64,000 bases of DNA. It comes from Pseudanabaena sp. M53BS1SP1A06MG (lineage in GTDB: Bacteria; Cyanobacteriota; Cyanobacteriia; Pseudanabaenales; Pseudanabaenaceae). This document shows positions 1 through 64,000 of the stretch, piece after piece. Position 1 is the first letter of the stretch, and every line of letters starts with the position of its first letter. The notes beneath the pieces are model-generated. The model ran no database searches and was not told the DNA's origin. It saw only the letters and a program-made list of their open reading frames with translations. Location of the stretch: assembly GCA_020404105.1 (NCBI GenBank), contig JADBWH010000015.1, positions 33,785 to 97,784 on the forward strand, in the 5' to 3' direction. Made by a program: the position numbers and the translations under genes.

Positions 1-285
1 GGTAGCCTAGCTGTAATTGGTCGCCATGAGGCGGTTGTGGACTTTAAGTTTATCCGTCTAAAGGGTTGGTTAGCGTGGTTTATTTGGACATTTGTGCATG
101 TTTATTATCTGATTGAATTTGATAATAAGCTTCTTGTAATGGTTCAATGGGGATGGAACTATTTCACCCATCGTCGTGGCGCAAGAATTATTACTGGTCG
201 ATACTTGCAGGTATTGGAAGAAATGGAAGGAATCCGCGCAGGTGGTCTTTCGTTAGAAGCAAGGGAACCAGTAGAAGTTGCCTAA
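1..285 (+). CDS. ndh: Type II NADH dehydrogenase (NDH-2), C-terminal part
   Basis: The reading frame is open from the window edge, so only the last 94 residues are present. They begin GSLAVIGRHEAVVDF and include the WLAWFIWTFVHVYYLIEFDNK stretch followed by an HRRGARIITGR tail. This is the C-terminal membrane-anchoring region typical of bacterial and cyanobacterial type II NADH:quinone oxidoreductases, single-subunit flavoenzymes that pass electrons from NADH to plastoquinone without pumping protons. The FAD and NADH Rossmann motifs would lie upstream of the window. The gene ends just before a bidirectional hairpin terminator shared with the converging Ro60 gene. Confidence 0.85.
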   Translation, partial: GSLAVIGRHEAVVDFKFIRLKGWLAWFIWTFVHVYYLIEFDNKLLVMVQWGWNYFTHRRGARIITGRYLQVLEEMEGIRAGGLSLEAREPVEVA

Positions 286-286
286 T

Positions 287-317
287 AAAAAAGGAGTCGC
301 TTTGCGACTCCTTTTTT
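287..317. terminator. Bidirectional rho-independent terminator
   Basis: A perfect stem (AAAAAAGGAGTCGC paired with GCGACTCCTTTTTT) around a TTT loop. It has an A-run on one side and a T-run on the other, so it can end both the NDH-2 gene from the left and the Ro60 gene from the right; it lies between their stop codons. Confidence 0.9.
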
Positions 318-318
318 A

Positions 319-1923
319 TTAGACTTCACCCATTGCTACCATTTGGATCGCACGGGGCATTGCAGGGTCGAAACCTCCCATATCCCAAGAATTAGGATCT
401 TTGGGATCGACTAGCGAAAGCTTGTAGGGAGCCAAGGTCACATAGATTGCTTTTGCATTAGCATTAACCTTGCGGCGATATTCTGCCAAAGCTTCACTAG
501 GATGACGACGACCTGCCCAAGATTCGGAATCAGTCCAGAAGCAGAACACATCCGCATAGAACTTATTCTTAATCGCCCAATCGTAAGCCACCGACGCATC
601 CGTACCACCGAAGTTTTGGCTTGATGCCTTTTGCATTGCCGATGTAAAGGAATCCTTTTTGGTGATTCCCAAATCGCGGAAGTCGGTTGCAAATCCACGG
701 ATCGCATAGTTGGTTTCCGCCTTCACCGTTGCCAAAGCCATCGTTGCCGCGATTTCGCAGCAGGTCAAGCCAATGGAACTAACGGTGTAGTAAGCCATCG
801 AACCTGACACATCGATCGCATGGAGGAAAGTCGCACCCGTAGGCGCGATCGCATCGAAGGACATTTCCAGAGCAGTTTCCAGAATATCGACAATGCGCGG
901 AATTGGTTGCCAAGTCTTTTGGCTACGTCCGAGCGCACCGCCCGATTGATAGGTCTTGAGAGCTTTCAAAACATCAATGGGGTGAATGCGTCCCTTCTTC
1001 AGGCGATCGCGACAGTTCAATACATTAGCAACATGCTTCAAGTTATCCTTGTTTTTCGCAGTCAAGACACCAAGTTCCGTCAAAGAACCAAGGTTCCGCA
1101 ATAGCGCACCGATGGGCATTTCGTTAAAGAGCAACTGCCATGCACGCACATCCATCTGTCCGATGGGAGCCGCCATTTCATGGGTGAGTTTACCCTTGGC
1201 GATCGCTTCATGGGTTTTGTCAGGGTGACGCTTGAGCCATTCATACCACCAGATTTGCGCTAGCGCATCCGATGGAATTTTTGAAGGAAGTTCATCCCAA
1301 CCCTGGACCACCCATTGATATAGCGCTTGTTGATCGTCGGTTGCAGGCTTGACGTGAAACAAACGCAACGCATCACGGTGCGAGAAGCCTTGCCGTTGTT
1401 GGTACTTCAGCAATTGGTAGGCTAGCGCATTGGTGTCGGGATTGGAGAGCCATGCCTTACCGCTTTCACGAATGACTTTACCGAAGCCACGCATGGACTT
1501 GGTGTAGTTCATCCATTCATAGAAGTGGCTACCTGTGCGGACAACTTGAGGAAAGATTTCCATGAAGTTCCGTTTTGCCGCTTGACTGTCACCCATCGAT
1601 AGCAAGACTAGAGCCAGAATGGGAGCGCTGTTATTCACCGCACGACCATCGCTAGCATAGAGAATTTCGCTCGCCACGCGAGCGGGATTTTCAGCAACGC
1701 ATTTCTGCACCGTATCAATGAAATCGGTGGACAGTTCGTGCTTGCCAGCGTAGTAGGTACTTTGAGCCGTACCAATCAGCAAGCAACGACGCAACATGCG
1801 CCAGATACCCGCATCAAAGGCAAAGCCACCCGATCGCCCTTGGATCATTTCGGCTTCACGACCTGCGATCGCTTGAGTTTGAGGAGTACCTTTGGGTTTC
1901 TGGAATAAGAATTTATATGACAT
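319..1923 (-). CDS. rsr: Ro60 / TROVE-domain RNA-binding protein (Rsr-like)
   Basis: A 534-residue homologue of the Ro 60-kDa autoantigen and bacterial Rsr, ring-shaped proteins that hold misfolded or structured RNAs and Y RNAs and assist their decay or maturation. Residues about 15-340 match the HEAT-like TROVE domain; residues about 360-534 form a von Willebrand A domain. A complete MIDAS is readable: DVSGS at 370-374, the Thr of NFGGTDAS near 440 and the Asp of FWTDSES near 466. Length is normal for the family. The start follows GGAG (GGACGGAGAATGTC then ATG). Immediately upstream on the same strand lie five tRNA-like RNA genes (1989-2965), the arrangement in which bacterial Y RNAs are found next to rsr. 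No rtcB or rtcA is visible nearby. Confidence 0.93.
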   Translation of the reverse strand: MSYKFLFQKPKGTPQTQAIAGREAEMIQGRSGGFAFDAGIWRMLRRCLLIGTAQSTYYAGKHELSTDFIDTVQKCVAENPARVASEILYASDGRAVNNSAPILALVLLSMGDSQAAKRNFMEIFPQVVRTGSHFYEWMNYTKSMRGFGKVIRESGKAWLSNPDTNALAYQLLKYQQRQGFSHRDALRLFHVKPATDDQQALYQWVVQGWDELPSKIPSDALAQIWWYEWLKRHPDKTHEAIAKGKLTHEMAAPIGQMDVRAWQLLFNEMPIGALLRNLGSLTELGVLTAKNKDNLKHVANVLNCRDRLKKGRIHPIDVLKALKTYQSGGALGRSQKTWQPIPRIVDILETALEMSFDAIAPTGATFLHAIDVSGSMAYYTVSSIGLTCCEIAATMALATVKAETNYAIRGFATDFRDLGITKKDSFTSAMQKASSQNFGGTDASVAYDWAIKNKFYADVFCFWTDSESWAGRRHPSEALAEYRRKVNANAKAIYVTLAPYKLSLVDPKDPNSWDMGGFDPAMPRAIQMVAMGEV

Positions 1924-1988
1924 GACATTCTCCGTCCCGTAAGGGAAAGTTAAAGAGAACTTCCTTCACCTCGACCAAAGAGAAGGAA

Positions 1989-2126
1989 TCGGCAGGGTAG
2001 GACTCGAACCTACAGGATCTTGCGATCGATTGAACCCAGATAACCCTCTACAGTTCGGTCTTTGCAGACAAGGGTTCCCATAAAGGCATTAAATCAACTG
2101 CGTCTACCAATTTCCGCCACCTGCCG
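1989..2126 (-). ncRNA. tRNA-like RNA A: Leu(UAA)-type tRNA with 53-nt insert
   Basis: Read on the minus strand: acceptor CGGCAGG pairs perfectly with CCTGCCG (discriminator A, no encoded CCA), D-arm GCG...CGC with TTGGTAGA, long variable arm GATC-GCAA-GATC, T-arm GTAGG-TTCGAGT-CCTAC. The anticodon stem GTTGA/TCAAT is split by 60 nt instead of 7. Removing 2088-2036 (53 nt) leaves loop TTTAAGT, anticodon UAA, and an 85-nt leucine-type tRNA. The insert holds GTCT-GCAA-AGAC (plus strand 2058-2069), the strands CCTTGTC and GACCGAA, an AACCCT/AGGGTT stem, and the shared motif AGGGTTATC. It is far too short for the classical group I intron of cyanobacterial tRNA-Leu(UAA), and sits at 36/37 rather than U34/A35. 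The first pair is C1-G72, unusual for leucine tRNA. Either an intron-bearing tRNA or a tRNA-shaped Y-type RNA serving the adjacent Ro60. Confidence 0.72.
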
Positions 2127-2190
2127 AAAATGTGAACATCTAAAAGCTAATTGCTAAAAGCTAATCGCTAATCGCCAAAAACTTTTAGAG

Positions 2191-2310
2191 AGGGTGGAAT
2201 GGGAATCGAACCCACATCTCGCGACAAAGGGGGGAGATCGTTAGAAGCGATAACCCTGAGTCTGCGTCCCTTACGGGCAAAGTGCGTTCTACCAGTTGAA
2301 CTATCCACCC
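2191..2310 (-). ncRNA. tRNA-like RNA B: Arg(UCU)-type loop in expanded anticodon arm
   Basis: On the minus strand the ends are tRNA: acceptor GGGTGGA pairs with TCCACCC (discriminator T), D-arm GTTC...GAAC, T-arm GTGGG-TTCGATT-CCCAT. Between D- and T-arms there are about 70 nt instead of about 22. They contain CTTTGCCC-GTAA-GGG, then ACGCAGA, then CAGGGTTATCG, a CTTCTAA loop (typical of tRNA-Arg UCU) and a CGAT return strand, then CCCCCCTTTGTCGCG. A single excision does not give a normal tRNA: about 32 extra nt precede the anticodon arm and about 15 follow it. The return strand CTTTGTC lies 3' of the loop, whereas in element D the same sequence lies 5'. Best described as a tRNA-shaped structured RNA; charging or decoding is doubtful. 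Confidence 0.65.
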
Positions 2311-2467
2311 CAAGATTGAGGGTAGAGCTAAAGAAGTAGAGATTTTGAGTAATGAAGTGCCACACTACGCGCAACACTCCATTAATTCTTTAGGACTACC
2401 GATTTGGAATTTTGATTTTGTGCTTTGTTAAAGAAAGATGGCAACCAGCAGGCAAAACCTCTAGTTT

Positions 2468-2629
2468 AGGAAGGGATGGGAGTCGAACCCAATCACCTCA
2501 TGGAGGTGATGCAACCAAAGCGATAACCCTCACCAATTCGTCCCTTGAATTAACGTGTGGTGCGAAGCACCACACATTTTTATCTTGGGCAAAGAGAAGT
2601 TTCGATTGCGATCGCATAACTATCTCTCC
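2468..2629 (-). ncRNA. tRNA-like RNA C, enlarged by an inserted hairpin, probably degenerate
   Basis: The 3' half is clear on the minus strand: CTTTGGT loop, stem-loop CACCTC-CAT-GAGGTG, T-arm TTGGG-TTCGACT-CCCAT, CCCTTCC and T. The core reads CTTTGCCC, later GGGACGAATTGG and GAGGGTTATCG as in element B. The loop of the CCC/GGG stem is expanded by the hairpin GTGTGGTGC-TTC-GCACCACAC, related to the dispersed hairpins of this genome. The proposed 5' half starts GGAGAGATAGTT and has a D-loop containing GCGATCGC; its acceptor pairs imperfectly with CCCTTCC and the T-stem has a T-T mismatch. It is therefore probably a decaying copy; the 5' boundary is uncertain. Confidence 0.5.
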
Positions 2630-2657
2630 AAAACATTACTCAAAATCAAACTCCCAA

Positions 2658-2782
2658 TTGACGGAGAGGGACTCGAACCCTCGACACTTGGCGTTTCAGG
2701 CGATAACCCTAAATCTGCGACCTTTGCAGGTAAGTGACGACAAAGGATGTTTTCAATGCTCTACCCACTGAGCTATCCGTCA
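2658..2782 (-). ncRNA. tRNA-like RNA D: Phe(GAA)-type tRNA with 52-nt insert
   Basis: The cleanest member. On the minus strand: acceptor TGACGGA/TCCGTCA, D-arm GCTC-AGTGGGTA-GAGC, then A26 and TTG; the frame resumes as GC-CTGAAAC-GCCAA-GTGTC and T-arm GAGGG-TTCGAGT-CCCTC. Removing 2753-2702 (52 nt) restores anticodon stem TTGGC/GCCAA, loop CTGAAAC with GAA, and a canonical 73-nt tRNA-Phe. Boundaries are unambiguous because flanking bases do not allow sliding. The insert lies at 29/30, inside the anticodon stem. It contains CCTTTGTCG, ACCT-GCAA-AGGT, CGCAGA and TTTAGGGTTATC. Pair T1-A72 and the lack of encoded CCA are noted. Intron-containing tRNA and tRNA-mimicking Y-type RNA are both compatible with the sequence. 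Confidence 0.75.
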
Positions 2783-2840
2783 ATGTATTCAATTTAAATT
2801 TTGCCGTAGGCAAAATTTAAAATAAGAGTTTTGATTTTGG

Positions 2841-2965
2841 GATAGGTGCTACTTGTTCGCAAGTAGCACCTATCTGGTAGCAATAACCCTGAATGCTTCA
2901 GCCCAAATAGGCAAGTCATTGCATAAAGGAATTCAGCAGTTTGCGAGGCTGCATCTCCTTTCCTA
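2841..2965 (-). ncRNA. tRNA-like RNA E, degenerate fifth copy
   Basis: On the minus strand it keeps the core of the family: ACTTGCC, TATTT, GGGCTGAAG, then CATTCAGGGTTATTGC, with GCAAT/ATTGC closing the core. The 5' side (GGAAAGGAGATGCAG...CTGC) is only vaguely like an acceptor and D-arm and lacks the GG of the D-loop. The 3' side has no T-arm; instead a perfect 15-bp hairpin with a four-base loop (2841-2874) begins a few bases after the core. It looks like a copy whose 3' half was replaced by a hairpin repeat, or possibly a differently built relative. It is the farthest from the Ro60 gene and would be transcribed first. Confidence 0.45.
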
Positions 2966-3185
2966 ATTGATATACAAATACTGGAGCAGTACTTGTAATC
3001 GCAATTAGACTAGGCGTTCTAAGCGCTTGAACCATGTTGCACTACATTTATACTACACGTACTACAAGAATGCAATAGCGATCGCCAAAAATGTTACAAC
3101 CTATTCATTAAGTAGTACATTGATGTAAATTATGCTCAAAGTGAGATGATTGCATTTCCTGTTCTCTGGAACTTTAGAGATAACT
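2966..3185. other. Divergent intergenic region between the RNA array and the nuclease gene
   Basis: About 220 nt without a gene. It should hold the promoter of the minus-strand RNA/Ro60 locus and that of the plus-strand nuclease gene. Several GTAGTAC/GTACTAC-like short repeats occur (for example TACTACACGTACTAC and AGTAGTACATTGATGT) and could bind a regulator, but none fits a site I can name. A TATAAA lies on the minus strand near 3045-3050 without a convincingly spaced -35. Confidence 0.35.
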
Positions 3186-4373
3186 ATGCTTGATTTACAG
3201 AAATTGATGGGACAGATGCAAGGGATGTCTGAACAATTGCAGAAAGAAGCTCAGCAATTGACTGCTAAGCTCGATCACGCAGAAACTTTATTTACTGAAG
3301 CCATTGCCAATCAATCTCATCTTTGTCAGCATAGTGAGCTATGGCGCGATCGCTTCATGTTTAATTGCGCGGAACCAGCAGAACCACTAAGGCAAATCCA
3401 GGCAATAGCACCTATAACCACACCACATATTGTTCTTGCTACCGATGGCTCACAGATTGCCCCTAGCCGCCATGAAATCGCCTATTGCTATTTGATTAAT
3501 ATCGGTCGAGTTGCCATTTACTATAATTCTGGCATTTATCCATTACTCGATAATGTTCCTGAAGTCTTTTATAAAACGGAAGATCTCTATAAAGCGCGTC
3601 AATGGGGAATTCAGACAGAACAATGGATGACCCTCAAGCGCACTGTTGCTGAGAATGTCACCCTCGCGAATTTAGCGATCGCTACAATAGCGACTTACCC
3701 TCAGTCACCAATACTCGCTTTTAGCGATGGAGCCTTAGTCCATTGGGAACTGGATGAGATTCCTGCCGATGCGCGATCTCAGCTTTTACCAGATATTCTG
3801 TCGGCATGGGATAACTTAAAAGCACAACGGATTCCTCTCGCAGGCTATATCAGCGCCCCACGCGCGGCGGAGGTAACTAATTTTTTGCGCTTGCAAATCT
3901 GTCCTTTTGAGCAACCCGATTGTCATACCCACTGTTCTGCAAAACCGCTAGATGCTGCACCCTGTAGCCAAATTCAACCCTTGCGCGATGGCACATTATG
4001 GAGTCGTTTATTAAAAGTTGGCGAATGTAGTCCTCTCTGGCAAAGTCAGGCGAGAATTTTGGAGGAATATGGCGAACATCAGATTTATTTTTGTTATCTC
4101 CATGTAGGTTCAGAAATTGCCAGAATCGAGATGCCCGCTTGGACTGCCCTTGATGCAGAAATGCGATCACAAGCTTTGCGAATCATTCTCGCCCAAGTCC
4201 AGAAAGGTTATGGCTATCCTGTGGCACTGGCGGAGGCACATAATCAAGCCGTAGTTACGAGTAGCGATCGCCGTCGTTTTTTTGCAATTTTAGAACAGCA
4301 CATGGTGAAGTCAGGTTTACGCAATATCACCACCTCCTACAAAGAATCTCGCAAGCGGAGCAGCATCGCCTAA
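3186..4373 (+). CDS. NurA-domain nuclease family protein
   Basis: 395 residues from the ATG at 3186; a TTG at 3150 would add 12 unconserved residues. The protein starts with an amphipathic coiled-coil stretch (about 1-45), then ATDGSQ with the candidate catalytic Asp near residue 87 and SDGAL near 181, followed by SAPRAAEV and a C-terminal YPVALAEAHNQAVV segment. This pattern is that of the NurA domain, a Mn-dependent nuclease fold that in archaea works with HerA in DNA end resection; cyanobacteria carry it without a linked HerA. A cysteine cluster (CPF...CHTHC...C) around 235-262 may be a metal site. It is divergent from the Ro60/RNA locus, so a link to RNA or DNA handling there is possible but only a guess. 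Confidence 0.7.
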   Translation: MLDLQKLMGQMQGMSEQLQKEAQQLTAKLDHAETLFTEAIANQSHLCQHSELWRDRFMFNCAEPAEPLRQIQAIAPITTPHIVLATDGSQIAPSRHEIAYCYLINIGRVAIYYNSGIYPLLDNVPEVFYKTEDLYKARQWGIQTEQWMTLKRTVAENVTLANLAIATIATYPQSPILAFSDGALVHWELDEIPADARSQLLPDILSAWDNLKAQRIPLAGYISAPRAAEVTNFLRLQICPFEQPDCHTHCSAKPLDAAPCSQIQPLRDGTLWSRLLKVGECSPLWQSQARILEEYGEHQIYFCYLHVGSEIARIEMPAWTALDAEMRSQALRIILAQVQKGYGYPVALAEAHNQAVVTSSDRRRFFAILEQHMVKSGLRNITTSYKESRKRSSIA

Positions 4374-4415
4374 GATGAAAGGAGTTTTACTTCTTTTATA
4401 GCCGCTTTAAATAGC

Positions 4416-4496
4416 GGTAGTGCTGCAAAGTAATTTTTTTAGTAATTGTGTTGTGGGCGCTTCGCGCCCACAACACAATTACATTGTATGAATACC
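4416..4496 (+). repeat. 81-bp hairpin MITE, copy R1
   Basis: Starts GGTAGTGCTGCAAAGTAAT and ends ATTACATTGTATGAATACC as imperfect terminal inverted repeats, with a central GTTGTGGGCGC-TTC-GCGCCCACAAC stem. It is flanked by a perfect 8-bp direct repeat TAAATAGC (4408-4415 and 4497-4504), the mark of transposition. The right end touches the coaBC stop codon: the G of its TAG stop comes from the element. Confidence 0.9.
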
Positions 4497-5713
4497 TAAA
4501 TAGCTTGTATCAGAAAATCTAACAATCGATGGGCAAGTTCTAATTTAGAGCAAAGTGGTGTGGAGAGAACATTACCATTTTGATGAATTAAGGTGGCTTG
4601 ATTAGTATCTGTACCAAAACCAGTTTGGGAACTATTCACCGCGTTAGCCGCGATCGCATCTAATCCTTTCCGAATTAATTTATCTTTTGCCGCAGTCACA
4701 ACTTCTTGATCTGTGCCAGTTTGTGCCGCAAAACCCACTAAGATTTGGTCAGGACGTTTACGACTAGCTAGATCAGCCACGATATCAGGAATATATTCTA
4801 GTTCAAGATTTAAGGGTAATTCTGATTTTGGTAACTTGTAATCACTGGTTATTTTAGAGCGCACATCACCAATTGCAGCAGCAGCGATCGTCATATCCGC
4901 AAAGGGAAATTCATCGATCATCGCTTGGTGCATTTCCGCTGAAGTACTAACTACTCGCACCGATGGCGTTACTTCTCCAACTGGAAGAGGGGAATTAGAT
5001 GTGGTGATGAGGGTAACAGTTGCACCGCGATGGATGGCAGCTTTAGCGATCGCTATTCCCTGCTTACCAGTTGATGGATTACCGATAAAGCGCACAGAGT
5101 CAATAAATTCGCGAGTTCCACCTGCATTAACTAAAATCTTTTTCCCTTTTAAATCCTGTTTACCATGAGTAAACAGAAAAGATTCGATATATTCCATAAT
5201 TATTTTTGGTTCCGCCATGCGCCCAGTACCCACAGCGTCACAGGCGAGAATACCATCCGTTGGTGCGATCGCTGCATAGCGAGAATCTTTTAATAATTTC
5301 TGCCAATTTTCCTGCACAGTGGGTTGTAGCCACATGGTCGTATTCATTGCTGGAGCAAAGAGAATTGGGCAACTGGAAGCAAGAACTGTATTTGTCAGTA
5401 AATTATCTGCCATACCATAGGCAAGCTTCGCTAAAGTATTTGCGGTCACAGGCGCAAGCAAAAATACATCAGCCCATTCTGCGAGTTCAATATGCAGGGG
5501 TCTTCCATTAGTTGGTTGCCAAAAATCAGCATCAGTATAAGCTAGTTGACGTGATAACGTGGCAAAAGTAAGGGGCGTAACAAATTCAGCAGCCGATCGC
5601 GAGAGGATCACCCGCACTTCTATCCCCCATTTCGCCAAGCTAGATACCACTTCACAAACTTTATAAGCAGCAATACCTCCAGATATGCCAATGAGTACAT
5701 GATTTACAGGCAT
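4496..5713 (-). CDS. coaBC: Bifunctional phosphopantothenoylcysteine decarboxylase / phosphopantothenate-cysteine ligase
   Basis: A fused CoaC-CoaB enzyme (Dfp) making 4'-phosphopantetheine for coenzyme A. The N-terminal flavodoxin-like CoaC half shows ISGGIAAYK, the APAMNTTMW substrate-clamp motif and the LACDAVGTGRM motif with its catalytic Cys; the CoaB half begins at KKILVNAGGTREFID and has the RFIGNPSTGKQG stretch. Length is normal (405 aa). AGGAG lies 9 nt before the ATG at 5713, so that start is preferred over an ATG 9 nt upstream that touches the AGGAG. The stop TAG uses the last base of an 81-bp mobile element; without the insertion the same codon would read TAA, so the protein is unchanged. 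Confidence 0.96.
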   Translation of the reverse strand: MPVNHVLIGISGGIAAYKVCEVVSSLAKWGIEVRVILSRSAAEFVTPLTFATLSRQLAYTDADFWQPTNGRPLHIELAEWADVFLLAPVTANTLAKLAYGMADNLLTNTVLASSCPILFAPAMNTTMWLQPTVQENWQKLLKDSRYAAIAPTDGILACDAVGTGRMAEPKIIMEYIESFLFTHGKQDLKGKKILVNAGGTREFIDSVRFIGNPSTGKQGIAIAKAAIHRGATVTLITTSNSPLPVGEVTPSVRVVSTSAEMHQAMIDEFPFADMTIAAAAIGDVRSKITSDYKLPKSELPLNLELEYIPDIVADLASRKRPDQILVGFAAQTGTDQEVVTAAKDKLIRKGLDAIAANAVNSSQTGFGTDTNQATLIHQNGNVLSTPLCSKLELAHRLLDFLIQAI

Positions 5714-5829
5714 AAATTTCATCTCCTAGGGAAAATCTATTTTTTAGTTAATTCGGTTTTTGGTAGAGTTGGTGCATCTAAAGGCTACATTAACTCTGCT
5801 GACGGTTAATCACTAAAAATTACTTAAAA

Positions 5830-6789
5830 ATGAAACTTGCATTTATTATCGATCCGATCGCTAGACTCGATGCCGCTCACGATACCAGTGTTGCCCTCAT
5901 GGAAGCGGCTTGTCGCAAGGGCTATGAAGTATTTATCACAGATATGAATACGCTCAGTGTTAGAGATAGTAAGGCATGGGCTTTTCTTCAAGCAACCAAG
6001 ATTCATCCTATTCCTCTTGTAGATGGCAAATGGCAAGTTCCACATCCTTGGTATGAAGTTGCTGAAGGATCATTTCAGCCCTTAGAGAATATGCAATTTG
6101 TGTGGATGCGTCCTGATCCACCTGTAACAACGGAATATCTCTATGCAACCTATATTCTCGATTATGTAGATACCAATAAAACCAAAGTTCTTAACTCACC
6201 ACAGGGCATTCGTGCAGCCAATGAGAAAATGTATGCGTTGCAGTTTACAGACGCAATCCCAAAAACGATTGTCACTGCCGATAAAGGTACAATCATCGAC
6301 TTTGTGAAAGCAGAAGGTAAAGCTGTGATGAAGCCCTTGGGAGGTAAAGGGGGTGAAGGAATTTTATTTCTCGAAGTAGGCGATCGCAATATTAACTCGC
6401 TAATCGAAATCAGTACCAATATTGGCAAAACACCTGTGATGGTGCAGGAATATTTGCCTGATGCTCAATTGGGTGATAAGCGGATCATTCTCCTTGATGG
6501 CAACCCCATTGGCGCAGTAAATCGAGTCCCCAAATCAGGAGAGTTTCGTGGTAACATGGCAGCAGGCGGTAGTGCTGTGCAAGTAGATATTACGCCTCGC
6601 GAAAGGGAAATATGTAAACAACTTGCCCCTACTCTCAAACGTGATGGATTAATGTTTGTGGGTATTGACGTAATCGGTGGCTATCTGACCGAAGTGAATG
6701 TGACTAGCCCCACAGGTGTCCGCGAAATTGATCGCCTCGACGGAGTTTCGCTCGGCGATCGAGTGATGGATTGGTTGGCAGTTTTTTAA
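5830..6789 (+). CDS. gshB: Glutathione synthetase
   Basis: A 319-residue ATP-grasp ligase that joins glycine to gamma-glutamylcysteine, the last step of glutathione synthesis. The N-terminus MKLAFIIDPIARLDAAHDTS, the HPWYEVAEGSFQPLENMQFVWMRPDPP-type substrate region (residues about 75-105), the ATP-grasp core with KPLGGKGGEGI near 170 and the C-terminal YLTEVNVTSPTGVREIDRL metal/substrate motif match the bacterial prokaryotic-type enzyme. Transcribed divergently from coaBC with about 115 nt between. No operon partner. Confidence 0.97.
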   Translation: MKLAFIIDPIARLDAAHDTSVALMEAACRKGYEVFITDMNTLSVRDSKAWAFLQATKIHPIPLVDGKWQVPHPWYEVAEGSFQPLENMQFVWMRPDPPVTTEYLYATYILDYVDTNKTKVLNSPQGIRAANEKMYALQFTDAIPKTIVTADKGTIIDFVKAEGKAVMKPLGGKGGEGILFLEVGDRNINSLIEISTNIGKTPVMVQEYLPDAQLGDKRIILLDGNPIGAVNRVPKSGEFRGNMAAGGSAVQVDITPREREICKQLAPTLKRDGLMFVGIDVIGGYLTEVNVTSPTGVREIDRLDGVSLGDRVMDWLAVF

Positions 6790-6881
6790 TTTCACTCACT
6801 TCAAAACCTAGCAATCTTGACTAGAGTTAAAATAGGGTTAGAACATCTACAGCAAAACTTTCAGTTACATTTCTTTTACCT

Positions 6882-7862
6882 ATGAAAATTTTCAGCCCAG
6901 AATTTATGAAAAAGATTAAAAATAACGCCAAGGTCTGGACACGTTCGCTAGTCGCAATATCCCTAGTTGCCATGACAATCTTTGGTAATGCTCACGAGGC
7001 TTTTGCTAGACGCTCAGGCGGTCGAATTGGCGGTAGCTCTTTTAAATCTGCACCCAGCAGATCTGCACCCAGCAGATCTGCTCCATCGAACCCTAGCTAT
7101 AGTGGCAATAGCACTCCTTACTATAACAATAGTGGCGGCGGATTTTTCTTTTTCCCTATGTTCTTTGGCGGCGGATTCGGTGGCGGCTTATTTACCATTT
7201 TATTACTGGTAATTGTTGCAGGTGCAATCATTCAAGCATTCCGTGGTCGTGGAGATGGCGAAGGTCTTACAGGTATGGACAGCAAAGTGAGCGTTGCTAA
7301 AATCCAAGTAGGTTTACTTGCCTCGGCGCGATCGCTACAACAAGAATTAACCCGTCTGGCACTAGAGTCTGATACTTCATCCGTTGAAGGTTTAGCCGTC
7401 GTCACTCGCGAAACAGCCGTTTCCTTGATGCGTCATCCCGAATATTGGGTATATGTCAGCAGTGCTAGTGAAAATACTAAGTTTGCCCTTGCTGAGCAGA
7501 AATTTAATAGCTTAGTTATGTCTGAGCGTAGCAAGCTCAATACAGAGGTTTTAAGTAATGTTGGCGGTCGGGTACTTCAAGGCAAAACTGCGGCAGCTTT
7601 GCCTAGTGAAGGTACTTTGAGCCTCGAAGCTCCTAGTGAATATATTGTCGTCACCATTCTGTTAGCGGTCGCTGGTGATTCCCTCAGCAAGTTACCAACC
7701 TTACGATCCTCTGATGATTTGACATCTGCACTCTCAGCAATCGGTTCTGTCCCTGAAGATAATCTCTTAGCTGTGGAAATTCTTTGGGAGCCTCAATCTG
7801 AGGAATACACTCTCACCAATGATGAAGTTCTGACCATCTACCCCGAACTAGTCAGAATTTAA
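6882..7862 (+). CDS. DUF1517 membrane protein
   Basis: 326 residues with an N-terminal hydrophobic signal/anchor (about 25-45), a low-complexity RSGGRIGGSSF region containing three tandem SAPSR-type units encoded by an 18-bp direct repeat (7048-7090), a Gly/Phe-rich linker and a second membrane helix (LFTILLLVIVAGAIIQAF, about 105-125). The C-terminal about 190 residues are the DUF1517 domain found across cyanobacteria and in chloroplast proteins; its function is unknown to me. An ATG at 6906 is an alternative start. A strong hairpin terminator follows at 7883. Confidence 0.82.
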   Translation: MKIFSPEFMKKIKNNAKVWTRSLVAISLVAMTIFGNAHEAFARRSGGRIGGSSFKSAPSRSAPSRSAPSNPSYSGNSTPYYNNSGGGFFFFPMFFGGGFGGGLFTILLLVIVAGAIIQAFRGRGDGEGLTGMDSKVSVAKIQVGLLASARSLQQELTRLALESDTSSVEGLAVVTRETAVSLMRHPEYWVYVSSASENTKFALAEQKFNSLVMSERSKLNTEVLSNVGGRVLQGKTAAALPSEGTLSLEAPSEYIVVTILLAVAGDSLSKLPTLRSSDDLTSALSAIGSVPEDNLLAVEILWEPQSEEYTLTNDEVLTIYPELVRI

Positions 7863-7882
7863 GCATGGGATGCTTAAATTAC

Positions 7883-7919
7883 ACCAAGAGAGGCAGTACT
7901 GATTACTGCCTCTCTTGGT
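7883..7919 (+). terminator. Hairpin terminator after the DUF1517 gene
   Basis: Perfect inverted repeat ACCAAGAGAGGCAGTA / TACTGCCTCTCTTGGT around CTGAT, 20 nt after the stop. The following T-run is weak, so it may act as an RNA-stabilising hairpin rather than a strict terminator. Confidence 0.6.
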
Positions 7920-7937
7920 TAGTTAACTTTATACAAG

Positions 7938-8018
7938 GGTAATGCTGCAAAGTAATTTTTTTAGTAATTGTGTTGCGGGCGCGAAGCGCCCGCAACACAA
8001 TTACATTGTATGACTACC
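7938..8018 (+). repeat. 81-bp hairpin MITE, copy R2
   Basis: Same length and ends as copy R1 (GGTAATGCTGC ... GACTACC) with the central stem TTGCGGGCGC-GAA-GCGCCCGCAA. Flanked by a perfect 8-bp duplication TATACAAG (7930-7937 and 8019-8026). Intergenic; no effect on a reading frame. Confidence 0.9.
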
Positions 8019-8278
8019 TATACAAGATAGGTTAACGTAGTGATGCTCTCACGCAATATCTGTAAACAAAGTAAAAATATTTGCGAAATCTAGCCTAAAG
8101 CTGTGGATTTCATTGCCAATCTATGCTATGACTTACCAATATTATTTTTTCTTGTTTTGTAAAAGACAACTTTCGAGTATTCTGATTTGGCTAAAATAGC
8201 CATTCAAACAGCACTTTTTTAAGTTTGGCAGTTTTTGTGGTGGGTGCGTGTGAATCATGGAGTGAGTAAGGTCGGCAT

Positions 8279-9385
8279 ATGATGCAAGATACTGATAAAA
8301 ATCAATTTTATGTAACACAGGACTTTGATGCCTATACAGACAGCGTAGATAACTTAATGGATGATCTATTTGGAGAGGTTGAAAGTACTCTGCACGTTGA
8401 TTATGCCAAGCAGCGATCGCCAAAAGCCCAAAAAACACAGAAACAGTTTGATCCATATGCCTCTAAGAAAGCATCTAGTTCAGATATAGTTGCCTTATCC
8501 AAAATTGAGCCAGAAAATCGTGATGTTGCCACATCTAAAGATACTGTTAATATTACCAAGCTCGATTTGGCTGATATTTCTTTACCACCGATTTCCAAAC
8601 AAGATGTTCTGTGGATTCAACCCTACATCATGCGGGATCTAGAACCACCTTCTAATATTCCCCCAACACCACCTGAATCTGTAGTTCAAAAGAATAATTT
8701 ATTAGATCGCATTTTATTAGTTGCCGCTTGTAGCTCTGCTCTCTTAGCAGCAGTGATGTGGACAATTAATCACGGTATTTGGCTAGGACGGCAATCAGTA
8801 ACTGTTATCCCCACCAATTCTAAGATTTCACCTGATAATAAGCCATTTGCCGATGAAATTAAGCGAATGCTATCTGATATTACAGATAAAAATCGAGCGA
8901 TCACTGCTAATTCTAACGGTAATATTGGTAGCAATCTGCCACTGATGGCATCTCCTTTAGTTGGCAATATGCCCCTATCCGTTGCGCCGAATCCCTTTGC
9001 CAACGGAAATCAGCCCATGTATGTGCCCGTATATCAACCACCTAACCTCGCTAGTAGTAATACTAGCAATGTACCATCCCCATTAGCGCTGCCCCCTCTT
9101 ACGGCAAACAATTCCATTGATGCATCTAATCCGTCTGCAATTGCCAAGCCCAACTCTACATTCACACAAGCTGCTGCGCCTATGCCATCATATACATTAA
9201 TCGGTGTGCTGGATTTAGGCGATCGCTCCACAGCAATGTTTGATATGAATGGATCTGTGCAGTCAGTCGGACTAGGTAAAGTGATCGGTAATACAGGCTG
9301 GACTTTAGCTCGCGTTAGCCAGCAAGAGGTGGTGGCAAAACGTGGTAAGGAAACGAAAACTATATTTGTTGGACAAAAGTTCTAA
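8279..9385 (+). CDS. Single-pass membrane protein of unknown function with Pro/Asn-rich periplasmic part
   Basis: 368 residues, not recognised with confidence. Residues 1-140 are acidic and probably cytoplasmic; one membrane helix follows (LLVAACSSALLAAVMWTI, about 145-165); then a low-complexity Pro/Asn/Ser-rich linker (about 215-295). The C-terminal about 65 residues (SYTLIGVLDLGDRSTAMFDM ... GNTGWTLARVSQQEVVAKRG ... FVGQKF) form a small beta domain resembling the PilP/GspC-type periplasmic domain of secretion and pilus proteins. This resemblance is by eye. Two adjacent ATGs (8279 and 8282) are possible starts. Single gene, with no obvious operon. Confidence 0.65.
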   Translation: MMQDTDKNQFYVTQDFDAYTDSVDNLMDDLFGEVESTLHVDYAKQRSPKAQKTQKQFDPYASKKASSSDIVALSKIEPENRDVATSKDTVNITKLDLADISLPPISKQDVLWIQPYIMRDLEPPSNIPPTPPESVVQKNNLLDRILLVAACSSALLAAVMWTINHGIWLGRQSVTVIPTNSKISPDNKPFADEIKRMLSDITDKNRAITANSNGNIGSNLPLMASPLVGNMPLSVAPNPFANGNQPMYVPVYQPPNLASSNTSNVPSPLALPPLTANNSIDASNPSAIAKPNSTFTQAAAPMPSYTLIGVLDLGDRSTAMFDMNGSVQSVGLGKVIGNTGWTLARVSQQEVVAKRGKETKTIFVGQKF

Positions 9386-9448
9386 CAAGATATGACAATT
9401 TATAACAACTTATGGTTTAAGTACAACGCTTTGCGCTTACTTAAAACC

Positions 9449-9498
9449 CAGAAATATTTTTAAAAGTGGCGCATTGCTCCACTTTTAAAAATATTTCT
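9449..9498. repeat. Long inverted repeat, probable terminator
   Basis: CAGAAATATTTTTAAAAGTGG and its exact complement surround a short loop (CGCATTGCT), giving a 21-bp stem 64 nt after the preceding stop. It is AT-rich and may terminate transcription or be a hairpin repeat; similar GCGCATTGC-loop hairpins occur at 21.5 kb. Confidence 0.6.
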
Positions 9499-9570
9499 GT
9501 AGTACTCAAAGCCTCAATAGGCTGTAAGTCTAAGTAAATCACTAAACTTCAACTATTTAAGGAAAATCAT

Positions 9571-10143
9571 ATGGGGTTGATAGATGATATCTCACGCTTT
9601 TTAGAAACTCGTCTAGAGGAGTTTATTCGCAATAATCCCCAAATTGAGTTGCAAATTCTCGAAGATAAGTTACGCCAACAAGATGAAGAAATAACGAAGT
9701 TAATCGTTAGCTCCAAACAAGAGGAAAAACAGTTGCAGGATCGGATTCTGGAAATAGCGGAAGAAATTCGGGTCTGGCATGATCGCACGGTTAAAGCTGA
9801 GTCCTTTAATCGATCTGATTTGGCAAATCTTGCGAAAGAGCGTGAAGCAGCATTGCTACGCCAGGGTAATCAAGTTTGGGCGCAGATGGAAATAGTCAAA
9901 AAACGGGCGATCGATAGCCAAGCCTTACAAGTCCAAATCCAAGAAAGGCGTAAGGAAGTGCAGGCAAAAATTGAGGAGGAGGCAAAAACTGCTAAGGCAA
10001 AGTCTCCGTCCACAACTCCATTAAATTGGGATAATCTCTATACCCCACCCTTCCGTGATCCTAATGATAAGCTAGAGGAAACCTTTCGTCGTTGGGAAAT
10101 GGATGAAGAACTTGAAAGGCTCAAACGTAATTTGGGTAAGTAG
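9571..10143 (+). CDS. Conserved cyanobacterial coiled-coil protein
   Basis: 190 residues, strongly charged. The opening MGLIDDISRFLETRLEEFI is the kind of conserved N-terminus seen in a cyanobacteria-only family (I recall it as TIGR04376, not verified). Residues about 15-145 are almost continuous helix with heptad-like spacing (EDKLRQQDEEITKLI, QDRILEIAEEIRVW), so a coiled coil is expected; the C-terminus has LNWDNLYTPPFRDPNDKLEETFRRWEMDEELERLK-like conserved text. No signal peptide or membrane helix. Function unknown. Good start context (AAGGAAAATCAT before ATG). Confidence 0.75.
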   Translation: MGLIDDISRFLETRLEEFIRNNPQIELQILEDKLRQQDEEITKLIVSSKQEEKQLQDRILEIAEEIRVWHDRTVKAESFNRSDLANLAKEREAALLRQGNQVWAQMEIVKKRAIDSQALQVQIQERRKEVQAKIEEEAKTAKAKSPSTTPLNWDNLYTPPFRDPNDKLEETFRRWEMDEELERLKRNLGK

Positions 10144-10224
10144 AGTATATTTAAGCAATTTATTTTGTGGTTAAGCAAAATTTGCTAATAGTTATGCTAT
10201 GCTTGGAAAGCATCAAAAATGTAA

Positions 10225-10298
10225 CGGGATGTAGCGCAGCTTGGTAGCGCACCACTTTGGGGTAGTGGGGGTCTTGGGTTCAAATCCCAACATTCCGA
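10225..10298 (+). tRNA. tRNA-Pro(GGG)
   Basis: Acceptor CGGGATG/CATTCCG with discriminator A, D-arm GCGC...GCGC, anticodon stem CCACT/AGTGG, loop TTGGGGT giving anticodon GGG, T-arm TTGGG-TTCAAAT-CCCAA. An uninterrupted normal tRNA, useful as contrast to the interrupted tRNA-like genes at 2-3 kb. Confidence 0.95.
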
Positions 10299-10407
10299 TT
10301 TTAAAATCTCAATTCTTAAAATCTTGATTTTACTGCGCTCAATTATGAGAGACATAGAGGTCTGTTTTTCTAATTTTGATAGAGAAATACCAGTACTTCA
10401 TTAGATT

Positions 10408-10444
10408 TAGGACTTATAAATTCGTTCGGTTTGCGTAAGTCCTA
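10408..10444. repeat. TAGGACTTA-type repeat, short form
   Basis: TAGGACTTATAAATTCG ... TTTGCGTAAGTCCTA: the two terminal repeats of the family found complete at 26872, 30441 and 59705, here without the central hairpin. It lies between tRNA-Pro and the TPR gene, in a stretch that otherwise shows no gene. Confidence 0.7.
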
Positions 10445-10457
10445 AGATTTATAAATT

Positions 10458-12362
10458 TCAAGATGTTTTTGTATCTCCTTGGCGATAACGTTCAATTAAA
10501 TTTGGTAAATGATCAAAGCCATCGATACCAATAAGAGCAATAAACTGCGATCGCATTTGTTGCAGAATATTAGAAAATGACTCAGAGCTTAATTTACCTT
10601 GCAAAACTACGATCAAAGCTGCGGAATGTTGCCAAGCTTTGCTAAGCCGTTGTTCTAGTAGATACATTCCTAAACAAGCGTGATAAGTAGCAGACTCCAG
10701 TTGATTAAGTTGATAGAAAGCTTCACCGAGATAAGCATGACTGAGAGCCTGTAAATCGCGATCGCCAATTTGTTGACTGATGGTTAGACCCAACTCTAAA
10801 TGGATTTGGGCTTGTTGCGGTTGATCGAGCGCTACGTAGGCAGTTCCCAAAGCTACCCAACAAAGAGCTTGATTTTGCAAATCATTCAGTTTCTCAGATA
10901 GCTTTTGTCCGCGTTCCAAATGATTGATTGGCGTTTCCATCTCTTCAGGAGTCACATATTCCTGTTGCCGAGTCAGCATCACTTCACTATAGCCCAAATT
11001 TGCCAGAGCATTAGCCTCTCCTTGTCGATCGCCATTTTGCCTTGCTAAAATCACTGCTCTCTGTGCTTGAGATTCACTATTACGGAAATCTTTTTGAATG
11101 AGGCTAATTCGACTCAAATGATTGAGATTAGCGATTTCGCAGCGTTGATCACCGACTTCACGGGCAAGGCTTAATGCTTCTTGATGCAAGGCGATCGCTT
11201 GATGATGCTGTCCCATCCTAGCTTGAGAATAACCTAACACTGTGAGAATTCGGGCTTTCTCTTGAGTGTTTTCCGCTTCCTTAAGGGGTTGATCAAGATA
11301 GTTAATCGTTTCACGAAAGCTTTCCCCTGAGAATGACGCAAATACACCACCATAGAGGGGGAAGTTGTCGCGCTGGGCAAAGGTTCGTAATGTTTGGAGG
11401 CTCAGACGGAAGCAGATTTTGGCAAAATATTGGCGATCTCTTTCTGATAAATTCTGAGCTTTTTGGAAACCACTGCTGAGTTCACCCCAAATCATCGCGA
11501 ATGCAACAAAGGTAATGCCCGTCATATGTAATCCCGCTTTGGTATCATAGGGTTGCTGATCGAACCAGCGTACTAGCCCATTCTGTAAATACCGCAAGAG
11601 AATAGATAACTCCACCCAAGCGCTAATATCAATGCTCCGTTGCGATTGGGCGATCGCTGCTGCTGATTGGTTGAGAGCCTGTCCTGCAAATAGTTCCTTA
11701 GGTAAGGGACTCTCAATCTGTTGAGCCCAGATTTGCCAAGGACCCAATACTTTTGTTCCCTCAAAGCCTACCTGTTGCTGTGACTCATAGAGCCAACTCA
11801 CAAGAAATCCTTCCAATAGGTCAAACGATGCTAAACCACGAGTTAACCCGATCGCAAATTGACGCAACTGGAAAGCTCCCAAATCATCGGCTAATGTCTC
11901 CGCAGTTTTTTTCAACAATTCCGTAAGGATTTGAAGATGTTGACGTTCAAAGACGGGCGTGTGATTAGGATCTAGAACTTGGATTAAAGCCAAAAAACGA
12001 TCTTGTTCCTCAGTTTCCAAGATCTTCTGTAAACCTCGAGCGCAGGTATCCTGAACTTGATAGTTGGTTTGCCACTGCTCCCAAGCATCTTTAAGGATTT
12101 TCATAGCACGCAGACTTTGAGTTGCTTTAGCTTGCTTGACTGTATCAGTCTGAGCATCAAAATTTGCCTGTAACTGCTTGCTATGTTCGGCAAGCGATCG
12201 CTCAAAAATTTCCCCTGTACCAGATTCTAAGCTTTCACTGAGAATGCGATAGACATGTTCTTTAGATAGCAATTTGCCATTATTAATGTTGAGAATTATC
12301 CGCTCCACAAAAATAAGGTAGCGCTCGAAGGTAGTAAGGGTTTTGCTTACGGAATCTGACAT
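10458..12362 (-). CDS. Large TPR-repeat protein
   Basis: 634 residues without signal peptide. The first about 340 residues are helical and not assignable to a domain by eye. From about residue 360 to 580 tandem tetratricopeptide repeats are evident: ARILTVLGYSQARMGQHHQAIALHQEALSLA, then CEIANLNHLSRISLIQKDFRNSE, GEANALANLGYSEVML, NQALCWVALGTAYVALDQPQQAQIHLE and ALSHAYLGEAFYQLNQLESAT. Such repeats mediate protein-protein contacts, so a scaffold role is likely; the partner is unknown. Standing alone between two tRNA genes, on the opposite strand. Confidence 0.75.
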   Translation of the reverse strand: MSDSVSKTLTTFERYLIFVERIILNINNGKLLSKEHVYRILSESLESGTGEIFERSLAEHSKQLQANFDAQTDTVKQAKATQSLRAMKILKDAWEQWQTNYQVQDTCARGLQKILETEEQDRFLALIQVLDPNHTPVFERQHLQILTELLKKTAETLADDLGAFQLRQFAIGLTRGLASFDLLEGFLVSWLYESQQQVGFEGTKVLGPWQIWAQQIESPLPKELFAGQALNQSAAAIAQSQRSIDISAWVELSILLRYLQNGLVRWFDQQPYDTKAGLHMTGITFVAFAMIWGELSSGFQKAQNLSERDRQYFAKICFRLSLQTLRTFAQRDNFPLYGGVFASFSGESFRETINYLDQPLKEAENTQEKARILTVLGYSQARMGQHHQAIALHQEALSLAREVGDQRCEIANLNHLSRISLIQKDFRNSESQAQRAVILARQNGDRQGEANALANLGYSEVMLTRQQEYVTPEEMETPINHLERGQKLSEKLNDLQNQALCWVALGTAYVALDQPQQAQIHLELGLTISQQIGDRDLQALSHAYLGEAFYQLNQLESATYHACLGMYLLEQRLSKAWQHSAALIVVLQGKLSSESFSNILQQMRSQFIALIGIDGFDHLPNLIERYRQGDTKTS

Positions 12363-12545
12363 ATATTTATTTTTGTGTTTTGTATAGGTTTAGTTACTTA
12401 CTTCCCTGCAAGTCCCTTAGCAATGCCAATCACTTTAGCGAAGGAAAAATTATTTGCATTATTAAGGCGATCGCATTTGACATAAAATCTAATTTAAGCG
12501 ATTATAATCAAGCTAATAAATTGATTAGCTCATAAATCATACTTC

Positions 12546-12618
12546 GGGGCTATAGCGCAGTTGGTAGCGCACCTCAATGGCATTGAGGGGGTCAGGGATT
12601 CGAGTTCCCTTAGCTCCA
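12546..12618 (+). tRNA. tRNA-Ala(GGC)
   Basis: Acceptor GGGGCTA/TAGCTCC (one G-T pair), D-arm GCGC...GCGC, anticodon stem CCTCA/TGAGG, loop ATGGCAT with anticodon GGC, T-arm AGGGA-TTCGAGT-TCCCT, discriminator A. Uninterrupted. Confidence 0.95.
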
Positions 12619-12685
12619 TACTTAACATAACGCATTAGAAATTAGTACATACTCATTCAGGTAATCCTAAAAAGGTTAGTTGTGC

Positions 12686-12789
12686 TTAGTAGCTCAACTT
12701 AATTAAAACCCAAACCAGAGTTTTGTTCCGCCCGCTAAGTGGGCGGAACAAAACTCTCGGTTTTTAGTTTACTTATGTCTAGCTACTTA
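12686..12789. repeat. About 104-bp hairpin repeat, H4 copy 1
   Basis: Outer sequences TTAGTAGCTCAACTTAATT and TCTAGCTACTTA flank a strong stem GAGTTTTGTTCCGCCCGC / GCGGGCGGAACAAAACTC (loop TAAGT region). A second copy with different stem sequence but the same outer parts lies at 62813-62914 in the opposite orientation. The compensating stem changes indicate that the structure, not the sequence, is kept. Confidence 0.75.
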
Positions 12790-12895
12790 GATGTGATTTT
12801 GCAGTAGGCAAAATCACATCTACTAAGGAATCTCTTTATTTTTGAGAAAAAAAGTTTGTGATACATTACACGAACACTGTGCGGTTCGAGAAACT

Positions 12896-14278
12896 ATGTA
12901 TCAATTCATGTCTAGTGCTTTGGCAGCGATCGCCTTTTTTGCCGCCTCTACTTCAGCCCAAATGGCAAAGGCACAGACTCCGCCGATCCGTTCTTATCAA
13001 CCCAAAGCCACTGAAACAGCCAGAAATTCCCAAATTCAAGATCAACAGCAAAAGGCGCATCCTAGTAGATTTGATCTCAAAAAATATCCAATTACTGACA
13101 GTAACGCTGGGCATTGGCAAGATTCTCTATGGGCGATCGGGGTATTAACTCTGGAAGAAAACTACGCTGTGCAAGCCCTAGCCAATGTTTTGCAGATGAC
13201 AACGGCTCCAAAGCTCACCGATCCGCAAAAGGGCATCATCGATACGGCAATGCAGGTAGGGATGCAACTATATACACTCAAACCTGCTGTATATGGCAAA
13301 CTGAAGCCCTATTTTGTTCGCACAGTCAATGAAAGTAGCGATTCGCAATGGATCGCACTATCGCTGTCAGCTCTAACTAAATCCACCGATCCTGCTCAAA
13401 GCCTTAACAAAGCACAACTTGAAAATCTCATTCTTAAAATTCAGCAACGTTTTCCCAATTGGCAGCAAGACTTATATTTACGAGCAACCATCGAAACAGC
13501 TCGCAATGAATCGACTCAAGACTCCACAATTCCCAACCTTGCAGATTTGTTGAAATGGCAAATTGCGCCACAACAGTCCCAGATGTACGTTCTTTGCCGA
13601 CCAAATCGCAAGGTTTTATGTTTGGCAGTAGTCAAGGATAGTAAAGGAAAATTCCTAAAACAAGGTAAACAACTTTGGTCAGTTCCTCTATTACTACAAT
13701 CCTTACGAAATCTTGATTGGTACTTTACTAATGGACGCACACCACAGGGGATTTATCGAATGGAAGGAGTCTCATTGCAACCTGATGATGAATTATTTCA
13801 TGCCTATGGACAATTTTCATTAGTGAATCTATTTTTGCCTTTTGAGGATGGTGTTCAGGCTTTTTTACCCAATCAAAAAGGGAAATTCACAGGTAATCTC
13901 CAATCTTATCAAGCACTCCTCCCTCCCACATGGCGTAATTATCAACCTATACTTCAAAGCTATTGGGCTGGTAATGTTGGGCGATCGCTATTTCGTATTC
14001 ATGGCAGCGGGGCAGCGATCGACTTCTTCCGAAATAAAGATAAAGTAGTCAATACCAAATATTTTGATTGGAATGCAACCTTAGGCTGTCTCTCGGCACT
14101 AGAAATCTATGATCAGCGTGGAAGCCTAATCAAGGCAGATATGCCCAAGATTCTTGATGCTTTAAATACAGTCGGTAAAGGCAAAGTTGAAGGATTTTTG
14201 ATCGTTGTCGATGTCCCCAGTAAATCCAATGAACCAATCACAGTTGATGAGGTTGCTAAGTACCTCAACAGAATATAG
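12896..14278 (+). CDS. Exported L,D-transpeptidase-like (YkuD-related) protein
   Basis: 460 residues from the ATG at 12896, which gives a clean signal peptide (MYQFMSSALAAIAFFAASTSAQMAKAQ); a TTG at 12842 would put 18 polar residues in front of it. The C-terminal half has NGRTPQGIYRMEG near residue 285, a motif like the TP-G-F of L,D-transpeptidases, then RIHGSG near 375 and an LGC about 25 residues later. In active YkuD enzymes the second motif is HGC; here His is replaced by Leu, with the Cys kept. It may be a diverged or inactive peptidoglycan cross-linking enzyme, or a different cyanobacterial family with the same fold. Repeat H4 lies just upstream. Confidence 0.6.
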   Translation: MYQFMSSALAAIAFFAASTSAQMAKAQTPPIRSYQPKATETARNSQIQDQQQKAHPSRFDLKKYPITDSNAGHWQDSLWAIGVLTLEENYAVQALANVLQMTTAPKLTDPQKGIIDTAMQVGMQLYTLKPAVYGKLKPYFVRTVNESSDSQWIALSLSALTKSTDPAQSLNKAQLENLILKIQQRFPNWQQDLYLRATIETARNESTQDSTIPNLADLLKWQIAPQQSQMYVLCRPNRKVLCLAVVKDSKGKFLKQGKQLWSVPLLLQSLRNLDWYFTNGRTPQGIYRMEGVSLQPDDELFHAYGQFSLVNLFLPFEDGVQAFLPNQKGKFTGNLQSYQALLPPTWRNYQPILQSYWAGNVGRSLFRIHGSGAAIDFFRNKDKVVNTKYFDWNATLGCLSALEIYDQRGSLIKADMPKILDALNTVGKGKVEGFLIVVDVPSKSNEPITVDEVAKYLNRI

Positions 14279-14343
14279 GACATAGGGTGCTTGGATTGCC
14301 GTCTATGTCCTGTATTCTCAGATGCAGATACTTTTGAATTTTT

Positions 14344-14424
14344 GGTAGTCATGCAATGTAACTGTGTTGCGGGCGCTTCGCGCCCGCAACACAGTTACTA
14401 AAAAAATTACTTTGCCGCACTATC
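14344..14424 (-). repeat. 81-bp hairpin MITE, copy R3 (reverse orientation)
   Basis: Reverse copy of the R1/R2 element, again exactly 81 bp: GGTAGTCATGCAATGTAA ... ATTACTTTGCCGCACTATC with central TTGCGGGCGC stem. Flanks GAATTTTT and GATTTTTT match in 7 of 8 positions, an aged duplication. It separates two converging genes and ends inside the 3' spacer of the ABC ATPase gene. Confidence 0.85.
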
Positions 14425-14430
14425 GATTTT

Positions 14431-15411
14431 TTAATTGACAGTGCCAGCATTAAAAACACTACCAATTACTTCCTCAATCGCGGGCTCATTTACTGATAAA
14501 TCCAAGATTTCTAGTTCGGCAAGCATCTGAGAAACTACCTTTGTCAGATTTTCTCTTGGTACTAAAAAGCAAACTGCTTGACTATCGATATTTAGGATTT
14601 GACCATATTTCTGTAAATCATTGCGATCACCTATAGGTTTGGCTAACTCTATCCGCACTTCCCGATAGGGCGCAAAATTATTATGCAATCTATCCAAACT
14701 ACCGTCATAGATCAGTCCCCCTTGATGAATTAACAATACTCGCTTACATAAAGCCGTAATATCTGCCATATAGTGACTGGTTAACAAAATCGTAGCTTGA
14801 TAACGCTGATTATATTCCCTCAAAAATTCGCGTACATTTGCCTGAGCATTAACATCTAGCCCCAAGGTCGGTTCATCTAAAAACAACACCTGTGGTTGAT
14901 GTAAGAGCGCCGCGAGCAACTCCGCCTTCATGCGCTCACCAAGGGATAGTTTCCGCATTGGTTGCGACAGTTTGCCTTCAAGCGATAGCATCTCGGTCAA
15001 TTCACTAACACGGTGTTTAAATATTTTTTCGGGAATGTCATACACTGCCGCATTCATGCGTAATGAGTCTAGGGCTGGCAAATCCCAAATTAATTGCTGT
15101 TTCTGCCCCATGACTAAGGTGATTTTTTGGAGAAAGCCCGCATCACGACGAAAGGGAATATGTCCTGCGACATGTACTTTACCCGATGACGGATGAATTA
15201 AACCTGTCAGCATTTTTAGTGTCGTGGTTTTGCCTGCGCCATTTGGACCTAAAAATCCCACCATTTCACCAGAGGATATCTTAAAGGAGATATCTCTAAC
15301 TGCCGCGATCTCACGATATTGACGATGCCAAAAATGCTTAAGAGTACCAAATAGTCCTGATTCCTTGACCGCAATATTATAAATTTTGCTCAAACCTTCA
15401 ACTGTAACCAT
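14431..15411 (-). CDS. ABC transporter ATP-binding protein (ABC-2 exporter type)
   Basis: 326 residues with all ATPase motifs: Walker A GPNGAGKTTTLK (about 54-65), Q-loop within VMGQKQQLIWDLP, signature LSLGERMKAEL, Walker B VLFLDEPTLGLD and switch His in LLTSHYMAD. The insertion of about 25 residues before the first strand (KESGLFGTLKHFWHRQYREIAAV) is the style of ATPases paired with ABC-2-type permeases of the YhcG/DrrA-like exporter groups. No permease gene adjoins, so partners must be elsewhere. Substrate unknown. Confidence 0.85.
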   Translation of the reverse strand: MVTVEGLSKIYNIAVKESGLFGTLKHFWHRQYREIAAVRDISFKISSGEMVGFLGPNGAGKTTTLKMLTGLIHPSSGKVHVAGHIPFRRDAGFLQKITLVMGQKQQLIWDLPALDSLRMNAAVYDIPEKIFKHRVSELTEMLSLEGKLSQPMRKLSLGERMKAELLAALLHQPQVLFLDEPTLGLDVNAQANVREFLREYNQRYQATILLTSHYMADITALCKRVLLIHQGGLIYDGSLDRLHNNFAPYREVRIELAKPIGDRNDLQKYGQILNIDSQAVCFLVPRENLTKVVSQMLAELEILDLSVNEPAIEEVIGSVFNAGTVN

Positions 15412-15704
15412 TACTATCGCACTCTAACTAAGATGCATTCTGATATACTGTCAACAATAACGACGCTTTTCATTGAGATTGTTCATTGATCAGCTTGAGT
15501 TGGGTCAACAATTCTGTAAAGAAGCAATCAAAAAACAGTTAATGTTGATTAGCTAATATTCTTAACCTTATCTTATTTTTAAGGTTTTAGAAATTTTATG
15601 ATTGCAATAGTGATTGATCTTTGGAAATTGCATTAATTCTTTTTTGAATTGAATGTTCGCGAAGATCTTAGCTAATGCACAACCGGAAAAGCAGGAAGGC
15701 AGTT

Positions 15705-16067
15705 ATGGTAAAAGTCCTTGTCGTGGACGATAGTCCGATGGTGTTGGAGATGGTCTCGGCACATTTAAAACAGCATGGTCTAGAAGTTATAGAAGCCCAT
15801 GATGGTGCTGATGCAGTGGAAAAACTTAAGGCTTCAACTCCCGATCTTGTTGTCACCGATGTGGTTATGCCTCGGATGAATGGCTATGAGTTATGCCGTT
15901 GGATCAAAAGTAATGCCTCTACGAAGGATGTGCCCGTAATTATGTGTACAACCAAAAGTGAGGAATTTGATAAGTACTGGGGTATGAAACAGGGGGCAGA
16001 TGCATACTTAACCAAGCCTTATCATCCACCTGAATTAATTAAAACCATTAAGCAGTTAATTAGTTAG
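15705..16067 (+). CDS. CheY-like single-domain response regulator (PilH/TaxP type)
   Basis: 120 residues from the ATG at 15705, preceded by AGGAAGGCAGTT; an upstream start at 15675 is possible but adds residues unlike the family. Receiver motifs: the acidic pair in VDDSP, phospho-acceptor Asp in VVTDVVMPRMNGYELCRW, Thr/Ser in IMCTTKSEEFD and the conserved Lys in YLTKPYHPPELI. The DSPMVLEMV start and the WGMKQGADAYLTKPY stretch resemble the PilH/TaxP regulators that act in cyanobacterial type IV pilus phototaxis. No histidine kinase is next to it. A roughly 290-nt upstream region without genes may carry its promoter. Confidence 0.87.
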   Translation: MVKVLVVDDSPMVLEMVSAHLKQHGLEVIEAHDGADAVEKLKASTPDLVVTDVVMPRMNGYELCRWIKSNASTKDVPVIMCTTKSEEFDKYWGMKQGADAYLTKPYHPPELIKTIKQLIS

Positions 16068-16735
16068 GTTAAACTCGATGTACAACTTAGAATTCCCTAA
16101 TCCCCTAAAACCTTCTGGGAGAAGGGGGAATCAGAAATTTTTAGCCGATCTCCCCTTAATGGGAGAGCAGGGTGGTTTTATTTTCGGAAAGGATTGTAGG
16201 GTAGGGATTACTGAGCAATTATCATGGATATAGACCATTAGCCGATTTCTGTGAGAAACATTGGCAAACCCTGCAAACAATGCTAGAGCTAGGACCAGAG
16301 AGACGTATCCCATTGCCCAACTCCCTGTCATCTCTGGTATCCATGCCAAGGTACTGTAGTCAGACCCTAGCACGATCGGTTTGTTGCATTCAACCAAATT
16401 CGGTTGATGCGTGAAACTCCTATCTTTTAGCGTTTTGGTATGGGGTCTTCCCCATCATGTATGGGCTCCTGCTAGCAAGAGGCGGATGTTTTTGGGTATT
16501 TATTCCACATATCCGTCTTATCCTTCCTCGGTTGGGACGACTGTCTTTTAGTGATTTATACAAGCTTGACTATTTCCGCCGATACACTGCTGACAATGCT
16601 CATTCCACAAATGATTTCACATTTGGACTGGTCGATTTGGAAAGTTGCTCTCAATCGTTTTGCCATTGAACTTGGCGATCGCTTTCCCCTCTATTCTTTC
16701 TTGATACAATCTTATTGGCAAACTCGGATTAAGGT
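16068..16735. other. Gene-poor 668-bp stretch
   Basis: No gene I can support. It contains an inverted CTGGGAGAAGGGGG / TCTCCCCTTAATGGGAGA-type cyanobacterial repeat at about 16095-16175. A minus-strand open stretch 16131-16397 encodes a hydrophobic segment (MGYVSLVLALALFAGFANVS) but has no convincing start and runs into the repeat. The 16400-16735 part has only short unrelated open frames and may be a decayed gene. Confidence 0.4.
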
Positions 16736-17335
16736 TTAGACATTCTTTGATTGCTTGTATTTCCAAATTAAACCTGAGAGTGCATTGGTCAACACATGAG
16801 CCATGATTGCTGATAAAAGATTACCCGTATACATCGTCACTGCACCAAGCATCATCCCCACAGCGATCGCCCAAACAGTGTAGGACATATGCTTGGCACT
16901 TGCCATGTGCAATACGCCAAACACAACACTGGTAATAATCAAGGCTATTCCATTCATTCCCAGAGCAGGTAGAGCCACACCACGAAATAACATCTCCTCG
17001 CTCAATCCTGGTAATAAACCTAACCAAATTAAATCGATCAGTTCTAAGGGTCTAAGTACCATTTCCAGATATTCTTGAGCCGCAAGTCGATAGCTTTCCC
17101 ATATTTCATAAATTAGACTACTGAGCAAAGCCACTCCTAGACCTATGCCAAAACCGATCACTCCATGTTCTGTTTGCCAGTAAAGCGGAACCATTGGTAT
17201 ACCTGTTAAGTAGACCCAACCCTTAGAAATTCCTAAGAAGATAATCGCGGTTACTGCCATAGCAATGAGAACCTGCGATCTCGATAAAATTTCGCTTTTT
17301 TTATTTTGTTGAGGAGCCTGTGAGAAAAGAGCCAT
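16736..17335 (-). CDS. CPBP-family intramembrane metalloprotease
   Basis: 199 residues, strongly hydrophobic, with four to six membrane helices. Motif 1 is SEEMLFRGVALPAL (Glu-Glu...Arg), motif 2 is the His region FGVLHMASAKHM, the signature of the CAAX-protease and bacteriocin-processing (CPBP, ABI) family. These act as membrane glutamate-type proteases; substrates in cyanobacteria are mostly unknown. A short cytoplasmic Gln/Lys-rich head precedes the first helix. The gene reads in the same direction as the lyase-like gene to its right, 75 nt apart. Confidence 0.87.
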   Translation of the reverse strand: MALFSQAPQQNKKSEILSRSQVLIAMAVTAIIFLGISKGWVYLTGIPMVPLYWQTEHGVIGFGIGLGVALLSSLIYEIWESYRLAAQEYLEMVLRPLELIDLIWLGLLPGLSEEMLFRGVALPALGMNGIALIITSVVFGVLHMASAKHMSYTVWAIAVGMMLGAVTMYTGNLLSAIMAHVLTNALSGLIWKYKQSKNV

Positions 17336-17410
17336 GACGAGAGCCTAGTAATTATTGAGTTAGTTTAGTTAAGATTCGGATGTAAAAGATGCACTTGTGT
17401 TTCAAGTGTT

Positions 17411-18676
17411 TTAAGCGAGAGTGGCGATGGTAGAGTTGAGGCGATCAAGATCTGCCATCGAAGTTAGGTAATGCACTGAAGCCCTAAGACAGTCTGGTTT
17501 AGGAAGAGCACGGATAAATACTTGATGTTCCGATTCTAGTTGTCTGGCAATTAGCCCGTGAGACTTTTGCGCGATCACACTTTTAGCGATATCTCGATTA
17601 ATTTGGAAGGAAACTAAACCCGATTCTGGAGGTGATTGACGAACGCAATTAATGTGGGGTAGCTCATTAAGTTGTTGCCATAGTAACTGGCTTAATTCAC
17701 AGATGCGTTGATAGCGTTGTTGTTGTGTACCCCAACTGTGGGCATAGGCGATCGCTATGCGTAAAGCCTCGTAAAGGGTATAGGTTGAACTAGCTACTTC
17801 AAACTTAGAGCCATCCTGTTTCCACTGAGGAATTGGTGTTTTGCTTGTGAGTCCGCGCCAACCGACGAAGACAGGCTCAATTTGGGCAAAGATTTCAGGA
17901 CGAATATACAAGGCTCCCAATCCAAGGGGCGCACACCACCATTTATGGGTAGTAAAGGCATAAAAATCTGCGGCAATTTCCCCAAGGTTGAGGGGTAATA
18001 CACCTACTGACTGCGCTGCATCAACCGCAACCAAGACCTGATGCTCATGGCAAGCTTTAACTATTGCTTGTAGTGGCAAAACCTGTCCTGTATTCCAGCA
18101 AATGTGGCTGATCATGACCATACGAGTCTTTGGTTGTAAATGCTGTACTAGTAAGTCCACAACGTCAGTACTATCTTTACCATTGGCACTAGCATTATGA
18201 GTATTACTCAGAGGGAAATAATCGATTTCCACACCAAAGCGTTTTTGAATTTGGACGGCACTAGCGATAATTCCGTGATGTTCGCAGTCCGATAGCAATA
18301 GGCGATCGCCTTGTTGCCAATCCACAGACCACAATGCAATATTGCAGCCAATCGTTGTATTTTCAGTGAGGGTAATTGTATTGGCACTCACTTGAAACTC
18401 TTGGGCGATCGCTTCTTTAGTAGCTGCATATTCTGACATCATCCAGTCACCTGCGGCATTGGAGAAGCAACCTAATTGTTCAATATGATGAAAGTTTCTG
18501 GTAATTGATTCTAATGCAGATTCACATAAAACTCCTTGACCGCCGTAGTTAAAGTAAGTGCGATTTTTAATTTCTAAAGCAGGAAAATGTGATCGATGCA
18601 TAGATAATGCTTGTTCGCGATCACGTTCTAAAGTATCAGACTCTAAACTTTTAGACAATGCTGCTGAAGAAATCAA
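17411..18676 (-). CDS. PLP-dependent class V aminotransferase-fold enzyme, cysteine/cystine lyase (C-DES)-like
   Basis: About 421 residues. The core shows FNYGGQGVLCESALE, ENTTIGCNIALW, SDCEHHGII, ISHICWNTGQVLPL, the VDAAQSVG motif that binds the pyridine nitrogen and TTHKWWCAPLG with the PLP lysine. It is closest in style to the cyanobacterial L-cysteine/cystine C-S lyase (C-DES) that supplies sulfide or persulfide for Fe-S assembly, and to NifS-like proteins; it lacks a clear mobile-loop cysteine of IscS/SufS. Start: TAGGAG lies 6 nt before a TTG at 18676; an ATG at 18601 would still include the conserved core. Substrate is not proven by sequence. Confidence 0.78.
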   Translation of the reverse strand: MISSAALSKSLESDTLERDREQALSMHRSHFPALEIKNRTYFNYGGQGVLCESALESITRNFHHIEQLGCFSNAAGDWMMSEYAATKEAIAQEFQVSANTITLTENTTIGCNIALWSVDWQQGDRLLLSDCEHHGIIASAVQIQKRFGVEIDYFPLSNTHNASANGKDSTDVVDLLVQHLQPKTRMVMISHICWNTGQVLPLQAIVKACHEHQVLVAVDAAQSVGVLPLNLGEIAADFYAFTTHKWWCAPLGLGALYIRPEIFAQIEPVFVGWRGLTSKTPIPQWKQDGSKFEVASSTYTLYEALRIAIAYAHSWGTQQQRYQRICELSQLLWQQLNELPHINCVRQSPPESGLVSFQINRDIAKSVIAQKSHGLIARQLESEHQVFIRALPKPDCLRASVHYLTSMADLDRLNSTIATLA

Positions 18677-18765
18677 ACTCAACTCCTACAAACAAATAAC
18701 TCTTGCTCAGCTACGCTTATTCTACCGTGACTTGCAGCTATAACTTTGAAGTCTCTCTACACAAT

Positions 18766-18859
18766 TAGGGCTTACGCACTGTTTTGATGAGGTGCGGGCT
18801 TTGACTGCACCTCATGTTCCTCAAATCAAATAAATTTGTTCGGTTTGCGTAAATCCTTA
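18766..18859. repeat. TAGGACTTA-type hairpin repeat, divergent copy
   Basis: TAGGGCTTACGCACTG ... GGTTTGCGTAAATCCTTA with a central GAGGTGCGGGCTTTGACTGC inverted repeat. The same family is complete at 26872, 30441 and 59705; this copy is diverged. It lies between the lyase-like gene and tRNA-Arg. Confidence 0.7.
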
Positions 18860-18933
18860 CAGTCTTAATTTTGATTCTGAAAGAGGATACTTCCTTGGTG
18901 TGTTGCCATGGAGATCGCAGGGTATTCGATGAA

Positions 18934-19007
18934 CGGGACTGATCGGGATCGAACCGATGACCTAGCGCTTAGGAGGCGCTTGCTCTATCCAACTGAGCCA
19001 CAGCCCC
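18934..19007 (-). tRNA. tRNA-Arg(CCU)
   Basis: Acceptor GGGGCTG/CAGTCCC, D-arm GCTC...GAGC, anticodon stem AGCGC/GCGCT, loop CTCCTAA giving CCU, variable AGGTC, T-arm ATCGG-TTCGATC-CCGAT, discriminator G. It has no intron, although some cyanobacteria carry a group I intron in this tRNA. Confidence 0.95.
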
Positions 19008-19181
19008 AACGAATATATTGCAGTTTTTAAATGGGTACTTACTCATTTGACAACCAAGAAACAATCATCATAAGGTTTTTGGTTTTTCATTTTCTGTACG
19101 GAAAAATGAAAACTGCAATAATCTAGTAATTTACAGCAATTATATTATAACCATCGTCACCCCAATTGGGTATATAGCGTT

Positions 19182-19286
19182 TATAGCGGTTTTCATTTTG
19201 CCGTAGGCAAAATGAAAACTCAAAACTCTTAATGGGACTGATTTTTTGTTTTCAAATGAGTACACACTCATTTGAAAACCGCTATA
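19182..19286 (+). repeat. 105-bp TATAGCGG element, copy M1
   Basis: Ends TATAGCGGTTTTCA and TGAAAACCGCTATA. Inside are two hairpins: TTTCATTTTGCC-GTA-GGCAAAATGAAA and CAAATGAG-TACACA-CTCATTTG, joined by ACTCAAAACTCTTAATGGGA. Three other copies of exactly the same length are at 23947, 27419 and 29620. The TA at both ends suggests a TA target, as for IS630/Tc1-type MITEs. The copy abuts another hairpin repeat at 19283. Confidence 0.88.
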
Positions 19287-19370
19287 CAAGTCTGGTGAAG
19301 TACAGGTGTGTTTGCCCGACTTTGGCGGGCAAACACACCTATATAACTCGATTGTTTGAAAAACGCTATA
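19283..19370. repeat. Hairpin repeat H5, copy 1
   Basis: TATACAAGTCTGGTGAAG followed by the stem AGGTGTGTTTGCCCG / CGGGCAAACACACCT and ending AAAACGCTATA. A second copy with another stem sequence is at about 50364-50431. It shares its TATA with the adjoining 105-bp element. Confidence 0.7.
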
Positions 19371-19421
19371 AAGCAATCCAGTTGTCAACATCATTGGCTA
19401 CGGCTTTGCTCAGCCAAACAT

Positions 19422-19458
19422 AAACCTATGGCTGAGCGAAGTCGAAGCCATAGGTTTT
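19422..19458. terminator. Hairpin downstream of the ABC1 kinase gene
   Basis: AAACCTATGGCT ... AGCCATAGGTTTTT lies just after the stop of the minus-strand kinase gene. It is part of a palindromic GCTGAGCGAAGTCGAAGC repeat common in cyanobacteria, so a terminator role is inferred from position only. Confidence 0.55.
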
Positions 19459-19464
19459 TCTAAA

Positions 19465-21423
19465 TTACCAACTGCGTCCATTAACTGATCGTCTTAAACC
19501 AGATCCCACTAATTCCCTTTCTTCACCTTGAGGACTAGGTTTAGCATCCTTGACTAGACTTTCCTGTTTATCGGTCTGGTACTTTTGCTCATCACGGAGT
19601 AAAACTCCACGAATTGTCCTAACTAGCGATCGCAAGGCTAGCTTAGAGATAACATCACGACCAAGACTTAGAGTTTGAGGTTTACTGAGAATGCGAGTTG
19701 CTAGTGGCAAAATCTCATTGGGAGTAATTGCTTTATCTTTTTGGAGGATTGACCATAGTCTGGCGATATATCCTAAACTCGATGGCGGTTCTGTTTTAGT
19801 GATTCCTTCTTTAACTTGAGTGTCAACCACAATATCACCAATTAACGAAGTACGCAGTCGCTCAGGTAAACGCTTACTGGCTTCCACTTCAATCCCTTTG
19901 ACAATTTCATCAATAATGCGATCATGTATGAACTCACTGCGCTCAGACAGTAAGAAATCTATGCCTTTGTCGAGAGTACCATTCAAATTATAGTCAGGAT
20001 TCGTTTGAGCATTACTCAAGAGATTTTCGAGGCGATTCCAACGGAATTCACCATCGCGGAATAGTAAATCCTTAAGCGCCATACGTAACTCTGGGGCGGG
20101 ATCGGTAAGTAAGCGGTTGGCAACATAGGGATAGGCGACTGCCAATACCTTGAAATTGCGATCAACACTAAAAGCAATGCCTTCAAGAGTAACTAGTGAT
20201 CGGATAATTAGTGCATAGTAAGCAGGAACTTGGAAGGGATAGTCATACATGATCTGCGAAAGTTGATCAGTCATGTCTTTAAAATCCATTTGCGTCAAGC
20301 TCTGACCTTCAGGCGGATTAAAGACTTCTGATAAAGCAGGTACGATCGCACTAAAATCAATATCCTCGGTTAGGAAGCCTAAGCGCACATAGTCTTTAGA
20401 AAGTGCAGCAAAATCACGATTCACCAAATGCACGATCGCTTCAATCAACCCAAATCTCTGCTCTGACGAAACTTCGCTCATCATCCCAAAATCTAAATAG
20501 GCAAGTTTACCATCTTCCATTACTAATAGATTTCCAGGATGTGGATCAGCATGAAAATAGCCATAATCGAGTAATTGCCGTAAAGAGCATTGCACTCCAA
20601 CTTCAATGATATGCCGACTATCAAAGCCAGCTTCTTTCACTTTTTGGACATTAGTTAACTTAATTCCTTCAATCCATTCCATTGTCAGTACTCGCTTGGC
20701 GGTATACTGCCAATAGATTTTTGGCACATAGATTCCTTCTAATTCACCATAATATTTAGCAAATTTCTCGGCATTATGTCCCTCAAAGGTATAGTCCATT
20801 TCCTCAAAAATGCGACTGGCAAACTCATCAAGAATGGCAGCTAAGTTACTCCGCACAAATTTGAAAGTCTTTCTCAACCATGTGGCAATGCCTCTAAGGA
20901 TATACATATCAAGGGCAATACCTGCGGCGATATCAGGACGCTGCACTTTGATGGCAACAAGTTCTCCCGTTCGCAATCTCCCCTTGTAGACTTGTCCTAG
21001 AGACGCAGCAGCGATCGGGTTTTCGGATATTTCTGCATAGACTTCTGATGGATCAGCCCCTAGAGCCTCGCGGATAAATTGGAAGGCAATATCATTGTCA
21101 AAAGCAGGTAATTGGTCTTGCAATTCGGCAAGTTCATCCATAAATATCGGCGGTACGATATCTGGACGTGTTGATAGTGCTTGACCAATCTTGATGAAGG
21201 CTGGACCCAATTGAGTTAGGAGTTGACGCGACTCGATTGCCAATTTTCTTAATTTGTCTGCCGATGCTTTAGAATTGAGACGCAATCTGAGAAACAACCA
21301 AATTAGTGGCACAAAAATCACTACACAGCGCCACCAGACCCGCAGAGGTTGGTTACGGTAGTAATTGGCGATCGCCTCAATGTCATAACGATCTAACTCA
21401 AAGTCTGATTTGGGGTTAGACAT
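19465..21423 (-). CDS. ABC1 (UbiB/AarF-type) atypical kinase
   Basis: 652 residues. Diagnostic ABC1K motifs: the KxGQ motif in GPAFIKIGQALSTRPDI (residues about 92-108), the Ala-rich loop in AAASLGQVYKG, the lysine of VAIKVQRP, the FHADPHPGNLLV catalytic region and LDFGMMSE in place of DFG. Two hydrophobic segments are absent apart from WWRCVVIFVPLIWLFLRL near the N-terminus, which may be a membrane anchor. Cyanobacterial and plastid ABC1 kinases regulate prenyl-lipid (tocopherol, plastoquinone) metabolism. The C-terminal about 150 residues are a variable regulatory tail. Reads convergently with nothing; a separate terminator of the next gene lies upstream. Confidence 0.92.
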   Translation of the reverse strand: MSNPKSDFELDRYDIEAIANYYRNQPLRVWWRCVVIFVPLIWLFLRLRLNSKASADKLRKLAIESRQLLTQLGPAFIKIGQALSTRPDIVPPIFMDELAELQDQLPAFDNDIAFQFIREALGADPSEVYAEISENPIAAASLGQVYKGRLRTGELVAIKVQRPDIAAGIALDMYILRGIATWLRKTFKFVRSNLAAILDEFASRIFEEMDYTFEGHNAEKFAKYYGELEGIYVPKIYWQYTAKRVLTMEWIEGIKLTNVQKVKEAGFDSRHIIEVGVQCSLRQLLDYGYFHADPHPGNLLVMEDGKLAYLDFGMMSEVSSEQRFGLIEAIVHLVNRDFAALSKDYVRLGFLTEDIDFSAIVPALSEVFNPPEGQSLTQMDFKDMTDQLSQIMYDYPFQVPAYYALIIRSLVTLEGIAFSVDRNFKVLAVAYPYVANRLLTDPAPELRMALKDLLFRDGEFRWNRLENLLSNAQTNPDYNLNGTLDKGIDFLLSERSEFIHDRIIDEIVKGIEVEASKRLPERLRTSLIGDIVVDTQVKEGITKTEPPSSLGYIARLWSILQKDKAITPNEILPLATRILSKPQTLSLGRDVISKLALRSLVRTIRGVLLRDEQKYQTDKQESLVKDAKPSPQGEERELVGSGLRRSVNGRSW

Positions 21424-21533
21424 AGGATTTTTGTAAACTCACTTATAGACTTGGCTTAGAATTGGCTATAGATTATTTTAACAATTTGTTACACAATCTG
21501 GGATCGCTCTTTAGAATTAAGCTCAAAGTAAAA

Positions 21534-21563
21534 GGCGGCGCATTGCGCCGCCTTTTATATTAT
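21534..21563 (-). terminator. Terminator of the TonB-dependent receptor gene
   Basis: AAAAGGCGGCGC-ATT-GCGCCGCCTTTT, a GC-rich 12-bp stem with flanking A and T runs, 47 nt after the receptor stop codon on the minus strand. Confidence 0.85.
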
Positions 21564-21609
21564 TTTTTAGCGCTAAGTGCTGGATTTTTTAGGGCAAGCA
21601 TAACAATTA

Positions 21610-23721
21610 TTAAAAGCTTGCTTGCAACCCTACTCGATAAGTTAGTCCTGGCTGATAGATCCGATTTGTTTTTTCGTAACTATTGTCAGTCAGATTTTCA
21701 AGGTTGAGGGTCAGCGCAAGATTTTTAGATAATGGCGCTTTGGCATTAAAGTCGAGACTTAGATAGGAAGGCGAAAAATCAGTAGTTGTTTGCCCTGCGG
21801 CAGCATTGTTAAATAATGCGCGGCGTGAGCCACTGGAATAATTAAAAAATAGATTCGCTTGCCAACCATTAGAATCGTAGCTTACACCCAACTTACCGAC
21901 AGAATAGGGAACTGTGGCTAACTGCAAACCAACTTCTGATGCTGTTCTGCTGCTAGTGATTTTGGCATCTGTATAGGTGTAGTTGAGGAATGATGAAAAC
22001 TCAGGGGAGATTTTCCATTTCACCGCAGCTTCAATACCATTGGTATTAACCTGTCCGATGTTTTGCCATTGCCCTGCGATAATTCCTAGGCGATCGCTAA
22101 AGCTACTACCGAAGTAAGTAAGCTGAGCCAGCAAAGATTCAGTCACATTGATGTCCAGCCCAGCCGTCCATGCAAAGCCCTTCTCAGGAATGAGATTAGG
22201 ATTAGGTTGCCAGTTATGCACTGTATCAAATACATAAAGCTGGTCGAGTCCAGGATTACGCTGAAGTACCGCGAAGCTATTGCGAAGAGCAATATCGGGA
22301 GTAATATTCCATCTTGTGCCAATAGTAGGATTGAGATAGCTCCCAAAATCATTGGTGAAATTCTGGCGTAGCCCTGCTTCCAATTGGAAATTATTATCGA
22401 TTTTCCATGTGTTGAGAGCAAAGAGAGCTATCAGGGAGCGATCGCGATTGACAGTACCATTAAAAGCAGGAACTGTACTAAATACATCACCACGCAAAGA
22501 GTCATTCTTGATATCAAAACCCCAAGTGAGTTGATTATTTGCTGCAAGTTGCCATTGATGCTCAACGCGACCACTCAAAGCTCTGGAGTCCAAAGCACCA
22601 TTGCGAAAAGCATTCCCACTAGGATTATAGGTATTGAAGAAATCTTGGTTAAAGGCGATTGTCGTCTTTAAGATCGAGTCATCACCATTACCTAATTTGC
22701 TAGTAAGCGTTGCGCCAATATTAAACAAATCATGGTCGAGGCGATCGCGCTGGAAGAATGGAGGGAAACCAAAATAGAGCAGTCCACGCCGACTAGCGGT
22801 CTTGTAAGCATCAATGCTCAAAGAATTGCGAGAATCAAAGGGGAAATCAACGCTACCATAAAAGTTATCGATCCTTGTATCGCCATTAAACAGACGACCA
22901 TCAACAGGATTGCGATTAGCTGCTCCCAAGGGAACAGGGTAGTTATTATCCGTTGAGAAACGCTCATAGCCTAAACGGAAATTGGTATTCCCACTCGTCC
23001 CACCATAGCCAACACGATAACGTTGATAGCCATAGGAGCCTAATTCAATGCCAGCAGTTGCTTTAAGCGGTTGAGGCTCTTTCTTAGTAATTAGGTTGAC
23101 AACGCCACCAAAAGCTTCTGAACCATAGAGAGTAGCACTTGTGCCACCTGTCAATTCTACACTTTCAATTGCATCAACGGGAATACTATTTAAATCAGTT
23201 GCGCCATGATAGGTACTGATATTACTACCTATAGAGCGACCGTTAATTTGGAAAATTGTTTGGTTAATCGAAAAGCCACGCAAAAAAGTTCCAGTATGGA
23301 TATCTGCACCAAAACCATAGTCATTAATTGCGAATCCTGGCAAACTGCGTAAAAGTTCGGCTGCGGTACTAGGATTCCGTTTTTCAATCTCTTCTTTCGG
23401 AATAATATAGGCAGGTGCTGAAGTAGGAGCAAATGGAGATTTTTTTCCCGTTACCTCAAGCTGAATTTCATCACTATCAGGATTTTCAGCAATGGCTTCA
23501 GGTTTAGGCTTAAATCCTAAATTAGCTTGCTCAGACAATAAATCTGAGCTTACTTGAGATGCTTGAGCTTGCAATTCCCCAACTGTCAAAATATTGATAT
23601 TTGAGTTAGCCTGATTAATCTCTTTGGGCGTAACTACAGGTTCTGATTTAGCCAGATCAGCAGCACTTAAAATAGCTACAACATAGCTAGAAGCTAAGAG
23701 TAGCAACTTCACACAATTCAT
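21610..23721 (-). CDS. TonB-dependent outer-membrane receptor
   Basis: 703 residues with a signal peptide (VKLLLLASSYVVAILSAADLAKS). Residues about 85-215 form the plug (EIQLEVTGKKSPF as the TonB-box-like region, then SAPAYIIPKEEIEKRNPST, ELLRSLPGFAIND, INGRSIGSN, GTSATLYGSEAFGGVVNLIT), followed by a long beta-barrel ending in YRVGLQASF with the terminal aromatic. It resembles vitamin B12/siderophore receptors; B12 or Fe-chelate cannot be distinguished by eye. GAGGAG precedes the start. Its partner genes exbD, exbB and tonB are 0.5-1.7 kb away, and an operator-like sequence upstream resembles the one between exbB and tonB. Confidence 0.93.
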   Translation of the reverse strand: MNCVKLLLLASSYVVAILSAADLAKSEPVVTPKEINQANSNINILTVGELQAQASQVSSDLLSEQANLGFKPKPEAIAENPDSDEIQLEVTGKKSPFAPTSAPAYIIPKEEIEKRNPSTAAELLRSLPGFAINDYGFGADIHTGTFLRGFSINQTIFQINGRSIGSNISTYHGATDLNSIPVDAIESVELTGGTSATLYGSEAFGGVVNLITKKEPQPLKATAGIELGSYGYQRYRVGYGGTSGNTNFRLGYERFSTDNNYPVPLGAANRNPVDGRLFNGDTRIDNFYGSVDFPFDSRNSLSIDAYKTASRRGLLYFGFPPFFQRDRLDHDLFNIGATLTSKLGNGDDSILKTTIAFNQDFFNTYNPSGNAFRNGALDSRALSGRVEHQWQLAANNQLTWGFDIKNDSLRGDVFSTVPAFNGTVNRDRSLIALFALNTWKIDNNFQLEAGLRQNFTNDFGSYLNPTIGTRWNITPDIALRNSFAVLQRNPGLDQLYVFDTVHNWQPNPNLIPEKGFAWTAGLDINVTESLLAQLTYFGSSFSDRLGIIAGQWQNIGQVNTNGIEAAVKWKISPEFSSFLNYTYTDAKITSSRTASEVGLQLATVPYSVGKLGVSYDSNGWQANLFFNYSSGSRRALFNNAAAGQTTTDFSPSYLSLDFNAKAPLSKNLALTLNLENLTDNSYEKTNRIYQPGLTYRVGLQASF

Positions 23722-23767
23722 ATTTGCTTCAACTCCTCACAAGTTTGATCACATTGCTTTAGATTTG

Positions 23768-23949
23768 GAGGACTTACGGAAACCGAACGAATTTAGGTAG
23801 TGGTGCAAAGTAATTTTTTTAGTAATTGTGTTGCGGGTGCGAAGCACCCGCAACACAATTACATTGCATGACTACCCGAATTTATTGGCTTTGAGTAAAT
23901 TAGGTGCAGATGAAGCCCATACCTCATCTACCCACTGCGTAAGTCCTAT
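23768..23949. repeat. TAGGACTTA-type repeat, split by an 81-bp MITE
   Basis: Left part 23768-23795 (GGACTTACGGAAACCGAACG...) and right part 23877-23949 (CGAATTTATTGG ... ACTGCGTAAGTCCTA) join to form one repeat like that at 26872. The interruption is exactly one 81-bp element plus an 8-bp duplication. The nesting shows that the TAGGACTTA repeat was in place before the MITE arrived. Confidence 0.85.
23796..23876 (+). repeat. 81-bp hairpin MITE, copy R4, nested
   Basis: GGTAGTGGTGCAAAGTAA ... CATGACTACC with central GTTGCGGGTGC-GAA-GCACCCGCAAC. Perfect 8-bp duplication CGAATTTA at 23788-23795 and 23877-23884. The empty site is visible in the sister repeat at 26872 (ACCGAACGAATTTATT), so the insertion and duplication can be read directly. 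Confidence 0.95.
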
Positions 23950-24051
23950 AGCGGCTTTCAAATGAGTACACACTCATTTGAAAACAAAAAATCAGTCCCA
24001 GTAAGAGTTTTGAGTTTTCATTTTGCCGTAGGCAAAATGAAAACCGCTATA
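23947..24051 (-). repeat. 105-bp TATAGCGG element, copy M2
   Basis: Same element as M1 in reverse orientation, 105 bp, from TATAGCGGCTTTCA to GAAAACCGCTATA. Its left TA coincides with the last TA of the TAGGACTTA repeat, so one inserted at the end of the other. Confidence 0.85.
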
Positions 24052-24104
24052 ATTTGATTAAAGTTAAATCTAAACCAGTGGATTATCTGCTTTCTGAATA
24101 GTTA

Positions 24105-24130
24105 ATGTCAAAAGACAGAATGTCAAACTT
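24105..24130. promoter_or_regulatory. Operator-like site upstream of the TonB-dependent receptor
   Basis: Read on the minus strand AAGTTTGACATTCTGTCTTTTGACA. Its first half, AAGTTTGACA, and the following CTGTC match the arms of the perfect palindrome at 25325 between exbB and tonB. It lies about 390 nt before the receptor start, separated from it by two repeats, and directly downstream of the exbD end. Shared control of the transport genes is inferred. Confidence 0.5.
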
Positions 24131-24180
24131 ACCTATTTTTGAGTATTTTTAGACTTATTTAGACATTTACTATGAATAAA

Positions 24181-24579
24181 CTATTTTTTTGCAGCGATCG
24201 CCATTTTTATGCCATCAATCTTGCGGATACGATCCATGACGGTGATCGCTTTCCCATGAGCAACATTTTCATCAGCGTTAATTACTACAATATTTTGCTT
24301 CTCTTGGAGTATTAGCGATCGCACCTGTGGCTCCAGTTGCTCTAAAGCGATCGGCTGGCGATTGAGAAAGAGATTGCCTTGAGCATCTAAGGAAACGACA
24401 ATTTTATTCTGAGTTTGAGACTTGGCAGTCGAAGCTTGCGGTAGGCTCACTGGGATACCTTCAGTACGATTGAGTACAAGTGTTGCAGTAATAAAAAAAG
24501 TCAAAATTGCAAATACAACATCAATCATTGGAATGATATTGATTTGAAAAGGAGATTCAGGTTCTTCAGGAAGTCGCAT
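24181..24579 (-). CDS. exbD: ExbD/TolR biopolymer transport protein
   Basis: 132 residues: short cytoplasmic head, one membrane helix with the essential Asp (IIPMIDVVFAILTFFITATLVL, about 14-36) and a periplasmic domain ending VMDRIRKIDGIKMAIAAKK. It couples proton flow to the TonB protein together with ExbB. Its start overlaps the end of exbB by 14 nt, a tight translational coupling. Length is usual for the family. Confidence 0.94.
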   Translation of the reverse strand: MRLPEEPESPFQINIIPMIDVVFAILTFFITATLVLNRTEGIPVSLPQASTAKSQTQNKIVVSLDAQGNLFLNRQPIALEQLEPQVRSLILQEKQNIVVINADENVAHGKAITVMDRIRKIDGIKMAIAAKK

Positions 24580-25240
24580 AGTTATCCCTTCTGATATCTT
24601 TGCTTAAAGTTTGCTCTGGCTCATAGTAATAACGGCGATAGAGAAGCTCTAATTGCCCACCATATTCTTGAATTAAAGCAATTTCCTGTTGATAAAATCC
24701 CCGAAATGTATTTGCAAAAATTAAGGTAAAGATAGCAACTACTAATCCCGAGGCGGTTGAGACCAGAGCTTCGCTAATGCCTGCGGTCACATTAGCTGTG
24801 CGACTGCCTCCGACATCGCCAAGTGTGAGTGAGGCAAACGAAGTAATCAATCCGAGTACTGTTCCCAGTAATCCTAATAAAGGAGCAAGACTGATTATTG
24901 TTTCAAAAGCAGTATTAAATCGCTTGAGAATTGGAACTTCAGCCTGAGCTTCGCTCTCAAGAGCCAGCCTGAATTCTTCGGGATTAGGAGATTCTAATTC
25001 AAGAGCAGCTAAAAAAATGCGGGTGATCGGAAATTGTAAATTGTTTTGTAACTTTACTAAGGCAGTGTCGCGATCGCTAGCATAAATTTTTAAAACATCG
25101 CGTACCAGACGTTTTTGCTTACGTTTAATCGTTAACCAAAACTTTACACGTTCAGCCGCAAGAGCAACAGCCAAAACTGAGAAAGCCGTCAGTGGATACA
25201 TAACAATTCCACCAGCAACAAAAACTCGTCCAATATCCAT
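24566..25240 (-). CDS. exbB: ExbB/TolQ proton channel protein
   Basis: 224 residues with three membrane segments: VFVAGGIVMYPLTAFSVLAVALA near the start, TIISLAPLLGLLGTVLGLITSF (about 113-134) and ALVSTASGLVVAIFTLIFANTF (about 155-178), the MotA/TolQ/ExbB arrangement. Works with ExbD as the energising motor of TonB-dependent uptake. Its promoter region is shared divergently with tonB and contains a 25-bp palindrome. Confidence 0.94.
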   Translation of the reverse strand: MDIGRVFVAGGIVMYPLTAFSVLAVALAAERVKFWLTIKRKQKRLVRDVLKIYASDRDTALVKLQNNLQFPITRIFLAALELESPNPEEFRLALESEAQAEVPILKRFNTAFETIISLAPLLGLLGTVLGLITSFASLTLGDVGGSRTANVTAGISEALVSTASGLVVAIFTLIFANTFRGFYQQEIALIQEYGGQLELLYRRYYYEPEQTLSKDIRRDNYATS

Positions 25241-25324
25241 AGAAAATTAAATTAGCGGGTAAAAAGCGTAAAAGATTGAATTTTTGTTTGATTCTTAACC
25301 ATATCGCTTTTTTATTACTAAAGA

Positions 25325-25349
25325 AAGTTTGACAGCCTGTCAAACTTTG
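25325..25349. promoter_or_regulatory. 25-bp perfect palindromic operator between exbB and tonB
   Basis: AAAGTTTGACAG-C-CTGTCAAACTTT, 12-bp arms around one base, in the 206-nt divergent promoter region. A further half-site ACTGTCAAATT lies at 25371-25381 and a related imperfect site upstream of the receptor at 24105. The form suits a dimeric repressor. It is not the usual Fur box (GATAATGATTATC-like). No repressor gene is adjacent. Confidence 0.65.
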
Positions 25350-25446
25350 AGAACTATAAATTATGGTAAAACTGTCAAATTAGATTCTAAAAAGTCCTGC
25401 CATTCTGACTGATCTCTACCACTTTGTGAAAGTGTTAAAAGCAACT

Positions 25447-26865
25447 ATGAATGATACTCAGCAAGAACTACGTCAACCGCTTGCAAACTCACACCGCGAT
25501 CGAGAATGGAAAGCACTTAAAATTTTTATGTCAGTTAGCATTCCTTGTTCAGTTGCTTTACATTTCGTTATCCTCTCGAATCTTCCTCACATTGGTGGAC
25601 AATTTGATAATTCTAGTCGTGACTCCCAAGAGGGATTACTAGAATTTAAGATTGTAGAAGATACTCAAGACACCAAGCTAGAAGATATCAATCAAATATT
25701 TGACCTTCGTCAATCCGAAAATATAGAAGAATCGATCGCCTTTGCCCCAGCCAATAATCTTAGGGATTCATCTACAATTGGCAGCACTGAATCTAATAAT
25801 ACTTCGATTGACTCAGTAAATGGTGCTGGCAATCTTTCACAGATAGATAGTGAGAAGCTCATAGACAGCCAACATCCTGCGGAAGCAGCTAAGGATATTG
25901 TTAAAACTACTAGTTCAATTTTGTCTAATTCTCTACCCAATACCTTAAAAATTGATCCCAACAAGCCCAATCTTTTTCAGAGTAAAGGAACTTTAGGCTC
26001 TCTAGTACCTAATGGTAATAATAAAAACGCGACAGGGCTTGGCTGGGGTAAAACTGGCGATCGCCATAGTACTTTTGGTAACGGGCGATCATCTAGTAGT
26101 ACTTTAGGGAAAATTGGTGCGCCTTTAGGACTTCCGACTGGCAATGTCAACTCTACATCTACCAATAACTCCAATAATTCCCCAAATTCTGCTACTCCTG
26201 TTAATCCATCCAACAATTCCCCCAATACTAAAGTTCGTTGTCAAAGCTGTGCAAAGCCAGATTACCCTGTTAATGCTAGAGAGCGTGGTTTAGAAGGACA
26301 AACAAAAGTAGCTGTTGATGTTGATAGCAATGGAAATGTGATTAATGTGCGATTGCTCAACTCTAGCGGTCATGCTGAATTAGACGAAGCCGCGAAGCAA
26401 GCTGCGTGGAATTGGAAGTTTGATCCTTCTCAAAATGGTAAGCAGGCAATCCCCGCCAGCATCAATTTTCAAATCGAGAACTCAGATTATGCCAAACGTA
26501 GGCAAGAACAAAGAAAATTAGAGCCAAGGCGAGAGGAAAACATTGCTCCAATTGCTGCACCCATCCAGCCTAACCAAGCATCTCAGAATCAAATTCAACA
26601 AGAACCAGTAGCCCCTAAAACTGTTCCTGTGCAACCAACAAATGTTGATATTCCTAAAGCAATTATTCCGCCAACGTCACCAACGTCGCTAACGCCATCA
26701 ACATCTATACCCGTTGAGCCAATACCTAGGTCACCAATAACTCCTCAAACAACCCCATCGCTTATAGAACCATCGATAACCCCTGCTCCAGTCATACATC
26801 CTGAGTCACCTAGCAATCAAGGAAAGCCTTCTCCATCTTCCACTAAAGTCGAGACAAGTAAATAA
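25447..26865 (+). CDS. tonB: TonB energy-transducing protein with C-terminal Pro-rich extension
   Basis: 472 residues from the ATG at 25447 (a GTG at 25426 would add 7). One N-terminal membrane helix (MSVSIPCSVALHFVILSNL, about 25-45), an acidic then Asn/Ser-rich spacer, and a TonB_C domain at about 260-345 with KPDYPVNARERGLEGQTKV, SSGHAELDEAAKQAAWNWKF and IPASINFQI. In most TonB proteins this domain is at the very C-terminus; here about 120 more residues follow, rich in Pro, Thr and Ser (QPNQASQNQIQQEPVAPKT and onwards). The extension may pass through or bind the cell wall. Two Cys in VRCQSCAKPDYP precede the domain. Confidence 0.9.
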   Translation: MNDTQQELRQPLANSHRDREWKALKIFMSVSIPCSVALHFVILSNLPHIGGQFDNSSRDSQEGLLEFKIVEDTQDTKLEDINQIFDLRQSENIEESIAFAPANNLRDSSTIGSTESNNTSIDSVNGAGNLSQIDSEKLIDSQHPAEAAKDIVKTTSSILSNSLPNTLKIDPNKPNLFQSKGTLGSLVPNGNNKNATGLGWGKTGDRHSTFGNGRSSSSTLGKIGAPLGLPTGNVNSTSTNNSNNSPNSATPVNPSNNSPNTKVRCQSCAKPDYPVNARERGLEGQTKVAVDVDSNGNVINVRLLNSSGHAELDEAAKQAAWNWKFDPSQNGKQAIPASINFQIENSDYAKRRQEQRKLEPRREENIAPIAAPIQPNQASQNQIQQEPVAPKTVPVQPTNVDIPKAIIPPTSPTSLTPSTSIPVEPIPRSPITPQTTPSLIEPSITPAPVIHPESPSNQGKPSPSSTKVETSK

Positions 26866-26871
26866 ATAAGT

Positions 26872-26964
26872 TAGGACTTAAGCAAACCGAACGAATTTAT
26901 TACGCATTGGGTAGATGTGGTGCGGGTGAAGCCTGCACCACATCTACCCAATGCGTAAGTCCTA
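26872..26964. repeat. TAGGACTTA-type repeat, complete copy
   Basis: 93 bp from TAGGACTTAAGCAAACCGAACG to ATGCGTAAGTCCTA, with a central stem ATTGGGTAGATGTGGTGC / GCACCACATCTACCCAAT. This copy shows the empty target of MITE copy R4. Near-identical copies are at 30441 and 59705. Confidence 0.88.
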
Positions 26965-26993
26965 TAAGTAATGAGATGCTTTACAGTAATTGA

Positions 26994-27293
26994 TTAATCT
27001 ATTCTTGTAGAGATTATTCGTAGGTTTTGAGGGATCTCCTCAGTTTCTGCATCAAATTCCAATAGAGTTTCACGGGTTGGTAAATATCCTGATTCGCCAA
27101 ACGAAAGCAACATACGCTGTAAAGCTATCCATATTTCTGACTCAAATTCCCAATCATAGCGAGAGTTAGACCGACCTGCGATCGATCGTAAAGCCCAAAA
27201 ATAACTATTGCGGACAATTGAGCCTTGTTTATTATACTTTGGCACATCATCACGGTGTATAAATAGAACTTCATTATCGATCTTGGCACGCAT
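26994..27293 (-). CDS. Hypothetical protein
   Basis: 99 residues, no signal peptide or membrane helix, not recognised. Soluble mixed composition: MRAKIDNEVLFIHRDDVPKY, several Trp/Tyr (SYFWALRSIAGRSNSRYDWEFESEIWIALQ) and an acidic end (LLEFDAETEEIP). Amino acid use and codon style are those of a real gene, and no larger overlapping frame competes. Possibly a cyanobacterial lineage gene. A 16-bp perfect hairpin (27341-27380) lies upstream. Confidence 0.6.
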   Translation of the reverse strand: MRAKIDNEVLFIHRDDVPKYNKQGSIVRNSYFWALRSIAGRSNSRYDWEFESEIWIALQRMLLSFGESGYLPTRETLLEFDAETEEIPQNLRIISTRID

Positions 27294-27340
27294 CTGAATG
27301 ATTAGTTTTAAATACTTAGAGAGCGTTTATGGAATTGCTG

Positions 27341-27380
27341 TTTGTGAGAGCTTACCCCCAAAGTGGTAAGCTCTCACAAA
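27341..27380. repeat. Perfect 16-bp hairpin
   Basis: TTTGTGAGAGCTTACC and its complement GGTAAGCTCTCACAAA around CCCAAAGT. It belongs to the GC-loop hairpin repeats of this genome and lies in the 315-nt gap between a hypothetical gene and the permease gene, which otherwise holds only the next 105-bp element. Confidence 0.75.
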
Positions 27381-27418
27381 TCATTAAGTTTTACCGAGAT
27401 AAGGCAAAATATAGCCCC

Positions 27419-27523
27419 TATAGCGGTTTTCATTTTGCCGTAGGCAAAATGAAAACTCAAAACTCTTAATGGGACTGATTTTTTGTTTTCAAATGAGTGT
27501 GTACTCATTTGAAAACCGCTATA
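27419..27523 (+). repeat. 105-bp TATAGCGG element, copy M3
   Basis: TATAGCGGTTTTCATTTTGCC ... CTCATTTGAAAACCGCTATA, same length as M1, M2 and M4 and almost identical in sequence, so movement was recent. Located about 85 nt upstream of the permease start; it could carry or disturb its promoter. Confidence 0.88.
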
Positions 27524-27608
27524 CTTTGCTGAACTAGTATTAGGTTAGGGCAAAGCGCTGTAATATGACTGAATATTAATAAACGTAATTAGTTAGCAAT
27601 TTCCAGCT

Positions 27609-28637
27609 ATGACAACAGCAAGTAGAAGCAATCGAACTTTCTGGCGTTTTATACTTAATGATACGACAGGCTTTGTCATTAAGCGCTTAGGGCAAGCAGT
27701 TGTCGTAATTTTGGGAGTCTCGATTCTTAGTTTCTTTGCAATTACTAAATCACCTGGTAATTGCTTTTCAGAATTGCGGAACAATCCTAGTACCCCCAAA
27801 AAAACAATTGAGCTATTGGAGAAGCAACTAAATTACAATAAAAGTGACGCGGAACAATACTTATTATGGTTGCAGAATACACTAAAAGGTAATCTGGGAG
27901 TCCGTTGTCAAGGTTTAACGCCTGTCACACCTTTAATTGTAGAACGAGCAGGTAATACATTATTAATGTCTCTTGCCTCATTATTTACTACATGGCTATT
28001 AGCAATCCCTCTCGGTATTTATAGCGCCGTTAAACAAAATACATGGAGCGATCGCCTGATTCAAGTATTTAGCTATGCTACACAGGGCTTTCCAAGCTTT
28101 GTTTTAGCGATTTTATTACTGATGCTGGCGCAAAATACGGGTTGGTTTCCTGTAGGTGGGATGACTAGCATCAATTTTGCTGATCTTTCTCCCTTTGGTA
28201 AGCTCTTAGACATTGCCCATCACATGGTCTTGCCAACTTTGACTCTAACTATTGTTAGCTTTGCAGGCTTGCAGAGGATCATGCGCGGTAGTTTGCTCGA
28301 TGTATTGCGTCAAGATTATATCAAGACTGCCCGCGCCAAGGGTTTACCAGAAAGTAAAGTAATTTATGTCCATGCCCTGCGTAATGCGATCAACCCTCTT
28401 GTGACTCTATTGGGCTTTGAGTTTGGCGGATTACTAGGCGGCGCATTTATTACCGAGTTCTTTTTTAGTTGGCCAGGGCTGGGGAAATTGCTTCTGCAAG
28501 CAACTCAAGAAAAGGATACCAACTTAGTGATGGCAGGACTGATGCTCGGCACTTTGATGTTAGTGGTAGGAAATCTAATCGGTGATTTACTACTTAAAGC
28601 TGTCGATCCCCGTATTAAGCTTGATGATATGGAATAA
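27609..28637 (+). CDS. ABC transporter permease of the DppB/OppB family
   Basis: 342 residues: first helix LGQAVVVILGVSILSFFAI, periplasmic loop with the family's SPG/LEKQLNYN pattern, then the binding-protein-dependent permease core (about 130-340) with the ATPase-contact EAA-like loop IKTARAKGLPESKVIYVHALRNAINPL. DppB-type permeases pair with a DppC permease, two ATPases and a binding protein for di- or oligopeptides; none is adjacent, a usual situation in cyanobacteria where the genes are scattered. Substrate cannot be inferred. Confidence 0.92.
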   Translation: MTTASRSNRTFWRFILNDTTGFVIKRLGQAVVVILGVSILSFFAITKSPGNCFSELRNNPSTPKKTIELLEKQLNYNKSDAEQYLLWLQNTLKGNLGVRCQGLTPVTPLIVERAGNTLLMSLASLFTTWLLAIPLGIYSAVKQNTWSDRLIQVFSYATQGFPSFVLAILLLMLAQNTGWFPVGGMTSINFADLSPFGKLLDIAHHMVLPTLTLTIVSFAGLQRIMRGSLLDVLRQDYIKTARAKGLPESKVIYVHALRNAINPLVTLLGFEFGGLLGGAFITEFFFSWPGLGKLLLQATQEKDTNLVMAGLMLGTLMLVVGNLIGDLLLKAVDPRIKLDDME

Positions 28638-28750
28638 AGTTCTGAGGTTGTTCACTTAGTGGGTGACCCATGCTTTTAGATTTTGGATTTTAATTATGCT
28701 GACGTGATTTCGGTAATACCATTTGCGCGGTGTGTAGTGCCCCACAAATG

Positions 28751-28795
28751 GCAAAAAATGGTAAAAATTGCTTAGCAATTTTTACCATTTTTTGC
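28751..28795. repeat. AT-rich 21-bp perfect hairpin
   Basis: GCAAAAAATGGTAAAAATTG(C) and its exact complement around TTA, midway in the 232-nt gap between the permease and rhomboid genes. It may end permease transcription, or be a hairpin repeat copy. Confidence 0.6.
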
Positions 28796-28869
28796 ATTCA
28801 TTAAACTGACATTATACTGAGCTAATTAAAACTACGATATATTAATAAAGCTGTAGCGATTAATTGGTA

Positions 28870-29520
28870 ATGTTTCCTTTATATGATGACAATCCGACTC
28901 AAGATACTTCCATTGTTGTCTATCTTCTAATCGTGGTAAATGTACTAATCTTTGGATACCAGTTGAGTTTGTTAAACTTTCAATTTGTTGAATGGATCAG
29001 AAATTGGGGTTTGATTCCAAAGGAATTTGTTACGCAACCACTCAAGGAAGCAATCACCTTCATTTCATCACAATTTCTTCATGGCAATATTTTCCATTTA
29101 GTTGGAAATATGTGGTTTCTCTATCTATTTGGTAACAATATTGAAGATAAGCTTGGTCATTGGAAATTTTTGTTTTTTTATCTGTTTTGTGGGGCTTGCT
29201 CAGGCTTTGCACAAGTCATTACTGCCCCAATGTCGGAGTTACCAATGGTAGGAGCTAGTGGGGCAATATCTGGAGTTATGGGTGCATATTTAGTCAGATT
29301 CCCGCGTGCTAAAATTGTGACCTTGTTATGGATTGGATTCTCTTTTATTCCCATTCCCATTCGTGCAGTTGTATTTCTCGGATTATGGATTGCTGGGCAA
29401 ACTGTATATGCAGCAATCCATAATCCAAATTTACCAGGAGTAGCTTATTTAGCTCATGTCAGTGGATTTATGGTGGGGGCGATCACTGTTCTGATCTACT
29501 CAAAGCTTATGAAAAAATAG
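28870..29520 (+). CDS. Rhomboid-family intramembrane serine protease
   Basis: 216 residues from the ATG at 28870. Six membrane helices can be drawn. Family motifs: FLHGNIFHLVGNMWFLYLFG (residues about 74-93), the nucleophile Ser in GASGAISGVMGAYLVRFP and the catalytic His in LAHVSGFMVGA; the WIR loop region (WIRNWGLIPKEF) is present. Rhomboids cleave membrane helices of partner proteins; the substrate is unknown. All catalytic residues are intact. Confidence 0.93.
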   Translation: MFPLYDDNPTQDTSIVVYLLIVVNVLIFGYQLSLLNFQFVEWIRNWGLIPKEFVTQPLKEAITFISSQFLHGNIFHLVGNMWFLYLFGNNIEDKLGHWKFLFFYLFCGACSGFAQVITAPMSELPMVGASGAISGVMGAYLVRFPRAKIVTLLWIGFSFIPIPIRAVVFLGLWIAGQTVYAAIHNPNLPGVAYLAHVSGFMVGAITVLIYSKLMKK

Positions 29521-29544
29521 AGCGAGTGGTGACCTTGAAGTGTT

Positions 29545-30440
29545 CTCTATTCATTATATTTAAGCCCCCAATCCCAAGATTATAGGGTAGTGAGGCTCCT
29601 CCATCACCACCGTCACTACTATAGCGGTTTTCAAATGAGTACACACTCATTTGAAAACAAATAATCAGTCCCATTAAGAGTTTTGAGTTTTCATTTTGTC
29701 GTAGGCAAAATGAAAACCGCTATACCATCACCACCACTATTAGATACTGGTGTTAGCAGACTTTTTAAGTCAGCAAATGCATCATTTGGCAAAATTGCTA
29801 TACTCAAAAGTGCAACGACGAGAGGGAGTTGGACATCATTAAGGCTAAAGCCCTTATTAGGTATATGGTTACGCAGATTACTGAGAAAGCGATCGCCATA
29901 GCGACTACGATGAACTGCTTTCTGACTAAAAACTAGCCCAATGATTGCAACAATCGCACACATTGCAATCAAAATACCAACAGGCTTACCACGGGAGAGT
30001 CCTACTAAAGTCTTAGCAATACCTAATCCTAACAAGCAAGCGATTAAAACTGCTGGGTAAATCTTGTCAATAAAGGCTTGTTACGGCTTGACCAGAAGAT
30101 CCCAATTTTGTAGGCGATCGCGAATTGCTTGGGTTGCAGATAAATTTGATTTAGTAATGCTGTCAATGTAGGTATAGGATTGCAGCACCTCTGCGACTGC
30201 CTTTTCGATGGGATCGGACAATCTAATCTATCCATTGAGGCTGTCTAAATATATCATACGGAGTTTGGAATCTATGTTGATATAACCTTTCAGAAACAGA
30301 CTAGCGATCGCAGTATCAAAAACCCGTTTGTTGCCATCAACAAGATAGGCTACTTCATATGCATCGAGAGGATCAGGTGGTTGTATCAGACTATTACTAG
30401 GAAGCCGTAAGTAATAGCGAAGACCATAGGCAAAAATAAT
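29545..30440 (-). pseudogene. Broken TIGR04222-type membrane protein gene
   Basis: Pieces of one protein can be read on the minus strand: first DPLDAYEVAYLVDGNKRVFD and TAIASLFLKGYINIDSK (30380-30260), then an in-frame TAG after LDSLNG (about 30229), then DPIEKAVAEVLQSYTYID and LQNWDLLVKP, a stop and frameshift near 30070-30080, then GIAKTLVGLSRGKPVG and ILIAMCAIVAIIGLVF (to about 29900), ending in a Gly-rich tail. The tail is interrupted by a 105-bp element (29620-29724), after which SDGGDGGAS continues. The 5' part is missing at a TAGGACTTA repeat (30441). The family I recall is TIGR04222, membrane proteins with a Gly/Cys-rich C-terminus. Clearly inactive. Confidence 0.8.
29620..29724 (-). 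repeat. 105-bp TATAGCGG element, copy M4, inside the pseudogene
   Basis: TATAGCGGTTTTCAAATGAG ... GCAAAATGAAAACCGCTATA, 105 bp. It interrupts the Gly-Asp-rich C-terminal codons of the membrane-protein pseudogene (GGDG on one side, SDGGDGG on the other), showing that it arrived as an insertion. Confidence 0.88.
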
Positions 30441-30520
30441 TAGGACTTACGCATTGGGTAGATGTGGCGCACCACATCTACCCAATGCGTAATAAATTCA
30501 TTCGGTTTGCGTAAGTCCTA
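30441..30520. repeat. TAGGACTTA-type repeat, copy at the pseudogene end
   Basis: TAGGACTTACGCATTGGGTAG ... CCCAATGCGTAATAAATTC ... GCGTAAGTCCTA. The readable pseudogene sequence stops exactly here, so the repeat marks a breakpoint or insertion in the lost 5' part. Confidence 0.85.
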
Positions 30521-30558
30521 AATTAATAAAATTAGTACATTTGCCAACATTGATTTCA

Positions 30559-32058
30559 TTAACCTAAGCAGCGTAAAGATTCCAACATTCCCTTTGCCTT
30601 ATTCAAGGTTTCCTGATATTCCTTCTGAGGATCAGAATCGGCAACTACACCAGCACCCGCCTGTACGCTTGCCTTGCCATCCTTGACTACCATTGTGCGA
30701 ATGGTAATGGCAGTATTCAACTGTCCTTCAAAATCGTAATAGCCATAAGCTCCTGCATAAGTTCCTCGGCGATCGCCTTCTAAATTGTGGATAATCTCCA
30801 TGGCACGAATCTTCGGCGCACCGCTAACCGTACCCGCAGGGAAACAGGCTTGCAATAAGTCCCAAGCATTTTTTTCAGGACGAATTTCACCGACGACATT
30901 ACTGACGATATGCATGACATGAGAATAAAGCTCAATGGACATTAGCTCATCGACTTTGACAGTGCCACTTTTGCATACGCGACCTAGATCATTTCTGCCT
31001 AAATCTACGAGCATCACATGTTCCGCAACTTCCTTAGGATCAGCAAGTAAATCTTTGGCAAGTTCTGCATCCTCTAAAGAGTTTGCACCTCTAGGTCTTG
31101 TACCTGCGATTGGTCGGAGCACAGTCTTGGAAACCCCATTAATTACCTCTGCCTTAACCATAATTTCAGGGCTAGAGCCAATAAGCTGCCAATCTTTAAA
31201 GTTAAAGAAGGCCATGTAGGGCGAAGGATTAACTACGCGCAAGGAACGATATAGACTAAATGGCTCGCCTTTAAATTCCGTTGTCAGACGCTGCGAGAGA
31301 ACAACTTGGAAGATATCACCAGCCTTGATATGTTCCTTACCTAGCTCAACTCCCTTACAGAATTTTTCACGGGTGACATTGCTGGTAAAGTTGACAGGTG
31401 GCTGTAAGCGAGGATTTGTCCATTTGATTGCAGTTTTTTGGCGATCTAAAGGCGATCTCAATTTATCCACTAATATCGTCAAGCGATCGCTAGCAGATTT
31501 ATAGGCTGCTTCGGGAGCATTACCATTACTCAAATCAGCATAAGCGATCGCCCAGATTTTGCGTTTGACCTGATCGAATACCAATAAGCTATCGACCTGC
31601 ATCCATATACCATCGGGTGTATCTCCCTCCTGACAGGGAAACACAGGTACTTTTGGCTCGATCCAATTAATTAATTCATAGCCCCAATAGCCAAATAGTC
31701 CCCCCAGACTCGGCGGCAACTGTGGCAAATGCACAGGATGAATTGGTGCGAGGCAATTACTCAAATGTTGAAAGGGATTACCAATAAATTCTTTGGTTGT
31801 GCCATCACGAAATGTTTGTGTTGTGCGATCTCCCCTTGCTTCTAATACCCATAGGGGATCGCAACTCAATAAACTGTAACGTCCAATTCTCTCGCCACCT
31901 TCGACTGACTCTAACAAAAAGCTATAGGGTTGACCTTGACAGACTCGATACCAAGCTGACACAGGGGTATCTAGATCTGCAACCAGTTCCATATATACAG
32001 GTACAAAGTTGCCCTGCTCAGCAAGCTTAATAAAGTCAGAATACTCAGGGAAAATCAT
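30559..32058 (-). CDS. trpE: Anthranilate synthase component I
   Basis: 499 residues. Converts chorismate and glutamine-derived ammonia to anthranilate, first step of tryptophan synthesis. The tryptophan-feedback element appears as SFLLESVEGGERIGRYS near residue 48; the catalytic domain has FQVVLSQRL, IAGTRPRGANSLEDAELAKDLL, the HVMLVDLGRNDLGRV motif and GTVSGAPKIRAMEII, ending in GAGVVADSDPQKEYQE. No trpG is adjacent, as usual in cyanobacteria. It could in principle be a PabB-like paralogue, but the LLES motif supports TrpE. Confidence 0.93.
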   Translation of the reverse strand: MIFPEYSDFIKLAEQGNFVPVYMELVADLDTPVSAWYRVCQGQPYSFLLESVEGGERIGRYSLLSCDPLWVLEARGDRTTQTFRDGTTKEFIGNPFQHLSNCLAPIHPVHLPQLPPSLGGLFGYWGYELINWIEPKVPVFPCQEGDTPDGIWMQVDSLLVFDQVKRKIWAIAYADLSNGNAPEAAYKSASDRLTILVDKLRSPLDRQKTAIKWTNPRLQPPVNFTSNVTREKFCKGVELGKEHIKAGDIFQVVLSQRLTTEFKGEPFSLYRSLRVVNPSPYMAFFNFKDWQLIGSSPEIMVKAEVINGVSKTVLRPIAGTRPRGANSLEDAELAKDLLADPKEVAEHVMLVDLGRNDLGRVCKSGTVKVDELMSIELYSHVMHIVSNVVGEIRPEKNAWDLLQACFPAGTVSGAPKIRAMEIIHNLEGDRRGTYAGAYGYYDFEGQLNTAITIRTMVVKDGKASVQAGAGVVADSDPQKEYQETLNKAKGMLESLRCLG

Positions 32059-32137
32059 GCGATCAGGATTGCTAAATAATTTGGTTCAACTAATTAAGAT
32101 CTTATCGTGGTTTTCAGCCCTACTTAACAAAAAACCA

Positions 32138-32200
32138 CAGATATAGAGATTTTCATTTTACCTACGGCAAAATGAAAACTCAAAACTATTACTAGGGTTG
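32138..32200. repeat. Partial copy of the 105-bp element
   Basis: TTTTCATTTTACCTACGGCAA and AATGAAAACTCAAAACTATT followed by GGGTTGAC match the left half of the TATAGCGG element, without its ends. A similar remnant (TTTTGCCGTAGGCAAAATTT) lies at about 2796-2840 next to RNA gene E. Confidence 0.6.
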
Positions 32201-32204
32201 ACTT

Positions 32205-32792
32205 TTACTTATCTCTAGGCAAAATCTTGCTCAATTCTATGCTCGTATCAGTAAATATTGGCAAGGCGATTGCTTGATGGGCAAGAACATATTTTCTTTG
32301 AGCATAGTTACCTTTCCCTTGAGCATCACGATAAGGTTCGCTATAAGCTTCTAAACGATTATCTACTAGGTTAAATAGCCAGTAGTTCTCAATCCCCGCT
32401 TCGGCATAAAGTGCACCTTTGACATCGCGATCATAATTAAGAGAAGAATCAGCAATTTCAATGACTAACAAAATATCATCGGCTATGGGATGTCCTGTGA
32501 GATAGTTATCTTCGCGATCGCGCACAATCGTAAAATCTGGCTCAGGTTCACTATCAGGAGGCAAAAAAATTGGATCTTGACATCTCAATACTGCTCGCCC
32601 CCTAACCAAGGCTGACAGTTCTGCAATTAAATTACTACAGCAAACTGTGTGCTTAGTACCTTTAGCTGACATTGATACAATTTCTCCTTTAATTAATTCG
32701 GTGCGTGGGGAGTCAAACTCGCTTTGCAACATTCCCAAATCACTGAGGCGATGATATTCCGCGATCGTAAACCTTTTAGTTTGAACTAGCAT
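32205..32792 (-). CDS. Uma2-family (DUF820) putative endonuclease
   Basis: 195 residues, the cyanobacteria-abundant Uma2 family with a restriction-endonuclease-like fold. Conserved points: FTIAEYHRLSDLGML at the start, ELIKGEIVSMSAKGTKHTV, PEPDFTIVRDRED with the Asp of the PD motif, LLVIEIADSSLNYDRDVKG (the E-x-x-D region) and the KGALYAEAGIENYWLFNLVD stretch. The D, E and following polar residues needed for a PD-(D/E)XK site are present. Role unknown; these genes occur in dozens per genome, often near mobile elements. Confidence 0.92.
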   Translation of the reverse strand: MLVQTKRFTIAEYHRLSDLGMLQSEFDSPRTELIKGEIVSMSAKGTKHTVCCSNLIAELSALVRGRAVLRCQDPIFLPPDSEPEPDFTIVRDREDNYLTGHPIADDILLVIEIADSSLNYDRDVKGALYAEAGIENYWLFNLVDNRLEAYSEPYRDAQGKGNYAQRKYVLAHQAIALPIFTDTSIELSKILPRDK

Positions 32793-32973
32793 TGATATGC
32801 CTCACTTAAGTCATTGTCATTAGCTGATACTTGCTATAGCAATCTTGATTTTATCATGGGCATTAAGTGGCTATAGAATAAGATGCAGTGTAAAGTGCCA
32901 CATCTCGGCATAATTCAAGAAGCGATCGCTATATACTGAGATTAAAATCAGTTGTTCCTATAGAGTTTAGAAA

Positions 32974-33612
32974 ATGGATATACACGCACTAAGAGAAGAT
33001 TATAAAAAGGGGGAACTAAGACGCAAAGACCTATATGATGATCCCTTTAAGCAGTTTGAAAAATGGTTTCAGCAAGCCTGTAATGCTGAGTTGCTAGAAC
33101 CTAATGCCATGACTCTATCAACTGTTAATGCTGATGGTCAACCCTTTATGCGGACAGTATTACTAAAATATTTTGATGAGAAGGGATTAGTATTTTTTAC
33201 TAACTATGAAAGTCGCAAGGCGCAACAAATTGAGCATAATCACAAGGTTTCTATTCTGTTTACTTGGCTACCTCTACAGCGCCAAGTCCATATCACAGGA
33301 ACTGCGGAGAAAGTAAGTACCACCGAATCTTGGGAATACTTTAGCTCCCGTCCTCGTGGTAGCCAGTTAGGAGCGTGGACTTCTCAACAAAGCTCTATTA
33401 TTTCTTCACGACAACTTCTACTGATGCAATTTGAACAGATCAAACAGAAATTTATGGATGGCGAAATTCCCTTACCTGATTTCTGGGGAGGATATCGCGT
33501 AGTTCCGAATAGCTTTGAATTTTGGCAAGGATGCACCAATCGCTTGCACGATCGCTTCTTATATACTTTACAAGAAGATCAAACTTGGGATATTCACAGG
33601 CTAGCTCCATAA
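32974..33612 (+). CDS. pdxH: Pyridoxamine/pyridoxine 5'-phosphate oxidase
   Basis: 212 residues, FMN-dependent enzyme producing pyridoxal 5'-phosphate. The N-terminal MDIHALREDYKKGELRRKDL, FMN contacts MRTVLLKYFDEKGLVFFTN, the SSRPRGSQLGAWTSQQSS motif and the C-terminal WGGYRVVPNSFEFWQG...RLHDRF signature are complete. It converges on the glucokinase gene and the two coding regions overlap by 19 nt at their 3' ends. Confidence 0.96.
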   Translation: MDIHALREDYKKGELRRKDLYDDPFKQFEKWFQQACNAELLEPNAMTLSTVNADGQPFMRTVLLKYFDEKGLVFFTNYESRKAQQIEHNHKVSILFTWLPLQRQVHITGTAEKVSTTESWEYFSSRPRGSQLGAWTSQQSSIISSRQLLLMQFEQIKQKFMDGEIPLPDFWGGYRVVPNSFEFWQGCTNRLHDRFLYTLQEDQTWDIHRLAP

Positions 33613-34634
33613 AGCATCGCACCAATTAGCCCCACTTCAGGATTTAGCACAATGTGAATGGGAATATCATCTAATACAGAACTAACTCTCCCCTTACCCT
33701 TGAGAATCCTCAGAAATGAGCCTTCCTGAAGTAAGGGTAATATTTTTGGGGCAATGCCACCTGCAATGTATAGACCGCCATTAGGAATTAACTTTAATGC
33801 AAAATTCCCAACCTCAGTAGCATAGGCTTCCTCAAACATTTGCATTGTCTTTGTAGCAAGGTAATCACAATGAGGATCGCTATTGATTCTGTAATTAGCT
33901 AAGGCGGCATTAGCGATCGCGGCGGCGGCTCCCGACTCCACATCTCCATTTTCCCATTGACGCACTTTTTCGGCAATTTCTAGAGATTCAGTTGCAGCTT
34001 GGCGATCGCGCAAAAATTGATAAATTGCTACAATCCCCATTCCTGAAACTACCCGTTCTACAGATACGCGATCGTGACGTTTTTGCAAATACTTTAATAA
34101 CTCAATTTCTAGCTCATTCCTCGGTGCAAAATCCGTATGTCCTCCCTCTGTAGCATAAACCTGATAATGATCGCCATTCCATCCTAAATATGCCTCACCC
34201 AATCCTGTTCCTGCACCAATTACCCCTATTGGCGCTCGTTCTAACACATTCCCGTCTTGTAAAGTATACAAGTCATGAGGTTGCAATCCTAAAACCCCAT
34301 AACCAACCGCTACAAAATCATTAATCAAGCTGACCTTGGGAATATTAAATTCCATAGCAAGGCGATCGCTATCAAACGCCCAACCTAAATTTGTCAATTG
34401 TGATCGACGATCACGCACAGGTCCAGCAATGCCCAAACAAGCCACCGATAAAGTTGGCAAATCACCTAAATGCTGGTTTGCCTGAGCAAGAAATTCACAT
34501 AAAACATCGGAGAAACTAGCATAGTTAGTGCTAGCAAAACGTTGCTCATATAGCGATCGCCATGCTGTCCCCTCAGGTTCTGCTAGACGCAAAAGTGTCT
34601 TAGTGCCACCAATATCACCCGCCAAAACTATTGT
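33594..34634 (-). CDS. glk: Glucokinase
   Basis: 346 residues from the ATG at 34634, 19 nt after the stop of the upstream HEAT gene; a longer frame to 34679 would overlap that gene and lacks family similarity. ROK-unrelated bacterial glucokinase type: VLAGDIGGTKTLLRL phosphate loop, LINDFVAVGYGV with the catalytic Asp, GAGTGLGEAYLG adenosine region, EGGHTDFAPRN with the glucose-binding Glu/His, and GGIAPKILP. Phosphorylates glucose to glucose 6-phosphate. Probably co-transcribed with the HEAT gene. Confidence 0.94.
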   Translation of the reverse strand, partial: TIVLAGDIGGTKTLLRLAEPEGTAWRSLYEQRFASTNYASFSDVLCEFLAQANQHLGDLPTLSVACLGIAGPVRDRRSQLTNLGWAFDSDRLAMEFNIPKVSLINDFVAVGYGVLGLQPHDLYTLQDGNVLERAPIGVIGAGTGLGEAYLGWNGDHYQVYATEGGHTDFAPRNELEIELLKYLQKRHDRVSVERVVSGMGIVAIYQFLRDRQAATESLEIAEKVRQWENGDVESGAAAAIANAALANYRINSDPHCDYLATKTMQMFEEAYATEVGNFALKLIPNGGLYIAGGIAPKILPLLQEGSFLRILKGKGRVSSVLDDIPIHIVLNPEVGLIGAMLYGASL

Positions 34635-34653
34635 CATGATCTTGATATCGCTA

Positions 34654-35337
34654 TTACTTATTGGTCTCAAATGTATCAAGCGCGTATCTTGCGGCAGTTA
34701 CCACTTGAGGATGGGGATCTTTAACGAGATAGTTTAAAGCGGACAAACTCTTATCACATTTGAGATGACCTAGAGCCTCAGCTAAACGTTGTCTAGTTAA
34801 CCAATCATCGGATTGGGCAAACTTTAAGATCTTATCTACACAACGTAAATCGCCGACCTCTCCCAAAGCCGAGATCGCCGCTTGATGCAACATCGTTTCT
34901 TCACTGTCCAAGGCTTGCATTAGGGCATCGTAAGCACGGATATCACCTAAATTCCCTAAAGAGACTGCCGCACTAAACCGCACAAGCCATTCCGTATCTT
35001 CATAGAAAGCTCTGAGTAATGGTTCAACCGCACGATTGTCTTGTAAATAGCCCAAGGCTCCCGCCGCATCGGCACGAATCCCATAATCATCCTCTGTTTC
35101 AAGAATTTTTGATAATACAGGAAAACAATCTTCTGTATGCTTTAGTCCTAGTGCAAATATAGCCATTGAGCGAATTTGCAAGTTATCGTCATCAATTACT
35201 TTTAAGATTAAAGGCACAGCATCCTCAGGAGATAAATCGCGGAGAGATACTAAAGCACGGAGGCGATCACGAGAATTTTCGCTCTCTAATTGCTGGGCGA
35301 TATTTTTTAAATTTAAGTTCTGATTAGTAGAGGTCAT
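34654..35337 (-). CDS. HEAT-repeat protein
   Basis: 227 residues composed of five to six HEAT/PBS-lyase-type repeats of about 31 residues (LRALVSLRDLSPEDAVPLILKVI; IRSMAIFALGLKHTEDCFPVL; IRADAAGALGYLQDNRAVEPLL; VRFSAAVSLGNLGDIRAYDALM; HQAAISALGEVGDLRCVDKIL; TRQRLAEALGHLKCDKSLSAL). Such all-helical solenoids bind proteins, and in cyanobacteria include phycobilin-lyase relatives, but catalytic residues of a lyase cannot be claimed here. Lies directly before glk and probably shares its transcript. Confidence 0.85.
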   Translation of the reverse strand: MTSTNQNLNLKNIAQQLESENSRDRLRALVSLRDLSPEDAVPLILKVIDDDNLQIRSMAIFALGLKHTEDCFPVLSKILETEDDYGIRADAAGALGYLQDNRAVEPLLRAFYEDTEWLVRFSAAVSLGNLGDIRAYDALMQALDSEETMLHQAAISALGEVGDLRCVDKILKFAQSDDWLTRQRLAEALGHLKCDKSLSALNYLVKDPHPQVVTAARYALDTFETNK

Positions 35338-35616
35338 AAAAACAAGTATAAAAAGTATTTTGACTGTTAATTTAAATGAATTTTAGGAAATGCCCCAACT
35401 GGATGACTAAACATCAAATGATTGTATGCTAGGATACTAATGATGTTATACATATGTAGGTAACTTATCAGTATCCGTTACTATGAAAGAGTAATTTGAA
35501 CAAATCTACTCCCATAGGTTGACCTGATATTTAATCAGATGTCGGTCTTACATCATTCCAACGGAATACATACGAAAAGCATCAACCCAAAAATTTACTC
35601 TCGTGAGGAGTGGAAA

Positions 35617-37254
35617 ATGAAAAAAGTATCTTTGAATTTGGCTGGTAGCCTTGGCTTGCTAAGTGTTATTGGCGCAGTAGCCGCAAGTCCAACATTTGCT
35701 GAAACTACAGCTGTTTCGCAAATTAACCAAGCCATGAGCAATGATCCCGTTGCTCAAAACGTAACTTCTGTATCTCAGCTTAGCGATGTCAAGCCTACTG
35801 ATTGGGCTTTTACTGCGTTGCAATCCTTGGTAGAGCGCTACGGTTGTATCGCTGGCTATCCTGATCGCACTTTCCGTGGTAAGCAAGCAACTAGCCGCTA
35901 TGAGTTTGCTGCTGGTTTAAATGCTTGTTTAGACAAAATTAACGAAATTATTTCCGCAGGTCTGGCTGACAAGGTTAGCAAAGAAGACCTCGCCACTTTG
36001 CAAAAGCTTCAAGAAGAGTTTGCAGCTGAACTAGCAACCCTTCGCGGTCGTGTCGATGCTCTTGATGCCAAAGTCACCAAACTTGAAGCTCAACAGTTCT
36101 CCACGACCACCAAGCTGACTGGTGAAGCAATTATGGCTGTCACTGGTGCAAGTGGTAATGCAGTTGCTCCTACAAGTACTAATGTTTTTGTGACTAGCCG
36201 TGTTCGTCTCAACCTCAACACTAGCTTTACAGGTAGCGACTTGTTACTCACAAGACTAGAAGTTGGTAATGGGGCAGGTGGTAATATTCCTGGAACATTT
36301 GGTGCTTTGTCAGGTGCTCAAGCTAACACTGGTACAACTGTTGGTGGTCCTAACTCTAGTAACATTGGATTCGCAACATATGGTCAAGATTATGCTAACT
36401 TAGCTTCTACATTTACCCTTGCCAAACTTCGCTATGACTTTAATGTTGGCGATCAACTTCGTGTATCTTTAGGGCCTGTCCTCCATGCTTACGATCATAT
36501 TGACGTAAACTCCTATGCCAATAACGAAGCTTACGACTTTAGTTCTACTTTCTTCATCAATAATCCTCTCCACATTTTAGTCAATGGACAAACTGGTGGA
36601 GCAGGCGCTGCATTTGATTGGAATATCGCCAAGAGCGCTTTCAGTCTCCGTGGGCTTTATCTAGCTGCGTATGGTAATACTCCAGCCGCAAGTAATGGCA
36701 TTAACCGTGGTTTATTTGGTGACACTTATCAAGCAACTGCTGAACTAGAGTTTGCACCTAAAAATTCTGAGGGTGAAAAGCCTTTCGCAATTAAGTTGCT
36801 TTACACCAATGGTGCAGTAAACAACACCAATATTAATACTGGTGGTGTAAACGTTGAGTGGAAGTTTGCTAAGGGTGCAGCGTTATTTGGTCGCTATGGA
36901 TTTGGTAGCCTAGATAATCGTGGTCTTGCTATCAATTCAGTAAACACATTTACCAACGGATTTACCAATGCCAATAATCTAGCAGCAACTAGCTTAAGTC
37001 CTCAAACTTGGATGTTTGGCTTTGCTTTCCCAGACCTATTTAAGGAAGGTGCTTTGGCAGGTATTGCTGTTGGTCAGCCTTTCATTGAAAGCAATGTTGG
37101 CAACGCAACTCAAACCAACTTGGAATTGTTCTATAACTTCCCAGTATCGAACAATATTCGTATTACTCCTGACATTCAGTTTATCTTTAATCCTAACAAC
37201 GTATCTGGAAGCACCATTTTCGTTGGTACTTTGAGAACTGTATTCTCGTTCTAA
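35617..37254 (+). CDS. SLH-domain outer-membrane porin (SomA/OprB-like)
   Basis: 545 residues from the ATG at 35617, which follows GAGGAGTGGAAA and opens a good signal peptide (MKKVSLNLAGSLGLLSVIGA ... TFA). Residues about 50-105 are one S-layer homology domain (LSDVKPTDWAFTALQSLVER, GCIAGYPDRTFRGKQATSRY) that ties the porin to the cell wall; about 115-165 is a coiled coil (ELATLRGRVDALDAKVTKLE); the rest is a beta-barrel ending in TLRTVFSF with the terminal Phe. This is the major porin type of cyanobacterial outer membranes. A 280-nt upstream region and a strong terminator suggest high expression of a single gene. Confidence 0.93.
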   Translation: MKKVSLNLAGSLGLLSVIGAVAASPTFAETTAVSQINQAMSNDPVAQNVTSVSQLSDVKPTDWAFTALQSLVERYGCIAGYPDRTFRGKQATSRYEFAAGLNACLDKINEIISAGLADKVSKEDLATLQKLQEEFAAELATLRGRVDALDAKVTKLEAQQFSTTTKLTGEAIMAVTGASGNAVAPTSTNVFVTSRVRLNLNTSFTGSDLLLTRLEVGNGAGGNIPGTFGALSGAQANTGTTVGGPNSSNIGFATYGQDYANLASTFTLAKLRYDFNVGDQLRVSLGPVLHAYDHIDVNSYANNEAYDFSSTFFINNPLHILVNGQTGGAGAAFDWNIAKSAFSLRGLYLAAYGNTPAASNGINRGLFGDTYQATAELEFAPKNSEGEKPFAIKLLYTNGAVNNTNINTGGVNVEWKFAKGAALFGRYGFGSLDNRGLAINSVNTFTNGFTNANNLAATSLSPQTWMFGFAFPDLFKEGALAGIAVGQPFIESNVGNATQTNLELFYNFPVSNNIRITPDIQFIFNPNNVSGSTIFVGTLRTVFSF

Positions 37255-37257
37255 TCT

Positions 37258-37285
37258 AAAAAGGGACGCAAAGTGTCCCTTTTTA
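37258..37285 (+). terminator. Terminator of the porin gene
   Basis: AAAAAGGGACGC-AAA-GTGTCCCTTTTT, 4 nt after the stop. A second hairpin, GGGGTAGTG-CATAT-CACTACCCC at 37293-37315, follows and may serve the converging minus-strand gene. Confidence 0.9.
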
Positions 37286-37328
37286 ATTTATAGGGGTAGT
37301 GCATATCACTACCCCTATTTTCATTTGA

Positions 37329-37745
37329 TTATCTGATCCCAATTAGAGTCTTTGCCATTGGGAAATAAGTTGCCCATACTTTGGGATCAGGACGACTTAC
37401 CCACTCATTTCGCGAAACAATCAGTTGCAAAATAATAGCGGCTTGATCTTGGTATGGGTCTTGAGCAGTCACTTTTACAGATACATCAGATACAAGGATT
37501 TCACGATCAAAGGCGCGTTGGGCAGCCGATCGCGCAAGTATCTCAGCCTTACGAGTCATCACCTCGAAACCTTCATCTTGATTAACGAGCATCCGAATAT
37601 CGACCTCACGCCTTTCAGCCACAGCACTGCTAGCGATCGCCATCGTTGACAAAGTGGCGATCGCAGAAACCAGCAACTGGTTAGTAACTCGATGCAAGTG
37701 CTTTAACATAGGAAAAATCGGAGAAACATGCGAGTTGTTTTTCAT
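37329..37745 (-). CDS. Exported hypothetical protein
   Basis: 138 residues from the ATG at 37745. A signal peptide is clear (QLLVSAIATLSTMAIASSAVAE, cleavage after AVA near residue 46). The mature part (about 92 residues) has a regular alpha/beta look: EVDIRMLVNQDEGFEVMTRKAE, ARSAAQRAFDREILVSDVSV and AAIILQLIVSRNEWVSRPDP. Not recognised; likely a cyanobacterial periplasmic protein of unknown role. Converges with the porin gene. Confidence 0.65.
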   Translation of the reverse strand: MKNNSHVSPIFPMLKHLHRVTNQLLVSAIATLSTMAIASSAVAERREVDIRMLVNQDEGFEVMTRKAEILARSAAQRAFDREILVSDVSVKVTAQDPYQDQAAIILQLIVSRNEWVSRPDPKVWATYFPMAKTLIGIR

Positions 37746-37890
37746 AGTTATCTTCGCCAGAAACTCACAAAAGAGTTTAAAGAAAAATCGCCAAGATATT
37801 AGCAAAAAATTGGGAAAGATGTGTGCTATTGTCTGCTAACAAATTTGGCTTTAAAGTTTAGCTCATTAAGGAGGTCATCTAGGGGGCGTT

Positions 37891-40800
37891 ATGTCAAAAG
37901 TTCTGATTAGTAACTTGATCGATGAAATTAATACTTTGCTGAGCCGTCCTGTAGGATCAGTATCTAGAAAGGCAACTTCAGATACAATTCATCTAAGGGA
38001 TCAGCTCAAGCAATTGCGATCGCATCTTGAGGGTCTAAACGATGACTCACAGCTAGAGAACTTAGACAAACAATGCCAAGCATTGTTCACACGCCTGCAA
38101 AATAGCCATATAGATATTGATAGCCCCACATCTAACCCTCAATCGACTAGAACAGATAAACTAGAGATATCACCAGCCCTATTAGTCAGCCCAGTAGTTA
38201 GCAACTCATTTGGTGCTGAATCTGACTTGATACAGGAGACTAGCACAATGACGGATGGTACGCCTGAATCCAATTCATTTGTCAGTGATCGCATGATTGC
38301 CGCACTCCAGCAAGCAATTCAACAGACATTACAGCAGGTAGTCAAAGAATCTGTGCAGATGTCTGTGCAGCAAGTTGTTAGCCAAACTTTTGCTGTAGAA
38401 CGCGCCCTCATGGTGGGTGAAATTTCGGCAAGTATAAATAAACTAGTGGAATCGCATCAGCGATCGCAAATAAGTCAGGAATTAATAACCTTAAATCAGC
38501 AAAAGCAAAAGTTAAGCGCAGAAATTTTGCAGTTAGAATCTGATCGGGCAGCTTGGATGCAAAAGTTTCAAGAATTTCAAGCATCACAGCAGGAATCATT
38601 AGATCATTCTTTGCGATCGGTAAAGACCTACTTACAAGATCAAATTCGCGATCAAATTACCGATACAGTCCAACAAACCGTAACAGGAACAGTTAACCAA
38701 ACCGTAGCCCAAACCATTCAAGAAACTCTACAGGATAATTTAGGTAGCTTACCCTCTGCTGCAAAACCAGACCTTGATTCCCAGCGCGAACAAGAATTTG
38801 CCAATAAAGTACAAGAACAAACTGATCGCTTTTTACTGCATCTAGATCAAATGTTTAGCTCTACCTTTCGATCGCTAGAGCAGGATATCCAAGAATATCA
38901 AAACTCCATCGAATCCAAACTTGGTCACATTGAGACTTTAGAGCAAAAAGGTGAAGCATTAATTAATGCCTTAGTTGATCGGATTAACCAACAGCGAGAA
39001 AATCCAGTTGAGCAGATTATAACAAAGACCGTATTGCCTGAATTACCAGATGATATTCCATCCCAGTACCTAGAAACTGCTGTCGAAGATGTTGATGAAA
39101 ATCTGATTAATGCCTTGCTAGCTGGTAATGAGTTTGGAGAACCAATTGTTGAGCCAGTTGAAGCTCAAATTGTTGAAGTATCTCCTCTGGATATAGTTCT
39201 TTCTCAAGACGAAGCATCTCATGAAGATATTCATCCTGAAATTAGCAATATAGAACCTAATGCTTCTATATTGACACAAGAAACTGCCACTGAAAACGAG
39301 ATAGCAATTGATAAAAGCATTAATATTCCCGATGACAGTGATTCAGATATCAAGGAAATCGAGGTTATTTTAGGTGCATCCTCCGATGCTTTATTCGAGG
39401 TTCCAGAAACCAATCAAATATCTGAATCTAAATTTTTCGATGATGCTGCTCTAGAAATCAATCCCGACTTTGATGTGGAAGCTGAGACCCAATTTGCAGA
39501 ATTTAATCAACTGGACAATAGGGAAATAACAATTGATGAAATTGATTTGCAAGCATTAAATAGATCATCATTAGCTAGTGAATTGGAACAAGAAATTGAT
39601 CAACCTGCTGAACTTTCGCAATGGCTAGATGAGTCCAGCGATCGCTCTAGTTCGGTGACAAACATCACCGAAGTTTCTGCTGATCAGGATTTATTATCTT
39701 GGCTAGGCGATGATGCTCTTGACATGGCAAAATTGGCAACTCAGCCATCTATGGCTACCAATCCTATCGCAGACTTGACAATCCTAAACAATAGCGCAGT
39801 CTCATCTCTAGATAGTCAAGGTATCCCCCATGAGATTCCAGAACTTGACATGCTAAATCAGAGTTTCAGCAATGAACCTGATCAGTTTTTGCAGAACCCC
39901 TTCAGTGACCAAGTATCTGACTCCGAAGAATCTTTAATATTATTAACTAGTAAAACTGCCAGAAAGGTTGATTTTCCTGAATGGGAGAATTCCTTATTTA
40001 ATGAGCTAAGTTCGGATCTAGAGCGTCTTAATGCAGATTTAGGTGCTGATCCAACTGTTAAAAATAGTATAGATCAATTTATTCGGAATACTCCGTATTC
40101 AGTAACGAACTTGGATGCTGACAAGTCAAATGCATATCGCACAATTATTGAAGTCTCTGCTAAAACATCTCTATCACACACACAGCATTCATTAACTGAC
40201 ATGTCGGACACTCCTGACATACCAAACACCTTTGATAATCCCGATGATTTATTTGCTTCTAAAGCCTTAAGCAACAATCTCGAGGATCTGCCATTTAACC
40301 AACTCAGTGAGAAGACAGAAATTGTTGTTGAAAATGAATTGCAGTCATCTCCTTTTGGTAATGACTCTAGCGAAATTCCTGAGATTTTTGAGGATTCTGA
40401 AACTCTATTTTCTGAGACCTCGGAAGAAAACCCATCTCAAGTAGAAAAAATCTCTGCAAATGATAAAGACATTGATGCCATTTTTGCTGACATAATTGCC
40501 GAAACTGCTGCAAAGTACGCTCCACTACATCCATTTAAGTCCAATGACGAGCTTGACACCTTGTTTCAGGAAGTTGGACAGATCAGTCAACCTGAATCAT
40601 CAGATAATTTTCAAACTGAGAATGATGTTGCTAAGGGAACCCAAGGATTTGGGAATGGCAATGGAGATGAATTGGATGAAAGTGGAGTTGATAGGATTTT
40701 ATTTGGCTTCGATCCTACTGCTGAAATAGAAGATATATTTATTAATCAATTTGAGCGCTCAGATATCGCATCTAGCACTAAGCCTCCTATCAATAAAGAT

Positions 40801-43221
40801 GATGCAATTATTAAAAAGCTAAATGAAACTGATACGGTCACGCAAAAGCAACAGGATGATGATTATGTTGGGATAGATGTTGTTCCTGTCTCCATGCAGG
40901 GAGCATTCGGCTTTGCTGAGACTATTGAGCCTGTTGAAGAACTCAATACAATTTTGCAAAGTTTTGCGGGGACAAAAACCTCTGATTTTATGGCTTCTTC
41001 GGAAGAAACTAACTTTGCAGTAATCGAAGATATACCAACAGTTTTAGAAAACCCAACTGGTAATTTGACCCTAGATGATGAGTGGAGCGCTGCCTTAGAG
41101 GCTTTGGAAGCAAAGTTAAACCAACCGATCACGCATGAGCGTAGTTCTGCGGTTGGAGAACTATCCGCCGATGAGTTTTTTGCATCTCTCGAAAATAACA
41201 AGCTCAACTTATTTGCCAATGCGAGTGATACATCTCCGTTATATCCTGACTGGGAGTCAACATCATCTAAAGGAGTAAGTTTAGAAGATTTAGTCATTGA
41301 TATTGGGCGAGAATCAGATGACTTATTACTCAATGAGTTTGCGGATACACAAGATCAGGTCAGTGAAAATGATTGGGAAAGTCTCCTTCACGATTTAAAT
41401 ACTGTTAATTTTCGGGAGCCTTTGCTAGATGATCGCCGCGAACAGTTGGGACTATCATTAGTAGCACCGATTATGGATAGCCTTGACAATGTTTTAGATA
41501 TTGATTCATTAGTCTTAGAATCCCGCAGTGCGGCTCTAGTCCCCCCACCAGAAGAAAAAGAAATCTATAGCCTAGATGATACTTGGATTCTTGGGATAGA
41601 TTTTGGTAGCACTGCGCTGCGTACTAGCTTACTGAATGCCAATACAGGGAGGGTTTATACTATATGTTTAGATGATGGAGATGAGCTTCCCTGTCGGCTA
41701 GTCTGGACTGAAGATCATAGTCTGGATGATCCGATAACCAAAGATATTCGGGTGCTTCCTAAGAAATCTCAGATATCGGATTTAGAGAATGGGGAAGTGG
41801 CAATTGCCCATTTTAAGCAGTTCTTGAAATTAGGATTACCCTATCGTGGAGTCAGTACTTGGCAGCCGATTATTCAATGGGCAGATCATCATCAGACAAA
41901 TTTACGTTGGTTGATTGCTGCTCTCAAGAATCTGATTGAACAAACTCAAAACCGAGCTAATCATCCTAAACTCCCTGATCTTGGCTTGATTTTATTAAAG
42001 CTCAGGGGTGTGGTATTTGGTTATCCTGCAAATTGGTCAGATACTTATGTACTCAATGTCCGCGAAGCAATTCTTAAATCAGGACTAGTTGCACAAGCAG
42101 AGCAGGTAATGGCTGTCGATCAGGCGATCGCACCAGTCCTAGCTTTAATCCATGAGCAGAAAATTGCCCAAGAAATTACGCTCCTCATTGATGCAGGGGC
42201 TGTGACAACCAGTTTATGTTTAATCAAAGGCAGTCCAGATCGCAAAACTAGCGATCGCTCCAAATTCCATATCCGCAGTCTAGACTATGCAGGTAATAGC
42301 CTGAGCCAAGATATTATCGTGCAGTTGTTCTATCCCCACTGGCAATTAATCACTAATCCCAATCGACATCTTTGCAAATTTGATCATCTCACTTTGCCAG
42401 AAGTCGGCACAGATTACCCACAGCAAAGGATTGCTCTACAACAGTACTTATTAACTTCTCATGTGGGTCAGCAGATGCTGGAACTAGCTGATCGGGTTAA
42501 AGCTGCCTTCGGGCAAGATCTTAGTGTTGATAGTTGGCATGAGGATTTGCTGGGGCAACCGATTGTTGTATTTCGCCGTGAATTGGAAAATTTGATTTTG
42601 CAACCATTCATCCAACGACTTAATCGTGAACTCAACGCAATTATTAGCAACGCAGGTATTTTAGGCGAAGATGTGCGTCAAGTGTTGCTCCTTGGTAATA
42701 CCATGCAGAGTCCCTCGCTATCCCGTTGGTTATCCCAAAAACTGCCTAATGCCCAGATCGATTACTTGGGGGTATCGATTGTTGCTAATGGTTTAGCCGT
42801 AGCTCCACTCTATGCCAATTTACTAGATGTGGCGCGTCAGCAATATTCCGATTATTTCCTACTACAAGAGATTTGCCGACTCAACCTTACCCAGTCAATC
42901 AATCCTAACCAATTGCTGAAGCAGTTGCAAATGCGGGGTGTCAATATTAAAGCTTGCCGCGATCGCATTCTCAGCATTTTGCAGGGTGATTTGCCAGCAG
43001 GAATTTTCCCTTGGCAAGAGCCTGAGCATGGAGCTGTGTTAGAAGATCCAACCCTTAGCAGTGAGCTGTTCTCAGGTAGATTGTTTGAGCTAGAAACCGA
43101 TGGGACTTATGAACCGAATGTAACTAAGTTCCAACAGTTACGGGTCTATTTGCAAGCGATTATTGGCAATATGAGTCAAACTCTCAATGAGCCATTAGTA
43201 TTTCCTGAAGTTAAAATCTAA
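37891..43221 (+). CDS. Giant protein: coiled coil, acidic disordered region and C-terminal Hsp70/actin-like ATPase domain
   Basis: 1776 residues. About 1-360: helical and Gln-rich with coiled-coil stretches (QQAIQQTLQQVVKESVQ, TVQQTVTGTVNQTVAQTIQ). About 365-1225: acidic Asp/Glu/Ser-rich, probably disordered. About 1230-1640: actin/Hsp70 ATPase fold with phosphate-1 WILGIDFGSTALRTSLLN, phosphate-2 ITLLIDAGAVTTSLCLI and adenosine motif VLLLGNTMQSPSLSRWL; RGVVFGYPANWSD and AVDQAIAPVLALI match the Hsp70 subdomain links. There is no Hsp70 substrate-binding domain; about 1645-1776 are helical. GGAGG precedes the start. It may be a scaffold with an ATP-driven head; I know no assigned function. A shared terminator ends it against cobI. 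Confidence 0.85.
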   Translation: MSKVLISNLIDEINTLLSRPVGSVSRKATSDTIHLRDQLKQLRSHLEGLNDDSQLENLDKQCQALFTRLQNSHIDIDSPTSNPQSTRTDKLEISPALLVSPVVSNSFGAESDLIQETSTMTDGTPESNSFVSDRMIAALQQAIQQTLQQVVKESVQMSVQQVVSQTFAVERALMVGEISASINKLVESHQRSQISQELITLNQQKQKLSAEILQLESDRAAWMQKFQEFQASQQESLDHSLRSVKTYLQDQIRDQITDTVQQTVTGTVNQTVAQTIQETLQDNLGSLPSAAKPDLDSQREQEFANKVQEQTDRFLLHLDQMFSSTFRSLEQDIQEYQNSIESKLGHIETLEQKGEALINALVDRINQQRENPVEQIITKTVLPELPDDIPSQYLETAVEDVDENLINALLAGNEFGEPIVEPVEAQIVEVSPLDIVLSQDEASHEDIHPEISNIEPNASILTQETATENEIAIDKSINIPDDSDSDIKEIEVILGASSDALFEVPETNQISESKFFDDAALEINPDFDVEAETQFAEFNQLDNREITIDEIDLQALNRSSLASELEQEIDQPAELSQWLDESSDRSSSVTNITEVSADQDLLSWLGDDALDMAKLATQPSMATNPIADLTILNNSAVSSLDSQGIPHEIPELDMLNQSFSNEPDQFLQNPFSDQVSDSEESLILLTSKTARKVDFPEWENSLFNELSSDLERLNADLGADPTVKNSIDQFIRNTPYSVTNLDADKSNAYRTIIEVSAKTSLSHTQHSLTDMSDTPDIPNTFDNPDDLFASKALSNNLEDLPFNQLSEKTEIVVENELQSSPFGNDSSEIPEIFEDSETLFSETSEENPSQVEKISANDKDIDAIFADIIAETAAKYAPLHPFKSNDELDTLFQEVGQISQPESSDNFQTENDVAKGTQGFGNGNGDELDESGVDRILFGFDPTAEIEDIFINQFERSDIASSTKPPINKDDAIIKKLNETDTVTQKQQDDDYVGIDVVPVSMQGAFGFAETIEPVEELNTILQSFAGTKTSDFMASSEETNFAVIEDIPTVLENPTGNLTLDDEWSAALEALEAKLNQPITHERSSAVGELSADEFFASLENNKLNLFANASDTSPLYPDWESTSSKGVSLEDLVIDIGRESDDLLLNEFADTQDQVSENDWESLLHDLNTVNFREPLLDDRREQLGLSLVAPIMDSLDNVLDIDSLVLESRSAALVPPPEEKEIYSLDDTWILGIDFGSTALRTSLLNANTGRVYTICLDDGDELPCRLVWTEDHSLDDPITKDIRVLPKKSQISDLENGEVAIAHFKQFLKLGLPYRGVSTWQPIIQWADHHQTNLRWLIAALKNLIEQTQNRANHPKLPDLGLILLKLRGVVFGYPANWSDTYVLNVREAILKSGLVAQAEQVMAVDQAIAPVLALIHEQKIAQEITLLIDAGAVTTSLCLIKGSPDRKTSDRSKFHIRSLDYAGNSLSQDIIVQLFYPHWQLITNPNRHLCKFDHLTLPEVGTDYPQQRIALQQYLLTSHVGQQMLELADRVKAAFGQDLSVDSWHEDLLGQPIVVFRRELENLILQPFIQRLNRELNAIISNAGILGEDVRQVLLLGNTMQSPSLSRWLSQKLPNAQIDYLGVSIVANGLAVAPLYANLLDVARQQYSDYFLLQEICRLNLTQSINPNQLLKQLQMRGVNIKACRDRILSILQGDLPAGIFPWQEPEHGAVLEDPTLSSELFSGRLFELETDGTYEPNVTKFQQLRVYLQAIIGNMSQTLNEPLVFPEVKI

Positions 43222-43249
43222 AAAAGTGGTTGCTACTACCCACTTTTTT
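43220..43249. terminator. Bidirectional terminator between the giant gene and cobI
   Basis: AAAAAAGTGG ... CCACTTTTTT-type stem around TTGCTACTAC; it overlaps the stop codon of the giant gene on one side and that of cobI on the other. Confidence 0.85.
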
Positions 43250-43970
43250 ACTGAGGATTAGTTTGGCTGGGAATCATCACGATCGCCCAATAGGGAACCT
43301 GATCGGGATTAACTTCAGCGATCGGCTTAATAACTTGATTTGGTAAAGTAGCACGTTCGATATACAAAGCCCGTTCAAAGAGATTTAATTCTTGCAAAAT
43401 CGTTTTGATTTTGGCGAAATGTCTACCTAGTTTAATAATTACGGCTGCATCGACAACAGCGAGGCGATCACGCAAAATTTCCGCTTCCAAAGTCGCAGGC
43501 ATAATGCTCAAAACATCATTACGGAAAGTGAGCGGCGCACCCAGCATGGCGGCACTAGCAAACGTAGAAGATATTCCAGGGATGACCTCAGTATGAAAGC
43601 GATCGGCAAGCCTTTTGAAAATATACATAAAGGAACCGTAAAGCATGGGATCACCCTCACAAAGCACAGCAACATCACGCCCCGCCTCTAAATGCTCAGC
43701 AATTTTCTCTGCGCCAATGTCGTAATAGGGTTGTGAAGATCTTTCGACGCTAAAAGGAAGCGGCATCGGCACTTCAATCTGGTCAGGACGGATGAAATCA
43801 GCAACGATCGCCCTTGCAAAAACCTTACCGCTTTCCATAGTCGGATAGGCAATTACGGGAACTGAGGTTAAAATGCGATGTGCTTTGATCGTCAATAGCT
43901 CTGGATCGCCTGGTCCAATTCCCAGTCCATATAAATTTCCTTTTGATTTTATGTCGATTATATTTTCCAT
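43248..43970 (-). CDS. cobI: Precorrin-2 C20-methyltransferase
   Basis: 240 residues of the SAM-dependent tetrapyrrole methylase family: LYGLGIGPGDPELLTIKAH at the start, AVLCEGDPMLYGSFMYIF as the GDPxxYG loop, and EVIPGISSTFASAAMLGAPL. These signatures with the length point to CobI/CbiL, which adds the C20 methyl group in cobalamin synthesis. It is last in a minus-strand group with cobH, cobG, cobW and the hupE-type transporter, about 70 nt after cobH. Confidence 0.94.
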   Translation of the reverse strand: MENIIDIKSKGNLYGLGIGPGDPELLTIKAHRILTSVPVIAYPTMESGKVFARAIVADFIRPDQIEVPMPLPFSVERSSQPYYDIGAEKIAEHLEAGRDVAVLCEGDPMLYGSFMYIFKRLADRFHTEVIPGISSTFASAAMLGAPLTFRNDVLSIMPATLEAEILRDRLAVVDAAVIIKLGRHFAKIKTILQELNLFERALYIERATLPNQVIKPIAEVNPDQVPYWAIVMIPSQTNPQ

Positions 43971-44039
43971 TAAATTTTTCTTAGTAATCTGAAAATTAAT
44001 GTAGGCGGAGCAAGGCGCTGTCTAAATTAATTTTGGGGT

Positions 44040-44669
44040 TTATAGCTCATTCATCATCGCTAAGGCATTCAATGCAGCGGCGCACATCGCACTTCCCCCA
44101 CGCCGACCGTGAATGGTCAAAAAAGGGATACCATGATTATTTTCCGCTAAAGCTGCTTTTGACTCAATTGCACCGACAAAACCAACGGGGAATCCTAGTA
44201 TAACGGCTGGCTTGGGCAAACCTTCATCAAGCAGTTCTAAAATGCGAAATAATGCTGTGGGTGCATTACCAATTGCCACAACCGATCCTTCAATATGCGA
44301 TCGCCACAGTTCCAACGCCGCCGCCGATCTCGTATTACCAATTTGCATAGCAAGTTCGGGAACTTCAGGTTCATTAAGAGTGCAAATTACGGCATTATTG
44401 GCTGGTAAACGTTTCCGTGTCACACCATTTGCCACCATCTGCGCGTCACAAAGGATCTTCGCCCCATTTTTCAGGGCTGCTCTCCCAATTTTAACCACAT
44501 CCTCAGAATAGGCAAGGTCATGAACAATATCAGTCATCCCACAGGAATGAATGAGGCGCACTGCAACCACTTCCAAATCTTGTGGCAAGATTGCTAAATT
44601 TGCCTCAGCGCGAATCGTCGCAAAGGATTTTCGATAGATTTCATTACCATCACGAATATAGTCAAGCAT
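44040..44669 (-). CDS. cobH: Precorrin-8X methylmutase
   Basis: 209 residues; moves a methyl group from C11 to C12 to form hydrogenobyrinate. The catalytic His lies in VRLIHSCGMTD; ILCDAQMVANGV, IGNAPTALFRILELLDEG and ILGFPVGFVGAIESKAAL are the family's core, and HGRRGGSAMCAAALNAL ends it. The start overlaps the 3' end of cobG by 8 nt, showing translational coupling. Confidence 0.96.
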   Translation of the reverse strand: MLDYIRDGNEIYRKSFATIRAEANLAILPQDLEVVAVRLIHSCGMTDIVHDLAYSEDVVKIGRAALKNGAKILCDAQMVANGVTRKRLPANNAVICTLNEPEVPELAMQIGNTRSAAALELWRSHIEGSVVAIGNAPTALFRILELLDEGLPKPAVILGFPVGFVGAIESKAALAENNHGIPFLTIHGRRGGSAMCAAALNALAMMNEL

Positions 44670-46161
44670 GGCTAATCAATTCCCTTAATTCTTGCAAATT
44701 GCATTGATTCACAAATTCACGAAAACTCTGTTCAGGATTTTGGCGTTGGTATTGATAGATATTGAGTAGACGTTCCATTAATTGCGATAGTTCATGAGCT
44801 GTATATTCTGAATATAGTTCTCTCCCAAAGTTAATTTCGCCATTACCGACATAAATTTTGTAAGTTTCAGAAGTTTGTCCTACGATCGCAATATCGCTTG
44901 CATGGTGCTGAGCGCAGGATTTATCACAACCAGAAAAATGCAAATTAATTGGCAAATCAAGTTGCATATATTTTTCCAAGTGTGAGGCGATCTCCTTAGC
45001 ATCAGCTTGCGTATCCGTAAAAGCGGACTTGCATCCTTTATAACCCGAACAAGCTGCGATCGCTGCATAGGGATGATGAGGATCAATAAATAACCCTAAA
45101 TTCTCAATCTCCTGTGTTACCTGATCAAGATTCACTTCTGCAATATCTGTAATCAACAGATTTTGCCAAGGTGTTAACCGCAAAGCCCCACCACCATATC
45201 GTTTACCAAGATTAGCTAATCCTACGAGTTGCTGCGAAGTTAACCTCCCTAATGGAATAACGACACCAATATAGAAAAGTCCTGATTGTTTTTGTGCATG
45301 AATTCCTAAATGCTCATAACCCACAAACACTCTTGTTTCCTTCTCCCTTAATTGGAGAGAGGCTAGGGGTGAGTGTATTAATGCGTAACTTAGTTTCTCT
45401 GCAACTAGCTCCAAATACTTTCCAACACCCCAATCATGAAGTAATTCCCTTAATCTGGGAGGACGCGATCGCAAATGAGTTTTCTGCTCTAGCTTTTGCT
45501 CTGTATATTGCCGATAAATTTCTGTTAGAGACGCAAGAACTTCTATAACTTGGTTTGGAGAAACTAACACACCAACTGGTGCTGGAGCCTCACCGCGATC
45601 GCCTAAACCTAGATGCAAATCAAAATAAATCTCGCCATTAATTTCAACAGCTACTAAACAAATATCATTGGGGCGATCGCTAACCCTAATCGCTTCACCA
45701 CCATCAAAACAAATGCTAAATTTGTTAGAAAGAATCACCAATTCGGGATGATCTAATAAATAGAGTTCCCAAGCTTTAACCAATGGAATTATATTGATTT
45801 TGGCTTGGGTATCAATCCCTGCGCTAGGACTCGCCATCATATTCCGCAAACCGTCGATACTTTGGGTACTAGAGGCAAGTCCATAGTCTTGGAAATCTAG
45901 CAGCGCCGCTTCAGGTAAAGCCTGACTGGTGCGGATTTGTAGATTCGCTCGATTAGTAATTTGGATTTTACCATTACCGAATTGATTAACAACCCGCACT
46001 AGAACTTCGCATTGTGTAGAAGTAATTAATCCCGCAGGTAAACGGATACGCGAAAGAATGCCATCTTGAACAGTGGCAGCATTAAAGAGACTGGGACAAA
46101 TAGCTGTAGTTGTTTGCAATTGAGAAAATTCCAAAAAAATAATCACATTGAGAAGGCACAT
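44662..46161 (-). CDS. cobG: Precorrin-3B synthase-like nitrite/sulfite-reductase-family protein
   Basis: 499 residues at most. Two ferredoxin-like repeats (LPAGLITSTQCEVLVRVVNQ; GLFYIGVVIPLGRLTSQQL) and the [4Fe-4S]-sirohaem-type cysteines, CSGYKGCKSA and HFSGCDKSCAQHH. Next to cobH and cobW it is best read as CobG, the oxygen-dependent precorrin-3B synthase of the aerobic cobalamin route, rather than an assimilatory reductase. The first ATG (46161) lies inside a terminator-like hairpin, so translation may begin at a downstream TTG or GTG (for example 46134) or the hairpin may act as an attenuator. Confidence 0.85.
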   Translation of the reverse strand: MCLLNVIIFLEFSQLQTTTAICPSLFNAATVQDGILSRIRLPAGLITSTQCEVLVRVVNQFGNGKIQITNRANLQIRTSQALPEAALLDFQDYGLASSTQSIDGLRNMMASPSAGIDTQAKINIIPLVKAWELYLLDHPELVILSNKFSICFDGGEAIRVSDRPNDICLVAVEINGEIYFDLHLGLGDRGEAPAPVGVLVSPNQVIEVLASLTEIYRQYTEQKLEQKTHLRSRPPRLRELLHDWGVGKYLELVAEKLSYALIHSPLASLQLREKETRVFVGYEHLGIHAQKQSGLFYIGVVIPLGRLTSQQLVGLANLGKRYGGGALRLTPWQNLLITDIAEVNLDQVTQEIENLGLFIDPHHPYAAIAACSGYKGCKSAFTDTQADAKEIASHLEKYMQLDLPINLHFSGCDKSCAQHHASDIAIVGQTSETYKIYVGNGEINFGRELYSEYTAHELSQLMERLLNIYQYQRQNPEQSFREFVNQCNLQELRELISHA

Positions 46162-46178
46162 TGCACCTTCTCAATGTC
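46146..46178 (-). terminator. Terminator/attenuator hairpin between cobW and cobG
   Basis: On the minus strand ACATTGAGAAGG and CCTTCTCAATGT pair perfectly around a 9-base loop and are followed by GATTATTTTTTT. This is a textbook rho-independent terminator placed inside a same-strand gene cluster, across the first possible start of cobG. It would separate cobW transcription from cobG-cobH-cobI. Confidence 0.75.
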
Positions 46179-47218
46179 TATAAACTTAGTGCCGATTCAA
46201 TGGTTGATCGCTCTAGCCCTTGACCGATAAATACTAAGCGCGTTTGGCGAGTTTCATCACTAGCCCACAGGCGATCATAGGATGTCTCGATGCGATCGCC
46301 TACGCCTTGTAACACCATTCGCATCGGCTTATTCGGGACATTGACAAAGCCCTTAATCCGATAGATTTCCTGATCAGCGACTAACTGTTTTAGCGATATG
46401 AGTAACTGAGTTGGCTCAAAGGCGCGATCGCTAATGACATGAACCGAATTAATATCATCATCATGTTCATGCTCTTCTTCACTGTCGTGATGACTTGGAC
46501 GTGCATCGAGATTGTCCTCAACCGCCGCATTAAATCCCAACAAAATCTCCGAACTAACTTTGCCCTCATCACAGGCGACAATCTTCACACCATAACGCAA
46601 TTCTTGTTTTAGCCAATTCTGAACCTTCACTTGGTTCTCATCACTGACTAGATCGGTCTTGGTCAATAGCACCAAATCCGCACAGGCTAACTGATCCTCA
46701 AATAGTTCTTCTATGGGAGTTTCGTGATCAAGATTGGGATCTTCTTGACGTTGAGCATTAAGGGCATCCAGATCGCTCACTAAGCGACCATTTGCCAATG
46801 CATCGCAGTCCACCACCGCAACCACACCATCAACTGTTGCCCCATTGCGGATTTCTTGCCAACGGAAGGCTTGGACTAGAGGCTTAGGTAATGCCAATCC
46901 TGAAGTCTCAATGAGAATGCAATCAAGGCGATCGCGCCTTTTTAGAAGCTCCTGCATCGTTGGCAAAAACTCCTCTTGCACAGTACAACAAAGGCAGCCA
47001 TTGGTTAATTCCACAATATTGGGCGTAACTTCTGTGCCATCTTCATCGCAAACACGACAAGAACGGAGCAAATCACCATCAATGCCGATCTCGCCAAATT
47101 CATTCACTAGTACGGCAATGCGCCGACCTTGGTTATTTTGTAACTGTTCCCGAATGAGTGTAGTTTTACCACTACCCAAAAAACCAGTAATCACAGTTAC
47201 AGGTATTTTTGCTGCCAT
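46178..47218 (-). CDS. cobW: CobW-type GTP-dependent metal chaperone
   Basis: 346 residues, G3E GTPase family. P-loop GFLGSGKTTLIREQL (about 11-25), the metal-binding ELTNGCLCCTVQEE motif (CxCC near 74-77), ESGLALPKP switch region, LTKTDLV as the base-recognition motif, and a His/Asp/Glu cluster (HHDSEEEHEHDDD, about 238-250) before the CobW C-terminal domain. Gene neighbours imply a role in delivering cobalt to the corrin ring. The His-rich segment may store or sense the metal. Confidence 0.94.
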   Translation of the reverse strand: MAAKIPVTVITGFLGSGKTTLIREQLQNNQGRRIAVLVNEFGEIGIDGDLLRSCRVCDEDGTEVTPNIVELTNGCLCCTVQEEFLPTMQELLKRRDRLDCILIETSGLALPKPLVQAFRWQEIRNGATVDGVVAVVDCDALANGRLVSDLDALNAQRQEDPNLDHETPIEELFEDQLACADLVLLTKTDLVSDENQVKVQNWLKQELRYGVKIVACDEGKVSSEILLGFNAAVEDNLDARPSHHDSEEEHEHDDDINSVHVISDRAFEPTQLLISLKQLVADQEIYRIKGFVNVPNKPMRMVLQGVGDRIETSYDRLWASDETRQTRLVFIGQGLERSTIESALSL

Positions 47219-47261
47219 AATTCTCTCTGAAAAATTTTAAAAGCCGATATTGCAAAAATTA

Positions 47262-47299
47262 CAAAGTTAGGGGCAATTCATGAATTGCCCCTAACTTTG
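47262..47299. terminator. 38-bp palindrome between hupE-type gene and cobW
   Basis: CAAAGTTAGGGGCAATTCA and its exact complement, followed on the minus strand by TAATTTTTGC. Likely terminator of the riboswitch-controlled transporter gene. Confidence 0.75.
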
Positions 47300-47308
47300 A
47301 ACAATGAT

Positions 47309-47983
47309 TTAACCCTTAGGCATGGGGAGAATCAAAGAAGAAAGATTTGATGCGAAAAATGCAGCACCAATTCCGCAAATTACTAAACCTGCTGATTTGA
47401 GGCTAGGTGATACTTGAGAAAAATCACCCTTAAGGACTTTCTGACCAACAAAGAAAGCAGCACTCGAAATCACCAATTGAATCGTGGTAAAGCCCACTAA
47501 ATAAGCCACTAAAGCAGTAGTTTGTGCGCCAAAAATTGCTTCCCCATAAGCATAACCATGAAATAGTCCTGCTACTGCCGACAGGGTGACCATGACTAAT
47601 AGGTTGGGACTATTCTTCATTGCCATCAAAATCCCAAATAGCAAAATCGATGCTGAAACAATGAGTTCAACTACTGGCAGAGATACACCTAACAAGTGAA
47701 TTCCCGTGCCAAGCATTGCCGACAAAACAAAGGATAAAGGAATAAAAATGCCTTGAGGTTTAAGCGCCGCAAACAAACCGACAGCAACAATAAAGGCAAG
47801 GTGATCAACACCAATCACTGGGTGTGCCAAGCCTGACATAAATCCTTCAAAAAAGTTGCTGGGCATTCCGCCGTCCATGGGGTGGTGTGCTGATGCGGGG
47901 CTAGCAAATACTAATAAACTAAAGGCAAAGGCGATCGCTAGAGATTTTGATTGAACTGAAGCGAAAATCTTAGGTAAATTCAT
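47309..47983 (-). CDS. HupE/UreJ-type transporter under B12 riboswitch control
   Basis: 225 residues from the ATG at 47983, giving a signal peptide (FAFSLLVFASPASAHH) and mature His-rich start HHPMDGGMP. Six helices follow, with the family motif AHPVIGVDHLAFIVAVGLFA and GLFHGYAYGEAI. HupE/UreJ proteins import nickel or cobalt. The B12 riboswitch directly upstream and the cobalamin genes downstream make cobalt the likely substrate here. Confidence 0.9.
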   Translation of the reverse strand: MNLPKIFASVQSKSLAIAFAFSLLVFASPASAHHPMDGGMPSNFFEGFMSGLAHPVIGVDHLAFIVAVGLFAALKPQGIFIPLSFVLSAMLGTGIHLLGVSLPVVELIVSASILLFGILMAMKNSPNLLVMVTLSAVAGLFHGYAYGEAIFGAQTTALVAYLVGFTTIQLVISSAAFFVGQKVLKGDFSQVSPSLKSAGLVICGIGAAFFASNLSSLILPMPKG

Positions 47984-48021
47984 ATTCTGTAACTCGCAGA
48001 TATGGGCAAATTCAACTAGTT

Positions 48022-48160
48022 CTAGCGGGCATCCTGACTTTGGTAATAGCAATATTGTTTTCCTTCGGAAAACGATATTACTGAGGTATCCTTTACAGTT
48101 GCGGTACAGCGTTGGACTTTCACCAAACTTTCCCCATTTTGGAATTAAGCAAATACAAAC
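48022..48160 (-). promoter_or_regulatory. Cobalamin (B12) riboswitch
   Basis: On the minus strand, in order: GGGGAAAGTTTGGTGAAAG, TCC, the junction core GCTGTACCGCAACTGTAA, a peripheral hairpin (AATATCGTTTTCC/GGAAAACAATATT), and the B12 box AGTCAGGATGCCCGC. These are the consensus parts of adenosylcobalamin-type riboswitches. It lies 39-177 nt before the hupE-type start and should repress it when cobalamin is sufficient. A separate hairpin TTAACGG...CCGTTAA (48180-48200) lies just upstream. Confidence 0.92.
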
Positions 48161-48286
48161 GATCTACTTAATTTCACTTTTTAACGGCTGATCCCCGTTA
48201 AAACTAGAACAACTTTATGACTCTACAATAATTCGCATACTTTATGAGTAAATCTTCACAGATTTACAAAGTTGTAGATTGGGGAA

Positions 48287-48892
48287 TTAGGCTTTTTGCT
48301 CGATCATTGAACATAATATGCCAATTATTTTTGAGATTTCTTTAATGGAATAATCGTCCAAATCAATGTAAAGAGCATTACCCTCTAGCTTAAGGAACTT
48401 CCAGATATTCCCTGAAGTAACAACACCATAAATCCTTGCTAGGTTCGTTCCTTCTTGTTCATTAAATATCCGTGAGGCTATCATTTCGGCGGCGCATTGT
48501 CCCAAACCGCTCATGATGTTTTCATTTTTGGCTTCAACTACTGTAATTACAGGGGTATTTAAAAATAGCTGTTCAGGAGATTGGCTAATAATAAAATCAC
48601 AAAATCCAGTTAAATCACGTTCTTTATCAATATTCAATTCAATCCCAGAGAAAAAACTAATTTCCTTATTAAATATTTTTCTGATTTCAATTAGTACGGG
48701 TGCAATAATTAGTTCAGAACGTGCTTTTTCAGTGTTGACAGCAATTGCTAGGGAAACGTTATCTAATAGCGTCTGTTTTAAATGCTCACCAATTTCATGA
48801 GGAGAAATACTAGAAAATAGATCTATCCTTTCTAGTATTTCAACACCAAAATCTTTTTGGACTTTTTTGATCGTAAAATTACTGTATGGCAT
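48287..48892 (-). CDS. Hypothetical protein with PD-(D/E)XK-like nuclease motif
   Basis: 201 residues. The central part LTGFCDFIISQSPEQLFLNT followed by VITVVEAKNEN gives the D...(D/E)-x-K pattern of the restriction-endonuclease-like fold (Asp near 96, Glu/Lys near 118-120). The C-terminal region GLGQCAAEMIASRIFNEQEG and GVVTSGNIWKFLKLEGN resembles cyanobacterial proteins of this fold whose function is unknown. No signal or membrane helix. It stands alone between the riboswitch and cobL, and could be a nuclease of unknown target. Confidence 0.7.
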   Translation of the reverse strand: MPYSNFTIKKVQKDFGVEILERIDLFSSISPHEIGEHLKQTLLDNVSLAIAVNTEKARSELIIAPVLIEIRKIFNKEISFFSGIELNIDKERDLTGFCDFIISQSPEQLFLNTPVITVVEAKNENIMSGLGQCAAEMIASRIFNEQEGTNLARIYGVVTSGNIWKFLKLEGNALYIDLDDYSIKEISKIIGILCSMIEQKA

Positions 48893-49000
48893 TTCTGTTT
48901 TGATAGCTCATTATAGATAGATCAGTTCTTTCTCTATTTTAGTGCATAGGATCATTAGATATCAGACTCTAGTGCTCCCTCAATCACGAATAAGATATCA

Positions 49001-50218
49001 ATGAATACTCAAAAATGGCTAAAAATTATTGGTATTGGGGAAGATGGTTTAGGGGCAATAAGCCTAGTCGCTCGATCGCTAATAGATCATGCTGAAGTTT
49101 TCGTGGGTAGTGATCGCCATTTAGCAATGTTGCCAGAATTTCTAGAAGATCAGCGATCGCGCATAGTTTGGGCTTCACCCATTGAGTCAACCATCCAGCA
49201 AATTATTAATTTGCGTGGTAAATCGGTATGTGTTTTAGCCAGTGGTGATCCGCTTTGGTTTGGGATTGGGACAACTTTATTAAGGAGAATTCCCATGGAG
49301 GAAATGGTAATTATTCCTTCACCTTCTACTTTTAGCTTGATTTGTGCACGATTAGGATGGTCATTGCATGAAGTGGAAACCCTGAGTCTATGCGGTCGTC
49401 CCGTTTCTTTGTTACAGTCTTATATCTATCCAAAAGCGAAACTGCTAATTCTGAGTTCAGGGAAAGAAACGCCGCAGATTGTGGCTAAGATTTTGTGCGA
49501 TCGCCATTTCGGCAATAGCAAAATTACGGTTTTAGAACATCTTAATGGCACTAAAGAGCGCATTATTTCTACTGTTGCTAATCAGTTCGAGAACTTTCCT
49601 GAATTTGCTGATCTCAATGCGATCACCGTGGAATGCATTCCTAATCCTAAAGCAAAAATTCTATCGCGGATGGTAGGGCTGCCCGATGATGCTTTTCATC
49701 ATGACGGACAGTTAACTAAGCGAGAGGTCAGAGCAATTACCCTATCGACCCTTGCCCCCAATGCAGGAGAATTACTCTGGGATGTTGGGGCTGGTTGCGG
49801 TTCCATTGGCATTGAATGGATGCGAAGTCATCCCCGTTGTCAAGCTATCGCCATTGAAAAATCGCGTACCCATTTCATCGCGGAAAATGCGATCGTCCTT
49901 GGTACTCCTAATCTCAAAATTATCGAAGGTAAAGCGCCTGATGTTTTGCAAGGTCTACCTACACCTAATGCGATCTTTATCGGTGGTGGGGTGACTGTTC
50001 CAAATTTATTTGAGACATGCTGGGAAAATTTGCGATCGCAGGGGCGCTTAGTTGCTAACGTCATCACCATTGAAGGCGAGCAAAAACTATTTCAATGGCA
50101 ACAAAAATATGGCGGTATACTTACGCAAATTTCGATCTGTCGTGCTGAAGCGATCGGCTCTTTTCTAGGCTGGAAACCAATGCGACCGCTTACACAATGG
50201 CATGTGATCAAGCCATAG
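49001..50218 (+). CDS. cobL: Precorrin-6Y C5,15-methyltransferase (decarboxylating), CbiE-CbiT fusion
   Basis: 405 residues in two parts. About 1-205: CbiE-like tetrapyrrole methylase (KIIGIGEDGLGAISLVA, VLASGDPLWFGIGTTLLRR, SPSTFSLICARLGW). About 215-405: CbiT-like Rossmann methyltransferase (LTKREVRAITLSTLAP, LLWDVGAGCGSIGIEWMR). The fusion is CobL, which methylates C5 and C15 and decarboxylates the acetate side chain of precorrin-6Y. It is divergent from the rest of the cobalamin genes, separated by the small nuclease-like gene. Confidence 0.95.
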   Translation: MNTQKWLKIIGIGEDGLGAISLVARSLIDHAEVFVGSDRHLAMLPEFLEDQRSRIVWASPIESTIQQIINLRGKSVCVLASGDPLWFGIGTTLLRRIPMEEMVIIPSPSTFSLICARLGWSLHEVETLSLCGRPVSLLQSYIYPKAKLLILSSGKETPQIVAKILCDRHFGNSKITVLEHLNGTKERIISTVANQFENFPEFADLNAITVECIPNPKAKILSRMVGLPDDAFHHDGQLTKREVRAITLSTLAPNAGELLWDVGAGCGSIGIEWMRSHPRCQAIAIEKSRTHFIAENAIVLGTPNLKIIEGKAPDVLQGLPTPNAIFIGGGVTVPNLFETCWENLRSQGRLVANVITIEGEQKLFQWQQKYGGILTQISICRAEAIGSFLGWKPMRPLTQWHVIKP

Positions 50219-50520
50219 GAAAATGTAAATAACTGTGCACTTTGTTAACTGTGCACTTTGTTAAGTATAGACCTATTTATTAAGAGATTCCCTAAAGTTA
50301 TCGAACTGAAATTTTATTTAGTCAGCAGTTACGCTCTAAAGAATTTACAGGATTTTGAGAGTTCTATAGGTTTATTTCCCCGCCTTTGGCGGGGAAATAA
50401 ACCTGTACTTCACCAGACTGGCAAATACTATAAATAATGAAATAATGCGAAGCCAGTATTTAAGAAAAAAATCTTATTTTGTAGCCAAATCTTAACGCAA
50501 AATTTTTTTAGCTCACTAAA
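50219..50520. other. Intergenic stretch with a direct repeat and hairpin H5
   Basis: No gene seen. It begins with a tandem duplication of about 16 bp (AACTGTGCACTTTGTT at about 50230-50261) just after cobL, then contains hairpin H5 copy 2, and then the approach to the pstS promoter with an isolated CTTAACGC at 50491. Confidence 0.5.
50364..50431. repeat. Hairpin repeat H5, copy 2
   Basis: Stem AGGTTTATTTCCCCGCC / GGCGGGGAAATAAACCT with loop TTT, followed by GTACTTCACCAGACTGG and a terminal ACTATA. The GTACTTCACCAGACT tail is shared (inverted) with the copy at 19283, while the stem differs but stays complementary. Confidence 0.7.
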
Positions 50521-50550
50521 CTTAACCTCAACTTTAACTGTCCTTAACCT
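50521..50550 (+). promoter_or_regulatory. Pho box (three 8-bp SphR repeats)
   Basis: CTTAACCT-CAA-CTTTAACT-GTC-CTTAACCT: three repeats with an 11-bp period, the known cyanobacterial phosphate-regulator (SphR/PhoB) arrangement. It lies about 90 nt before the pstS start, so the pst genes should be induced under phosphate limitation. Confidence 0.92.
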
Positions 50551-50637
50551 TTGGTTGACGGATGCAGTTTAGTATCAAATTTGTCGAGATTTAAATGCTC
50601 AGTCAACTGTAACAGATATAATCGCAGTAAGATTTCT

Positions 50638-51732
50638 ATGATGTCCAAAAAGAATATCAATCGTAGTGTTGTAACTTTTGTAGCAAGCGTTACACTAGCC
50701 GCAACACTTGCATCCTGTAGCGGAAGCGACACCAAACCTAGTACTCCTACTAGTGCAACTAGCCCCGCAACTACAACCACAACTGCTGCTAAAGAAACTG
50801 CTAAACCTACTTCCAGCTTATCTGGCAACATCACTATTGATGGTTCTAGCACAGTTGCACCGATCACCAAAGCAGTTGCCGAAGACTTTGCGAAATCAAA
50901 TCCTAGCGTTAAAGTTCCTGTTGGTACAAGCGGTACTGGTGGTGGATTTAAGAAATTCTGTTCTGGAGATATCGACATTTCTAACGCATCTCGTCCAATT
51001 AAGAAGAAAGAAGCTGAAGATTGTCAAAAGGCTGGTGTAGAGTTTATTGAACTACCTATTGCTATTGATGGATTGACTGTAGTTGTCAACAAAGAAAATA
51101 CTTGGGCTAAGTGTTTGACAATTCCCGAACTCAAGAAGATGTGGGAACCTGACGCAGAAGGCAAGATTACCTCTTGGGATCAAATTCGTCCTGAGTTTCC
51201 CAAGGAAACAATTGCTCTCTTTGGTGCTGGCGCTGACTCAGGAACCTTTGACTACTTTACTGAAGCTGTGAACGGTAAATCTAAAGTAATTCGTAAGGAC
51301 TATCAGCCCAGCGAAGATGACAACATTACTGTGAAGGGTGTCCAAGGCGGTAAAGGTGCGGTTGGATTCTTTGGAGTTTCTTACTTTGAAGAAAATGCTA
51401 AGAAGCTAAATGCTGTTGAAATCGATGGTGGTAAGGGTTGTGTATCTCCAACTGCTGAAAATATTAACTCTGGTAAGTATAATCCACTGTCTCGTCCACT
51501 GTTTATTTATGTCAGCAAGAAAGCGCTCGCACGTCCTGAAGTCAAGGCTTTTATTGAGTTTTACTTGAACAAGGATGCAAAGCTTGTCAAAGAAGTAGGC
51601 TACGTTCCTCTCCCTGGTGATGCTCTAACCAAGGTAAAAGAGCGCTTCACCAAAGCTGCTGTCGGTTCAACCTTTATTGATGCTCCTGCAGGGGTTCCTG
51701 TAGCTGAATTGTTGTCTAAAGACCTGAAGTAG
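50638..51732 (+). CDS. pstS: Phosphate-binding periplasmic lipoprotein
   Basis: 364 residues from the ATG at 50638. Signal peptide with lipobox LASC (Cys near 24), then a Ser/Thr-rich linker and the PstS domain: [44 protein letters not shown] and [20 protein letters not shown], the phosphate-contact loops. Delivers phosphate to PstC/PstA. First gene of the pst group, under the Pho box. Confidence 0.96.
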
Positions 51733-51836
51733 TCTTTTAGATAAATTAGCCCTTCTCTCTACATTCTAGGTTGGTGATTAGAAACTCTTATCTCTAACTC
51801 AGAATTTATAACTAGACGAGAGGGGCTTTAATTGTT

Positions 51837-51917
51837 GGTAGTCATGCTATGTAATAGTGTTGCGGGTGCGAAGCGCCCGCAACACTATTACTAAAAAAAT
51901 TACTTTGCAACACTACC
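51837..51917 (-). repeat. 81-bp hairpin MITE, copy R5, between pstS and pstC
   Basis: Reverse copy, GGTAGTCATGCTATGTAATA ... ATTACTTTGCAACACTACC, with perfect duplication TAATTGTT (51829-51836, 51918-51925). It sits inside the pst operon, so its hairpin will be part of the pst mRNA and could alter the pstS to pstCAB ratio. Confidence 0.9.
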
Positions 51918-51950
51918 TAATTGTTTATTTGTATGGTTAGGAAACTTTAA

Positions 51951-52922
51951 ATGTCAAATCCTGTGAATAATCCTGAACCAGATTCACCAGATTCATTAGA
52001 TATCTATCAACGCGCAGATCGTAATATTCGCGAAAGTGCAATTGGTTATGCGTTACTTTTGTGTACTTTTATTTCTGTACTAACAACTCTAGCGATCGTT
52101 TATGTACTTGCCTCAGAAACCGTTAGTTTTTTTGGTAAAGCAAGTATTGGCGAATTTCTATTTGGTAAAACCTTAGAAAACGGTAGTTATAGCTGTAGCT
52201 GGACACCACAGTTTGCCGAGAAAAGTTTTTGTGTATGGCCAACAGTTAACGGCACATTGATTGTGGCTCTAATTGCTATGTTGGTAGCAACTCCTCTGGG
52301 ACTAGCAACCGCCGTTTATCTTTCAGAATACGCCCCACCAAGATTAGGTAAGTTTTTGCGCCCAGTAATTGAGTTGCTAGCGGGTGTTCCCACTGTTGTG
52401 TATGGATACTTTGCACTGACATTTATTACCCCAATCCTTGGCAAATTAATTCCTGGGCTGCAAGGTTTTAACGCTCTTAGTGCGGGTTTAATCATGGGTG
52501 TGATGATTGTTCCTACAATCGGATCGATTAGTACTGATGCAATGATTGCAGTACCAAGGTCTTTACGTGAAGCCGCCTATGGACTTGGCTCTACCAAAAA
52601 GGAAGTCACGACCAATATTGTTTTTCCTGCTGCGTTGTCAGGTATTTGTGCTGCGATTATCTTGGGCATATCTCGTGCTGTCGGAGAAACAATGATTGTA
52701 GCGATCGCTGCAGGACAAAGACCAATTCTCACACTAGATCCTAGACAAACCGTTGGCACGATGACTGCTTACATAGCTCAAGTCGCCAAAGGCGATTCGC
52801 GAGTTGGCAGTGTGGAATATGAGGCTCTTTTTGCAGTTGGCATGACCCTATTTCTGATCACCCTCCTGCTCAACATTATCAGTAAGCAAATTAGCAAACG
52901 ATTCCAAGAAACCTATGAGTAA
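51951..52922 (+). CDS. pstC: Phosphate ABC transporter permease PstC
   Basis: 323 residues, six membrane helices. [31 protein letters not shown] and [19 protein letters not shown] (the ATPase-contact EAA loop) with [17 protein letters not shown] near the end are typical for PstC. A loop with two Cys ([18 protein letters not shown], about 83-100) lies between helices 1 and 2 on the periplasmic side. Its 3' end overlaps pstA by 8 nt. Confidence 0.96.
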
Positions 52923-53886
52923 CAGCTCAGATATATTAGAAACGATTGAAGGACAGCCTATTGAGTCAAGATTTGAACCTAAGCTCAAATCAAGGCAGCT
53001 ATGGGGAAAAATATTTGCCGCTTTCTGTATTTTTGCCACCTCCCTTGGACTAATTGTTCTTGCTTTTTTAATTTATAAGGTAGTGCAGGATGGCTCTAGC
53101 CGACTCAATTGGGATTTATTCCAATTATATCCATCTCGCCGCCCATCAGAGTCTGGATACAGGGCTGCAATTCTTGGCTCTATAGCGATGCTTTCCTATG
53201 TATTGTTACTAGTAGTTCCGCTTGGAGTTTGCTCCGCAATTTACTTAGAAGAATATGCAAAAAAAAATTGGTTTACAGATTTAATTGAACTAAATATTTA
53301 CAACTTAGCTGGTATTCCATCAATTATCTATGGACTATTAGGCTTAGGGTTATTTGTACGCGGTATGTATGGTGGTCGGGCTGTATTAGTGACAGGGATT
53401 TTGACAATTACATTACTCATTTTACCGCCAGTCATCGTCATCTCTAGAGAAGCGATTCGCGCTGTTCCTCAATCTATTCGCCAGGCATCCTACGGAGTTG
53501 GGGCAACTAAGTGGCAGACAATTCGCCATCATGTTTTACCTGCGGCATTACCAGGCATTTTGACGGCGGTGATTATATCTACTTCTAGAGGTATCGGTGA
53601 GACTGCACCGATTGTTGTTCTTGGCGCTGGTACTGTTCTATTCGATCCTAAGGGTTCCCCCATAAACTTTGGAGCTTTGTTCAGTGGTAAGATAGGAGAT
53701 GTATTTACAGATACATTATGGTCAAACGATAATTTCTTCTCAGTTCTGCCTTACCAAATCTATGAATGGGTGGGTGACCCTAAGGCAGAATTTCAGGTAC
53801 TAGCTTCGGCTGGGATCGTGGTGCTTTTAATTTTGGTTTTAGGTATGAATTTGATCGCAATCTTTCTACGCAGTCGTGCAAATTAA
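52915..53886 (+). CDS. pstA: Phosphate ABC transporter permease PstA
   Basis: 323 residues. IFCATSLGLI-type first helix, the [31 protein letters not shown] core, [22 protein letters not shown] loop and [19 protein letters not shown]. Forms the membrane channel with PstC. Start overlaps the pstC stop. Confidence 0.96.
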
Positions 53887-53934
53887 CTCAGAGTATTTAA
53901 TGAAAGATAAATCTAACGAATTTGGTTTTTTACA

Positions 53935-54750
53935 ATGAACTTAAGCAACAGCATTTCCGAAAATCAGGCAATTTTAAAGGTTGAAGACGTTAATGTTTTT
54001 TATAGTTCCAACTCACCAGCAGTAGCAGGTGTTAACTTAGAAATTGCCAAAAATCAAATTACCGCATTTATTGGACCTTCAGGATGTGGTAAGAGTACGA
54101 TCCTGAGATGTTTTAATCGTCTCAATGATTTGATTGAGGGTGCAAAAGTTAGGGGGAAAATAACCTTTAATGGTCATAACCTTTACGATCCTAAAATCGA
54201 TCCCGTAGCAGTTCGTCGTCATATTGGGATGGTATTCCAACGTCCTAATCCTTTTCCAAAGTCTATTTATGAAAATATTGCCTTCGGTCCTCGAATTAAT
54301 GGATTTAAGGGTTCTAAGAACGATATGGCTGATTTGGTCGAAAAATCTTTGCGATCAGCCGCAATTTGGGATGAGGTAAAGGACCAACTAAATCAGAGTG
54401 GTTTAGCTCTTTCTGGTGGACAGCAGCAACGTCTATGTATTGCTAGAGCAATCGCCGTCGAGCCACAGGTAATCTTAATGGATGAGCCTTGCTCGGCTCT
54501 TGATCCAATCTCAACCCTTCGCATTGAAGAATTGATGCAAGAGCTAAAGCAGAAGTATACTCTGGTAATTGTGACTCACAACATGCAGCAAGCTTCGCGA
54601 TCTGCAGATATGACTGCGTTCTTTAATACTGAACTCAGCGAAACTGGTAAGCGCACTGGTAAATTGGTGGAGATCGATCGCACATCCGTAATTTTTAGCA
54701 GTCCTAAGCAAGTTGCTACTGAAGAGTATATTAGCGGTAGGTTCGGTTAG
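53935..54750 (+). CDS. pstB: Phosphate ABC transporter ATP-binding protein
   Basis: 271 residues; Walker [21 protein letters not shown]-loop [19 protein letters not shown], signature [14 protein letters not shown], Walker [17 protein letters not shown] and switch His in [11 protein letters not shown]. The RPNPFPKSI text is diagnostic of PstB. Ends the pst operon, followed by a terminator. Confidence 0.97.
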
Positions 54751-54828
54751 GGTTTTGCAATTTCATAAAGATCAAATTTTTGGGTACGGCAAAGCTAAAC
54801 CTAGAAAATTGATCCTCATTTAGACTCA

Positions 54829-54853
54829 GAAAAGGGCGCAAAGCGTCCTTTTC
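54829..54853 (+). terminator. Terminator of the pst operon
   Basis: GAAAAGGGCGC-AAA-GCGTCCTTTTC then TTTTT, 79 nt after pstB. Confidence 0.85.
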
Positions 54854-54932
54854 TTTTTGGCTTTTTAGGAAATGTTTCTGCAAAAATGTTAGTTTTTTGT
54901 AGAGCTATGTATCTTATCAGCGACAAATACCA

Positions 54933-55766
54933 ATGGAGCCAGTTAGATCTCTGACTAAAAAAAGTAGCAGTGTTGTTACACCCTTGCTAGAACTGCGTGG
55001 GATTCATAAGAGCTTTGGACAAAACCCTATCCTTAAAGGTTTTGATCTGACAGTACATTCTGGAGAGGCGATCGCGATTATTGGTCCTTCTGGTACAGGT
55101 AAATCAACAATTTTGCGGGTAATTTGTGGCTTGTTGACTGCTGATTCAGGTGAAGTATATGTCAATGGCAACCTTGTGGAGTCTGAAGAAGATATTCAAG
55201 AAGGTAGCTATGGTCTCAACATTGGCATGGTATTTCAAAGTGCAGCGTTATTTGACTCACTGACAGTGGCTGAAAATGTGGGCTTTTCCCTATTTGAGCA
55301 TTCACGATTATCCCGCCGTGAAATTTATCGACTGGTTGAACAAAAATTAGCTTTAGTGGGACTAGAAAATATTAGCAATCGCTACCCTAGTCAGCTATCA
55401 GGTGGGATGCGTAAGCGAGTCAGCTTTGCCCGAGCCATAATGGATGACCCCACGACAAAAACGCAAGCTAAAAAAATCCTACTCTATGACGAACCAACTG
55501 CAGGGCTTGATCCTATCGCTTCGACAATCATCGAGGACTTAATGCGATCGCTTAGGGATCAACAGGTCTGTGATAGCTATATTGTGGTGACTCACCAAGA
55601 CAGTACAATCCGTCGTACCGCTGATCGCCTGATGGTTTTATATCGCGGATCGGTGCGCTATGCAGGAAACGTGAGTACAATTGATACGGCAGACAACCCG
55701 TATGTTAGACAATTCTTTAGTGGCAGTACTGAAGGACCAATTCAACTTTTGACTAAGGAGGTATAA
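54933..55766 (+). CDS. Mla/TGD-type lipid ABC transporter ATPase (MlaF/TGD3-like)
   Basis: 277 residues. Walker A GPSGTGKSTILRVICG, signature LSGGMRKRVSFARA, Walker B ILLYDEPTAGLDPIAS, and the MlaF-type IIEDLMRSL and VVTHQDSTIRRTADRL regions. The SGGMRKR signature is typical of ATPases that serve MCE proteins. The next gene is an MCE protein 5 nt away, so the two form part of a lipid trafficking machine between inner membrane and outer membrane or thylakoid. The MlaE-type permease is not in the window. Confidence 0.9.
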   Translation: MEPVRSLTKKSSSVVTPLLELRGIHKSFGQNPILKGFDLTVHSGEAIAIIGPSGTGKSTILRVICGLLTADSGEVYVNGNLVESEEDIQEGSYGLNIGMVFQSAALFDSLTVAENVGFSLFEHSRLSRREIYRLVEQKLALVGLENISNRYPSQLSGGMRKRVSFARAIMDDPTTKTQAKKILLYDEPTAGLDPIASTIIEDLMRSLRDQQVCDSYIVVTHQDSTIRRTADRLMVLYRGSVRYAGNVSTIDTADNPYVRQFFSGSTEGPIQLLTKEV

Positions 55767-55771
55767 GACTC

Positions 55772-57097
55772 GTGCAGCGAAAAACATTACGAGACGGTGC
55801 GCTTGGCTTATTTATCATCGGTGGAGTGGTTGCTCTTGGCGGTGCATTGTTATGGTTGCGCGGGCAGCAACTGAATAGTTCTAAGTTTACATTTACGATC
55901 AAATTACCTGATGCTAGTGGGTTAAATACTGGCTCCGTCGTGAGGTTTCGTGGTGTCGAAATCGGTCGAGTTACCGCCTTGACTGCTCAAACCGATAGTG
56001 TTGATATACTGGTGACCGTGGAAAATTCCAAATTAATTATTCCAAAACTGTCTGTCGCTGAGACTAATCAGAGTGGTTTTTTAGGCAATACCAATATTGA
56101 CATTTTTCCACCGAAGGATAAGGTGACACTGGATCCAAACCTCAATCCCCTAGCCAAGGAATGCAACAATGATCTGATTGTTTGTCAGGGTGGACAGATT
56201 GAAGGATCTAGGGGCGTGAGTTTTACCTTACTTCTCAAGGATATGAGTGCGACCCTTCGCAAAATCAATGACCAAGGTCTAATCGATAACCTCAATGACA
56301 CGTTAAATTCGGCAAAAGTGACGGCAAAAAGTATCCAAAAATTAACTGATTCAGCTAACCGTGTTGTTGGAACATTTGAAAACCAGATTGTGAAGTTTGG
56401 AGATACGGCTGATGCGATTAGTGGTGCGGCGAATAAGGTGGGTAGTGTCGCCAACAGTGCTCAAGATTTAATTGAGGTCAATCGCGAGAAATTAGCGCAA
56501 ACTCTAGATGGAATTGCGGCAGCTTCACGAGAAGCGCGATCACTCTTGGCTAGTGCGAAACCTCTTCTCAATGACGGTAAACTGATTGCAAATTTGCAAA
56601 AACTTGCAGACAATGCGGCAGAAACATCGGCAAACCTACGAAAGGTTACAGGAGAATTGAGCGATCCAGCAACCATTGCTTCCCTGCGAGAAACTCTCGA
56701 CTCAGCGAGGGCAACCTTTGCCAATGCAAAGAAGATTACGGCAGATTTAGATGAACTCACAGGCGATCCCCAACTGCGGAACAATATTCGTAATTTGATT
56801 AATGGATTAGGTGGTTTGCTATCGACGGCTCCTAATCTGGATAATTTGCCGACACCAAGCAATTCGCGTCCTAGTGAAACTGCAACGGAGAAATTACCAA
56901 CTAACATCGAAGTTGCGCGTAGTAAGTTGATTAAGTCAGCTATCGATGATCGGGAAAGGCGCGAAAAGTCTTTAGAGCAGGAAAAGGTCAAAATCAATAG
57001 CCCTACCCCCATGACAACCATTAGTAAAACGACTAAATCAGAATCTAGCACATCTACAGAAGCTTCTAGTTTTATTAATAGCTCAAGCGATCAATGA
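55772..57097 (+). CDS. MCE-domain lipid transport protein (MlaD/TGD2-like)
   Basis: 441 residues from a GTG preceded by AAGGAGG. N-terminal membrane anchor (LGLFIIGGVVALGGALLWL, about 9-28), then one MCE domain (about 35-125: FTIKLPDASGLNTGSVVRFRGV-like start, RVTALTAQTDSVDILVTV), then a long helical region (about 150-350) rich in NxA/DxA heptads, and a disordered Ser/Thr/Lys tail. This is the membrane-tethered substrate ring of Mla-type lipid transporters. Stop and the next start overlap (ATGA). Confidence 0.92.
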   Translation: MQRKTLRDGALGLFIIGGVVALGGALLWLRGQQLNSSKFTFTIKLPDASGLNTGSVVRFRGVEIGRVTALTAQTDSVDILVTVENSKLIIPKLSVAETNQSGFLGNTNIDIFPPKDKVTLDPNLNPLAKECNNDLIVCQGGQIEGSRGVSFTLLLKDMSATLRKINDQGLIDNLNDTLNSAKVTAKSIQKLTDSANRVVGTFENQIVKFGDTADAISGAANKVGSVANSAQDLIEVNREKLAQTLDGIAAASREARSLLASAKPLLNDGKLIANLQKLADNAAETSANLRKVTGELSDPATIASLRETLDSARATFANAKKITADLDELTGDPQLRNNIRNLINGLGGLLSTAPNLDNLPTPSNSRPSETATEKLPTNIEVARSKLIKSAIDDRERREKSLEQEKVKINSPTPMTTISKTTKSESSTSTEASSFINSSSDQ

Positions 57098-57525
57098 ACT
57101 TAACACCTATTCAAATCTGGCTAATTATTGGCATGTCTCTATGTGCGATCGAGTTGCTAGTGCCATTGCCAACTTTTTTGATTGCTGGAGCGATGGGAGT
57201 GGCTGCTTTATGCGTGGCAGTTATTGCATTAATTCTTCCCCTGCCTGCCCTACAAATATTCGCATGGATGGTGATCTCAGGGCTATTAGTGATGTTGTCA
57301 CGACGCTTTATTCCTAGGGATTCTCATCAACTACAAGAGGCACGAGAAGGTATTACGCTTACAGCAATTCCTGCAGGGGAAACTGGACGAGTCCGATATG
57401 AGGGAGTGTCATGGAAAGCGAGGTGTGATGATTCCAGAATTGAGATCACTGCCCAGCAAAAAGTAATTGTTTTACGCAGAGAAGGTACAACACTAGTTGT
57501 TGTACCTGAAAATTGGCTGCAATAG
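57094..57525 (+). CDS. NfeD-like membrane protein
   Basis: 143 residues: two to three helices (IQIWLIIGMSLCAIELLVPL, IAGAMGVAALCVAVIALILPL, IFAWMVISGLLVMLS) and a C-terminal OB-fold-like domain (GITLTAIPAGETGRVRYEGVSW ... EITAQQKVIVLRREGTTLVV), the NfeD pattern. NfeD proteins usually partner stomatin-like proteins; none is here. The 4-nt overlap with the MCE gene suggests it belongs to the lipid transport operon. Confidence 0.82.
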   Translation: MNLTPIQIWLIIGMSLCAIELLVPLPTFLIAGAMGVAALCVAVIALILPLPALQIFAWMVISGLLVMLSRRFIPRDSHQLQEAREGITLTAIPAGETGRVRYEGVSWKARCDDSRIEITAQQKVIVLRREGTTLVVVPENWLQ

Positions 57526-57584
57526 CCTAGAAATAGTCAGAAAATGTCGTTAAAAACTATATGGTTATATTCAGATAAAAGATC

Positions 57585-57705
57585 ACAAATATTAAAAAAA
57601 AATAACTTTAAATAATTTTAAAATTCCTAAATCACAAGTTTTCCACAGGGTTTTCCACAGATATTGAGGCTTTTTCCACAGATTACTAGGAGTTTTCCAC
57701 AAGTG
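57585..57705 (+). other. DnaA-box cluster, candidate origin of replication (oriC)
   Basis: Four exact TTTTCCACA boxes, all in the same orientation, at 57639-57647, 57651-57659, 57672-57680 and 57693-57701 (start spacing 12, 21, 21). TTTTCCACA is the cyanobacterial DnaA box. They are preceded by an A/T-only stretch (57590-57630, AAAAAAAATAACTTTAAAT and so on), which would serve as the unwinding element. The cluster fills a 462-nt gene-free gap; the rest of the gap shows no gene. No dnaA or dnaN is in the window, so the claim needs a skew or marker test. Confidence 0.7.
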
Positions 57706-57987
57706 ATTTTATTGACGGTGATGTCTTTGCCTTGCTGGTTAAGGATTCATTAATATGAGAATGAAATCACTTGGGAAAACTTTTTGAAACTTGAGTCAAA
57801 TGAAGAAATGTAAATAAATACAGGTTAAAGTACTGATCCTTTCAAATTTGATTCGTTTGTTTGTCATTAGTATTGCTCTCTTCGTTACGTTGACAAGATC
57901 TGCTAGTTGAACGCACAATTAAGTCCCGACCTCTAAAAAATGGTTGCATCATTTCTATAGAACTTGTTTAAAAGTTGAGGTTTCAGC

Positions 57988-58215
57988 ATGAATACAACTG
58001 TCAGCATCCTTGCCGAAATTCCTGAAGAACTGCACGAAACTCTCAAAAATTATCTAGAATCCCACCCTGATTGGGATCAGGATCGCGTATTTGCTGCTGC
58101 TTTGTCATTGTTCCTACTGCAAAATGGAGGTAGCGATCGCCTTAGTGGTTCATCCCATAGCTATCGCAGCACCGCCAAAGTCTATTTGAATGCCTTATTT
58201 CATTACTCAGTTTAG
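57988..58215 (+). CDS. DUF2811 protein
   Basis: 75 residues, MNTTVSILAEIPEELHETLK and FAAALSLFLLQNG, a small cyanobacterial family with a ribbon-helix-helix-like or all-helical fold of unknown role. Good start (GTTGAGGTTTCAGC before ATG). The stop lies inside the spacer to the next gene, 17 nt before its start, so both may be co-transcribed. Confidence 0.85.
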   Translation: MNTTVSILAEIPEELHETLKNYLESHPDWDQDRVFAAALSLFLLQNGGSDRLSGSSHSYRSTAKVYLNALFHYSV

Positions 58216-58231
58216 TTCAATCTCCTCCACT

Positions 58232-59671
58232 ATGACTTCTGCCCAAACCACCGAAGTTAATCAATCCTTAGATGTTCTTGTCGTTGGGGCAGGAATTTCT
58301 GGTTTAGCGATCGCCCATGAACTCGCGATTGCCAAAAATTACCGTGTTTTAGTTGCAGAAGCTCAAGATCGCGTGGGTGGCGCAATCACCAGTAACCGTA
58401 ATGATGAAGGCTATCTCTGGGAAGAGGGACCCAATAGCTTTCAGCCATCACCAGAGTTATTGCGTCTAGCCGTACAGGTAGGGCTCAAGGAAGAATTGGT
58501 ACTTGCTGACGGTAAGTTGCCGCGATTTATATTTCTCAATGGCAAGTTAAATGCACTGCCGATGAGTCCACCTAGCGCGATCGCCTCCAAAATCCTTACT
58601 TGGGGCGGCAAGATTCGACTAGCTCTGGGTGCATTAGGTTTTGCGCGTCCTGCCATGAGTGGAGAAGAATCTGTTGACCAGTTTTTTTCGCGACTCTTAG
58701 GTAAGCAAGCAGTGGAGCGCTTAGTTGCACCTTTTATCTCTGGAGTCTATGCGGGTGATCCCAAACGTCTCAGTGCTAGAGCCGCTTTTTCTAAAATTTT
58801 CCGTCTTGAGAATGACTATGGTGGTTTGATCGCAGGAGCTATCCTGACGGCAAAAGATCGCAAATCCCAAAAGCTGAACGATCTGAATATTCCCAAGGTG
58901 AAGTCTGGCGAACTAGGTTCATTCCGCCAAGGCATTAAAATGCTGCCCGAAGCGATCGCAACCAGACTCAGAGATCAAGGTACGGCTGTCAAACAACAAT
59001 GGACTTTGCGATCGATAGAAAAGCAATGCGAAATCTATGTTTCTCAGTTTGATACGCCTACGGGTACAGAAACAATCACATCGCGATCTGTAGTTTTGAC
59101 TACTCCTGCCTATGTGAGCGCCAAGTTATTGCAGAGCTATTTACCTGCTGCAAGCCAAGCACTGAGCGAGATTTTCTATCCGACCGTGGCATGTGCCGTA
59201 CTTGCCTATCCCAAAAGTGAATTTGCTTATGACATGAAGGGATTCGGTAATCTCATCCCCCGCACGCAAGGTGTAAGAACTCTTGGAACAATTTGGTCAT
59301 CCAGTCTATTTGCAGGGCGGGCTCCTGAGGGTTGGCAATTATTGCTGAACTTTATTGGTGGTACTCTTGATCCAGATTTAGCAAATCTTTCGGAAGCGAA
59401 GATCGTTCAAGCAGTACATCAAGATCTCAAAAAAACCCTGCTACGTCCTGATAGCAAAGTCGAACCCAAGGTGATCGCTGTACATGTGTGGGACAAAGCA
59501 ATTCCTCAATATGAAATCGGACATTTAGAGCGTCTTGCCACTATCGAAACTGAATTGCAAAAGTCGCAGGGTTTGTATGTCAGCGCGAATTTTATTGGTG
59601 GTGTTGCGCTTGGTGATTGCATTAAGCGTAGCCTCCAAGAAGCAAATAAAATCACAGCATTTTTGAAGTAA
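58232..59671 (+). CDS. hemY: Protoporphyrinogen IX oxidase (FAD-dependent, HemY type)
   Basis: 479 residues from the ATG at 58232; a longer frame would overlap the DUF2811 gene. FAD-binding VLVVGAGISGLAIAHELA at the N-terminus, EAQDRVGGAIT, EEGPNSFQPSPELLRLA, FISGVYAGDPKRLSARAAF and the C-terminal YVSANFIGGVALGDCIKR. Oxidises protoporphyrinogen IX to protoporphyrin IX for haem and chlorophyll. The plant/cyanobacterial enzyme is named HemG in some databases; it is not the E. coli flavodoxin-like HemG. Confidence 0.95.
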   Translation: MTSAQTTEVNQSLDVLVVGAGISGLAIAHELAIAKNYRVLVAEAQDRVGGAITSNRNDEGYLWEEGPNSFQPSPELLRLAVQVGLKEELVLADGKLPRFIFLNGKLNALPMSPPSAIASKILTWGGKIRLALGALGFARPAMSGEESVDQFFSRLLGKQAVERLVAPFISGVYAGDPKRLSARAAFSKIFRLENDYGGLIAGAILTAKDRKSQKLNDLNIPKVKSGELGSFRQGIKMLPEAIATRLRDQGTAVKQQWTLRSIEKQCEIYVSQFDTPTGTETITSRSVVLTTPAYVSAKLLQSYLPAASQALSEIFYPTVACAVLAYPKSEFAYDMKGFGNLIPRTQGVRTLGTIWSSSLFAGRAPEGWQLLLNFIGGTLDPDLANLSEAKIVQAVHQDLKKTLLRPDSKVEPKVIAVHVWDKAIPQYEIGHLERLATIETELQKSQGLYVSANFIGGVALGDCIKRSLQEANKITAFLK

Positions 59672-59704
59672 ATGGGAATTGCTTAAAACCTGCTTTATCC
59701 ATTT

Positions 59705-59797
59705 TAGGACTTACGCATTGGGTAGATGTGGTGCGGGCAAAGCCCGCACCACATCTACCTCAAGCCTAATAAATTCGTTCGGTTTGCGTAAGTCCTA
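59705..59797. repeat. TAGGACTTA-type repeat, complete copy
   Basis: 93 bp, TAGGACTTACGCATTGGGTAG ... GGTTTGCGTAAGTCCTA with the stem GTAGATGTGGTGCGGGC / GCCCGCACCACATCTAC. Together with the following hairpins it fills the 337-nt gap between hemY and the topoisomerase gene. Confidence 0.88.
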
Positions 59798-59831
59798 CAT
59801 TTAAATTAAGGTTGTTCCAAAAAGTTAATAG

Positions 59832-59970
59832 ACTTGCTACAAGTTAGCAAGTCTATTTAAAGTGAGTTCGGGATAATTTGAAACGGGCTTTGAGAGAGGA
59901 TTTGCATAGCAAACCCTCTCTCAAAGCCCAAAAGTAAAAGCCTTGCTTAGCAAGGCTTTTACTTTTGGGC
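59832..59970. terminator. Three consecutive hairpins between converging genes
   Basis: AATAGACTTGC-type stem at 59830-59858, then GGGCTTTGAGAGAGG / CCTCTCTCAAAGCCC (59885-59930), then CCCAAAAGTAAAAGCCTTGC and its complement (59927-59970). The last two share the bases GCCC(AA), so they can compete. The group can end both hemY and the minus-strand topoisomerase gene. Confidence 0.75.
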
Positions 59971-60008
59971 TTTTAAAATTTGCCAGCTTAACCCGAACTG
60001 ACGTTAGT

Positions 60009-62726
60009 TTAGGCTGTTACTACGCGAATTACTCTTTCAGATCGCACGAGGTCACTTTCGCCTGCAAATATTGAGCGTCCTTGACTATTGGGCAACTCTA
60101 GGGGAATAGCACCTAATGGCATTTGCACGGTGCGTAAGCCAAGGTCATGATCTTGACCGATCAGGAATGTTACGGGTAAATCTAATCGTGGATTGGCGAT
60201 CGCTGCCATACTGACTAATTTATCGGTACGCGATGGAAATTTGAAACATTGAGCACCAATCGCTCCGCGCACGGCAGCCCTGATATTGGTGGCGGCAATA
60301 CGCTTAGCGAAACCTTCGGCAGTGATGAGGATAAGTTCTGAACTTGGATATTTAGTAAGATCTAATATGGATACACCGATCTGGGTTTCTGTACTGCCTA
60401 AACGTAAAGCGATATTGCCTGCGGCGGCGCGTCCGACCGTGGGAATTTGGGTTTCATCGGCTTTGAATCGGAGGATGCGACCTGCGGAAGTGGCGATCGC
60501 TAATTCCTGATCTAAACTCACCACATCAGCCCAGAATAGAGCATCATCTTCTTTAAATTTGACGGCAATTAAACCACGAGCAGTCATATCAGCAAATTCC
60601 GCAAGAGGTGATCGCTTGATTTTGCCTTGACTGGATAGGAGAACCAGCCCTTCTGTTGATTCAGGATTTTTTTCCCAGACAAATTGCGAAACAAGACTCT
60701 CGCTGCTATCTGGTAACAGCGTAATTAGTGGTGTGCCTCTGCCTTTACCTTTGACGGTGGGAACGTTGGCTAGAGCTAGGGGGAAGGCTTTGCCCGAATT
60801 GGTTAATACCACCATTTCGCGATCGCTACGAGTGTCATAGGAAGCGATCGTTACATCATCGTGCAAATCCAGCAATTGAGGAGCTTTGCCATTTTCAAAA
60901 CTCTTGATATAGCCCTTATATGTAAGTTGCACCGTGATATCTTGTGGCTCGGCAATAGGAATATTTAGCTCCGTAGATAGGGAGATAAGCGGAACTTCAA
61001 TGGGTTGAGATTGTTTGGTATTAGTGGCACGATATTTTTTCTCTGGAGCTTTCTCGATAACTCGTCCAACTTGTTCAGTCTCTATGGTTTGCTGAATAGA
61101 GCGATCACCTTTTTTGCCTTTGGGCTTAGGCGGTTCACTAATTTCAGCAGTAACCTCAATATCAACAGCATTTTGCGTCGCATTTTGATGATTTTCTAAT
61201 AGTTGCCATGCTAAATGGGTTCTGCGCGGATCGCTATGGCGTTTTTTATGATCGCGTAATTCTTTTTTGAGGAATTTCATTAACTCACGGCGATCACTGA
61301 GCAATTTTTCTAACTTGGCAATCTGTTGTTGCAATGCATCTAAGTCTTCGCGGATCTTTTGTTGCTCAATGGCAGTGATACGGCGCAAAGGCATCGAGAG
61401 AATTGCTTCTGCTTGGGTTTCAGAAAGGGTAAATTCCGTTTGCAGATCGGTTTTGGCAAGGTTGCTATTATTGGCAAATCGGAGAATTCTAATTAGTCGA
61501 TCAAGATCTTGCAGAACTAGTACTAACCCTTCCAGTAAATGGGATTTTTCCTGCGCCTTCTTGAGTTCATAACGGAAGCGCTTCGATAAAGTCTCTTCTC
61601 GAAATCCCAGAAACTCTTGCAATAACTCCCGCAAAGTCATCTGCTTGGGTTGAGAACCTTTCAACGCCAGCAAAATGACACCAAAATTAGATTGCAAGGC
61701 AGTTTGGCGATAAAGTTGATCGATAACTACGGCGGGAACAACATCCTTTTTCAGTTCAATGACAACGCGCATTCCTCGGCGATCGCTTTCATCGCGAATA
61801 TCAGAAATACCCTCAATTTTATTGTTATTCACCAATTCAGCAATTTTCTCGATCCAAGCCGATTTATTCACTTGGTAGGGCAACTCGGTGACGATAATCG
61901 CTTGTTTTTGGCGCTTGCCTGTGCCTTTGCCACCTAACTGTTCCACGGAAGCAACTCCGCGAATAGTCACACTTCCTTTACCTGTTAGATATGCCTCGCG
62001 CACACCCTCCACATTCATAATGATTCCACCTGTGGGAAAGTCGGGCGCAGGAATCAGTTTGAGCAAATCATCGTCAGGTAAATTGGGATTGTCGATCAGA
62101 GCGATCGCGCCATCAATAACTTCACTCAAATTATGGGGTGGAATATTTGTTGCCATGCCCACAGCGATCCCCGTAGCGCCGTTAAGCAATAGCATTGGCA
62201 ATTGAGCTGGCAATACAGCAGGTTCCTGTTCGGAGCCATCAAAGTTATCGACAAAATCAACAACTTCTTCCTCAATTTCCCCTAGTAGCGCTTCGTTGCC
62301 AATTGAGGCTAGACGACATTCGGTATAACGCATCGCCGCCGCAGGGTCATTGTCCACCGAGCCGAAGTTGCCATGTCCCGCTAGCAAGGGATAACGACTA
62401 GAGAAGTCTTGCACTAAACGTACAAGGGCATCGTAAACCGATTGATCACCGTGGGGATGATATTTACCTAAGACATCTCCCACTACACGGGCACATTTCC
62501 GAAAAGGGCGATCAGGCAAGAGTCCTAACTCATGCATTGCGTAGATAATGCGACGATGCACAGGTTTGAGTCCATCACGGGCATCAGGCAAAGCGCGACC
62601 AACGATTACGCTCATGGCGTACTCAAGGTAAGATCGCTGCATTTCCGTATGTAATGAAGTCGAGATGATATTCCCCCCATCTGACTGCGACCAAAAATCT
62701 AGCTGTTGCTGCCCTTGCTTTGCCAT
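60009..62726 (-). CDS. gyrA: DNA gyrase / topoisomerase IV subunit A
   Basis: 905 residues from the ATG at 62726 (a longer frame adds a hydrophobic stretch not in the family). Breakage-reunion core: [55 protein letters not shown] with the quinolone region, and the catalytic Tyr in [12 protein letters not shown] Lys/Pro-rich linker of about 100 residues ([24 protein letters not shown]) joins the core to a six-blade C-terminal beta-pinwheel. The pinwheel's GyrA box is degenerate ([10 protein letters not shown]), so a topo IV-like or second GyrA paralogue cannot be excluded. Lies 2.3 kb from the candidate oriC. Confidence 0.92.
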
Positions 62727-62812
62727 AAAATCTACGAATGCTGTACATGAAAACCACGATAACAAAAACAATGTAACAGCAAAATCAAGCAATAGGGGTT
62801 TATAAAGGCATT

Positions 62813-62914
62813 AAGTAGCTAGACATAAGTAAACTAAAAACTGAGGGATTGTTGAGCCCGCTTAGCGGGCTCAACAATCCCTCGGTTTGGGTTTTAATTA
62901 AGTTGGGCTGCTTA
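62813..62914. repeat. About 102-bp hairpin repeat, H4 copy 2
   Basis: TAAGTAGCTAGACATAAGTA ... TTAATTAAGTTGGGCTGCTTA flanking GAGGGATTGTTGAGCCCGC / GCGGGCTCAACAATCCCTC. Same outer sequence as 12686-12789, different stem. It lies in the short divergent spacer of gyrA and the peptidase gene and likely contributes to both 5' regions. Confidence 0.75.
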
Positions 62915-62930
62915 ATATACTTGACATACC

Positions 62931-63764
62931 ATGACTTCTGCCCAGTTTTTTGCAATTATTTTTTCTGTGGTTGTCAGTGTGATCGCTATAGCGATCCTCA
63001 TTTATCCATTATGGGTAAAATGGCAACGCGATCGCCTTATGGCAAAGCCTGTGCCTAGACATTGGTTAAATATTATTGAGAGCAATTTGGCTATTTATCA
63101 CAGTCTGGAGATTCACCAGCAAAAGCAACTCCAAGGTTATGTTCAGGTGTTTCTCAAGGAAAAGCAATTCATCGGCTGTATGGGTTTGCAAGTCACTGAG
63201 GAGATGCGCGTTACTATTGCGGCGATCGCCTGTTTGTTACTATTTGGCGATCGCAAAACCTATTTCCCAAATCTGCGTTCTATTCTGATTTATCCTCATG
63301 CCTATATTGTCAATGAGATAGTCATGAGCGATCACTATATTGTCGAAGAAAGACTTGTCGCAAGGTTGGGAGAGTCATGGACGCAGGATCAAATCATTCT
63401 CTCATGGGAACAGATTCAACAGGATTTACATAATTGGCAAGATGGGCATAACGTCATCCTGCACGAATTTGCTCATCAACTCGATCAAGAGGATGGACGT
63501 GCGGAAGGCGTGCCGATTTTGCCAAGGACACTAGATTATGCATTGTGGGCAAAGGTAATGACTACAGATTATCTGCAACTATGCGATCAAGTGGAACGTC
63601 AGCACAAGACAATAATTGATAGTTACGGCGCAACCAATCCTGCGGAGTTTTTCGCGGTCGTCACCGAAACCTTCTTTGAGAAGCCGAAACAGCTATATCA
63701 ACATCATTCTTCTCTTTACGAACTCCTCCAAAGATACTATCAACTTGATCCTCGACAATGGTAA
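62931..63764 (+). CDS. MtfA-like (M90 family) zinc metallopeptidase
   Basis: 277 residues: N-terminal membrane helix (FFAIIFSVVVSVIAIAILIYP, about 4-25), then the soluble domain with the metal-binding VILHEFAHQLDQEDG (HExxH) near residue 177 and a downstream NPAEFFAVVTETFFEKPKQL segment supplying the third ligand Glu. MtfA links peptidase activity to sugar-transport regulation in enterobacteria; membrane-anchored cyanobacterial versions are common and uncharacterised. Confidence 0.9.
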   Translation: MTSAQFFAIIFSVVVSVIAIAILIYPLWVKWQRDRLMAKPVPRHWLNIIESNLAIYHSLEIHQQKQLQGYVQVFLKEKQFIGCMGLQVTEEMRVTIAAIACLLLFGDRKTYFPNLRSILIYPHAYIVNEIVMSDHYIVEERLVARLGESWTQDQIILSWEQIQQDLHNWQDGHNVILHEFAHQLDQEDGRAEGVPILPRTLDYALWAKVMTTDYLQLCDQVERQHKTIIDSYGATNPAEFFAVVTETFFEKPKQLYQHHSSLYELLQRYYQLDPRQW

Positions 63765-63808
63765 TAGTCCTAACCACAGCCCCGCAATAAAGTACAAGCT
63801 GAAATCTT

Positions 63809-63864
63809 GGTAGTCATGCAATGTAATTGTGTTGCGGGCGCGAAGCGCCCGCAACACAATTACT
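63809..63864 (-). repeat. 81-bp hairpin MITE, truncated copy R6
   Basis: GGTAGTCATGCAATGTAATT and the TTGCGGGCGC-GAA-GCGCCCGCAA stem are present, but after ATTACT the sequence diverges and the A-run and CTACC end are missing. A decayed or deleted copy. Confidence 0.8.
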
Positions 63865-63887
63865 GATGTTACGTGGAACAAATATCA

Positions 63888-64000
63888 CCCTCACCCCCCT
63901 GCCCCCTCTCCCAACAAGGGAGAGGGGGAGCTAGACTAATTTCTTGTTCCCCTCTCCCTTAATGGGAGAGGGGCTAGGGGTGAGGGTCTTAGAAACTTCC
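63888..64000. repeat. G/C-tract cyanobacterial repeat at the window edge
   Basis: Inverted units CCCTCTCCCAACAAGGGAGAGGG and CCCCTCTCCCTTAATGGGAGAGG, plus CACCCTCACCCCC facing AGGGGTGAGGGT at the end. A common intergenic palindrome type in cyanobacteria (a fragment also lies at about 16095-16175 and inside cobG at 45345-45370). Confidence 0.7.

Follow-up and report, generated by a model that had tools for sequence, protein, structure and literature searches.

tRNA-shaped RNAs with a closed Ro-site-type hairpin beside cyanobacterial Ro60 genes: probable Y RNAs in circularly permuted form

Known Y RNAs and the Pseudanabaena Ro60 locus

Vertebrate Y RNAs carry a Ro60 site with a bulged cytidine, as passages in PMC4726728 and PMC4030889 describe; a passage in the latter gives the bulged C as the primary Ro60 site and as retained in bacterial Y RNAs. 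The bacterial YrlA is encoded beside Ro60 (passages in PMC8394870 and PMC7790460) and its basal stem is formed by the 5' and 3' ends of the RNA (passage in PMC8394870). YrlA (RF02553) opens at the Ro stem and runs from the Ro 5' strand through the T arm, a closed acceptor-like hairpin and the D arm to the Ro 3' strand. None of the titles, abstract beginnings and passages surveyed is recognisably about Y RNAs that are permuted or come from cyanobacteria, although some may be listed in Chen 2014, Wang 2018 and the 2020 review.

The locus described here lies in a 64-kb stretch of Pseudanabaena sp. M53BS1SP1A06MG (contig JADBWH010000015.1), which was analysed as a whole and is called the window. 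Five minus-strand copies of AGGGTTAT(C/T), from 2965 to 1989, lead straight into a complete Ro60 gene (1923-319), as an initial annotation made from the sequence had claimed, and the three ordinary tRNA genes that it listed in the window were found by ARAGORN and Rfam (Pro, Ala, Arg). The encoded protein has, by its sequence, the TROVE ring and vWA domain of Ro60/Rsr (Pfam vWA_Ro60, E 9e-39; TROVE, E 3.9e-16). Its PDB relatives are 2nvo Rsr (E 2.6e-78), 9nen RO60 (E 7.7e-65) and 1yvp (E 6e-64), and its K173 and H190 align to K170 and H187 of animal Ro60, counted on the printed alignment. In scans for promoters and terminators the window did not exceed shuffled sequence. The pattern AGGGTTATYGCY, with one mismatch allowed, is not specific within the genome (107 matches vs 102 for the reversed pattern).

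The RNA elements, designated A to E in the order of transcription, were assigned with a covariance model, R1 (23 training rows from 21 loci, all taken from other genomes), with the Rfam tRNA model RF00005, with a tRNA body score and by folding. R1 has no match to element C in the window; the assignment of C comes from sequence reading and Pseudanabaena counterparts. The features are:

2836 to 2967, minus strand: element A, a Y domain without recognisable tRNA body, then a strong hairpin (folding; body score)
2881 to 2932, minus strand: type I Y domain of A, with U 2900 in place of C as the bulge of the Ro-type stem (R1, 28.4 bits)
2658 to 2783, minus strand: element B, a tRNA-like body with type I Y domain, acceptor TGACGGA/TCCGTCA plus T-A at -1/73 (body score 31; acceptor and T stem perfect)
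2701 to 2750, minus strand: type I Y domain of B, Ro-type stem 2733-2728/2723-2718, bulged C 2719 (R1, 61.5 bits, E 1.3e-15, a score inflated because training row L012:591-640 is identical to B)
2470 to 2629, minus strand: element C, a tRNA-like body, acceptor GGAGAGA/TCCCTTC (6 of 7 pairs), T arm TGGGTTCGACTCCCA (sequence reading)
2592 to 2587 and 2544 to 2537, minus strand: Ro-type stem of C, UUGCCC paired with GGGACGAA, enclosing a 42-base loop with its own hairpin (sequence reading)
2191 to 2311, minus strand: element D, a tRNA-like body with type II Y domain, acceptor GGGTGGA/TCCACCC (RF00005, 2310-2191, 44.1 bits, as a tRNA with a long insert)
2223 to 2280, minus strand: type II Y domain of D, Ro-type stem 2280-2275/2270-2265, loop GTAA (R1, 20.9 bits); second helix, read from the sequence, 2262-2254 with 2231-2223 (7 of 9 pairs), GUUAUCG in between
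1989 to 2126, minus strand: element E, a class II, Leu-like tRNA body with the Y domain in the anticodon arm, acceptor CGGCAGG/CCTGCCG (RF00005, 2126-1989, 37.3 bits, as a tRNA with a long insert)
2038 to 2089, minus strand: Y domain of E, Ro-type stem CTTGTC (2072-2067)/GACCGAA (2060-2054), bulged C 2057 (R1, 30.0 bits)
1930 to 1949, minus strand: leader hairpin CUUUCCC-UUAC-GGGACGGAG, a copy of the Ro-type stem by a loose rule, with a Shine-Dalgarno-like GGAG (1933-1930) in its 3' side and the one further R1 match of the window, a weak one (1960-1927, 9.4 bits, E 2.2)
319 to 1923, minus strand: complete Ro60 gene with TROVE and vWA_Ro60 domains, 534 aa, start codon 1923-1921 (Pfam and PDB relatives)

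The repeated motif, taken for the insert in the initial annotation, in fact marks the 3' boundary of a domain some 50 bases long. The tRNA anticodon-arm context that the annotation gave to all five RNAs agrees with the four tRNA-like bodies (B to E) and fails for A. Of the GNRA caps claimed for A, B and D, those of B (GCAA) and D (GUAA) are there; A is capped by AUUU, E has GCAA inside a U-A pair and C the 42-base loop. The claim that the copies differ in tRNA identity held in part: the 5' half of E is closest to tRNA-Leu (best four matches), and that of B to tRNA-Phe.

The Y-RNA-like domain and its tie to Ro60

The Y domain consists of CUUGCC, a tetraloop and GGCCGAnG, which form a Ro-site-type stem with a bulged C, together with a second helix and GUUAUCG. 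The helix with a single bulged C is present in the alignment of relatives, where the C-G-A after the Ro-type stem is almost invariant; copy A of the window has a U bulge. The GGUUAUC that follows the second helix resembles human Y4 and Y5. In type I domains 93.5% of cells are paired and 8 of 14 pairs are changed on both sides (0 of 500 shuffles as high); in type II, the topology that D has in common with 32 relatives, the figures are 95.1% and 6 of 14 (1 of 500 shuffles as high). Since the aligned copies were selected by second-helix pairing, the independent support is the Ro-type stem, where alone 4 of 6 (type I) and 3 of 6 (type II) pairs are changed on both sides. Without selection, the second helix of 285 copies has 8/8 pairs in 71, vs a mean of 44 (maximum 54) with strands swapped between copies, and the excess is modest (217 vs a swapped mean of 189 at 7/8 pairs). 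A loose second-helix search of 285 copies likewise exceeded its control modestly, with 141 upstream and 112 downstream vs shuffled-strand means of 65 and 64. A permissive rule for the Ro stem accepts 254 of 285 copies, but it accepts 1528 of 4000 random windows as well.

Folded alone, the Y domain takes the proposed shape in A, B and seven relatives and another shape in E. Of 12 whole elements folded singly, every arm was obtained only in the copy from locus L027 and most arms in D, L024 and the PCC 7002 copy; folds of B, C, E, L030 (two copies), L046 and the viral copy did not give the proposed shape, and A lacks the body. Elements A and C fold 4.96 and 3.97 sd better than shuffles, C into another shape than proposed.

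The model was applied to the best 80 of 134 Ro60 loci found (cyanobacterial, named), 59 of which had given no training row. R1 gave 284 matches at E <= 0.01, every one of these 80 loci was matched beside Ro60, and each match was on the Ro60 strand. Co-occurrence was followed genome by genome in samples that overlap and consist of related genomes. The RNA was found in 19 of 19 Ro60 genomes vs 0 of 19 others in the order sample, in 60 of 67 vs 1 of 321 that gave no Ro60 match in the class sample (Fisher p 2e-61, the genomes being related), and in 24 of 31 vs 1 of 261 others in the phylum sample. The RNA genes are thus adjacent to Ro60 and inherited with it. Of the seven Ro60 genomes missed in the class sample, two proved to carry type II copies when searched more closely, four contain Ro60 just as fragments and one has a Ro60 that is 32% identical. 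Inserts in TROVE-less genomes, which would have spoken against the link to Ro60, came down to the single class-sample match, a degenerate relic without tRNA body. The module was not found with the Ro60 genes of G058, G078 and G164, which are 32-36% identical, and R1 had no match at E below 1 in the Ro60 loci of other phages and a Bosea plasmid (11-12 bits in L179-L182 and L184). The bulged-C Ro-type stem, the tracking of Ro60 and the same-strand adjacency argue, on the sequences, for the tRNA-shaped Y RNAs that the annotation had put forward.

Up to five motif copies are found upstream of one Ro60 gene, and their number and order differ between loci. The G005 locus and a Ro60-bearing viral contig each hold a single copy of the motif; a single scored body was obtained in 14 of 79 loci, although further bodies there may be unscored. 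In Synechococcus PCC 7002 the array and Ro60 are on plasmid pAQ7, where three copies lie at 4543-4669, 4690-4796 and 4822-4944 of locus L186. RNAs of this kind were also seen in a long tRNA array.

tRNA bodies and the readings they allow

A tRNA body score of at least 28 was reached by 196 of 290 copies vs 1 of 241 control positions, and Rfam found 17 tRNA matches within arrays, in 11 of the 15 loci scanned. Among 186 unique scored bodies, 150 have TTC in the T loop (the score favours TTC) and 172 an 8-bp acceptor, vs 9 of 45 host tRNAs; ACCA is encoded after the eighth acceptor pair in 58 of the 172 having that pair. The full body is lacking in Nostocales copies downstream of Ro60. The Y domain is placed variably: in the anticodon stem or loop, as type II with a moved strand, and once, by reading, inside the acceptor stem.

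The order of parts is acceptor 5' strand, D arm, CUUGCC, short loop, GGCCGAnG, T arm and acceptor 3' strand. YrlA and the array RNAs have in common the Ro stem, the second helix, a tRNA-like module with T and D arms, and a gene beside Ro60. They differ in that the acceptor of YrlA is a short closed hairpin, whereas the array RNAs have a complete acceptor stem, usually of 8 bp, and a closed Ro stem, so that the order is rotated from Ro 5' strand, T arm, D arm, Ro 3' strand to D arm, Ro hairpin, T arm. In vertebrate Y RNAs the Ro stem is formed from the RNA ends and there is no tRNA body; in the array RNAs, judged by sequence, the ends lie in the acceptor stem. At the thresholds used, RF02553 matches nothing in the array region, in the genome or in any of the 15 loci scanned; membership is therefore judged by parts and not by the model. 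The hairpin resembles the known Ro60 docking site, and the array RNAs are therefore likely Y RNAs rearranged "inside out". By this comparison the array probably encodes mostly tRNA-shaped RNAs with a closed Ro-site-type hairpin in the anticodon arm, which Ro60 would bind and which would be related to YrlA by circular permutation, in two main topologies.

The same RNAs might instead act as tRNA decoys, soaking up enzymes that attack tRNAs, anticodon nucleases among them, while Ro60 stabilises the decoys. Hughes et al., in a passage of PMC7790460, put forward a competitive-inhibitor role for YrlA, and a decoy function would fit both the adjoining of bodies that resemble different tRNAs and the presence of such RNAs in the viral contig and the long tRNA array. 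Such nucleases attack the anticodon region, which is variable here, and the idea appears unlikely.

A tandem array can on paper also be read in the ordinary YrlA phase, with cuts inside the Ro stem loop, so that a Y RNA would begin with the 3' half of one copy and end with the 5' half of the following one. The 3' acceptor strand pairs with the 5' strand of the next copy at 5.9 of 7 positions on average, vs 6.9 within a copy, where strands were selected to pair; since neighbouring acceptors also pair, acceptor pairing is compatible with either phase. Sub-threshold RF02553 matches were found only in G081 (L170), beside such copies (best 3920-4021, 38.4 bits vs the 69-bit cut-off), and weak YrlA matches at E <= 1 occur in 13 of 14 control genomes, none above the cut-off. 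Against this phase stand the single copies of the viral contig and the G005 locus and the loci with one scored body, the closure of the Ro-type stem by short, mostly GNRA loops, the pairing of the second helix within a copy, and the lack of an RF02553 match in this genome and across two neighbouring L022 copies. It is a distinctly improbable alternative, and identity with ordinary YrlA was rejected because RF02553 matches are missing from the array region, this genome and the scanned loci.

The initial annotation had offered a second choice, interrupted tRNAs handled by Ro: the insert would be an intron, the halves ligated (for example by RtcB) with the help of Ro60, and the products extra decoding tRNAs. 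The insert does lie in the anticodon arm of near-perfect tRNA bodies, its removal from E would leave a UAA anticodon loop, and ACCA is encoded in part of the bodies. The anticodon loop is not kept after removal, however: at one array position 24 different 18-base stretches occur among 46 copies (grouped by distance from Ro60, not by tree). Nor are such tRNAs needed for the host set, since the genome has ordinary tRNAs, among them Leu(UAA), for each of the 20 amino acids (42 stretches). This variation and the complete set make spliced tRNAs very unlikely, and the differing insert site and the 8-bp acceptor, rare in host tRNAs, count further against them; RtcB is absent among the few neighbour genes given names. 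Intron identity was accordingly rejected. Group I introns of cyanobacterial tRNAs are inserts in the anticodon arm; the Y domain, unlike them, has about 50 bases, a variable site and a tie to Ro60, and the Rfam group I intron model has no match in the window, the array region or the 15 scanned loci. The RNAs are like tRNA in their acceptor, D and T arms and unlike it in the Y domain, the 8-bp acceptor and the anticodon region.

Decayed tRNA pseudogenes or a functionless mobile repeat, for which the varying copy number and order could be cited, have a negligible probability and were rejected on the both-sided pair changes in the Ro-type stem, the constant strand and the tie to Ro60, the one copy found where Ro60 is absent being degenerate.

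A proposed mechanism and its meaning

On the reading as permuted Y RNAs, transcripts would be trimmed at the tRNA ends, as tRNAs are, and Ro60, which stabilises Y RNAs, would dock on the bulged-C stem. The tRNA body would serve as a handle for a tRNA-recognising enzyme, either a nuclease (PNPase, for example) or an enzyme that processes or modifies tRNAs; with bodies reaching out in this way, an array would offer several handles of different shape. The leader adds a predicted self-control of Ro60. A stem copy precedes the start codon in 76 of 80 Ro60 leaders vs 5 of 288 other ORF leaders, by a loose rule drawn up after seeing the leaders, and free Ro60 bound to this copy around the Shine-Dalgarno sequence would stop its own translation until there is enough Y RNA to occupy it. 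The full scheme is offered tentatively, at somewhat less than even odds: natural circularly permuted Y RNAs, in which a Ro60 stem sealed by a short loop is grafted at alternative sites into complete tRNA scaffolds of differing identity with 8-bp acceptors, would be made and trimmed as tRNAs, the Ro60 ring would be a holder presenting tRNAs to tRNA enzymes, and the Ro60 level would be set by competition with the stem copy at the ribosome-binding site. Because the pAQ7 array sits in a model strain amenable to deletion and pull-down, PCC 7002, the Ro60 partners and the predicted translational self-control are directly testable.

The arrays bear on why bacterial Y RNAs mimic tRNA: in them the mimic is an entire tRNA rather than a fragment, and several versions of it adjoin one another. 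The Ro60 site appears as a separable module at differing positions of the scaffold. As Y RNAs rearranged in this way, the RNAs would show how Ro60 connects to tRNA-like partners. Comparison of permutations made of the same parts would reveal whether the contacts that matter are those of the bulged stem, of the second helix or of the tRNA core.

The RNA array and its two-helix domain

The five RNA modules reading into a complete Ro60 gene, as proposed in the initial annotation, are borne out in the window:

2967 to 1989, minus strand: modules A to E with AGGGTTAT(C/T), running into the Ro60 gene
1930-1949: leader copy of the Ro-type stem (a helix resembling the Ro60 docking site) at the Ro60 Shine-Dalgarno, a candidate autoregulatory element
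1923-319, minus strand: Ro60 gene, complete, directly after the module array

Nearly all of the closest Ro60 loci are from Pseudanabaena, which points to a Pseudanabaena-type cyanobacterium as the source of the DNA. Structures are known for relatives of the window Ro60, among them D. radiodurans Rsr and animal RO60. By our own count on the alignment, K173 and H190 of the window protein correspond to K170, a residue linked to Y RNA binding, and H187. PMC4030889 describes H187 as essential for Y RNA contact. A NurA-domain gene (3150-4373, plus strand) is divergent from the RNA array, and a cobalamin riboswitch lies at 48007-48177 (minus strand, 38.8 bits). At another Ro60 locus (L022 577-3447), a NACHT/STAND protein with the effector-associated domain EAD4 is divergent from the Ro60 array, a few hundred bases upstream.

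The Ro60 loci studied were the best 80 of 134 named loci. In 79 of these best 80, between one and five copies of the motif AGGGTTA(T/C) lie in the 1.8 kb upstream of Ro60; in L072 the motif is solely downstream. It forms the 3' border of a domain with two helices, the Y domain, which has two topologies. Type I has the order AUCCUUGUUC ... CUUGCC-GAAA-GGCCGAnG ... GAAUGAGGGU UAUCG; in type II the strand CCUUGAUUC is placed downstream instead and its partner is GAAUCGAGG. With its unpaired C, the stem CUUGCC/GGCCGAnG is laid out like the Ro60 site that PMC4726728 and PMC4030889 describe for vertebrate and bacterial Y RNAs.

Pairing was assessed in MAFFT alignments whose rows had been preselected on the second helix (at least 6/8 pairs for type I, at least 7/8 for type II). 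In type I (23 copies: 17 of 42 non-redundant copies and six more of equal length), 93.5% of cells are paired and 8/14 pairs are changed on both sides, with 0/500 shuffles as high; in type II (32 of 36 candidates), the values are 95.1%, 6/14, and 1/500. The Ro-type stem, which played no role in the choice of rows, shows changes on both sides in 4/6 (type I) and 3/6 (type II) pairs. Among 285 unselected copies, a perfect second helix (either side) is found in 71, versus a mean of 44 and a maximum of 54 in 30 rounds of swapped strands, and at least 7/8 pairs in 217, versus a mean of 189 and a maximum of 205. This excess is real but modest, as expected from strands that are near-identical between copies. 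A loosely defined Ro-type stem fits 254/285 copies, and also 1528/4000 random windows. Folded alone, the Y domain took the proposed shape in A, B and seven relatives; that of E did not.

Association with Ro60 genes

The best 80 of 134 loci (716,633 bases) were searched with R1, a covariance model of the Y domain built from copies in other genomes. At E <= 0.01 it matched every one of the 80, with 284 matches in total, always on the Ro60 strand. Genomes were then compared in three overlapping samples whose members are related by descent. In the order sample, Ro60 is present in 19/38 genomes and the RNA in exactly those 19, most of them carrying a B copy nearly identical to one training row of R1. 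The RNA occurs in 24/31 Ro60 genomes versus 1/261 others in the phylum sample, and in 60/67 versus 1/321 in the class sample (Fisher tested); RNA matches in genomes without a Ro60 match, the case which the initial annotation had set against its Ro-associated family, are thus confined to a single genome in each of these two samples. The RNA family is real, widespread and linked to Ro60.

By our count, 72 of the 74 R1 matches in the phylum sample lie at most about 4 kb from Ro60. The two others are an extra copy in G180 and the copy in G085, a genome with no Ro60 match. The latter is degenerate (L169 3325-3374), having neither the bulged stem nor a tRNA body. Two neighboring genes, a dihydroorotate dehydrogenase and a protein with a similar start, are shared with the Ro60 locus L030; therefore, a loss of Ro60 from G085, followed by decay of the RNA, is probable. 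Seven Ro60 genomes of the class sample have no R1 match: two (G339, G346) carry type II copies missed by the genome search, four have Ro60 fragments only, and the Ro60 of G164 is 32% identical. The module was not found at the divergent Ro60 genes of G058, G078 and G164, nor at the Ro60 loci tested in other phages and on a plasmid.

A stem in the Ro60 leader

Directly 5' of the Ro60 start codon is a copy of the Ro-type stem, UUGCC(C/U)-GNAA-(G/A)GGCCGGGAG. Three rules, all composed after the leaders had been inspected, were applied to the best 80 of 134 loci. The loose rule finds the stem in 76/80 Ro60 leaders, 5/288 other ORF leaders and 141/4000 random windows, the strict rule in 58/80, 0/288 and 5/4000, and by the third the 3' side of the stem enters a purine-rich, Shine-Dalgarno-like stretch in 71/80. 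In 24 chosen leaders, 96.5% of the helix cells are paired and 13 are doubly changed, with 0/500 shuffles as high; two pairs alone vary on both sides, a number reached by 211/500 shuffles. We infer that Ro60 may control its own translation.

The tRNA body and its relation to YrlA

The tRNA body around the Y domain was scored with our own script (acceptor, D arm, T arm, U8). A score of at least 28 is reached by 196/290 copies (the 285 plus the window's five) versus 1/241 control positions, and 20/290 gave no body. With the Rfam tRNA model, 11/15 loci gave matches to these RNAs in their arrays, 17 in all. Of 186 unique bodies, 150 carry TTC in the T loop and every one carries A58, two features that the script favors. 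A pair that the script does not use, -1 with 73, forms in 172/186 (146 G-C), and in 9/45 ordinary tRNAs of the window genome; an 8-bp acceptor is reminiscent of tRNA-His and tRNA-Sec.

The anticodon site is variable, with 24 different 18-base stretches among 46 copies equally distant from Ro60, and each of the 20 amino acids has an ordinary tRNA in the window genome. The different tRNA identities proposed initially are supported in part: the 5' half of E is nearest tRNA-Leu and that of B nearest tRNA-Phe; the 3' halves point to other tRNAs. Taken together, these features make the bodies look like different kinds of tRNA but not like decoding tRNAs. When 12 whole elements were folded alone, every arm was obtained only for L027; D, L024 and a PCC 7002 copy showed most arms, and B, C, E, two L030 copies, L046 and a viral copy did not take the proposed shape. 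Module A, with no tRNA body by scoring or folding, and the Nostocales copies just downstream of Ro60 are reduced forms; the latter (e.g., L030 5687-5790) consist of acceptor, Y hairpin replacing the D arm, one hairpin, and T arm.

In Synechococcus (Picosynechococcus) PCC 7002, Ro60 (SYNPCC7002_RS15900, with the leader stem) is on plasmid pAQ7. Three tRNA-Y hybrids precede it (L186 4390-5000) in a 611-base gap without a listed gene, in a gene table that lists no RNA genes. R1 scores the first at 42.3 bits, the sole strong match, and the third at 14.4 bits, and does not match the second; the Rfam tRNA model matches the second (47.1 bits) and the third (37.0 bits), each with an insert.

The known bacterial Y RNA YrlA has the RF02553 consensus order acggCgaAUG (Ro 5'), T arm, short closed hairpin, D arm, AcUuGucGccgu (Ro 3'), and its basal stem is formed by the RNA's own 5' and 3' ends, according to PMC8394870. 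The array RNAs, unlike YrlA, have the order acceptor 5', D arm, CUUGCC, short loop, GGCCGAnG, T arm, acceptor 3'. Cutting of the arrays in the ordinary YrlA phase, though compatible with the acceptor pairing, is disfavored by the closed, short loops and by single copies in genome G005 and in a GC-rich viral contig (L174/L175, IMGVR_UViG_3300021057_000025) that encodes a full Ro60 and a single tRNA-Y hybrid. The extra G180 copy far from Ro60 (L191 2867-2990) is a stand-alone tRNA-like RNA followed by a strong hairpin; its tRNA part scores 31.3 bits (Rfam), and in our reading its acceptor 3' strand is apparently interrupted by the Y hairpin. G081 encodes a Ro60 with 35% identity; downstream of it, a stretch with 25 ordinary tRNA genes (L170 700-4400) contains three R1 matches, the weakest at E 0.025, and a sub-threshold YrlA match at 3920-4021. 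Two weaker YrlA matches there span neighboring ordinary tRNAs; therefore, a YrlA score alone is no proof.

Sealing the acceptor and opening the loop of an array RNA would give the YrlA order, and the array form could have arisen simply, by tandem duplication and a later shift in processing phase. The array RNAs are likely to be permuted Y RNAs with the form of a whole tRNA.
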